Virus record (IMG/VR): IMGVR_UViG_3300017917_005055
Coordinates: 1 to 38,052 of that record
DNA length: 38,052 bases
Reading direction: 5' to 3' (one strand)
Source of the DNA: a virus
The position numbers were made by a program, and so were the translations under genes. The notes under the pieces were generated by a model that was given only the letters and a program-made list of their open reading frames with translations, made no database searches and was not told the DNA's origin. Within the stretch, counting starts at the first letter, position 1. Every line of letters starts with the position of its first letter. Of the stretch, positions 1-38,052 are shown piece after piece.

Positions 1-1466
1 CCAAACATGTCTCCGCCTCCTGGAGCTCCACCGGGTGCACCACCTGGTGCTTGTTCTTCGACAGTGATTGATTCGAGTTTGATATCTGCAATCTTGTCTC
101 TGATCTTACCTTTTTCAATTCTCTTGATTTCGTCGTCATTAAATTCCATAATGTTTTTACGGATCCATTCTTTGTCGACTAAACCTTCAGGCACTGCACC
201 TGCAATTTCAAATTTTGTTCTAATCAATTCTAGTTTTTGTTGTTGAGCAATGCTACTTGGATTTGAAAGCTTGAGTTCAAAGTCCAATAAATCTTCACTA
301 GTATAACCATGTGAATACAAATGTATCATTGCAATTTTGTTAAGTTCGGAAACAATTGTCTTTTGAATACGCTGAATGGTTCTACTAAATCTAATGTCTT
401 CTTGCGCCAATGTAGCTTTAGCACCTATCTCTTCATCATAGCCTAGATAAGCCTTTGGAACCTTAAGGGCAGAAAAAAGTTTCTTTTGAATGTATTCAAC
501 GTCTTCAATTGCTGAAGTATTTTGACCACCTGCCAATGTATCGATCTTTGTACCAGTATCACCACCACGAACAGGCAAGAAATAGTCTTCATCTACTGAT
601 AATGGATTATATCTTAAATCTACTTTTCCTGTTGTTTTATCTACGACTGCATTTCTCTTAAGAGCTGTCTGTGCTTGCTGTAAATAATCACCAACATTTT
701 CAGGAGGAATATTACCAACATCAATATAAAATACACGACGCTCAGGAGCACGAATAACACGATAAACCAACATCGCATCTTCAATCAAGATTAATTGACG
801 CCAGATACGACGAGCACCTTCTAGGACTGAAGAACCATAGGGTAGAAATGCGTCATTGCCTAATAAACGGAAGTGAGTAATTTGCCAATTTTCTAAAATT
901 CTATTGCCTTGAGTAATCCATCTAAATCGTACAGAGCCTGGATCTGTTGGATCAAAGCCTTCTTCACGTTCGATTTCTGCAATTGGAATAGGGAAAACAT
1001 TAATCACACCATAGTCAGGTGAAACGTCATTAAAAAGAAAAAAGTCACCATACTTGCAAAGATTACGTACCCACATAACCAGATTAAATTCTACGTTTAA
1101 TACATCATAGAATAAATTATCTAATATCTGTTTGATTTTCTTGTTCTCTGAGTAAATGTGGATAACATTTCCATCAACATCTGGGGAAACTGTTTCTTCT
1201 GCATAAATGTCAAGAGCACTACAAATTTCTGGAGTCGAGTCCATTTCACTAAAATCTGAATAACGAGCCATACGATCATAAGAACCATAAGCTGAAATTG
1301 TAGAATTATAAACATCGCTATGTGCTTTTCTAAATATGTCTAAACTTGAGGGACTACCAGGAGCCTTGTTTTGGAAAGCTTTTACTTTTCTTCTAACTGT
1401 AGGACCTGAACGGAACAGGTCGGTCAGTTTTTTAAATAAGCTTTCATTTTCTTTTTCTTTGGCCAT
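1..1466 (-). CDS. 20: Portal protein, T4 gp20-like (3' end cut by window edge)
   Basis: Portal vertex protein: it forms the dodecameric ring through which DNA enters and leaves the head and on which the terminase docks. 488 residues are visible and the reading frame is open to the left edge, so the C-terminus lies outside. The most telling stretch is at residues about 240-254, where APERRVFYIDVGNIP is almost identical to the hallmark of T4-like gp20. It is followed by DEDYFLPVRGG (about 292-302) and the VPKAYLGYDEE region (about 336-346), also typical of the family. The start is fixed because the codon just upstream of ATG 1466 is a stop. No strong ribosome binding site is seen. The visible end (about residues 472-485) is a low-complexity Gly/Ala/Pro tail with three APGG units. 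It follows terL in the same direction after a 66-base gap, the usual packaging-gene pairing. Confidence 0.95.
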   Translation of the reverse strand, partial: MAKEKENESLFKKLTDLFRSGPTVRRKVKAFQNKAPGSPSSLDIFRKAHSDVYNSTISAYGSYDRMARYSDFSEMDSTPEICSALDIYAEETVSPDVDGNVIHIYSENKKIKQILDNLFYDVLNVEFNLVMWVRNLCKYGDFFLFNDVSPDYGVINVFPIPIAEIEREEGFDPTDPGSVRFRWITQGNRILENWQITHFRLLGNDAFLPYGSSVLEGARRIWRQLILIEDAMLVYRVIRAPERRVFYIDVGNIPPENVGDYLQQAQTALKRNAVVDKTTGKVDLRYNPLSVDEDYFLPVRGGDTGTKIDTLAGGQNTSAIEDVEYIQKKLFSALKVPKAYLGYDEEIGAKATLAQEDIRFSRTIQRIQKTIVSELNKIAMIHLYSHGYTSEDLLDFELKLSNPSSIAQQQKLELIRTKFEIAGAVPEGLVDKEWIRKNIMEFNDDEIKRIEKGKIRDKIADIKLESITVEEQAPGGAPGGAPGGGDMF

Positions 1467-1532
1467 TTAAATATAACGCTCTTTTGCTTTTGAATTAAAT
1501 TATATGAAATACTATATATTTTAAAATTAAAT

Positions 1533-3164
1533 TTATCTAATGACCCAAGAAAAATCACCAATTGCCTTGTTTCTATTGTTCTGACCTGTGTCAATAATAC
1601 TGTCATTAGTCATGATAGGCAAGAAAGGATTAAATTGTTGTGTAAATTTTTGATTACCACCATACCAAGGACTAATAACTGTCTCATCTTGCTTTGTTGA
1701 ATTAACCTTCATACCTTTAATCATCTCATTCGCTAAATTAACATCAGCAGAAGAGATTTGACCACCAAATTTTTCTGTTACCCATAAACCTATAGCAAAA
1801 GACATAATTGCGTCATCATGATGTCCTTTCATCGCAGAAGGCTTATTTCCTGCCCAAACAAAAGTTTTAAGCTCTTCATAAAATCTCACAGAATTAATTT
1901 CAATTCTTTGATTTCTTACTGCTTCTTCCATGTTTGAAAGTATTTTTGCCCGACTGTCTTTTTGTGTGTTAAATCCACCTTTTGCAATAATAGAATTCTT
2001 ATCAAGAGAATAAGTGAATTCATATTTCAGCCTTTCGTCATCAAAATGTATATTGAAATATTTTAAATCACAGAGACGAGTTAAAACCATGTAACCATAA
2101 GTGTTATTTTCAGGACAAATTATTGCCTTATTGTATCTTCGACCCCAATCATAAAGCAATTGAGCCATATTGTCAGGAGCTAATTTGCCTTTGAATTCAA
2201 CGTCGACAGTTCTTGTGTCCGTATTAAAGATATGAAAAACACTATTGTCTCCACTGTCACCTCTAGCAATATCGGCAGAAATGATATAACGATGCCCTTC
2301 TCTAGGATATCTCCAAACCCATACATCTTGATTAGGTCCTGTTCTTTCGATAGGAGCTCTAACCATCATTTTCACGTATTCGATTTGTTCATTGGCAAGA
2401 AAAGTTTCACCAGAAGCAGAAAAGTCGCACAACAATTCTTGAGCGATCTGTTTGTCAGACATGTTCTTTGTTTCTTTTTCAAACCAAGTTTGATCTCTTT
2501 CTGGATGCACCTGCCAAGGTAGTTTTATTGCATTAAACTCATTTGTCTTTTGTTCTGCACCCATCCAAAGATCATAATATTGGCCACCAACACCATTAGG
2601 GGTTGATAAAATAATTGCACGACCACCAGTTGACAGTGTAGGATAAAGACCGGTCCAGATTTCATCAAAATTTCTAATAAAAGCGGCTTCATCAATAATC
2701 AAAAGAGACAAAGCTTCAGAACGACCTGCGTCTTCCGATGTAGGAATAGCCTTAATGGATGAACCATTTTCAAAAACGACCTGTTGCTTATTATTTGCAG
2801 AGATTTTCGAAAGAACAAGCCAAGGAGGTAAATTTGCAATTGCAACCTTGACTTTCTTCACAAAGTTTTGTGCAACCGCCATTTTTGTAGCAATAACAAG
2901 AATGTTCTTTTGCTTGTAAAAAAGAGCTAGCCAAATAGAATATGCAGCAGTAATCGTAGATATACCTAATTGTCTACTCTTAAGAATAATATTGAAACGA
3001 TGATCATTAAAGTCTTTAATACAATCATCCTGAAATGGATACGTATCAAATGGCAACAAACCTTTTGTAGGGTGTTCAATCTTTAGATATTTGTTAATAA
3101 AATAAACAGGATCTTTGCCACATTTAATGACTTCACTGATCTGTTGTTGTTTTGTCGAAGACAT
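1533..3164 (-). CDS. terL: Terminase large subunit, T4 gp17-like
   Basis: ATP-driven DNA packaging motor with a headful-type nuclease, 543 residues (T4 gp17 is 610). The N-terminal ATPase shows a Walker A motif SRQLGIST (63-70), a Walker B motif LLIIDEA with D158/E159, and a coupling motif LSTPNG (187-191 region) followed by the YYDLW seen in gp17 relatives. The C-terminal RNase H-fold nuclease shows its acidic residues at ISADIARGDSGDN (D298), CPENN (E352) and GHHDDAIMS (D450/D451). All key residues appear intact, so it should be active. It starts 2 bases after the stop of the 123-residue gene upstream and is probably translationally coupled to it. It precedes the portal gene. Confidence 0.96.
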   Translation of the reverse strand: MSSTKQQQISEVIKCGKDPVYFINKYLKIEHPTKGLLPFDTYPFQDDCIKDFNDHRFNIILKSRQLGISTITAAYSIWLALFYKQKNILVIATKMAVAQNFVKKVKVAIANLPPWLVLSKISANNKQQVVFENGSSIKAIPTSEDAGRSEALSLLIIDEAAFIRNFDEIWTGLYPTLSTGGRAIILSTPNGVGGQYYDLWMGAEQKTNEFNAIKLPWQVHPERDQTWFEKETKNMSDKQIAQELLCDFSASGETFLANEQIEYVKMMVRAPIERTGPNQDVWVWRYPREGHRYIISADIARGDSGDNSVFHIFNTDTRTVDVEFKGKLAPDNMAQLLYDWGRRYNKAIICPENNTYGYMVLTRLCDLKYFNIHFDDERLKYEFTYSLDKNSIIAKGGFNTQKDSRAKILSNMEEAVRNQRIEINSVRFYEELKTFVWAGNKPSAMKGHHDDAIMSFAIGLWVTEKFGGQISSADVNLANEMIKGMKVNSTKQDETVISPWYGGNQKFTQQFNPFLPIMTNDSIIDTGQNNRNKAIGDFSWVIR

Positions 3165-3166
3165 TT

Positions 3167-3538
3167 TTAATCCGCAATTTGAAATTGTATGTTCTGACTA
3201 TACTTAATTATTCTTCTTTGTGAATAAGGATTAGTTGTAATTGTTTCAAATAAATCATTTTCGCCTACTTTTGTCATCTTCAAAGACTTTCCTGTAGCAT
3301 CTTTGAAACCGGCCTTGATCAATTTTACTCTATCTCCAATCAACTTTGTTCCTTCTTCTCTACACATAGGTGTCTGAGCATGCAAACCTTGTTCTTTTGA
3401 AAAATTGATAATGCTTTGATAGCTAATTGTCAAAATATCACCCATTAATTTAGCAGTTACTTTTCTTGTTCCGTCACTTGTATTGTGAAATACATTATCT
3501 ATTAAAGATCCAAATGCATTTGAAGTTTGAATATTCAT
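3167..3538 (-). CDS. Hypothetical protein in the small-terminase position
   Basis: 123 residues, not recognised by sequence. An AAGGA ribosome binding site 7 bases before ATG 3538 supports expression and the chosen start. It lies directly upstream of terL with a 2-base gap, a place where many phages carry the small terminase subunit. However, I see no clear helix-turn-helix and no long coiled coil of the gp16 type, so TerS is only a positional guess. The protein is mixed polar with a basic middle (GDRVKLIKAGFKDATGKSLK, about 68-87) and no signal peptide or membrane segment. A palindromic, promoter-like sequence lies in the gap upstream (3559-3578). Confidence 0.75.
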   Translation of the reverse strand: MNIQTSNAFGSLIDNVFHNTSDGTRKVTAKLMGDILTISYQSIINFSKEQGLHAQTPMCREEGTKLIGDRVKLIKAGFKDATGKSLKMTKVGENDLFETITTNPYSQRRIIKYSQNIQFQIAD

Positions 3539-3558
3539 TTATAATTCCTTCATTAGTC

Positions 3559-3578
3559 TAATTATAAATTTATAATTA
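3559..3578. repeat. 20-base perfect AT palindrome upstream of the packaging genes
   Basis: A fully self-complementary 20-base A/T-only sequence centred at 3568/3569. It fills most of the gap between the zinc-ribbon gene and the 123-residue gene. It could act as a small cruciform, an operator-like site or part of a promoter. Because the area is so AT-rich, chance cannot be excluded. Confidence 0.5.
3567..3574 (-). promoter_or_regulatory. Candidate T4-type late promoter (TATAAATT)
   Basis: Read on the minus strand this is TATAAATT, 7 of 8 bases of the T4 late promoter core TATAAATA. It lies 29 bases before ATG 3538, leaving room for a transcription start and the AAGGA ribosome binding site. 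If real it would drive the 123-residue gene, terL and portal. It sits inside a palindrome in AT-rich DNA, so it is a weak call from one motif. Confidence 0.3.
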
Positions 3579-3587
3579 TCAAACTTT

Positions 3588-3818
3588 TCATTTAAAATTT
3601 AATTTATAGTAATTATCCTGTGCACAATCCGAACACATTTTATATTTCTTATATGTTTCTATGTCTTCGATGTTTCTAAACAAACTGGAGCATTCTGGAC
3701 AATCTACAGGAATACTTTCATCATTGACAGGCCTGACAAATCTAATGTCATTTGTTTCATATTCTTCAGTGTTTTTATCAATTGCCTTCCAATTTTCTTT
3801 TTTATTCAAATCTAACAT
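3588..3818 (-). CDS. Small zinc-ribbon-like protein
   Basis: 76 residues from ATG 3818. A longer reading from a TTG at 3842 is possible, but ATG 3818 has an excellent AAAGGA site 5 bases upstream, so I prefer the shorter form. It overlaps the 3' end of the SbcD-SbcC fusion gene by 17 bases. The C-terminal half holds two Cys pairs (CPEC about 40-43 and CSDC about 62-65) separated by a short acidic and basic spacer, as in a treble-clef or zinc-ribbon knuckle. Metal binding is inferred. The target could be DNA, RNA or protein, and I do not recognise a named family. Small Cys4 proteins are common in T4-like phages. Confidence 0.75.
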   Translation of the reverse strand: MLDLNKKENWKAIDKNTEEYETNDIRFVRPVNDESIPVDCPECSSLFRNIEDIETYKKYKMCSDCAQDNYYKLNFK

Positions 3819-6800
3819 ACGAGTCCTTTCCGTTTGCTTCAATACTCAAAGTGTCTTCAACAATGTCCTTAATTGCATCAACGTGAGAGATAATAAGAAT
3901 AGTTTTAAAGTATTTCTTAAATCCTTCTAGTAATCTTACGCATGCTTCGATGTTTGTATCATCTAAAGCTCCAAAACCTTCATCAATAATAAAAATATTT
4001 GACTTAGGTAAATTACTAATGTTAATCAGGCCAACCCTAATCGCCAAAGAAGCAATCATTTTTTCCATACCTGAACCACATTCTACTATTCTTCTGTTGT
4101 CTCCGCCATAGTTGATGTAGACTTCGAGGTCATCATCAAGAATTTCAATGTCAAGTGTAAAATCAGAGACACCATGCAAAATATCTTTGACTTCTTTGTT
4201 CAAGGATGGAAGCATTTCCTTGATCAACATTGAAGGTATACCTTTCTTTGAGAGGCATCCGATGAATGACTCATAAGATTTCCAATCTTCAATCATCTTT
4301 TGATACTTTTCTTCTTCTTCGATGTAGTTTTGTATCATTTTCTCTAAATAAGAGTTTCTTCCTTTGATTGAGATCAAACCTACATTTCTTTGATCCTTGT
4401 CTCTACTGACTTTGTTTAATGAATTTTTTAGATCATTAATGATTTCTTCGTCATCTTCATTCGTAATTGACTTAAGTTGTTTAAGTTTTTGATTTTGCTT
4501 CAATAGTTTATCTAGACAGTCATCGATCTTACTTTGAGACATACTGATCTTCTGATTGAGATTTTCGATCTTAAGACGGTTTTCTTTGTCTCTCATTGAA
4601 AATTCTTCATATTTCTTGATTTTTTCATCAAATTGTTCTTTTTCTAACTCTTGACATGTTCTGTATAAATCTTTGCTACTTTCTTCTAGTTTTGCATAAT
4701 TTTCTTCACTTTGCTTCAAGTTGTTAAAATCTTCATGTGCGTTCTTAATAAACCTACAAGTAGGAAAACTGTCTCCGCAAGGAACACTACTTAACAATTG
4801 AGCAGCTTCTTTCTTCTTTTTGAGTTCTTTTTTAGTATTTTCCAATTGGTTCAAAATAATTGTCAATTGCGACTTAAGGTTCAAAAATCTCTCTTTTTCC
4901 TTCTTAAGTTCAGTAAGATTAAATTGTTCTTCAATGTTCTTAAATTTTTCAATTTTTCTAGAAAGTTCAGAAATTTCATTTTTATTCTTCTCGATGTCAT
5001 TTTTTTCTCTATTTGAAGTATATTCTAAGGTTTCTATCTCTTTTTCGACTTCGTGTAATTCTTTGAGCTCGAGATTTTTATTTTTCATTTTTTCTAAATT
5101 TAGTCTAATTTCGATCTCTTCTTTGCTAAGATCATTAATTTTTTCTTCAAGATTTTTTATTGACATTTCATTGTCAAGTATCTCGTTTTGAGCTTCTTGT
5201 TTCAAAGAGAGCCAATTTTTCTCTTGGCTTTGCTTAAGCCTGATTTTTATCTCATTTGAGCTTTCTTTTGCAATTTTGCTCAATTCTTCAAAAATATCAA
5301 GGTTCATGAACTTTGAGAGATAATGTTTTCTAGATCCTGACTTTTCATTGATAAATGAATTAATATTGCCCTGTGAAGCAAATGAAGTCATTAAGAACTC
5401 ATCGGATGTTCCAATCAACTCTCTAAGTACTTTTTCTGTTTCTCGTCTTTGCTCGTCACTTTCATTGACAATATTACCATCTTCAGCAATTCTTTTCAAA
5501 GAAAGGTCTGTGGGTGAATAAAATTCATTCATTTTCTTTTTAATTGGAATTTTCTTTGTAGATCTCTCGACCTGATATTTTTGATTATTTACATCAATAA
5601 TTGCTTTTGTTTCACAATTATCTTTTCTTGTGTTGATAATGTGAATATTTTTCATGCTTCCTCTGTCTGTTCCATTAAATAGATTATACATCAATGTTCC
5701 AGGAATAGATGACTTGCCAGCTGCGTTTTTGCCAAAAATACCAATAATTCCATTTAGATTGTCAAAATTGATAAAATTGTCTTCTCCGTAACTAAAAGTG
5801 TTACTGAACTCTAATGATTTAATTGCCCAATTTGTAGGCTTTCTGTTTTGATCTTCAGGTAAATTGTCCAAAGTTTTTTCAAAAAGCTTGCTAATTTTTA
5901 AAAGTTGATCTTCTGTCACATTATTTCCAAAATAATTTTGCAACATCATTTTTCTAGCATCTTCGTTCCAAATATTGAAATTTTTTCTTTTTTCTTCAAT
6001 AATTTGAATACTTTGATCAATTCCATCATTTTTGAAAATAATTTCTTTTGCAGATTTTTTTTCCTTTAAAAACGATGTAATCAATTTTATTTCACCTTGA
6101 TTTAGAGCAGACTCAGATTTAATTCTAAATCTTGCTCCAATAGGATATTGATCCAACTCTTTAATTGTGTCATCTGTGTTTCCTTTCCATTCACATGTGA
6201 TGTAAACATGAGGATTATCTAATTTGACAAATTCAGAGCTATAATTCCATTTATTTTCAATGTTCCAGACTAGAAATCCTTTTTCTAATTCTTCTCCATA
6301 GTTTTGTTGAATTGTGGAACCAGGATATGCAATTCTTTTCTCCATGTCAAGATATTGCTTCTTATGAATGTCTCCTAGGAAACCAAAGTCAAATTCTTTA
6401 AAAAAATCTAAATTGACTTCACCACTTAATTCCCAATCAGAGTCTGTTAAACTACCTAAGACTGAACCGTGAAATGTCGCAATATTGATTTCATCCTGTA
6501 CAGGCTTAACATCTTTCCATCCTTCTTCATCAAAACAACTAAAGACACACCAATTAAATCCTTTGATCCCAGTAGGATAAGTTCCACTCTTTTTGTATAA
6601 GAAAAGTCTTGGATTATTAAGAGCTTCAACAATAGGGGTAATTGCATCAAGTCTGTTTTGATTTAAAATTAAACCGTCATGATTTCCCAGGATTACATGG
6701 GTTGGTGCCAAATTAGCAAGATTAGTAAACCACCAATTAAGAATATTGATTAACTCAGGCGATATCCCCTGTGTCTTAGAATGAACAATATCACCACCTA

Positions 6801-6927
6801 CAAAGATTAAATCAGGTTTAATTTCTCTAACTTTATCAAAAAATGAATTAAAAACTAAACGATATTCATCATGTCTTTTTAGACCTCTAAAATGAATATC
6901 AGAAATATGGACACACTTAAAACTCAT
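3802..6927 (-). CDS. Fused SbcD(Mre11)-SbcC(Rad50) recombination nuclease, gp47-gp46 in one chain
   Basis: 1041 residues combining two proteins that are separate in T4 and bacteria. Residues 1 to about 330 are an Mre11/SbcD metallophosphoesterase: DIH (10-12), GGD (44-46), GNHD (81-84), FHGS (H153) and GDIHKKQ (185-191) supply the two-metal site. Residues about 368-1041 are a Rad50/SbcC ABC-type ATPase: Walker A GKNAAGKSS (399-407), Q-loop FASQGN (516-521), long coiled coils (about 550-715 and 735-900), signature-like CGSGMEKM (950-957), Walker B IFIIDEG (D982/E983), D-loop GALDD and switch H1015. The coiled-coil apex carries C717-x6-C724 in place of the usual CxxC zinc hook. The role is double-strand end resection and recombination-dependent replication. 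AAGGA lies 8 bases before ATG 6927. Confidence 0.93.
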   Translation of the reverse strand: MSFKCVHISDIHFRGLKRHDEYRLVFNSFFDKVREIKPDLIFVGGDIVHSKTQGISPELINILNWWFTNLANLAPTHVILGNHDGLILNQNRLDAITPIVEALNNPRLFLYKKSGTYPTGIKGFNWCVFSCFDEEGWKDVKPVQDEINIATFHGSVLGSLTDSDWELSGEVNLDFFKEFDFGFLGDIHKKQYLDMEKRIAYPGSTIQQNYGEELEKGFLVWNIENKWNYSSEFVKLDNPHVYITCEWKGNTDDTIKELDQYPIGARFRIKSESALNQGEIKLITSFLKEKKSAKEIIFKNDGIDQSIQIIEEKRKNFNIWNEDARKMMLQNYFGNNVTEDQLLKISKLFEKTLDNLPEDQNRKPTNWAIKSLEFSNTFSYGEDNFINFDNLNGIIGIFGKNAAGKSSIPGTLMYNLFNGTDRGSMKNIHIINTRKDNCETKAIIDVNNQKYQVERSTKKIPIKKKMNEFYSPTDLSLKRIAEDGNIVNESDEQRRETEKVLRELIGTSDEFLMTSFASQGNINSFINEKSGSRKHYLSKFMNLDIFEELSKIAKESSNEIKIRLKQSQEKNWLSLKQEAQNEILDNEMSIKNLEEKINDLSKEEIEIRLNLEKMKNKNLELKELHEVEKEIETLEYTSNREKNDIEKNKNEISELSRKIEKFKNIEEQFNLTELKKEKERFLNLKSQLTIILNQLENTKKELKKKKEAAQLLSSVPCGDSFPTCRFIKNAHEDFNNLKQSEENYAKLEESSKDLYRTCQELEKEQFDEKIKKYEEFSMRDKENRLKIENLNQKISMSQSKIDDCLDKLLKQNQKLKQLKSITNEDDEEIINDLKNSLNKVSRDKDQRNVGLISIKGRNSYLEKMIQNYIEEEEKYQKMIEDWKSYESFIGCLSKKGIPSMLIKEMLPSLNKEVKDILHGVSDFTLDIEILDDDLEVYINYGGDNRRIVECGSGMEKMIASLAIRVGLINISNLPKSNIFIIDEGFGALDDTNIEACVRLLEGFKKYFKTILIISHVDAIKDIVEDTLSIEANGKDSYVRFE

Positions 6928-6951
6928 AAAACAGTTCCTTAGAGATTAAAT

Positions 6952-7950
6952 CTAGATTAAAGATATTTTATTTAATAGTAATGAACTTGCATCAAGTTTA
7001 CAACTGTTTTGATATAAATTGTCAAACATCTCATGAGACATATCACCAACATCTTTCTCGTATGAAGTGTCCATTAGACTGACGTCGATATTATATTTCA
7101 TAAGATCATCTGCAATCTTTAATGTTTTACTAATTGCATCTTTGTCCAATGCAAGAATGACAGGAGTTCCATTTTTAACAATTTTTTTAAAAAGAGCACT
7201 ATCTTTTGGTAAAGAACTACCTAAAAGACATGTTGCATTATCATTTGTCTTAAGTAAATCGAGTGGTCCTTCAACAATAGTCAATGGTTTTTTCCAATTT
7301 ATGTTTAAATCATTAAAAATTATCTTTACACGACTAGCATTACAATTAATGTATTTATACATGTCCGTGGTAGGAGCATCAATTCTTCTGCAAGTATAAA
7401 AATTAATAATACCATTTTCATCAAAAGAAGGCAATATCAATGATCTTCTGAAATTAGAATGATTGCTTACTCCTAATCTTAGAAGCCACATTTTATGATC
7501 ATCACAACCTCTATTTATTGCATAATTGCAGACATCTCGTATATCTGGATCCATTGCATCTAGATTTAATGCACAAAACATAAACCCTTCAGGTATTTCA
7601 ACTTTTTCTAATTCTTCTGGCTTTTCTTCATTATCATCAAGTTGATTTAAAATGTCTAACCATTCATCTTTGATTTGATTTGAGGAGTCAAGAAAGTAAT
7701 TTTTGGACTCAGAATAATACTTTTCACTTAATTTTTTAACAAGATAAGGAATACTTCTACCTTTTGTGTCACAAACAAAGCAATGATATAAGTTCTTTTC
7801 TACATTCACAATCATTTTAAGTTTGTTTTTATTGCTATTTTCACAATAAGGACACCAAATCGCAATTTCAGGACAATCTTTAGAGTTTTTATAGTTTAAA
7901 ACGATTTTCTTAAGAAAGTTTAATTTTTCACTTGTCGTTTTTGTATTCAT
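6952..7950 (-). CDS. 61: DNA primase, T4 gp61-like
   Basis: Makes short RNA primers for lagging-strand synthesis. It has 332 residues, close to the 342 of T4 gp61. An N-terminal zinc-binding region has C33-x2-C36 and HC57-x2-C60, the arrangement seen in CHC2-type primases. The catalytic TOPRIM core shows TIVEGPLDLL (E227) and LALDKDA (D269, D271), with a further KDVGDMS acidic segment (299-305). The start ATG overlaps the 3' end of the RuvC-like gene by 23 bases, which suggests coupled translation. The partner helicase (gp41 type) is not in this window. A helicase-less TOPRIM protein of this length with an intact zinc motif fits primase better than the other TOPRIM families. Confidence 0.88.
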   Translation of the reverse strand: MNTKTTSEKLNFLKKIVLNYKNSKDCPEIAIWCPYCENSNKNKLKMIVNVEKNLYHCFVCDTKGRSIPYLVKKLSEKYYSESKNYFLDSSNQIKDEWLDILNQLDDNEEKPEELEKVEIPEGFMFCALNLDAMDPDIRDVCNYAINRGCDDHKMWLLRLGVSNHSNFRRSLILPSFDENGIINFYTCRRIDAPTTDMYKYINCNASRVKIIFNDLNINWKKPLTIVEGPLDLLKTNDNATCLLGSSLPKDSALFKKIVKNGTPVILALDKDAISKTLKIADDLMKYNIDVSLMDTSYEKDVGDMSHEMFDNLYQNSCKLDASSLLLNKISLI

Positions 7951-8488
7951 TTATTACAGCTGCCTTGCCAATGACATAAGCGTCTGCCATATCATAACAA
8001 GCTGGTTCGAATTTTACATCACCTTTGTTCTTGCCTCTGACAATATTCTTGACAGGCCATGAAATGTCTTCTTCGTTTGATTTTACCCAATTTAGTATTT
8101 GCTCCTTGGTATCTATTTCACTGGATTTATCTATCTTTATCCCCAGTGATTTGCGAGCCGATGAGACATTATAATATATAGGCTCAATACCAAATTCCTC
8201 ATATGATATCTGGGATACAACTCCGTTAAACCTCGACAAGATTGACAAAACCTGTGCAGAAGAAAAACCTTTTCGAAACGACTGAGCTGACTCTTCAATT
8301 GAAATACACTCAATTTTAAAGTTTTTGTCTTTTAATTCTTTCATACTTGATCTAACAAAATCTGCTTTTTTAAATAATGAGTCAATTTTTCGAAGGTCAA
8401 TGTAATTTAAATAAACACATTTTAAATTATCAAATACCGAAACACCAATAATATTCGTTGATATATCCAAGCCCATGCAAATTGTCAT
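7928..8488 (-). CDS. RuvC-like Holliday junction resolvase
   Basis: 186 residues with an RNase H-like fold typical of RuvC-type crossover junction endonucleases. MGLDISTNIIGVSV (5-18) gives the first catalytic Asp (D8) on strand 1. ISIEES (63-67) supplies the Glu, and YDMADAYVIG (165-174) the C-terminal Asp pair (D166/D169). It would cut four-way junctions made during recombination-dependent replication so that branched DNA can be packaged, the job done in T4 by the unrelated endonuclease VII (gp49). It starts 4 bases after the stop of the 986-residue virion gene with no clear ribosome binding site, so translation probably depends on coupling. It overlaps the primase gene at its 3' end. A different RNase H-fold phage nuclease is a less likely alternative. 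Confidence 0.85.
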   Translation of the reverse strand: MTICMGLDISTNIIGVSVFDNLKCVYLNYIDLRKIDSLFKKADFVRSSMKELKDKNFKIECISIEESAQSFRKGFSSAQVLSILSRFNGVVSQISYEEFGIEPIYYNVSSARKSLGIKIDKSSEIDTKEQILNWVKSNEEDISWPVKNIVRGKNKGDVKFEPACYDMADAYVIGKAAVINEYKNDK

Positions 8489-8492
8489 AATG

Positions 8493-11453
8493 TTAATAAT
8501 CCATTTTTAATCTAACATTATATCGATCATTTTGCCTTTTTACAATAGGTTGTGCAAAATTCGCACGTGCAACAATATTAAGATTTTCATCGTGAAGATT
8601 AACTCCAGTGATATAAACAAAACCTTCTTCATCTGTATCATATAAACCACTAGAAGGGCGAAGCCTCTTATAGGTTTTGTTAAGAGAATAATTTAGATCA
8701 CCTTTTTCTACAGGAATATTTACTTCAAAAGTATGTAGACTATGATCACCTTTTAATTCACAACAGAAATTATTTTCACCAAAAGAATAAAGTCCAGGAT
8801 GCATAACTGTTGCTAAACCATCTCTATAGAAAATATGACCAACATAATTCCATTTTGCATGAGGAGTAAGACAATCAGCTCTATATAATAAACCATTATT
8901 GTCTTTAAGATTAATTCTCAGAGCTCCGCCGGTTCCTGCAATGTCAATATCTTTTAAAGAAAAATGACCTTTTCTAATGTTCTCAGAATATAGTGCATTT
9001 GATATATCGAAAATTATCGAATGAGTCTCAGTATCTTCTCCTTCAATAGAGACATGCGAATTGTATTTTTTATAATAATTTTTTGGTGAAATTTGAAAAT
9101 CTGCACCGGTTGTGCTTTTTATTTTTGAAAAAGATCTTTTTTCCAAGACATTTGATGTTTCGAAAGTCTCATTATCGATAATTTTAAAAAGAGAATTCGA
9201 AGCCAAGTAACTAGAATCTAAAGAATTTTTTATATAATTGATCTTATTATTTATTTTTTGTTGAATTGGCGTAGGGTCTTGAGGATTTCTTAAAATTAAA
9301 TAATCATATATTGTTGTCTGTGCAGACAATGTAAAAATATTTTTTTCTAATAACACTTTATTAAAGTAATTTCCTGAAATAATATTGCGGTTATTTAGAA
9401 GAGTAGGATTAAAATTTTTAATTGTTTGAAATACTATATTTTTAACAAAGAAATTTTTAGGTAAGTCATATAAGTATTTTGATTCATCAAAAAATAAAGA
9501 CTCAATATTGACATGCTTTAATTCTGAGTTATGTAAATATTTTAAATTTTCATTGTTTAATGTAACGAATCGAGATATATCTATGTTGCATAATCCATTA
9601 TCACAAGGCAAAATAAAATTATTCCTATAGATTAAATTATTTTTCAAAAATGGATCAATAGAAATTTCTATATCGTTAAATATATTTCCTGACGTTATAT
9701 GCTTATTGATTATCTGATTAATTGTTTTATGCTTAACAAAATAATCAATTATCATTTGAGTTTTAATTACAGGAATATTTGTTCCGATATTACTGAATTT
9801 ATTTAGATAAGAAACTGGATCCATTCCTACAATATAAGGTCGACGATTGTTAATAATATCTTTGACAAAATGTTCGACTGATAGCTCATGGCCATATATC
9901 TTATGCGCAAAAACAGGATTGACGCATGAATTATAACTTAAATCATCTACTTCTCCTATGGTAATATACCCTTTTCGATAGATTGTTTCAGGAATATATG
10001 CACAAGGTAAATAAAAAATGCATGTATTACCATTTAATAAATCTAGATTGCCTTTAGAGAAATTATATAATTTCTCAAATTCTAAAAATTCATCAAAAAC
10101 TGCGACATTGTGTATTTCTGCATTAAGGGCATATGATTCATCTAGCTTTTGACTAATGTTAGGCGTAGAAGATGCATATATTTTTGTATTAAAAAACTTA
10201 GAAATATTATTTGATCGAGTCAAAGCAGGAGAATCAAGAGAAACAGAATCATATTTTACAACTTCTTGTTCTTGCAATGATTGTTCAGTTAAAGAGTATT
10301 GATTAAAAAAATATTTTCTAATATTGTTATTATTTAAAAATTCTTTTGAATTACTAAAATATTCTGATCGATTAATTTTATTTCCTATTGAGAATATACT
10401 TTCAAAATTTCCTAAGCCAAAATTAAAATCTTGAGATACGTTAATCGCAATGTCTTGATCAATATATAACAACAATTGATTTGTCGAAAAACAAATATTC
10501 ACATTATGCCAATTGTTTAATTTTAAACTTTTTTCACTAGTAAATGTTCCAGTGTCATTAATGACTCTAGGCGAAGAATTTGCTATATTATTAGATATTT
10601 TTACTCTTATAAAAAATTCTATTGATTGATTGTTTTCATTTTTTACATTTGTGTTTTCAATTAACCAAACTGATATTACATGAGGTATATGAAGAATACA
10701 ACCTGGGTTATAAAAGTAACCAATATTCGCCATTCTTTTTGGATTAATCCAGAAAGAAATTGACATACCTGTTTCACCTGGATATAAGTTTTTTTGGTTT
10801 AATATATTATTTGAATATATTAAACCACACTGATGAGATGTCTGCAACAACTTATTTTTATTTGTTAAGTTTGTAATGGAATTAGAAGGTAATATATTGA
10901 AAAAATTTAAACAATTATAATTTGAAAATCCATAATTGAATGATTGATTATAACCTGCATCTCCTTGAGATTTTGAATAATCATACAAATTTTTTATTAT
11001 TTTCTTTTTTTCATTTGTCTTACTTAACGGTTTAAATTCCTGTTGTAATCTTTTAATACCAAAATATCTTGTTTGAAAAAATTGTGTTTTGTCATTTAAA
11101 CCTGTCAGTGCAGTAAATACTGGTTTGGATTGATCAAAGCTACTTGATATAGGCATCAGAAGATCATTATACACTCTTGCTTGATACTCTGATTTTACTG
11201 GCAAATTAGTAATATATATTTTTGTTGTCCCTTGAAGTTCATATATATTTTTTGTTTGATATGCGTCGATAGGAATTGCACCAAAATAATTTTCATCATC
11301 AAAAGAAATCTTGTCGATATTACTCTTTTCAAATTCAAAATATTCTAAATCACGATCAGTACATAAGTTATTTTTATAAATGAACTTTCTAGAAGGAGAT
11401 AATCTCGTTTTTTCTTTATTAAAGTTTAAATTATTTAAATTTATAATAGACAT
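8493..11453 (-). CDS. Large virion structural protein with LamG-like domain
   Basis: 986 residues. A LamG/concanavalin-type jelly-roll lies at about 205-470: TGMSISFWINPKR (228-240), LNNWHNVNICF (312-322), LLLYIDQD, and a closing AEIHNVAVFDEFLEF motif are classic for this fold, which often binds sugars or other virion proteins. A second compact region near the C-terminus (about 850-945) has YVGHIFYRDGLATVMHP and ELKGDHSLHTFEVN, a pattern I associate with tail-related virion proteins of large phages. The final 40 residues end in NVRLKMDY and match the end of the neighbouring 432-residue protein. No signal peptide or membrane helix is seen. A GAG-type ribosome binding site precedes ATG 11453. 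It is probably a tail fibre, baseplate or other virion component, and the exact location is unknown. Confidence 0.85.
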   Translation of the reverse strand: MSIINLNNLNFNKEKTRLSPSRKFIYKNNLCTDRDLEYFEFEKSNIDKISFDDENYFGAIPIDAYQTKNIYELQGTTKIYITNLPVKSEYQARVYNDLLMPISSSFDQSKPVFTALTGLNDKTQFFQTRYFGIKRLQQEFKPLSKTNEKKKIIKNLYDYSKSQGDAGYNQSFNYGFSNYNCLNFFNILPSNSITNLTNKNKLLQTSHQCGLIYSNNILNQKNLYPGETGMSISFWINPKRMANIGYFYNPGCILHIPHVISVWLIENTNVKNENNQSIEFFIRVKISNNIANSSPRVINDTGTFTSEKSLKLNNWHNVNICFSTNQLLLYIDQDIAINVSQDFNFGLGNFESIFSIGNKINRSEYFSNSKEFLNNNNIRKYFFNQYSLTEQSLQEQEVVKYDSVSLDSPALTRSNNISKFFNTKIYASSTPNISQKLDESYALNAEIHNVAVFDEFLEFEKLYNFSKGNLDLLNGNTCIFYLPCAYIPETIYRKGYITIGEVDDLSYNSCVNPVFAHKIYGHELSVEHFVKDIINNRRPYIVGMDPVSYLNKFSNIGTNIPVIKTQMIIDYFVKHKTINQIINKHITSGNIFNDIEISIDPFLKNNLIYRNNFILPCDNGLCNIDISRFVTLNNENLKYLHNSELKHVNIESLFFDESKYLYDLPKNFFVKNIVFQTIKNFNPTLLNNRNIISGNYFNKVLLEKNIFTLSAQTTIYDYLILRNPQDPTPIQQKINNKINYIKNSLDSSYLASNSLFKIIDNETFETSNVLEKRSFSKIKSTTGADFQISPKNYYKKYNSHVSIEGEDTETHSIIFDISNALYSENIRKGHFSLKDIDIAGTGGALRINLKDNNGLLYRADCLTPHAKWNYVGHIFYRDGLATVMHPGLYSFGENNFCCELKGDHSLHTFEVNIPVEKGDLNYSLNKTYKRLRPSSGLYDTDEEGFVYITGVNLHDENLNIVARANFAQPIVKRQNDRYNVRLKMDY

Positions 11454-11511
11454 ATTTTCTCTTTTTTGTAAAGACTATTTTAATATAATATCTATTAAAA
11501 TTTAAATTTAT

Positions 11512-12810
11512 TTAGTAGTCTAGTCTAACTCTCACAGAAAGATTGTGTGTAGGATTTTTTTCAATTGGACGACTTAGCTTTGCAACTGCCAATAATTCAC
11601 CTGCTGCATTATATAAACCGACTGTCGTAATATATGAAAAAGGAGTGTCAGTTTCATCATCAACAACTTGAATTTTGCCTAAAGAATTAGTATATGTTGG
11701 ATTTGTGCTATAATTAAATTCATCCGGTGAAGCATTGCAATAAAAAATCGTAGAATTAATAATTGTTTCATTTTGAAAAGCGATTGCTGTTGTAGATGCA
11801 TTTGGATTATTTGGAAACCTTGCTTTGCAAAAATGCCTTATAATGTCATCAATTGAGGCTAATTTTAAGAAAGCCTTAAATGTTTTATTTGTATTATCGC
11901 CATCGGCTCCTAATGCCTTAAAACCTGCACCAACCGGTTGTATATGATTAGATGGAAAAGTTACATTTCCGGAAGATGCAGTGTCAGGAAAACTTATAAT
12001 TCCTGAGATAAATGAGTTCATTATTGTGTCATTAATCTTTTCAATATTTAATACAATTACACCTGCATCATAAAAAATTAAACCACATGGTGAATTATCA
12101 TAACTATCCCCGGAATTAGCCGTTCTCCAAAGACTACCTACTTCACCTGCATATCCAATTCTAAAATTGGTTGAGCCTTCTTTGTCAATAATCATAATAG
12201 GAGTTGAATCATTTGAGACATTATACAAATTTAAATTACTGCCTGATCCACTTACTGGTAATAATGTGTCAAACATTTTAATACCAAATGAACCTTTGTA
12301 GATATTGTCTCTTTTAAAAAGTCTTTTAACATTTATAAATAAAGCAGTATCAATTCGTTTAGACTCATCTGTGCTTTCGAAAGGAGCAAAAAAAGAAGAA
12401 TTTGCATCTCCTAATAATGTTTGTGCATACTGTTTATAGATATTAATTTTTTCTCTCATCATAAGAGAAGTAGTACTATCAAATATTAATTTACCACTCG
12501 AGTCAATTGTAGGATCAAGTTCGGTGACTAACAAAGATCCTGTGACATCAGAACCACTAATATTTGCATAAACCCCAAACGTCATGTCCAGCATTGCATT
12601 TGCTGATTGGTAAGTATGATTTTGATCAAAAATTGTCTGAAATAATGAACTAGTAATAGGTTGACTTAATCCTGTTACAAAAGCAGGATACGTTCTACGA
12701 TTTGAGTCTGTTGAAATATCTGCTGCAATTATATCAATTAATTGATTGAGTCTAGATTTTTCTACTTTTCTGTCTGTAATTTCTAATGATTTATATCTTG
12801 AAGCTGGCAT
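11512..12810 (-). CDS. Virion structural protein (conserved C-terminal VRLDY tail)
   Basis: 432 residues. The start has a good AAAGGA site 8 bases before ATG 12810. It is less Asn-rich than its neighbours and looks globular and beta-rich, with Ser/Gly/Thr stretches (for example ANISGSDVTGSLLVTELDP, about 83-101) and a helical segment MMREKINIYKQYAQTLLGDA (about 117-136). The last 40 residues, with YITTVGLY, LSRPIEK and VRVRLDY, align with the end of the 986-residue protein. I recall similar endings in unnamed virion proteins of marine T4-like phages. The role is inferred from context: it lies between the 260- and 986-residue virion genes. It does not look like a sheath, tube or capsid protein that I can recognise. 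Confidence 0.82.
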   Translation of the reverse strand: MPASRYKSLEITDRKVEKSRLNQLIDIIAADISTDSNRRTYPAFVTGLSQPITSSLFQTIFDQNHTYQSANAMLDMTFGVYANISGSDVTGSLLVTELDPTIDSSGKLIFDSTTSLMMREKINIYKQYAQTLLGDANSSFFAPFESTDESKRIDTALFINVKRLFKRDNIYKGSFGIKMFDTLLPVSGSGSNLNLYNVSNDSTPIMIIDKEGSTNFRIGYAGEVGSLWRTANSGDSYDNSPCGLIFYDAGVIVLNIEKINDTIMNSFISGIISFPDTASSGNVTFPSNHIQPVGAGFKALGADGDNTNKTFKAFLKLASIDDIIRHFCKARFPNNPNASTTAIAFQNETIINSTIFYCNASPDEFNYSTNPTYTNSLGKIQVVDDETDTPFSYITTVGLYNAAGELLAVAKLSRPIEKNPTHNLSVRVRLDY

Positions 12811-12823
12811 ATTCTATTTTCCT

Positions 12824-13606
12824 TTATTGTGTTACTGTCACAGGAATTATAATTCTAGAACCAGAGCTTCTACCTGTGATTTCAATCTGTGTTTTAATTA
12901 TATATTTTTGAGTATTTGAATCATATGTTCCAAACTTTTGAAAAGTAGAAAGACTTAGTTTAGGAGAAGTTAAGGACAAACCAATCTGTGCAGAAAATAA
13001 TTGCCTTCCGGATAATTGATAATTTGTTTCATAGCTGGAGGAAGATGCATCATTTCCTGCTACTCTGTATGAAGCAATATTGTTTTCATCTAAGTCTATA
13101 TAGTCATTGACTTTTTCAATGTCATTGACATATAATTTCAATATTAAATCGTTCATTTTTAAATCAAAAACACTATCAACAAGATTGCTATCGATATTTG
13201 TCTGACCTGAGTTGTTTGACAATGTCGATAAAACTTGTATCTGTACGTATTGTTTTGTTGAATCAGATTGAGACATTAATAATTCTTGTGTCGCTGTTGT
13301 TCCATACTTCTTAAGAAAAGGAACATATAGAATTCTTAAAGAATTGCTGCTTAAAGTAATATTATTATACTTAAGTGCAAGATTTTCATTCGTCTGAGCT
13401 TCAAAAACAGGAGTATTTTTTTCTATTTTCTCTTTCCCCATTTGACGACCATATTTTACCACGTTTGAATAATCAACTTCATCGTCACCAAAAGCAAAAG
13501 AAGTTATCTGAAAAGAACCATTGTTTTGTGACAATAATTCTCTTCCTCTCTCTGTAAGAACTGCATCTATAACAATATTATTTGTTGTATGATCTAAAAA
13601 ACCCAT
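12824..13606 (-). CDS. Virion structural protein, 'FLDHTTNNIVIDAVLT' type
   Basis: 260 residues. The N-terminus contains IVIDAVLTERGRELL (11-25), FQITSFAFGDDEVDY (32-46) and a nearby IEKNTPVFEA. I recall this arrangement from small structural proteins of many marine and environmental T4-like phages, annotated only as virion or tail proteins. The rest is beta-rich and ends in a strand-like SRIIIPVTVTQ. AAGGA lies 9 bases before ATG 13606, and a candidate late promoter lies 31 bases upstream. The stop is 13 bases before the 432-residue gene. Its N-terminal module resembles that of the 409-residue protein at 24549-25778, so both may dock at a similar virion site. Confidence 0.82.
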   Translation of the reverse strand: MGFLDHTTNNIVIDAVLTERGRELLSQNNGSFQITSFAFGDDEVDYSNVVKYGRQMGKEKIEKNTPVFEAQTNENLALKYNNITLSSNSLRILYVPFLKKYGTTATQELLMSQSDSTKQYVQIQVLSTLSNNSGQTNIDSNLVDSVFDLKMNDLILKLYVNDIEKVNDYIDLDENNIASYRVAGNDASSSSYETNYQLSGRQLFSAQIGLSLTSPKLSLSTFQKFGTYDSNTQKYIIKTQIEITGRSSGSRIIIPVTVTQ

Positions 13607-13636
13607 TGTTATTTTTCCTTAAATTTTTATAAATTG

Positions 13637-13644
13637 TATTTATT
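13637..13644 (-). promoter_or_regulatory. Candidate late promoter (AATAAATA)
   Basis: On the minus strand this reads AATAAATA, matching the NATAAATA late motif described for T4-like cyanophages and 7 of 8 bases of T4 TATAAATA. It lies 31 bases upstream of ATG 13606 in a 58-base intergenic gap, before a gene with a good AAGGA site. The spacing is nearly the same as for the candidate at 3567-3574. It would serve the 260-, 432- and 986-residue genes. AT-rich background keeps confidence low. Confidence 0.3.
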
Positions 13645-13664
13645 TTTCTATATAATGTTTAATT

Positions 13665-15446
13665 CTAGTTTATCTTAAAATTAAAAACAATATTTTTTGT
13701 TTGAAGATCAGTTAATCTGACAAGATTCAAATGAAAATCTGAATTTGAAAAGTCGGAAACTGTAATTTCTTGATTTGATTGTGTCTTTATTTTACTGCAA
13801 TCAGGTGTAAAATATATTTTTATTTTTTCTTTATTCTTAAAAAAAGGAGTAAAATTAAATAATAAATTATCATTTTCAAATAACATACTTTTTCTCTGTA
13901 TATAAAGATTAGGATATTGTCTAGGTGCCCCTGAAAGACTTATATTGTCGACAATCATTTTATTGTATATTATTGAATACCTTACTGCAATCTGATTGGA
14001 ATAGTTAGAAACCATTCCATGTGCATCAATTGAACAAACAGTGTATATATTTAAATCGTTTAAGTTATCTGTTTCATCTTCGAAATAATTAACAATTTCT
14101 TTTCCTGACTTTGAGACTTCGATTAAAGATTCATCAATTTTGTCGGAAAAAAGATCAAAATTTCGAAATTTACTTGGGTCTTTTTTCATGAAAACTTTTA
14201 TTAATTTATACGGTTCATCAAGATTTTTTCGTCTATACACTTGATAACCTATTACATCGCCTTCTGGATTAGGAGGGAAATCCCATTCAAGTAATGTCTT
14301 TTTTGAATTATATAAATATTTTGCTCTTAATGCTCCTGGTGGTTCAGGAGGATTATATTCTGCAGATTTTATAAAATCACAATGATAAGAATTTTGACAC
14401 ATAAGATAATAGTATCTTTCAATTGAATCATCATCATTATTTTTGCACAAAGATAAATAAAAAACAGGAATTAATTCATATGAATAAAAATTTCCATAAC
14501 TAGTGTTAATATCAAAAAACACTGTTTTGTTTTGCATGTTTTCTATGTCTATATAAAGAAAATGATTTGAAGAATTTAATATTAGACTTCCATCTCTTCT
14601 TTTTATGTGTTTTTTAATTAAAAAACCTACAAATAGACTTCCGTTTTTTGAATTAATCTCTTGAAGAGTTTCTTCCGTCAGAGGACCGTGATAAAAATAT
14701 TTAATTTTTTCTAAAATAGAAGATCTATCAGTGTTGTCTGATATTGCACTTCCAGGATTGTCAGGCCTTATAAATTGATCCAAGTTGCCTTCAATGTTTA
14801 ATGAATTAGATATTAATTCTAGATTGACACGATCAGATATTTCATTTTCATCTAATGATTTAAAAAATACAAACATGTTTTCTTCATTTGAGAAATTACT
14901 TTTTGATTTATTCATAAAAATATCTTGAATGTATTTATTTGATACAGAATATTGTTTAAAATTATTATCCGTATCAAATCTGCTTTGGTCTCGTATATTA
15001 TATGAATTTAGTATTCTATCTTGGCTTTTTTTACTAGTTTTAACAATATATGAATTGATTTTATCTTCAAGATAAGATTGCTGATTGAAAAAATCAATGT
15101 CTGGCGTCGATGTATCTGTGTCACTCAATGTAAAAGACGTAAAAGACCGTAGCAAATTTTTTCCTTGAAGGTCTTTTAAAAAGCCTTTAATTTCGTCTTG
15201 CATGCTCGTATTTCGATTTAAATAAATTGGATTTTTTAATTTATCAATTTCGGTTTGTTTGAATAGTACTTCAATTCGAATTGAATTATAATTTTTTTGA
15301 TCAAACAAAATTTGAATTTCATTGTCTAGATTGTCTTGAAAATTATCGATTTCTTCATCTTGTTCAGAATAATATCCTGACATGTATTCTGTCTTTACTG
15401 AAAAAAGAGGTAAATTATAACTTGTGATATCAAATAAATTATTCAT
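13665..15446 (-). CDS. Virion protein with fibronectin type III domain
   Basis: 593 residues. A fibronectin type III domain lies at about 366-490: PPEPPGALRAKYL, TLLEWDFPPNPEG, GYQVYRRKNLDEPY, then YTVCSIDAHGMVSNYSNQIAVRY. The order Pro-rich start, Trp strand, YxVYRR strand and a Tyr-containing strand before Ser-x-x-Ser is characteristic. Such domains are common in phage tail and baseplate proteins, where they act as spacers or surface contacts. The N-terminal 360 residues and the last 100 residues are not recognised. The N-terminus is acidic (EQDEEIDNFQDNLDNE, about 28-43). There is no signal peptide. The ribosome binding site before ATG 15446 is weak. It follows the 2094-residue gene in the same direction. 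Confidence 0.8.
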   Translation of the reverse strand: MNNLFDITSYNLPLFSVKTEYMSGYYSEQDEEIDNFQDNLDNEIQILFDQKNYNSIRIEVLFKQTEIDKLKNPIYLNRNTSMQDEIKGFLKDLQGKNLLRSFTSFTLSDTDTSTPDIDFFNQQSYLEDKINSYIVKTSKKSQDRILNSYNIRDQSRFDTDNNFKQYSVSNKYIQDIFMNKSKSNFSNEENMFVFFKSLDENEISDRVNLELISNSLNIEGNLDQFIRPDNPGSAISDNTDRSSILEKIKYFYHGPLTEETLQEINSKNGSLFVGFLIKKHIKRRDGSLILNSSNHFLYIDIENMQNKTVFFDINTSYGNFYSYELIPVFYLSLCKNNDDDSIERYYYLMCQNSYHCDFIKSAEYNPPEPPGALRAKYLYNSKKTLLEWDFPPNPEGDVIGYQVYRRKNLDEPYKLIKVFMKKDPSKFRNFDLFSDKIDESLIEVSKSGKEIVNYFEDETDNLNDLNIYTVCSIDAHGMVSNYSNQIAVRYSIIYNKMIVDNISLSGAPRQYPNLYIQRKSMLFENDNLLFNFTPFFKNKEKIKIYFTPDCSKIKTQSNQEITVSDFSNSDFHLNLVRLTDLQTKNIVFNFKIN

Positions 15447-15462
15447 TTTGGTCTTTGTATTG

Positions 15463-15476
15463 TATTTTATAAAATA
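15463..15476. repeat. 14-base AT palindrome before the 593-residue gene
   Basis: A perfect 14-base self-complementary A/T sequence in the 48-base gap upstream of ATG 15446. It includes TATAAAATA on the minus strand, one insertion away from a late promoter core. It could be a regulatory site or chance in AT-rich DNA. Confidence 0.25.
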
Positions 15477-15494
15477 ATTAATATGATAAAAAAA

Positions 15495-18400
15495 TTAATT
15501 TTCTAATAAATCCAAACTTACTCTGTATGAAACATTTTTTGGAATATAACTTTGCTGAGGTTGAGTTGAATTATCTTTTACTCGATAACTTTTAATTTCT
15601 ACATTTTGTCGACTATATATTGCACTATTAATTCTATTATGAATCGTACCAATTTCATCAGACATGTTACTTATAAGTTCAAATGATAATCCTGGGTATG
15701 AATTAAGAGCAGGCATTGTAACATTTCCTCTCGTCAAAGTTGTAACAATGAAATCTTGCGGTTTAATAGAAACATTTAATATTCTAGAAAAATTTAAGTC
15801 AGAAAAGTCTGATAAGTCTGGAATAATAGCTGTTGTGAAATTATGCATAAATTTTATAAAAGCATTCAAATTGTGATTTGTTGACATGCTTGCTATTTTA
15901 AATTCAAAACCTTTATAAGTTATATTATTTTCAAAATTTCCTTGACCATTTGCAGAAAATACATTCGTTAGTTCTTCATTTGTAAAACCTAGATCTTCTA
16001 TGTTTGAAGAGTTATATATCTGTGTAACAAAAAGATCATAAATATTACTTAAAATATAACAGCCTTGAAGAAACTTTTCTTCTTCTTTTTTAATACTAAA
16101 ATTTTTTTTGCCTTCAAAACCTGTCAAAGATTTTAAAATTTTCTCTAGTCTAAAACTATTCATCTGATTGAAAATTGATCTTTGTATCATTTCTCTTAAT
16201 GCAATCGCGCATGTTTGGATGTCTTCTATCCCTAATAGTTTTAATCTAGAAATATAACTTTCATTTAATTCATTATATCTTCTTTCAATTAAATTATTAA
16301 TGTCTGATGTTAAATCTGGTTCAATATAGACACTAGCGAGAGATAAGCCATTACTATTGACTAAAGAAACTGATTGTATATTGTTGCTAATATTAGGTCG
16401 ACCAGCAGGACTCGGAGAAGCTGGAACAGATATTATATAATTAAACAATAATTTTCTATCAATAGATCCTGAATTTATTATAGAAACGTCAGAAGAAGAA
16501 AAATAATCCACTAGTGGAATATTGATAGTATCATTTACGTAACTTAAATTTGAACCGGTTAGATATTGTCGATTATTTTGATCTCTAATTACAAAAATAT
16601 CATCAACAGGGTTATTGATTGATGTATCAAATTCGAATATTTTCTTTTCCCATATCAAGTCCGGATAATCATGATCAATCATTTCAACAGTCAATAATAT
16701 TATGTCATTTTTTTTGATCTCGACTTCTTTTTCAATGCCGACAGTTAGTATCGTTGAAAGATTTAAATTATTAGAAGAATTAGAATATGAATTATTAATA
16801 AATCTAGATACTGGAAAATTTATACTGTTTTCGTTAGGATAGACATATTTTTCAATATAAAAATCTTTTAAATAGCATTTAAAGAATTCATCTTTTAAAG
16901 AAGGAACAACAGAGTTTATATCTCTGTTTTCTTTTTCATATTTGCTTTTTATGTTTTTGACTATTTTTGTTTTTAAAAATTGCTTTATGTATATATCTTT
17001 TAACTCAAAATTATTATTTTTTAATTTAAAACTTGTAAAACCTGTTATATTCTTAATTTCATTGACTGCATCTTTGCTAGAAAATGAATAATAAGCACTT
17101 GAATGTTTGTTATTTCGATATGTTTGAATATAGTCGTATATTTTTTGAATATCATTTCCTATTCCATTGTCATATGAATTAAAATATTTTATAATTTCCA
17201 TATTCATCGCATAAGAAAAATCATTCATAATTAATCCTCTAAGTACGTGATTATACCAGTTATGTTGAATGTCGACATATGATTTTTTTTGAATACTCAA
17301 AGAATCCATATACTTTTTAAAATCTTTTTTTACTGATGCGTTTTGACTATCTTGATATAAAATATTGTTTTGATTGAATTTTGAATAGTTTAAAAAGCTT
17401 GAAGAAGATTCATTAATTAATTCACATCCAGATATAACTTCTGAGCCTATATTATCAATACTGTATTCTTCTAGATTATACGCCCAGTTTTTTTCATATG
17501 ATTTCGAAACAATTTGAGAAAAAATATCATTTAAAGAAATATAATTATCAATATTAGTATTTAAAATCAAGCGAGATTTAGATGATTTCATAACAATAGA
17601 AAATATTTCAAACAATAACTTAAAATTTCTGTTATAAGAAAAATAATCAGTGATATTATTTAATCTATCGTTAACAAAATCTAGATTTGAATTAATTTTA
17701 GTTTCATTATCTTGCCCAATAGCAGGATTTTTAAATAGATTTCCAAAAGTATACGAAGGCCCATCCGCTCGATCAGTAAACCATGTTTGGCTAGACATAC
17801 TAAGCTCATACAAATAATCAAAAAATATACAATTCGAATCATTAATAAAACTCATTATTTTTAAATCATTATTTAACATTTTTCGATCTATATTTCCATC
17901 AATAATATGAAAAAAACTTGTGTTTTGTATTGTGGCAAAACTTTCAAAGAAATTTTGTGATTTGATAGAATGTAAATTAAAAATGTCAAAGACGTAATGA
18001 AATTTTGAATGAAATTCACTATTTGCAAGTAGATAAATCATAATCTTTTTTAGATTAATGTCACTTATTTTAAAAATATTTTTTAAAGCATAAAAAAGCT
18101 TTACATGAGAAGGTTTGCTTTTGATAGAATTGACAAATTGCAAATGAAAAGTTCCTTCTTCTGCACAAAAACGTACTTCTGAGTCGTCTAATGAATTTTT
18201 AATATTAAAACTTTTATATTGTTCGTCATTAATAAAATCTTTATACAGATTATAAAAATTTCTAACATTTTCTAGATTATCAACAAATTTACTAACTTTT
18301 TCATCTTCGTTATCGATAAAGTTTCTTGTCAATGAGTCACTAGAACCTTTTGAAAAAACGCCTGACTCGAACAATCTATTACAAACTGCATTGTAACCTT

Positions 18401-21400
18401 GAACTTCAAAATACATTTTTAAAAATATTTCATTGCATATCTTAAGAGTTGAATCGATTAATTTTTTTAAATGATCTTCGTTTAAAAAATTAATGCTTAC
18501 TAAGGCCCTAATATAATCAATATTAAACATTTCAAACATGATATTGTCTAAAAAGTTGTTAAAACTGTTGACCGGACTGTCAAAAAAACTAGTTTCTACA
18601 GAAGCAACATTTAAAATATTTTTTTCTTGAATTATTGAGTCTTGCTCATTGATAATTGTGCTTAAAGACTCAGGAAATAATAGACTTGTATATATGTCAT
18701 CTGCTAATACTGTACGATTAATGTCTCGTCTTATTGTGTTTCTTTGAGAATCGAATGTTTCGAAATATTCTTTTATGTATGATTTAAGCTCTGTAAAAAC
18801 ACTAGGATAATCAGATTCATGAGTTATAATAAAACTAAATTTATTGTTATATTTTTCCATTTTTATTCTTGGTTTAAAAAGATTGATCTTTTTTTTGTTA
18901 CTTGAATAATAGTCAAATATTCCTGAGTTAAAAACGTTCTTAATTGAAATTTTTTGCTTGACTGCGTATCTTTCACCTGCCAAGATGTCTTTTGAATTAA
19001 ATGAAAAATAAAAAGGAGATCTATTGTTTTCATTAATATTTGAAGAATTCGAGAATTCTTCAATTGAGTCGACAATGCTATTTAATTTTTTATATCTAAA
19101 AGACTTTTTTTGATGATATGTAGAAAAAAGAAAGTGATAGAATAGACCATTTTTTTCATATAGGTCATTTGAGTTTTCATAAGGGTCATATTGGTCATAT
19201 TTTGCATTGCTTAAATTTTCACCAAACAAATAAAAAGGATGAATACTTGATAAATATTCAATATTGTCTTTTATGTTTTCAAAAATAGTAAGTCTTTCTG
19301 TAGATATATTTTCGTCTTGATTTTGATTTCTTTTGAAAGAATGTATGATTTTTTTCGCAATAGATTTATTAATAATTTCTCTAAATACAGATTTATTCGA
19401 GTCTGTTAATCCTTTAGAAAATTTATTATAAAAACCTAATAAAGTTGCAGTTTCTGATATTTTTGCTCTTTTCGAAAAATTAGTGTTATGATCATTGACG
19501 TTTAAATTACCATCAAAAAATTTTTTGCAATAATTTGTTATAAATTCAAATAAAGAACTAGAAGAAGAAAAATGTTTGAGTTGATCTTTATCTATTTTGG
19601 CCGAAAAAACATTGTTTAAATAATTATTTTTATTAAAAATCTGATTTGTTATTTGCAAATTGTCAGAATCTAAATCGATAAATTTTTCATTTACATTAAC
19701 GTTTGTATACTCTTTTTTCTCCAGAAATGTCATGTTTTTTTCTATTAAATTAAAATCATGATTTTCTCCTAGGAAAATATAATCTTTTTTAATTGCATCA
19801 AAAGTATATTCGTTTTTATCAACTAGAAAATCATTATCATTAATTGTTGCATTGTTTTCTTCTTTGAAGACACTGTCTTCATTTAAAAAAATGTTTTTAA
19901 ACTTTAAATTTTGATATTTTTTTATTTCTTTTACTATGTAATCAGCTTTTTTTCTAGTTCTTAAAATTGAATTTTTAAAATCATTTTCATCTTCAAAATA
20001 AGAAACATTATGAATTCCTGTTTTTCCGGAAAATATAATTGGTTTTTTTCTATATTTTATATTTGATTGAACTGAAGCATATGTTTCTGTCTGTATGTCT
20101 ACAGTTCTTCTACTTTGACCTGTCGCATTAATGCTACCTACATTTGTCGGTGCGTTAATATTTATAGTTCTAGAAGGGTTAACATTAATATTTTCATTTA
20201 ATGCAATACTGCTAATGCCGCCCAAATTAAAACCAGGAGAACCAAAAGCATTATTATTTCGAATAACATCTGCATTGACTCCAGTAAGACGTTCTGCCTC
20301 TGCAAAAGTACCTGGAATAACAATATCTTTTGATAATAATAATTCATCTTTATAGATTTCAAGTACGTGCATTGTGTCATTATTAATACATGAAGAAATT
20401 AATTCTATTAAATTCAAAGAATGTATTTTCATTTTTTCTTTAAAGGAAGAAGTAGAAAATTGATCGCTATTAATTAAAGGTTTGGTAACATTCACGTCGT
20501 CTTCAATCATATTACCTTGCAGATAAGAAGTATCATAAACACTTGAAAAAAGATTGAATTTATTTGTTTGTGTCACGCTTTCAGCAAACGGAAATCGATT
20601 TTCTTTTTGTGTATTTCCTTCCAAAAAAACTTTTGAAACTGCTGTAAAACTATTTTCATTTCTACAATTTAAAAGATTATGAATCTTCGAACGTTCGAAG
20701 TTGAAATTAAAGAAATTATCATTATTAATATTTATTTGTTTTTCAAGGTATGATAGAAAATAAGTATTAGCATTTAAGCCTTTCTTGAAAGAATTAATTT
20801 TAAAATCATCAAGTTCTTCACTTTGATAAATTTCATTCTGGCCATCCTCGACTAAATATTTTAAAGGCAATATTTCATTCATTTGAACAAAAGAAAAATT
20901 TGTAACTTGTTGAATATTTAACTTGTTTAATTGAATCAATTTTACAGGATATAATCCATAATACAGAGAATTATTTGACATATGATCTTCTTGATCAATT
21001 AAATTAATCATAGATTGAGCAAGAAAAGATAAAGACAGAGGATTTTTTCTAAAGTTTTTTATCTTTGCATTTAGATCTAATTCATAAGGAAAAGACATAT
21101 AATTTTTAAAAAATTCATTTATCTTTGAATACATTGCATCATCTTGATTAATACTTAAAATATTTCGTAGTCTTGCTTTTTTCGAATCTAAAAGAGCCCG
21201 CCTTTCTTCTTTGACTAACGTGTGTGTTTCATCTAAATTATCTATAAGATACCTGCCAATATATATAAACCCATCAGCTAATTTCCTGTCAGTCGAACTT
21301 ATCAATGCAGTTCGAAATTTGTGATTAAACAAAAAATGTCCAGATATATAATCTTCTATTTGATCAAATGTTTGATTTCTGCTTTGAGAACCGGTATCAG

Positions 21401-21779
21401 AATAAAAGCGTTGTGTCATTAATAATAATTGAGGCAAGTCGGTATTACCTTGATCAAATGAAAAACGTTTTAAATGATCTTTTTCTAATTCTAAAGAAGA
21501 AATTATTTTTTCTGTGCTTTTAAATAGATTTTGAGAAAGATCTGCATATGCAATAATCGTATCATTAAAAAAACCTAAATGGTTACTGTTAATCTTATTT
21601 AAAAATTCTAAATTTTTATTATATTGACCTTCATGAAGTACTTCTTTTTGAAATTTTAGAATTTCACCATCATTTGAATTTGTTTTCAAAACATGAAGTA
21701 AACTAGACTTGATATTTCTTTTATTATATTTTCCGTTTAATTCGTTAATTTTTTGAATTGTTAAAGAACTTATAGACAT
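15495..21779 (-). CDS. Giant uncharacterised virion protein, 2094 residues
   Basis: The largest gene in the window, with no family I can name. It is rich in Asn, Ser, Lys, Ile and Phe, largely polar, without membrane helices or a signal peptide. This argues against a tape measure protein, which is usually helical with hydrophobic segments. A low-complexity Gly/Asn/Ala stretch (about 500-555: GSPGFNLGGISS, then NINAPTNVGSINATGQ) looks like a flexible linker between an N-terminal part and the rest. The end is beta-like (NVSYRVSLDLLEN) and faintly recalls the VRL endings of the 986- and 432-residue proteins. It sits between the 889- and 593-residue genes and is probably a tail or baseplate appendage component. 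The ribosome binding site is weak. The leader includes one arm of an 18-base inverted repeat. Confidence 0.8.
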   Translation of the reverse strand: MSISSLTIQKINELNGKYNKRNIKSSLLHVLKTNSNDGEILKFQKEVLHEGQYNKNLEFLNKINSNHLGFFNDTIIAYADLSQNLFKSTEKIISSLELEKDHLKRFSFDQGNTDLPQLLLMTQRFYSDTGSQSRNQTFDQIEDYISGHFLFNHKFRTALISSTDRKLADGFIYIGRYLIDNLDETHTLVKEERRALLDSKKARLRNILSINQDDAMYSKINEFFKNYMSFPYELDLNAKIKNFRKNPLSLSFLAQSMINLIDQEDHMSNNSLYYGLYPVKLIQLNKLNIQQVTNFSFVQMNEILPLKYLVEDGQNEIYQSEELDDFKINSFKKGLNANTYFLSYLEKQININNDNFFNFNFERSKIHNLLNCRNENSFTAVSKVFLEGNTQKENRFPFAESVTQTNKFNLFSSVYDTSYLQGNMIEDDVNVTKPLINSDQFSTSSFKEKMKIHSLNLIELISSCINNDTMHVLEIYKDELLLSKDIVIPGTFAEAERLTGVNADVIRNNNAFGSPGFNLGGISSIALNENINVNPSRTININAPTNVGSINATGQSRRTVDIQTETYASVQSNIKYRKKPIIFSGKTGIHNVSYFEDENDFKNSILRTRKKADYIVKEIKKYQNLKFKNIFLNEDSVFKEENNATINDNDFLVDKNEYTFDAIKKDYIFLGENHDFNLIEKNMTFLEKKEYTNVNVNEKFIDLDSDNLQITNQIFNKNNYLNNVFSAKIDKDQLKHFSSSSSLFEFITNYCKKFFDGNLNVNDHNTNFSKRAKISETATLLGFYNKFSKGLTDSNKSVFREIINKSIAKKIIHSFKRNQNQDENISTERLTIFENIKDNIEYLSSIHPFYLFGENLSNAKYDQYDPYENSNDLYEKNGLFYHFLFSTYHQKKSFRYKKLNSIVDSIEEFSNSSNINENNRSPFYFSFNSKDILAGERYAVKQKISIKNVFNSGIFDYYSSNKKKINLFKPRIKMEKYNNKFSFIITHESDYPSVFTELKSYIKEYFETFDSQRNTIRRDINRTVLADDIYTSLLFPESLSTIINEQDSIIQEKNILNVASVETSFFDSPVNSFNNFLDNIMFEMFNIDYIRALVSINFLNEDHLKKLIDSTLKICNEIFLKMYFEVQGYNAVCNRLFESGVFSKGSSDSLTRNFIDNEDEKVSKFVDNLENVRNFYNLYKDFINDEQYKSFNIKNSLDDSEVRFCAEEGTFHLQFVNSIKSKPSHVKLFYALKNIFKISDINLKKIMIYLLANSEFHSKFHYVFDIFNLHSIKSQNFFESFATIQNTSFFHIIDGNIDRKMLNNDLKIMSFINDSNCIFFDYLYELSMSSQTWFTDRADGPSYTFGNLFKNPAIGQDNETKINSNLDFVNDRLNNITDYFSYNRNFKLLFEIFSIVMKSSKSRLILNTNIDNYISLNDIFSQIVSKSYEKNWAYNLEEYSIDNIGSEVISGCELINESSSSFLNYSKFNQNNILYQDSQNASVKKDFKKYMDSLSIQKKSYVDIQHNWYNHVLRGLIMNDFSYAMNMEIIKYFNSYDNGIGNDIQKIYDYIQTYRNNKHSSAYYSFSSKDAVNEIKNITGFTSFKLKNNNFELKDIYIKQFLKTKIVKNIKSKYEKENRDINSVVPSLKDEFFKCYLKDFYIEKYVYPNENSINFPVSRFINNSYSNSSNNLNLSTILTVGIEKEVEIKKNDIILLTVEMIDHDYPDLIWEKKIFEFDTSINNPVDDIFVIRDQNNRQYLTGSNLSYVNDTINIPLVDYFSSSDVSIINSGSIDRKLLFNYIISVPASPSPAGRPNISNNIQSVSLVNSNGLSLASVYIEPDLTSDINNLIERRYNELNESYISRLKLLGIEDIQTCAIALREMIQRSIFNQMNSFRLEKILKSLTGFEGKKNFSIKKEEEKFLQGCYILSNIYDLFVTQIYNSSNIEDLGFTNEELTNVFSANGQGNFENNITYKGFEFKIASMSTNHNLNAFIKFMHNFTTAIIPDLSDFSDLNFSRILNVSIKPQDFIVTTLTRGNVTMPALNSYPGLSFELISNMSDEIGTIHNRINSAIYSRQNVEIKSYRVKDNSTQPQQSYIPKNVSYRVSLDLLEN

Positions 21780-21810
21780 TTCTTATAAACCATTATGTAA
21801 TATTTAATTG

Positions 21811-21885
21811 TGTTTTATGATTTAAATAACTATTAAAAATATGTAAATTCAAAAGGATGTAAGATCATATTTAAATCATAAAACA
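21811..21885. repeat. 18-base perfect inverted repeat flanking a 39-base spacer
   Basis: The arms at 21811-21828 and 21868-21885 are exact reverse complements of each other. They span the largest intergenic gap of the window. In the minus-strand transcript the first arm contains the last codons and TGA stop of the 889-residue gene, and the second arm ends 31 bases before the ATG of the 2094-residue gene. An RNA hairpin here could block or slow ribosomes, protect a processed 3' end or mark termination. No U-run follows, so it is not a standard intrinsic terminator. Confidence 0.7.
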
Positions 21886-24545
21886 GGAATAATAGGATAT
21901 TTAATGTATTGTTGATCTTTATTTTTAATTGTCACTATAACATTTACATTATTTCCTGAATTATCGATATAATTTTTTGTGATCTCTCTAAAACTTAATA
22001 ATTGGTATAATCGATTAAATATTCTATTTTTATTGGCTGTTTTTTCTTTTTCATTTTGCAATAATGTCAAGAAATTATAAAGATTATTGCATTTATTTAA
22101 GTCAATTTTATATACGACCTGATATAATGTATTGTTCTTTTTGATTAATTCAATCGCGCAATTTTCATTTATTTCTTTTGTTATATTATTCGAATCGTTC
22201 GAAGACCATGGTAAAAACATATTAGGAATATTGTTTTTCGAATATAATTCCTGAAGCTTTATATTAGGATATGTACTATTTTCTTCCTGATATGAAAATC
22301 CTAAAAAGTTATTTTTAAATATTTCATGAAATACTTTTATACATTCTGTTTCGTCTATTGAAGCATTATGATTTGCATCAATATAGAGAGTTAAAACGTT
22401 TTTTGAGATCTGTAGGATATGATTAGGGATTACAATGTCAATTGCAAAAATTTTTGTAATATTACTGGCTTTGTTTTCAATTTTCCTGATTTCAGTTTTT
22501 TCTGTTTTCGCATAAGTAATTTTTAAAGCAAACAAGTCGTATAATAATTGAATGTCATTTTGACTAAGATTTCCGGAACCATTATTATTTAATATTGATA
22601 ATTTATCATAAACAGAGTTAATTTGACTTTGCAAAGGAATATAATCATTATCTTTGTTTGCCTTAAGAATTTCTTTTATCTTTAACTTTATTTGATATTC
22701 TGTTAATTTTTTAGAGAAATATTCTAGCGGCAATGAAAGAATTTTTGATTCAAATTCAATTTCTTTTTTTAATACTAAGTCATCATATTTTCTAGGATCA
22801 TCACTAAAGTTTCGAAAATTTTGATCATCAAAAAATGAAAAATCATATATACCATTATTAGTTTCATTTACATCAAATATTTCAAAAGAAGAAATACTTC
22901 TGTTAGAAAAGCTTATATTTTTTTTGATAATTAAATAAAAATTATTAATATTAATGTCATTTAATAAAACGTTTTTATTATCATCAGATAATATTTTATC
23001 TAAATTCAAAGATGAATATCTAGAAGCAATTGATTTGCCTGATGATCCTGTCACAACAGACTTAGAAAAAATATCGACATTAGATATATCAAAAAAATAT
23101 TGATATTTTTCAAAAGTGTATTGATTTAAAAAACTTAAATTGTCATTTGATAATATTTTTGTAAGCCTGGCAACACTTAAATTTTGATTTTTTTTAGCTT
23201 CTTTTTCATATGAAATATTTTCAATTTCTCCTTGATTTAAATTTGAAAATACAATTTTGACAGGAAATTCTAAGCGGTTTAAAATATTTGACCTGCTTGA
23301 AATATTTAAATTGATTTTTTTATTTTTGATATTGTTTAATTTTAAGAAAGACTGATTTTGTATTTTTTCGTTGTTTAGAAAGAAAAAATTTAAATCTATA
23401 TCGACATTATCTATATAGATTTTTGAAATATAAGGATCATATTGACTGTCAATATTAGAATTAGAAAAATTATCATTTATTTTAATTTCAATGTTTAATC
23501 TTTTTTGCTCTTGTTGAATATTTAAATCAATTCCTAGAATGTCTTTTTTGATTTTTTCAATAAAGCTTTCATTTGTGTTCTTTTTTATTTGAAAATTAGT
23601 TTTTTCAAAGGTCAATATTTTACCCGTTATTAAAACACAGTACAGAATATATTTTTTAGGAATTTCATTTCTTTCTAGTCTTGTTTTAAAAATTACATCT
23701 ACTTTCTCTTTTGAGCTATTAAATTTTTTTAAATCAATATCGTTTGAAATACTAGCAATTCCTTTATTTGTTATTTCTTCTATATAGACTTTATTAATTA
23801 TTTTTTCAATATTGTCTCTATACAATAATAAAGATGGACCAACTCCTAAAGAAACTTTTCTTGTTTTTAAATTTAATTCAATTTCCGGAACAGAAAAAGA
23901 AAATAATTCTTTGCGTAATTTCAAATCATATAAATTATTTGCCAATTCTTCAAAAAAAATATTATTTTTTTCTGTTTCTTCTCTTTCAATTGAAGACACA
24001 TTGACATCTTTGATAATCATCTTGTCAAATATTCTATTTTTGTTATCATAACAATATATCATGAAATTATATTTTTCATTTAAATCATGATTTTTCACTT
24101 TAAAATAAAGTTTTTCATTGAAATCTAGACCGTATTTAGAAAAATCAATTATTTGAGAATTGCTTAAAACTTTTCTTTTTGTGTAAGTTTCGATTCTATT
24201 TTTTGAGCTCAAACTAGTAATTGCAATATCAGAAAGAAGAATATCATTATTGTTTCTGATATTTTTTATTTCAAATTTTTGTAGATTATTCAATAAACTA
24301 TTAGAGAAGTTAAAATCAGGATTAATCAAATTTTGAAATATATTTGATTCGATCGAATTTTCTGTTAAATTAAAAGATATCAATTTAAAATATTTTAAAT
24401 TATATCTTTCGCATAATTCTTTTTTGAAATTTAAATCAAGATATATCTTTTCTTTTGAGTCTTGAGACTTTTTAAATTGAGAAAAATCAACATTAAAAGG
24501 AAGAATCCTATTAGAAATTGTAGATAAAGAAGTTATTTCTGCCAT
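21876..24545 (-). CDS. Large virion protein with an EF-hand-like calcium loop
   Basis: 889 residues, not assigned to a named family. It is Asn/Lys/Ile-rich and mostly polar with no membrane segment. Residues 723-734 (DANHNASIDETE) match the calcium-binding EF-hand loop pattern: Asp, Asn and Asn at positions 1, 3 and 5, Ile at 8, Asp at 9 and Glu at 12. Only one such loop is seen and flanking helices are not obvious, so it may be an isolated loop of the dockerin or virion calcium-site kind. The start overlaps closely with its upstream neighbour: ATG 24545 lies 3 bases after the stop of the 409-residue gene, implying coupled translation. It is placed among tail-associated genes, so a baseplate or fibre part is likely. 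Confidence 0.8.
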   Translation of the reverse strand: MAEITSLSTISNRILPFNVDFSQFKKSQDSKEKIYLDLNFKKELCERYNLKYFKLISFNLTENSIESNIFQNLINPDFNFSNSLLNNLQKFEIKNIRNNNDILLSDIAITSLSSKNRIETYTKRKVLSNSQIIDFSKYGLDFNEKLYFKVKNHDLNEKYNFMIYCYDNKNRIFDKMIIKDVNVSSIEREETEKNNIFFEELANNLYDLKLRKELFSFSVPEIELNLKTRKVSLGVGPSLLLYRDNIEKIINKVYIEEITNKGIASISNDIDLKKFNSSKEKVDVIFKTRLERNEIPKKYILYCVLITGKILTFEKTNFQIKKNTNESFIEKIKKDILGIDLNIQQEQKRLNIEIKINDNFSNSNIDSQYDPYISKIYIDNVDIDLNFFFLNNEKIQNQSFLKLNNIKNKKINLNISSRSNILNRLEFPVKIVFSNLNQGEIENISYEKEAKKNQNLSVARLTKILSNDNLSFLNQYTFEKYQYFFDISNVDIFSKSVVTGSSGKSIASRYSSLNLDKILSDDNKNVLLNDININNFYLIIKKNISFSNRSISSFEIFDVNETNNGIYDFSFFDDQNFRNFSDDPRKYDDLVLKKEIEFESKILSLPLEYFSKKLTEYQIKLKIKEILKANKDNDYIPLQSQINSVYDKLSILNNNGSGNLSQNDIQLLYDLFALKITYAKTEKTEIRKIENKASNITKIFAIDIVIPNHILQISKNVLTLYIDANHNASIDETECIKVFHEIFKNNFLGFSYQEENSTYPNIKLQELYSKNNIPNMFLPWSSNDSNNITKEINENCAIELIKKNNTLYQVVYKIDLNKCNNLYNFLTLLQNEKEKTANKNRIFNRLYQLLSFREITKNYIDNSGNNVNVIVTIKNKDQQYIKYPIIPVL

Positions 24546-24548
24546 TTT

Positions 24549-25778
24549 TTACTCGAGTATTAGTGTAAATATATTTGTGAATAAATAATTATCAAAGTTG
24601 ATATAATTGTCAGCAGGAGTACGACTTTCTTCTTGATATTGAATTGAAACGTCAGTATTGGTATGAAATATTTTTCCAATAGAAAAGACCTGAATGTATC
24701 GATTTTTTTCATTAGAGAATATTTCTCCATGATCGATACAAACCAATTTGTTAATAGTAGAATCGTTAGTATTAGATTCATAAATTTGCATTATAAAAGG
24801 TTCATTTTTTTCAATTTTTTCAATTTCTAATTCCAGGGTTGAAATTCTATTATTATTGTTTTCTATCTCATTGTATTTTTTTGAAGATAGTTTTTCTATG
24901 CTTAAAATTGTTTGCGAAATACTTTCATCGATAGATGTTGTGCTAATAGAAGAATTTAAAGGAGTTGTATCAATGCTCGAATCAGATATTAAATTTTTTA
25001 TGGTTTTAATTAAAACTTTATTAATTGATCTTTTTTCTTCATTTATATTGTAAAAATTAAATATTTTATTGTTTTTTGTAACTGCATCAATGTTCATATT
25101 TTCAGGTGGCAAAAATTTATAAGGTAGTTTATTAATAAATCTGGAATCTTCTATCATATTTTTGTCATTAACAAAAATATCTCCTTCTTGCATAGTGTAA
25201 TAATTTTTTCTATCAATATTGTCTAACAAACCATTATTTAAATTGTTTAGTTTAATTGTATTTTCAATTGATTCTGACGTTTGTTCATCATTTATTTTTA
25301 ATATTTTTATATTAATTCCTGATCTTTCTTTTGTGATCATATCAAAACTTGCAAAATTATCACTTAAAATGATTGATTGTTTTTCCAAAGAAGAAGAAAC
25401 GGTATTGACAATTTTATCAAAGACTGGAGATAAATCTCCAATACTAGAAGAAATACGACCGTTATGTACTCTAATAAAAGATTTATCATAATCTGTTGTT
25501 AAACGAATATTGTTATTAATGTCTGAGTCCACAACAAAAGAAGAAAGATCAATTTCAGGACTAATGTCATCTAAATAAGTGTTGTATATTTCGAAATTAA
25601 AAGGCATACTGCTTATATCTGCTATGTCAATTGTATTTTCAGCAATATCATATATTGCATCCTTGTCTGTAAAAGTTGCGTATTTAATCCTTAAATCACC
25701 GTTTTGGGTTTGTTCATAACCATTTCTGGTCAAAGAAAAATCCATAATTCTTTGTTTTTTATTTAAAATTCCAGACAT
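24549..25778 (-). CDS. Virion protein sharing an N-terminal module with the 260-residue protein
   Basis: 409 residues. The N-terminus RIMDFSLTRNGYEQ followed by NGDLRIKYATFTDKDAIYD (about 10-45) aligns with the 260-residue protein's IVIDAVLTERGREL and FQITSFAFGDDEVDY: a strand, the LT plus 'RxG' turn, a gap, then strand, aromatic and acidic residues. A short coiled coil is likely at about 295-335 (IEKLSSKKYNEIENNNN, then STLELEIEKIEKNE), before a compact C-terminal beta region (about 335-409). This suggests a trimeric or bundled fibre-like part ending in a small head domain, which is an inference. An AAAGG site lies about 10-13 bases before ATG 25778. It is followed by the 889-residue gene after 3 bases. 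Confidence 0.8.
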   Translation of the reverse strand: MSGILNKKQRIMDFSLTRNGYEQTQNGDLRIKYATFTDKDAIYDIAENTIDIADISSMPFNFEIYNTYLDDISPEIDLSSFVVDSDINNNIRLTTDYDKSFIRVHNGRISSSIGDLSPVFDKIVNTVSSSLEKQSIILSDNFASFDMITKERSGINIKILKINDEQTSESIENTIKLNNLNNGLLDNIDRKNYYTMQEGDIFVNDKNMIEDSRFINKLPYKFLPPENMNIDAVTKNNKIFNFYNINEEKRSINKVLIKTIKNLISDSSIDTTPLNSSISTTSIDESISQTILSIEKLSSKKYNEIENNNNRISTLELEIEKIEKNEPFIMQIYESNTNDSTINKLVCIDHGEIFSNEKNRYIQVFSIGKIFHTNTDVSIQYQEESRTPADNYINFDNYLFTNIFTLILE

Positions 25779-25830
25779 TTTATGTTTTGCCTTTTTTATA
25801 TTTGAATAATAATTAATTTAAACAAAGAGT

Positions 25831-28800
25831 TTAGGCGCTTACATTTTCCATAAAAGCTACATGCTTTGATTTACTAATTTCATTTAATGTCCATGTCCAT
25901 TTATTCCATCTCATGACATTATCATAAAAAGGATAAGGTAATCTACCAATATCTTCAACTAATACATCTTGAATTTCAACAGGATTCAATCCAGAATTAA
26001 CTAATTCATATGTTAAGGATTTATTAATATTTGGAACTTCTGTTAAATCTGTTATAGTCTGGCCATTCACAGAATTAATAAATTGCTTTTCAATTATGTT
26101 TTCTTTTATATTATTTGCTATATTATATAAAGCTGTGTATGATCTTTGTTCGAACATATCTCTCAGATGACCATATCTACTTTTTGAAAAATAACAATTA
26201 AAAGTCTTAAGATTTAAATTTTTAAAGCTTTCATTGAAATTTTCATTATTTAATTCATAATCATATTTCTTATAAACTAATAAATCATTGAAGATATTAT
26301 TTTTATAATATGTAGGCACTAAATTTGAATTTCCAGTAACTTTATACTCTTGCGTATATTGTAAAAAAGCATCATCATAAATAAATTTTTCATTTGTATT
26401 TAAATTATAATCATTTCCAATTCTATTGTAAGGAATATATGTTTTTCCACTTGAAATAATCGAAGAAGGATCATCTAGTTCTCTATTTCCTGATATGAAC
26501 TTATTGTTTTTAGTATATAATCTATCAGGATATGTTAAATAGTCTAGATTCGTAAAATCAGAATATTCATTTGTGTTTAGAATATCACCTATGATAACGT
26601 TAGGAAAATTATTTGTATGATAATTTTTTAAAACATCATTTTCATCAGTTATTTTCTTCTCGTCTTGTAAAAAATGACCAAACAAAGAAAACTTACATTT
26701 ACCATCTTTTATTGCAATAATTTGCTTGATTGGCTTAGGATGAATAATAGGTGATATAGAAACACAAAGAGCTATTTTGTCATGAGGATATAAAACATAA
26801 GGAGAAAGAGACTTTGAATTTAAATCTTGAGCTCCTTGAGCATAATATTTGTTTTTATATATTCTTGCATCTGAGCCTGATGGAATATAAACTTCGCCAA
26901 AATTATCTGTAATATTGCTTGAAAAAATTTTATTTTCAAAGTCAGTAGACTGAACAATATGCTTTCCGGAATTAATATTATTTAATGATCTTTGCAAATT
27001 TAACTTTTCGAAATTATTACCTGCTGACAGCTCAAAGTCAAAATTTATAAGATGCGAGTTGACAGTATTTTTAATTAAAGTATTTGCTCGACAAGGAGAA
27101 TTAATTGAAATTTCACCTGAAAAATCAAGTATTGCTGTTAAATTTAAATCATCTAGGATTTTTTGATGATTAGGATAATCTACTACTTTCATAAAGTCAA
27201 AATTGTTTTGATTTAAATAATTTAAAAATTTATTGTTCAATATAGAAGTATATCCATATGGCTCACCTAAAGCAGGATAATAGTCTTCCACTAAACTTTT
27301 AGGAGGTGTTAAAAATACCGCATTTCCAAAATTTACAATTTCTCTAATATGCTTTTGATTATTAGATATATCTAAATCTCCATTCAATGTATTTGAGCCA
27401 AAATAAAAATTATAATCATAAAGACTTCCTGGCTCTAATTTATTGTCATAACTACTTGTGTTATAATTAAAAATGATATTTTGATTATTCAATAAACGAA
27501 CAACTTTCTGAGTATTGTCTGTTACATTTGTGTCTTTTTCAATTTTTAAATCTTCTTTAAAAGAATTGCTAGAACCACTTATAAACACCTGATATGCTTC
27601 TTTATTTAAAGAAACAGGGCTCCAGTCGGTGTTAACATTTTGATTTTCAAACATTGAAGTTTGTTTTATTATAAAGTAATTTAAGCAAGCGTTGACAGGT
27701 TCTTCAAAGTATCCTTCTTCGTCATTTACTTCACATATAATTTCTACATTTGTAGAAAAACTAGTTCTATTTAGGACAAAAGGTTTTTCTATAAAATTTT
27801 TCATTTCAATTAAATTATCTTCAAAACAATGAAATTTAAAATGATTAGGAAAACCAAATTGTTCAGTAGGGACACTCAAAAAAGGAAAATCTAATAGCAT
27901 GTCATATACCTGATTATTTGTTTTTCTCTTTATGATAATTGAAGGAGTATTTGTCAAAGGACAATAATAACAAAAATATTTTTTAAAGAAATCTAAAAAG
28001 CCATTAGGAGTATCATTAATTTTTTTAGAAAGATTATTGTCTTTTTCTAGAATTTTAATTTTTACAATATTTTTACCATTAATTGTTTGCTGATCAATGC
28101 TTGGGTATATTGAGCCTAAATAACTTTCAATATACTCTGTTGCCATATGGTATACAGGATAAATTAATCCTCTATACTCCCATGCTTTTTTCGAAAAATT
28201 ATAAATTGAAAAAGGAGTATTAAATTTATAAAATCTTCTATCGTTTATATTTCCTGTACTTCTTTTTTTCGATAATACTCCAGAATGAATTTGAGCACTT
28301 GAAAATGTAGTGTATTCATTTTCGTCATCTAGACTTTCTTCCATTACGGGGTTTGAGAATTGCAATATTAAATCATGATCTTTAGCTTCTCCGGTTGGAA
28401 CAATATTAATTTCAAAATATTTCTCATTCTTTTGAGATAATTCTAATGAGCTAAATTCTTCTTTTGAATTGATTAAATTTTCTTGCCTAGAAATATTTTT
28501 ATTTTCAACTTGAATGTATTTATAATATGAATTACTATTTGAGTAGGATTTTTTAAAATTAGAATTTTGATTTGTAAATAATTTTTCTATTTTGTAAAGA
28601 TTTTCAATATTAGTATCATTAAAATATTTTTTACCAAAAATAGAATTATTAATATTTTCAATTTTCTTGTTTTGTTTAACTTCAAGAAATTTTGGATATT
28701 TTTCTAGTTCGTTTATATTGATATTTTGATTTTTGACATAAGTTAAATTAGAAAAAGTTGAAGGAATTGCTAAATTTAACGATGAAAAATATAAATTTTT

Positions 28801-29052
28801 AAAATAATCATACGCCTTAATAGAATGATTAAAAGATTCATTTGAAACTTTTTTATTTTCAAAATTTCTGATATCTTTGTCAATGAAAAATTTATTAAAT
28901 TCAATATTTCTTAAACTTAAATGATTCTCATATTGAAAAATATTGAATTCATACTTTGATATACTGTCTAATATCGCATTTTTTTTATCAATATTAATAA
29001 AGCATCTTCCTGATTTTATATAACTACCTACGTTTTTTATTCTTTTTTCCAT
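25831..29052 (-). CDS. Large virion protein, 1073 residues
   Basis: Not assigned to a named family. It is polar and Asn/Lys/Phe-rich, with no signal peptide or membrane segment. The segment about 755-800 (SPYVLYPHDKIALCVS, then IAIKDGKCKFSLFGHFLQDE) resembles, from memory, a recurring region of unnamed structural proteins in large phages (a 'YxLxPxDxL... SxLxLxGxxxxE' pattern), which supports a virion role. The C-terminus YPFYDNVMRWNKWTWTLNE (about 1045-1063) is unusually Trp/Tyr-rich for this protein. Its start codon lies 2 bases after the stop of the 362-residue gene, so the two are probably made together and may form one complex. Confidence 0.8.
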   Translation of the reverse strand: MEKRIKNVGSYIKSGRCFINIDKKNAILDSISKYEFNIFQYENHLSLRNIEFNKFFIDKDIRNFENKKVSNESFNHSIKAYDYFKNLYFSSLNLAIPSTFSNLTYVKNQNININELEKYPKFLEVKQNKKIENINNSIFGKKYFNDTNIENLYKIEKLFTNQNSNFKKSYSNSNSYYKYIQVENKNISRQENLINSKEEFSSLELSQKNEKYFEINIVPTGEAKDHDLILQFSNPVMEESLDDENEYTTFSSAQIHSGVLSKKRSTGNINDRRFYKFNTPFSIYNFSKKAWEYRGLIYPVYHMATEYIESYLGSIYPSIDQQTINGKNIVKIKILEKDNNLSKKINDTPNGFLDFFKKYFCYYCPLTNTPSIIIKRKTNNQVYDMLLDFPFLSVPTEQFGFPNHFKFHCFEDNLIEMKNFIEKPFVLNRTSFSTNVEIICEVNDEEGYFEEPVNACLNYFIIKQTSMFENQNVNTDWSPVSLNKEAYQVFISGSSNSFKEDLKIEKDTNVTDNTQKVVRLLNNQNIIFNYNTSSYDNKLEPGSLYDYNFYFGSNTLNGDLDISNNQKHIREIVNFGNAVFLTPPKSLVEDYYPALGEPYGYTSILNNKFLNYLNQNNFDFMKVVDYPNHQKILDDLNLTAILDFSGEISINSPCRANTLIKNTVNSHLINFDFELSAGNNFEKLNLQRSLNNINSGKHIVQSTDFENKIFSSNITDNFGEVYIPSGSDARIYKNKYYAQGAQDLNSKSLSPYVLYPHDKIALCVSISPIIHPKPIKQIIAIKDGKCKFSLFGHFLQDEKKITDENDVLKNYHTNNFPNVIIGDILNTNEYSDFTNLDYLTYPDRLYTKNNKFISGNRELDDPSSIISSGKTYIPYNRIGNDYNLNTNEKFIYDDAFLQYTQEYKVTGNSNLVPTYYKNNIFNDLLVYKKYDYELNNENFNESFKNLNLKTFNCYFSKSRYGHLRDMFEQRSYTALYNIANNIKENIIEKQFINSVNGQTITDLTEVPNINKSLTYELVNSGLNPVEIQDVLVEDIGRLPYPFYDNVMRWNKWTWTLNEISKSKHVAFMENVSA

Positions 29053-29054
29053 TT

Positions 29055-30143
29055 TTATTCTAGACCTTTAAAAGCAATTGAATTTTTACCTAAACTGTTT
29101 GTATATGAATAATCAAAACCGCAAGAAGTAAATTTATCATTTTCTTTATATAAAATATTATTTTCTCTATTCGTAATTTCTTCATATAACCTTAAATTCT
29201 TAAAAATATTTTTAAAAGTTAAATCATGATAATTGTTTAAAGAATAAACTTCATTAATATCTTCATCTTTAAAAGAAATTATATTTGATTGCTGTGGCAA
29301 TACAGCAAAAGATTCTGTCGAAATAAAATTTTTTAAAGTATAATTTTCAACAAAATACAATTCTGGAATTATATTTTCATAATAAGATGTAAAGTTTTCA
29401 TCATTTAAATTAGTTGCATCAGAATATGAAATACTTTGATTTCTTGTGTTTATTGAGTTGTTGATACTTGCCCAAAATCTATTAGGTTCATATTCTTGCT
29501 TTGATTTAAACTGAATTTCATTCATAAAGGCAAGTGGCTCTAAGTTTTTGCCTTCAAGGTTTAAATCCAAAGAATTATTATAATTTATTGGATAATTAAA
29601 TTTTTTAATATATTGCATTTTGATATTGTCATCATAAGAAACCAAAGGAAACAATACTGCTTCTTCAATATTGTTCAATAGATGAAAAACATTAGGAAAG
29701 ACAATGTTTTCATTAAAAGGCAAATAATTTTTATTGAATCTTTCGTCTTCTTTATAAGGAATATCAAAATCAGTTGTAACATTTGTTTTTTTCAAACTTT
29801 GATCATTCAACAATAACAGGTTGTCATTTTCTTTTTTTGAATCATTAAAAAAAGAAGAAGAAACAATTGTGTCTTTTTGAAATAAATTATTTAAATTACT
29901 ATTTATTTGGAATATTGAAATTTCTTTATTGACAGAATTCTTAAGAATAGAATATTGTGAATTTACAACAAGGTTCGGAGAAACAATATTACCAATCCGT
30001 GGAAGGCAATTTAAAACTATTCCTTCTTTTATTATTTGCCTGATTAGACTTCCAGAAGATATTTGATTGCTTTCTATTTGAAATATTTCAAATTCTTCTT
30101 CTGGAGTTTGATCTAAAAAAGCAGTACTAGGGATACTCAGCAT
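29055..30143 (-). CDS. Hypothetical virion-module protein, 362 residues
   Basis: Not recognised. It is acidic to neutral, rich in Asn, Ser, Phe and Ile, with no obvious domain, signal peptide or membrane helix. The N-terminus begins MLSIPSTAFLDQTPEEEFEI. It is sandwiched between the 1249- and 1073-residue genes in the same direction, with only 2 bases to the next start, so it is probably an accessory or adaptor protein of the same structure. The start at ATG 30143 has only a weak AAGA-type site in a 35-base A/T gap. There is no sign of frameshift or truncation. Confidence 0.78.
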   Translation of the reverse strand: MLSIPSTAFLDQTPEEEFEIFQIESNQISSGSLIRQIIKEGIVLNCLPRIGNIVSPNLVVNSQYSILKNSVNKEISIFQINSNLNNLFQKDTIVSSSFFNDSKKENDNLLLLNDQSLKKTNVTTDFDIPYKEDERFNKNYLPFNENIVFPNVFHLLNNIEEAVLFPLVSYDDNIKMQYIKKFNYPINYNNSLDLNLEGKNLEPLAFMNEIQFKSKQEYEPNRFWASINNSINTRNQSISYSDATNLNDENFTSYYENIIPELYFVENYTLKNFISTESFAVLPQQSNIISFKDEDINEVYSLNNYHDLTFKNIFKNLRLYEEITNRENNILYKENDKFTSCGFDYSYTNSLGKNSIAFKGLE

Positions 30144-30178
30144 GATTATTCTTTTTTAATTATTAATTAATATTAATA

Positions 30179-33100
30179 TCAATAATCTTCTCTTAAAATT
30201 CTACCTTCTTTGTTAAGATAATTTATATTTCTTTTGCTAAACGAAAGAGAATTTATCCAACTTTGCCCATCTTCACTTTTAAAGTTTCCTATAATTGGAG
30301 ATTGAGATTCATATTGTTTATAATAATATTTATGACGTTCTAAAGAATGAGATTCAATAACGTAAATATTGTTATTGAATTTTACTCTACTTGAAATAAA
30401 CTGCTGTAAAAGCTCTGTAAGAACATTATCAAATATTTGATAGATTTCATATAGAGGAGTCATATTCAAAGAAGAAGAGACTATTCTTTCAAAATAAAGA
30501 TCTCTAACTTTTTCGAAATTTACATAACTAATTTCATTTAAATTTGAAAAACTACTTAGGTTGTTTGACCAATACTCTAGACTAGAAAAAAGAAATGATA
30601 TGTCTTCATTTAAATGTTTTGTATTCGACATTTCAACCGAAAATCGACTATCTGATTTGTTTTTATTTATATACTGGTTTATAGAATAAACTGGCGCAAT
30701 GGAAATATTTTCTTTTTCTGCCAATTCGTTTGAAATAAATCCTCCAATTTTTACCTTGTTTGTTTCATTTAATTCATCAAATTTCGTATCTAATTCTGCA
30801 AGATACAATGATTTGTTAGACGCATAACTTGTAACTTTTTCAGAAGATGTTGTAAACTGTATAAAGTCATATGACACAATGTTTCTATATATAGAAAAAT
30901 CTGTTGATAAATCTAGATTTTGGCTATAATCAATAATTTTATTGCAAGAAGACATCTTTATGTCACTGCCAGGCGTTAAACTGATATCTTGTGCTTCATT
31001 TAATTTTTCCTGCATGTTTAAATCTAACATTAAAAAATCTTTAATTTTTTTATTATTCTTGTTCGATAATAATAGATCTGCACAAGACACAGAAAAAGGA
31101 TTTTTTGCATGTAATGTTATTTCTTTTTGACTAACTTCTATATATGATTTCCATATTTTAAAAAAAGAAATATTTCCATTAAAGTTTAAATTTTCTTCAA
31201 AAAGATGATTGTAATCGATTAAAGTATTCGTAAATTTACCATAAAAAGGATTTGTGTCTATACTGCTTGATTCATTTGAGTACAAACATGAACCGTTTCT
31301 GTTACCAGAAGAAGATAAAGACACCCTAGAGCCAAATGAAATAATCGATTCATTACCATCAAAAACATGAATATTTTGAGAAGTTTCAAAATCTATCATA
31401 TGTATTTTCTCAAATTGATTTGAAAAACCTGCTCTTTGAATTGTCAATTTTATTTTATTGATATTCTTTTTTGTAAATTGCAATGAAAAATGCCAATATG
31501 AACCATCCATTAAATCTATATTTTCTATTTTTTTATACAGGTTGATTTCATTAATGTACAAAATTTGATTACTAGAATTTTTAAAAAAAAGATATAAATT
31601 TCCTTTTTTAGAAAAATTGTCATCTTTTATGAAGACTATTTCATAATATACAGGAAAATTATTTTCATTTTTTTCTATTTTTAATATCGACTCAATCAAT
31701 ATATTTTTATCTAGAGAAGCCGAGTTATCATAGTTTAAAAAAAATTCAATATTGAGATTTTTAAAATTTGCATCTGCCTCTCCTTGGCTGTTTATATTAA
31801 ATTTAAATTTATTTCCAGGATTTATTGTTAATTTGTTAGTATTGATTTTATATTCATAAAAAGGCAAAGTACTTATTGCCACTTTATTTGAATTGGTACT
31901 GCCTTTGAATTTTAAATATTGTAAATTTTTACTTCTAAAAGAAAAGCTTTCATCTACAAAACTATTTGAATTTGTTCCAAATTCACGAAATCGATAATAA
32001 TCCTCAGGTATAATACCTACAGAATTGAAAATAGATCTTATTGATTGTTTTGTGCCTTTCGAAGTAATAATGTCTCTAGAATTAATTAAAATTCTTTTCC
32101 ATATTTCGTTTTGAATAAATCTCAATGTGAATTCACTTTTGTCTTCACCGTCGGCTCCTAATATATAACCGTCTAGAATTTTATTTGTAGGACTATTTAA
32201 TATTTCTTTAAAGTCAAATCCGCTCATTTTTGCCATAAGAGGAATAAAAAAATTAACTGCACTAGACTTGTTATTGATATCAGAATATTCAAGATCAATC
32301 ATTTTAGGCAAAACCTGTAGATATAGTTTCAATTGATCAAAAAATCTTGCCCATATGATTAAAAGATTTGCAAAAGCTTGTTGTGCTTCTTTTTTTTGTC
32401 TTCCAGGATAGTCATATGTTGATTCTTTGTAATATTTTTCAACATTTTCATTTTTATAAATTTCATCAGTGTTATTTTCAATAGCTCCTTCAATGAAATA
32501 ATTTCTAGGAAAAAGTTTAAAAACTAAATTAGGATTATACTTGTCATAAGCGGTTGCTTCTTCTAAATATTGTTCATTTAATGCAATATGTGTGTCATAT
32601 GAAGGAATTATAACAGGATTAAGATCATATTCTTCAAACTTTAAAGGAGATTTGCCTATCACTGTTTTAATTCTAAGGTTTGAAATTGCAGTTTTAAAAG
32701 CATTAGAATCAGTAATTTGTGGTAAAAATTGAATTCTAGAATGGAGAGAGTTACCAGAATGATCAAAAACCAAGCTGTTATTTGTATATATTCCTGTTGG
32801 TTCATTAAATCTGAAATATAGTTTTAAAGCATCTGTTGCATAAACATTTCTGTCTTTGAATTTTATTGAAAACTTTTCATCTAAAGAGGAATGATAAAAA
32901 CGAAACTCATCAATATAACCTTTAAAATTGTTAAAACTAGATAAATCGAAATAAGTATTTCCTACAATGTGCATTGATCCATTGCCACCTATTTTAAAGT
33001 TTGTTAAATTTGAAATATTGATTTTTTTTGAAGATATAAATTTTTCAAATTTAACTTTTTGTGAATCTAAAATGCCTGAGTTTGAAAAATCCATCAGGTC

Positions 33101-33928
33101 TAATGAAATTTTAGCTTCATTTAATATGACGTTTAATTTTTTATTAGATTTATTTGTGTTTTCAATTGACAATATAACATGATGCCATTTTTTAATTTCT
33201 AAGACAAATTTACAAAAAGAAACACTGTCATAATCATCATTGTTGCTTAATAGAAAAACAACGTTGGCAAATTTATTTTGACCGATTTGAAAAAAATCTT
33301 TAATATAAAAAGTAAAACCATTGTTCTTAGAGCCGTTTCTATCTAGATATTGAAATATTATCTGATTTGCTGTGCTAGTATCTTCAATATAACATCTAAA
33401 ATCTATTGCAAAACTAGATAAACCAGGATCTAAAATAGGATTGGAAATTTTTTCATCAATTTTTTCATTTCTTTGAGAAGAAAATATATAACCTGATTTG
33501 TTTTGCACGCTTATATACGAATTATTAAATCTTAGATAACCTATGTTTTTATCAAATTTATTATAAATAGTTTTTGTAAAACCGTCAATATTCTTAAAAA
33601 AATCATCTACTTCTTGTTTTGTGCCATCAAAAGGAAATTTATCATAAATTGTATTAAATGCATATTCTGTTTTTGATACAGCCGAGTCAAAAAAACAATG
33701 ATTTGCAAAATTATCAAAATCAATAGAACCTATAAACTGTTGAGTGTTAAATAATCCTTTGTATGTGTCAAATCTATCATAAAATTGAAATTGATATTCA
33801 TCCGGATTCTTAGGTTGAAGATTGTCATCAGATAACGTGTAATTATCTCTGTTGATTCTATTGTTTTTATCTTTTAAATACATCGATTTATCAAAATAAA
33901 AATTATTGCTATTAAAATTATTAGCCAT
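30179..33928 (-). CDS. Large tail/baseplate protein with LamG-like domain and KGTKxxIR motif
   Basis: 1249 residues. Residues about 130-350 form a LamG/concanavalin-like domain (GLSSFAIDFRCYIED, IKKWHHVILSIEN, LNVILNEAKISLDL, GYIDEFRFYHSSLDE). Ahead of it, SIDFDNFANHCFFDSAV (68-84) and after it WARFFDQLKLYLQVLPK (526-542) and IITSKGTKQSIRSIFNSVGI (620-639) with YRFREFG (645-651) are features I recall from large tail proteins of diverse phages. The last segment is faintly like the baseplate-hub docking region of gpI-type proteins. A second beta-rich, LamG-like region may lie at about 730-900. The gene overlaps the upstream 629-residue gene by 8 bases (ATGGCTAA). Two genes after gp6, it may occupy a wedge or fibre-anchor role, which is inferred. 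Confidence 0.86.
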   Translation of the reverse strand: MANNFNSNNFYFDKSMYLKDKNNRINRDNYTLSDDNLQPKNPDEYQFQFYDRFDTYKGLFNTQQFIGSIDFDNFANHCFFDSAVSKTEYAFNTIYDKFPFDGTKQEVDDFFKNIDGFTKTIYNKFDKNIGYLRFNNSYISVQNKSGYIFSSQRNEKIDEKISNPILDPGLSSFAIDFRCYIEDTSTANQIIFQYLDRNGSKNNGFTFYIKDFFQIGQNKFANVVFLLSNNDDYDSVSFCKFVLEIKKWHHVILSIENTNKSNKKLNVILNEAKISLDLMDFSNSGILDSQKVKFEKFISSKKINISNLTNFKIGGNGSMHIVGNTYFDLSSFNNFKGYIDEFRFYHSSLDEKFSIKFKDRNVYATDALKLYFRFNEPTGIYTNNSLVFDHSGNSLHSRIQFLPQITDSNAFKTAISNLRIKTVIGKSPLKFEEYDLNPVIIPSYDTHIALNEQYLEEATAYDKYNPNLVFKLFPRNYFIEGAIENNTDEIYKNENVEKYYKESTYDYPGRQKKEAQQAFANLLIIWARFFDQLKLYLQVLPKMIDLEYSDINNKSSAVNFFIPLMAKMSGFDFKEILNSPTNKILDGYILGADGEDKSEFTLRFIQNEIWKRILINSRDIITSKGTKQSIRSIFNSVGIIPEDYYRFREFGTNSNSFVDESFSFRSKNLQYLKFKGSTNSNKVAISTLPFYEYKINTNKLTINPGNKFKFNINSQGEADANFKNLNIEFFLNYDNSASLDKNILIESILKIEKNENNFPVYYEIVFIKDDNFSKKGNLYLFFKNSSNQILYINEINLYKKIENIDLMDGSYWHFSLQFTKKNINKIKLTIQRAGFSNQFEKIHMIDFETSQNIHVFDGNESIISFGSRVSLSSSGNRNGSCLYSNESSSIDTNPFYGKFTNTLIDYNHLFEENLNFNGNISFFKIWKSYIEVSQKEITLHAKNPFSVSCADLLLSNKNNKKIKDFLMLDLNMQEKLNEAQDISLTPGSDIKMSSCNKIIDYSQNLDLSTDFSIYRNIVSYDFIQFTTSSEKVTSYASNKSLYLAELDTKFDELNETNKVKIGGFISNELAEKENISIAPVYSINQYINKNKSDSRFSVEMSNTKHLNEDISFLFSSLEYWSNNLSSFSNLNEISYVNFEKVRDLYFERIVSSSLNMTPLYEIYQIFDNVLTELLQQFISSRVKFNNNIYVIESHSLERHKYYYKQYESQSPIIGNFKSEDGQSWINSLSFSKRNINYLNKEGRILREDY

Positions 33929-35810
33929 TATGACCTACCCTAAATATTTCATTTGAAGAAACTGTTAAATTGTTTTGTTCTTGTTGATCAAGCTTAAAAA
34001 CAAATTGTATACGACGACCATAAAATAATTCAGAATTAAAGAAAGGAAACCAATAATAATCTTTTTCTTTTATGCATTTTGTAGCATTTTGCAATTTTGT
34101 CAAAGGTATCAATATTTCTCTAGTGTCATAATCGATTAATTCATAAAAAACATCACCTACATCTAAACCTTCTAGGCCATAAGGAGTTTTAACAAAATCA
34201 TGTTGTGCATCTAAATCATAAAAGATAACAGACATTTTATAAATTGAATTCAAAAGACTTAAGTCATGAGCAAAAAGCTTAACATTTGATCTTAATCTTT
34301 TGAATGTGTTTGTTGTTTGATATGTGTTTCTATAGACTTTTTTAACTTCAGAAAATATTATTGCATCTTGCTTTTTCCAATCAAATTTGAATTCTAGATA
34401 TTCTTTTGTTAACAATAGATCTAAAATATCATCATTGTCTAATGAGCTAATTGTCCATGAAGATTTGTAGACTCCTATGTTTTGATTATCTTTAATGTCT
34501 GTCAATTGAGAAACACTAAATTGATCAATAAAAACAGGGTCTGTTGATCCTGATATTAAATCAATCGACGTAATAATTAATGAAAGATCACCATCGACTA
34601 CATCAATAATTTGACCATTATCTAACTTTTTAATATTTGTTAATTTACCACCAATTTTATTGTAAAGCAAAGAGTTATTGCCTTGATCAAAATAAAAATT
34701 AATATTTGATGAAACATAATAACTTGAGTCATCAATCATAATATTCAAAGAAGGCTTAAGGCTTCTATTTCTTACATTTGAAGAAGCAAATCTTTTGGCA
34801 AAATAAGTTTCATCATCATAAAGACTTTGACTAGAAAATTGTACTACTAAACCATTATCGATTAATGCATCATTTTGTTTCCAAAAAGATTTATAGATAT
34901 TTGTTATGTCTATTTCTAGGTCTTCTGAATTCTTAAAAGTTTGATTGCATTGCTTAAAATCTGTTCCATTCCAATGAGTTACAACATCGGTTTCAGTATT
35001 GCTTCCACTTTTTTCTATTAATCCTATACTTCCTGAAGTTTCCCAATAAAATTTTTGGTTTGTTTGCCCGTTATAGTTTGCTAAAATAAAATTGGCAGTG
35101 TCAATGTCTTGAAGATTATATACGTCTCTTCCTAAACCTTCATTAAATTCTTTTGTCAAAGGTAAAACTTCCAAAGTATAATCTTTAGGTTTTGATATAC
35201 CTGATGTAACATCTTTCATGCTTAAATTGATAGAAATATAATCTTTTACTTTTTCATAGCTGAAATATTCATTGTTTTTTTCAATATCGAATTGTAATAA
35301 ACCTATTGAATATTCAACTCTAGAAAAATCCTGAATTAATTTAATTGTATCGTCCATAGGAATATTTAAATTCACAATATCTATAAAATCTGATTTATCC
35401 TGCGTTAACGAGATTAAACCTGTATTAGCATGAACTTCACAAATAATTCCTTTGTAAGGGGTATTAATTAAATCTTTAATCTTATTTGAAATTGTTTCAA
35501 TATTATTTACATTTAATAATCCTATAATAATTTTATCATTGACTAATCCACTGTCAACCATATCTACAGAGTGATCAAATTTAAAAGTATAAGTAACATT
35601 AGAAAAATTCTTAAAATCAAATTCTAATTGATCGGTCGGTCTAGATATAATTTTAAAAATAGCCTGTTGCTTTATTTTTGAATTTTCATTATAGATTTTA
35701 TATAAATCAATAGTCGATGATCTTCCAAAGTTTGCATATTTTCCATCTGTATTTAAATACATTCGGTTCGTGATGTAGGTGTCTTTTTTGCAAGGATAAA
35801 CAATATACAT
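33921..35810 (-). CDS. Virion protein, possible DNRLRE-like N-terminal domain
   Basis: 629 residues directly after the gp6-like gene. The N-terminus, DTYITNRMYLNTDGKYANFG (about 10-29) followed by IDLYKIYNENS and IFKI, resembles DNRLRE-type beta domains, which open with 'DTYI... N... G' and a run of strands and are used as surface or cell-wall modules. The central part (about 220-330: LTKEFNEGLGRDV, DFKQCNQTFKNSEDLEIDIT, ITNIYKSFW) also looks like the strands of such a domain. The C-terminal 150 residues are beta-rich. A GGA site precedes ATG 35810. An 8-base overlap with the 1249-residue gene implies coupled expression. It could be a fibre or baseplate decoration. The domain assignment is tentative. 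Confidence 0.82.
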   Translation of the reverse strand: MYIVYPCKKDTYITNRMYLNTDGKYANFGRSSTIDLYKIYNENSKIKQQAIFKIISRPTDQLEFDFKNFSNVTYTFKFDHSVDMVDSGLVNDKIIIGLLNVNNIETISNKIKDLINTPYKGIICEVHANTGLISLTQDKSDFIDIVNLNIPMDDTIKLIQDFSRVEYSIGLLQFDIEKNNEYFSYEKVKDYISINLSMKDVTSGISKPKDYTLEVLPLTKEFNEGLGRDVYNLQDIDTANFILANYNGQTNQKFYWETSGSIGLIEKSGSNTETDVVTHWNGTDFKQCNQTFKNSEDLEIDITNIYKSFWKQNDALIDNGLVVQFSSQSLYDDETYFAKRFASSNVRNRSLKPSLNIMIDDSSYYVSSNINFYFDQGNNSLLYNKIGGKLTNIKKLDNGQIIDVVDGDLSLIITSIDLISGSTDPVFIDQFSVSQLTDIKDNQNIGVYKSSWTISSLDNDDILDLLLTKEYLEFKFDWKKQDAIIFSEVKKVYRNTYQTTNTFKRLRSNVKLFAHDLSLLNSIYKMSVIFYDLDAQHDFVKTPYGLEGLDVGDVFYELIDYDTREILIPLTKLQNATKCIKEKDYYWFPFFNSELFYGRRIQFVFKLDQQEQNNLTVSSNEIFRVGHNG

Positions 35811-35819
35811 ATTTTTCCA

Positions 35820-35845
35820 ATATTTAATTTCTTAAGATTAAATAT
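35820..35845. other. Small hairpin between the gp6-like and 629-residue genes
   Basis: Nine-base inverted arms (35820-35828 and 35837-35845) around an 8-base loop in the 70-base gap. The stem is A/T only and no U-run follows, so termination is doubtful. A leader or processing structure for the 629-residue gene is possible. Confidence 0.3.
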
Positions 35846-35880
35846 CGTCATATGTAGTTACTTGAATAGCAATATTATTT

Positions 35881-37743
35881 TCAGGATGGAACTACTTTAA
35901 CATTAATATTATATTCAGGATATTTCATTTCAAATATCGCCCCAGTAGGTGGATATAGAACATCATTATAATTTATTGTGATAGGATTAAAAGAATCATT
36001 TGAATAGACTATTAGGTCGGACGGTGATCTTGTGTCTCCAGCGCCCGGCTCTCTAAAGCCTGCTACTGATGTTATAAAATATTTTTTGTCAGAGGCTATT
36101 GAATAAACATTTGGAGTATTAATTACAATATTGTATATATCGTCAAGTATAATAGGTTGACCAATTTGGTATAAGTCGAATCGACAAAATCTAATTAATC
36201 TTTCAATCACAGCATTTTTAACAGCGATAGCGTCATTTCCTTCTTTGATTCGAATATTAATATTAATTCCAAAGTTTAAAACAATTCCATCAAGTATAGT
36301 AAATGAATCACCTATTAATCGATACTCATTGATATATGTCGATATATTTTTCTTGAGAGCATCAGAACAAATTGTCAGATAGCCTTCATTGTCTTTGCTT
36401 AAAAGATATAGATTTTTATTAAAAAAATCATATTTATTGTCAACAATTGTAGCCTTTGAAATTCTTCCTAAAGGAGCCGGCATAGAATACAATCTGCCTA
36501 AAAGATCTTGATAATTGACAATACGATTTTGCATTTTTAGTGCATTTGGTATATTTTGTTGTAAATCTGTAAAATTCAAACCGTCGGTTCCGCCTGTAGC
36601 TTTTTCAAGATTTTCAACTGAAATATTTAATTTTATGTATGCTATATCACTATCTGTGGCATCATCTGAAAATATCATGTTCTCTTTGTCAATAATATCT
36701 TCTATAGAAAACTTAGGAATATTATGATTTAAGCCTCCGCCATATCTATATGTGACATATACCGTGGTATTTTTTGGAGCAATACCTAAACTGTTAGTCT
36801 TAAGAAGCATGCCTGGATCAAATGTTAATTTTGAAAAATACTCTCTTCCATATAGAGACAGTGCGGCTTTTGTAGGATCAATTAAAATATTTTCGTCAAC
36901 ATTTTGATTATTTCCTCCTCCAAATCTTAAGTTGACTTCACCAGTTAAAAGATTTTCCTCTTTGACAAATCTTCTAGATGCAGGTATAATTTCATAGTAT
37001 CTTTCATTGTTTAGATTGTTTTTAATTGATTTATAAATAGTGTCTTGTGAAAGATATTCTACTTCAAAATATTCATTATTTTCATCGTCATATACTTTTT
37101 CAATCATTGTTACATTCCCATTTGTCAAAGAGACAAGAGGAAATGAGTTTGTGGAATTTCCAAAGACAAAAGATTCTGTTGTTCTATTTCCTGAAATGCA
37201 CAAGCCTTCTTTTGTCAATATTTTATAACCTTGATCTGTATTTGTTGTTACTTTTTTATAAATACCATCATTAAAGTCTAAGTCTTCTAATAAAGAAAAA
37301 ATTATTCCTGAACTAGTTGAAATTCTTGTATTTTTTAAAATTTTAGGCAATTGGCTAGTTTTAATGTTTCCTCCGCTTACAAGATCTACTGTAATTTTAA
37401 AATCAACTATTGCAGTCGCTGGTGAAGGAGGAGAAGATTGTATGCCTGCTCTTCGAATGTGTTTCAATATATTTTCATTTTCTGTTGCTGTAGATGGGTC
37501 AAGTTCATTAAATTGATGATCCATATAAAAAGACATTGTATCACCTACGATTGATGCAAAATCCAAAAGCATACCTCCTAAAGAAGTTGATGAAAAATCA
37601 TTGATCTTGTCAGGAAAATATGTCACAGCATATTGTAATAACTCATTTCGAAAATCATCAAATGATTTAACCAAATAGTTTCTATTTTTTAATCTTTCTT
37701 CTTGCATTCTTGATTGCAAATCAGGTCTGTAATTGTTGCTCAT
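35881..37743 (-). CDS. 6: Baseplate wedge protein, T4 gp6-like (baseplate J family)
   Basis: 620 residues, close to T4 gp6 (660). It forms the intertwined ring of the baseplate wedge that links inner hub and periphery. The N-terminus has the family pattern: FDDFRNELLQYAVTYFPDK (about 28-46), SLGGMLLDFASIVGDTMSFY (54-73), a following NELDPSTATENENILKHIRR and the PSPA-type turn that opens a beta region. The C-terminal half contains GGTDGLNFTDLQQNIPN (about 391-407), NYQDLLGRLYSMPAPLGRIS (about 416-435) and a late DLYQIGQPIILDDIYNIV stretch, all usual in gp6/baseplate J proteins. It follows the gp25-like gene after 15 bases, the same pairing as gpW/gp25 and gpJ/gp6 in many contractile tails. It is preceded by an AAAG-type binding site before ATG 37743. 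Confidence 0.92.
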   Translation of the reverse strand: MSNNYRPDLQSRMQEERLKNRNYLVKSFDDFRNELLQYAVTYFPDKINDFSSTSLGGMLLDFASIVGDTMSFYMDHQFNELDPSTATENENILKHIRRAGIQSSPPSPATAIVDFKITVDLVSGGNIKTSQLPKILKNTRISTSSGIIFSLLEDLDFNDGIYKKVTTNTDQGYKILTKEGLCISGNRTTESFVFGNSTNSFPLVSLTNGNVTMIEKVYDDENNEYFEVEYLSQDTIYKSIKNNLNNERYYEIIPASRRFVKEENLLTGEVNLRFGGGNNQNVDENILIDPTKAALSLYGREYFSKLTFDPGMLLKTNSLGIAPKNTTVYVTYRYGGGLNHNIPKFSIEDIIDKENMIFSDDATDSDIAYIKLNISVENLEKATGGTDGLNFTDLQQNIPNALKMQNRIVNYQDLLGRLYSMPAPLGRISKATIVDNKYDFFNKNLYLLSKDNEGYLTICSDALKKNISTYINEYRLIGDSFTILDGIVLNFGININIRIKEGNDAIAVKNAVIERLIRFCRFDLYQIGQPIILDDIYNIVINTPNVYSIASDKKYFITSVAGFREPGAGDTRSPSDLIVYSNDSFNPITINYNDVLYPPTGAIFEMKYPEYNINVKVVPS

Positions 37744-37758
37744 TTTAAATTCTTTCTT

Positions 37759-38052
37759 TTAGTATGTCATGCCTAATTTTATAGTAATTAATCTTTGTTC
37801 GTTAGACAAAGAAGGAATAGAAAAACCAATATTTAACAATATAACAGGATTGCCTTTTTGACTTTCATATTCGTCTATAACACTTGAAAAAGTATTCAAT
37901 ACAACAAAAGGCATATAGATCGACACAACTCTTTGAATTTCTTCCATAATTAAATCTTGAGGATTTTCTATATTGGTTTTTGATAATATAGTTCTAATGT
38001 TTGTTCCAAAAGTAGGAAAACATAATTTTTCTCCAGAATTAGTTTGAATTAA
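37759..38052 (-). CDS. 25: Baseplate protein, gp25/GPW-like (5' end cut by window edge)
   Basis: 97 residues are visible. The frame is open to the right edge, so the true start lies outside. An internal ATG at 37947 would give only 62 residues and miss the conserved part. Visible residues about 7-28 (GEKLCFPTFGTNIRTIL) match the 'GER.. .P.FG..IR.LLF' signature of the gp25/GPW lysozyme-like baseplate family. They are followed by IMEEIQRVVSIYMPFVVLNT, a helix and strand typical of it. T4 gp25 is a small wedge component (132 residues) that clamps sheath and baseplate. Immediately upstream of the gp6-like gene, the pairing strongly supports the call. Confidence 0.88.
   Translation of the reverse strand, partial: LIQTNSGEKLCFPTFGTNIRTILSKTNIENPQDLIMEEIQRVVSIYMPFVVLNTFSSVIDEYESQKGNPVILLNIGFSIPSLSNEQRLITIKLGMTY

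Follow-up and report, generated by a model that had tools for sequence, protein, structure and literature searches.

The standard Mre11-Rad50 (SbcD-SbcC) complex is a 2:2 assembly. Proteins in which the two partners are fused in a single chain were described by Yoshida et al (2011; PMC3175470) from Mimivirus, where the gene is R555, and from a Bacillus phage, bacteria, plasmids and eukaryotes. R555-like genes were inferred in that study to be plentiful among the viruses of aquatic habitats, many of them probably phages with primase neighbours, and a fusion was argued to be able to mimic the normal complex as the C-terminus of SbcD is about 28 Å from the N-terminus of SbcC. In R555 the third aspartate of the DxH..GDxxD..GNHD motifs is a histidine and the equivalent of His206 is an aspartate. 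The hook, zinc and cysteines go unmentioned in the same paper. The canonical Rad50 hook pairs two chains, and a functional hook is replaceable by another dimeriser, the SMC hinge (PMC6969161).

The window analysed here, 38,052 bases long, is itself a virus record in IMG/VR, and is a fragment. On its minus strand ORF calling and translation give a single frame with an ATG start, in which SbcD and SbcC are made as one polypeptide (Table 1). A first-pass annotation had proposed that this frame holds both sets of active-site motifs, and the ORF, Pfam and PHROGs results and the motif positions bear this out. The nuclease motifs are all found, as DIH (D10/H12), GGD (D46), GNHD (81–84), FHGS (H153) and GDIHKKQ (185–191). 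The ABC-ATPase head is likewise complete, with Walker A, Q-loop, signature, Walker B and H-loop, though the signature reads SGMEK in place of the usual SGGE, and a long coiled coil separates the two lobes. The match to PHROG_77 (SbcC) covers residues 276–1039 (7.8e-49), and both the PDB profile and Foldseek searches return SbcC, Rad50, Mre11 and SbcD. The AlphaFold2 monomer model has a mean pLDDT of 85, falling to only about 70 at the apex.

Table 1. Features of the fused gene, of its neighbours in the window and of two loci in which the enzyme is split; the L099 and L162 rows refer to those loci.
Feature	Position	Strand	Evidence or remark
Fused SbcD-SbcC (Mre11-Rad50) gene, 1041 aa	3802..6927	-	ORF, Pfam, PHROGs, PDB profile
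Calcineurin-like phosphoesterase (nuclease) domain, residues 4–189	6361..6918	-	Pfam PF00149 Metallophos, 1.7e-11; motifs
GDIH, residues 185–188, last metal-ligand motif; Asp replaces His of canonical Mre11 GHxH	6364..6375	-	
Predicted helix-loop-helix, residues 322–354, where the Mre11 Rad50-binding motif sits	5866..5964	-	AlphaFold2 model
Rad50 N-lobe, residues 366–543	5299..5832	-	Model; PDB profile match
Walker A GKNAAGKS, residues 399–406 (G399–S406)	5710..5733	-	Alignment, DNA-level check
Ascending coiled-coil arm, residues 544–714	4786..5298	-	Model
Apex loop VPCGDSFPTC, residues 715–724, C-x6-C hook	4756..4785	-	Alignment, model, DNA-level check
Descending coiled-coil arm, residues 725–895	4243..4755	-	Model
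Rad50 C-lobe, residues 897–1041	3805..4239	-	Model; PDB profile match
Walker B IFIIDE, D982/E983	3979..3996	-	Alignment, DNA-level check
DNA primase (CHC2 zinc finger; PHROG_47), adjoining the fused gene on its upstream side	6952..7950	-	Pfam, PHROGs; 182/275 loci
RuvC-like Holliday junction resolvase, PHROG_159	7928..8488	-	PHROGs; 132/275 loci
Terminase large subunit (TerL), T4 type	1533..3164	-	Pfam, PHROGs; 197/275 loci
Portal protein, PHROG_213, runs off window edge	3..1466	-	PHROGs
L099 split ORFs	3831–4484 and 1249–3834		4-base overlap
L162 split ORFs	1456–2103 and 2100–4718		4-base overlap

As in Mimivirus R555, the nuclease comes first and the ATPase second in one chain, and the window protein shares the R555 changes as they were described (PMC3175470), GDxxD being altered to GDxxH (GDIVH) and GHxH to GDxH (GDIH). 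This likeness is drawn from the published description, and the hook was compared with those of other clades. At about 1041 residues the window protein is shorter than R555 (1351 aa). Between the two halves the model predicts helices at residues 322–333 and 339–354 and then an 11-residue linker (355–365), matching the helix-loop-helix segment and short linker of the R555 type. As this arrangement fits the argument made in 2011 (PMC3175470), the normal Mre11-Rad50 geometry could be kept in the fusion.

The first-pass annotation had pointed to residues 330–370 as the place where a frame break might be hidden. None was found; the stretch is the predicted helix-loop-helix and linker, and the frame is likewise unbroken in L002, a relative on another IMG/VR contig that is 95% identical (a second, L001, is 71% identical). 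A protein scan of IMG/VR gave 40 relatives, and those spanning the gene are single unbroken fused frames. The view that an error of assembly or sequencing joined two genes draws some credit from the Listeria phages: LMTA-57 has the pair fused and A511 has it as two genes, so that small changes can join or separate them. It is nevertheless contradicted by the recurrence of the same fused frame in dozens of other viral contigs at 30–95% identity with the linker region conserved, and we ruled it out as vanishingly improbable. In the Listeria pair itself, LMTA-57 (L043:3917–6946) has one SbcD-SbcC frame and in A511 (L044:3896–6926) 94 bp separate two genes, a difference that could be one of sequencing.

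Taken as a novelty, the fusion does not stand. It is common in viruses, a profile scan having confirmed at least 590 relatives in IMG/VR, and Mre11/Rad50 fusions were published in 2011 (PMC3175470). The closest viral models in Foldseek are DNA-repair proteins of the giant viruses Tupanvirus, Harvfovirus and Yasminevirus; Tenacibaculum phages pT24 and PTm1 and LMTA-57 also match. Given the 2011 paper, these giant-virus and phage matches and the LMTA-57 fusion, neither the fusion nor its occurrence in phages is new. The idea in the first-pass annotation that a fixed 1:1 enzyme could alter regulation is weak, since the standard complex is already 2:2, and since a fusion, given the distance between the termini noted above, can mimic it (PMC3175470).

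Many related loci keep the gene order of the window, with the primase and RuvC-like genes upstream of the fused gene and the TerL and portal genes downstream. The TerL is nearest to those of Microcystis phage Mel-JY01 (44%) and a 484-kb uncultured phage. With contigs of up to 322 kb among the relatives, the window probably comes from a large tailed phage of the T4 type. A small ORF at 3588–3842 on the minus strand, whose start overlaps the fused gene at its 3′ end, contains a CPEC and a CSDC pair and is zinc-ribbon-like. Very large ORFs occupy 8493–35810 of the minus strand, the largest being of 2094 aa (15495–21779); those at 13665–15446 and 15495–35810 have no PHROGs match, and several have no close counterpart in the flanks of the relatives. 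Neither the Rfam scan nor the tRNA scan gave a hit in the window. In the genome collection the best matches (L242–L246) are marine MAG contigs, but these are probably phage contigs binned with their host and a cellular origin was set aside. The only plasmid match is confined to a short part of the C-lobe of the ATPase. A WOR-3 MAG recorded as a chromosome (CP070664; L248 and L249) contains two distant partial copies of the fused gene, covering residues 3–617 and 544–1030.

Among the described phages the nearest in GenBank is Mel-JY01 (clade II), which has a full-length fused protein in the same order (33% identity) but a CxxC hook (KCKHC; YDPKCKFC is an example from its clade). The 735-kb phage LR756501 (clade III) is also fused, in the same order and at full length, and has a CxxC hook as well (ICVTC, with CPSC in relatives). 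Both clades form groups separate from the window clade in the tree, with long-branch warnings on the deep branches. LMTA-57 and the Tenacibaculum phage pT24 are fused in one frame like the window protein, but are distant in sequence and have CxxC hooks (CPTC and CHKC). T4 gp46/gp47, A511 and Vibrio phage D146 have the same domains and, by analogy, likely the same recombination and resection job, though unlike the window protein they have two genes, a CPTC hook and shorter arms. The first-pass annotation was right that SbcC and SbcD are separate genes in T4, and E. coli likewise has two. The E. coli SbcCD and cellular Mre11-Rad50 proteins match the window protein in fold and motif set, while E. 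coli SbcCD differs in its separate genes, GDxxD and GHxH active site and CPLC hook.

The absence of CxxC from the apex, with C717-x6-C724 in its place, was also noted in the first pass. It stood up to inspection at the DNA level, where C717 is TGC at 4777–4779 and C724 is TGT at 4756–4758, and is typical of the whole clade, for which the motif is VPCGDxFPTCxFI. Set against the CXXC zinc hook, two cysteines are found at the apical turn but the C-x2-C spacing is not. In the model the ascending helix ends at 714, the loop runs from 715 to 724 and the descending helix starts at 725, which puts C717 close to the beginning of a loop between antiparallel helices and C724 at its last residue.

Counts from hook-pattern searches are biased and were not used as evidence of frequency; the census was restricted to loci found by patterns outside the hook, 67 of which cover the apex. 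Of these, 59 have C-x6-C, six CxCxxHxPxC, two C-x3-C-x14-C and none CxxC. Some of the 67 are near-duplicates; the three sets of loci from which they were drawn have 25, 5 and 14 distinct hook sequences. The eight variant loci retain both anchor cysteines and add further Cys or His residues. As the hook is conserved in loci selected independently of it, a chance origin was ruled out. C717 and C724 are also invariant in an alignment of 67 sequences, part of which were chosen by hook pattern, and L712, P716, C717, G718, P722, C724 and I727 are the sole conserved positions aligned between residues 546 and 896. Within those limits no stretch other than the hook motif is conserved in a non-redundant set of 81 relatives, which includes hook-selected members, and CxxC is absent within 40 residues of the hook in all 81. 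A tblastn search with the hook peptide alone found no match in the phage collection, and no report of a C-x6-C hook was found in the open-licence papers searched. When the Mel-JY01 clade is aligned by the descending helix (FI.DA with FV.DA) the upstream cysteines of the two clades nearly coincide and a conserved asparagine falls about at the place of C724, which suggests that the second cysteine was relocated. It has probably moved within the loop.

Two variant apices were seen. An expanded loop with a third cysteine, VPCTSPC-x14-CKFI, is present in L003 and L004, and PCxCxxHxPxC, with four possible metal ligands, in L014, L023, L031, L182, L194, L200 and L376–L378. In the tree, carriers of the CxCxxHxPxC apex fall into three lineages of the heads, namely L014, L182, and L194 with L200. 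The heads of L014 are 69% identical to those of L037 against 57% for L182, and the proximal arm 45% against 22%, while its apex is 73% identical to that of L182 and 41% to that of L037. Since the peak of sliding identity (about 80%) is confined to the apex and runs against the head relationships, these comparisons suggest that the apex was swapped between lineages as a segment of about 60 residues; convergence instead of exchange is a possible explanation of the shared apex.

It seems likely, from the motifs, the model and the analogy with T4, that the window encodes a single-chain Mre11-Rad50 nuclease of a T4-type phage, belonging to the R555-like group, with a role in resection and with metal-dependent pairing at the apex. 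Two copies would pair through their nuclease domains and ATP-bound heads, as in the cellular 2:2 complex, and the enzyme, to judge by its neighbours, would open and resect DNA ends for recombination-dependent replication as T4 gp46/47 does. On balance, the apex cysteines of the two subunits would share a metal ion, which would be held by a 10-residue loop with one cysteine near its start and one at its end instead of by a tight CxxC turn.

The cysteines could instead act within one chain, as a disulfide or metal clasp, the dimer then being held by the nuclease domains and heads alone. C717 and C724 do lie at the start and end of a single loop in the model, and the C-x-C-x2-H-x3-C variants would provide four ligands per chain, a full metal site without a partner. 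We consider this rather unlikely, as each chain in the main clade carries just two cysteines and, with the canonical hook pairing chains and a functional hook being exchangeable for an SMC hinge (PMC6969161), the loss of apical pairing would be a larger change. More improbable again is that another phage protein, perhaps the four-cysteine product of the ORF at 3588–3842, docks at the apex, with pairing being indirect. Conservation of L712, P716, G718, P722 and I727 is greater than a plain CxxC turn would need, and the small CPEC/CSDC ORF downstream is matched in 78 of 275 related loci; in most loci, however, it is missing or unrecognised, while the hook is near universal.

A broader account may be offered tentatively, and we would not rate it as probable: that a widespread aquatic phage clade replaced the CxxC hook, conserved elsewhere, with another apical metal or dimer device (C-x6-C, C-x-C-x2-H-x3-C or C-x3-C-x14-C), that the apex was exchanged between lineages as a short module, and that in one sub-branch the Mre11 nuclease domain came to be put together from two separately translated chains. 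Two ORFs take the place of the single gene in at least 13 contigs (L064, L066, L099, L108, L162, L230, L341, L355–L360 and L362, some of these loci being one contig fetched twice). The split lies inside the phosphoesterase domain, between GDIH (about 188) and YPGS (about 201), and new conserved tails are found on both sides of the break. Chain A, of about 215–220 aa, has an added tail such as REVELEIDEADLSNHPGAEV, and chain B, of about 860–870 aa, a start such as MSKRIRIRTKKPWIGYPG. An intron was ruled out in L064, L066, L099, L108 and L162 because the gap is too short, and also by the ORF overlap in L099 and L162 and the extra conserved sequence on both halves; a split intein was ruled out by size. 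L130, which has many frameshifts, was left out.

The four split members in the tree form one group (SH-aLRT 93) nested within fused members. The tree was a quick search with long outgroup branches and long-branch warnings on its deep joins, and was relied on for this nesting and for the hook groups, not for deep order. Judged by sequence, the sub-branch arose when an enzyme that was already fused broke at a new site, not at the ancestral SbcD/SbcC boundary. A fused protein holding the insertion of the split forms unbroken is found at L079:1973–5185 and is plausibly an intermediate towards them. No SbcD split within its nuclease was found in the open-licence papers searched.

What seems new here, judged against the open-licence papers searched, is the C-x6-C hook across the clade, the fusion itself having been known since 2011. 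The clade, in which the enzyme is kept while the hook ligands are shifted, spaced further apart and added to, offers a natural comparison set for what a hook needs, be it spacing, ligand number or pairing alone. The split sub-branch, if it is as it appears, would supply an Mre11 nuclease made naturally of two chains, of use in studying mechanism and as a split reporter.
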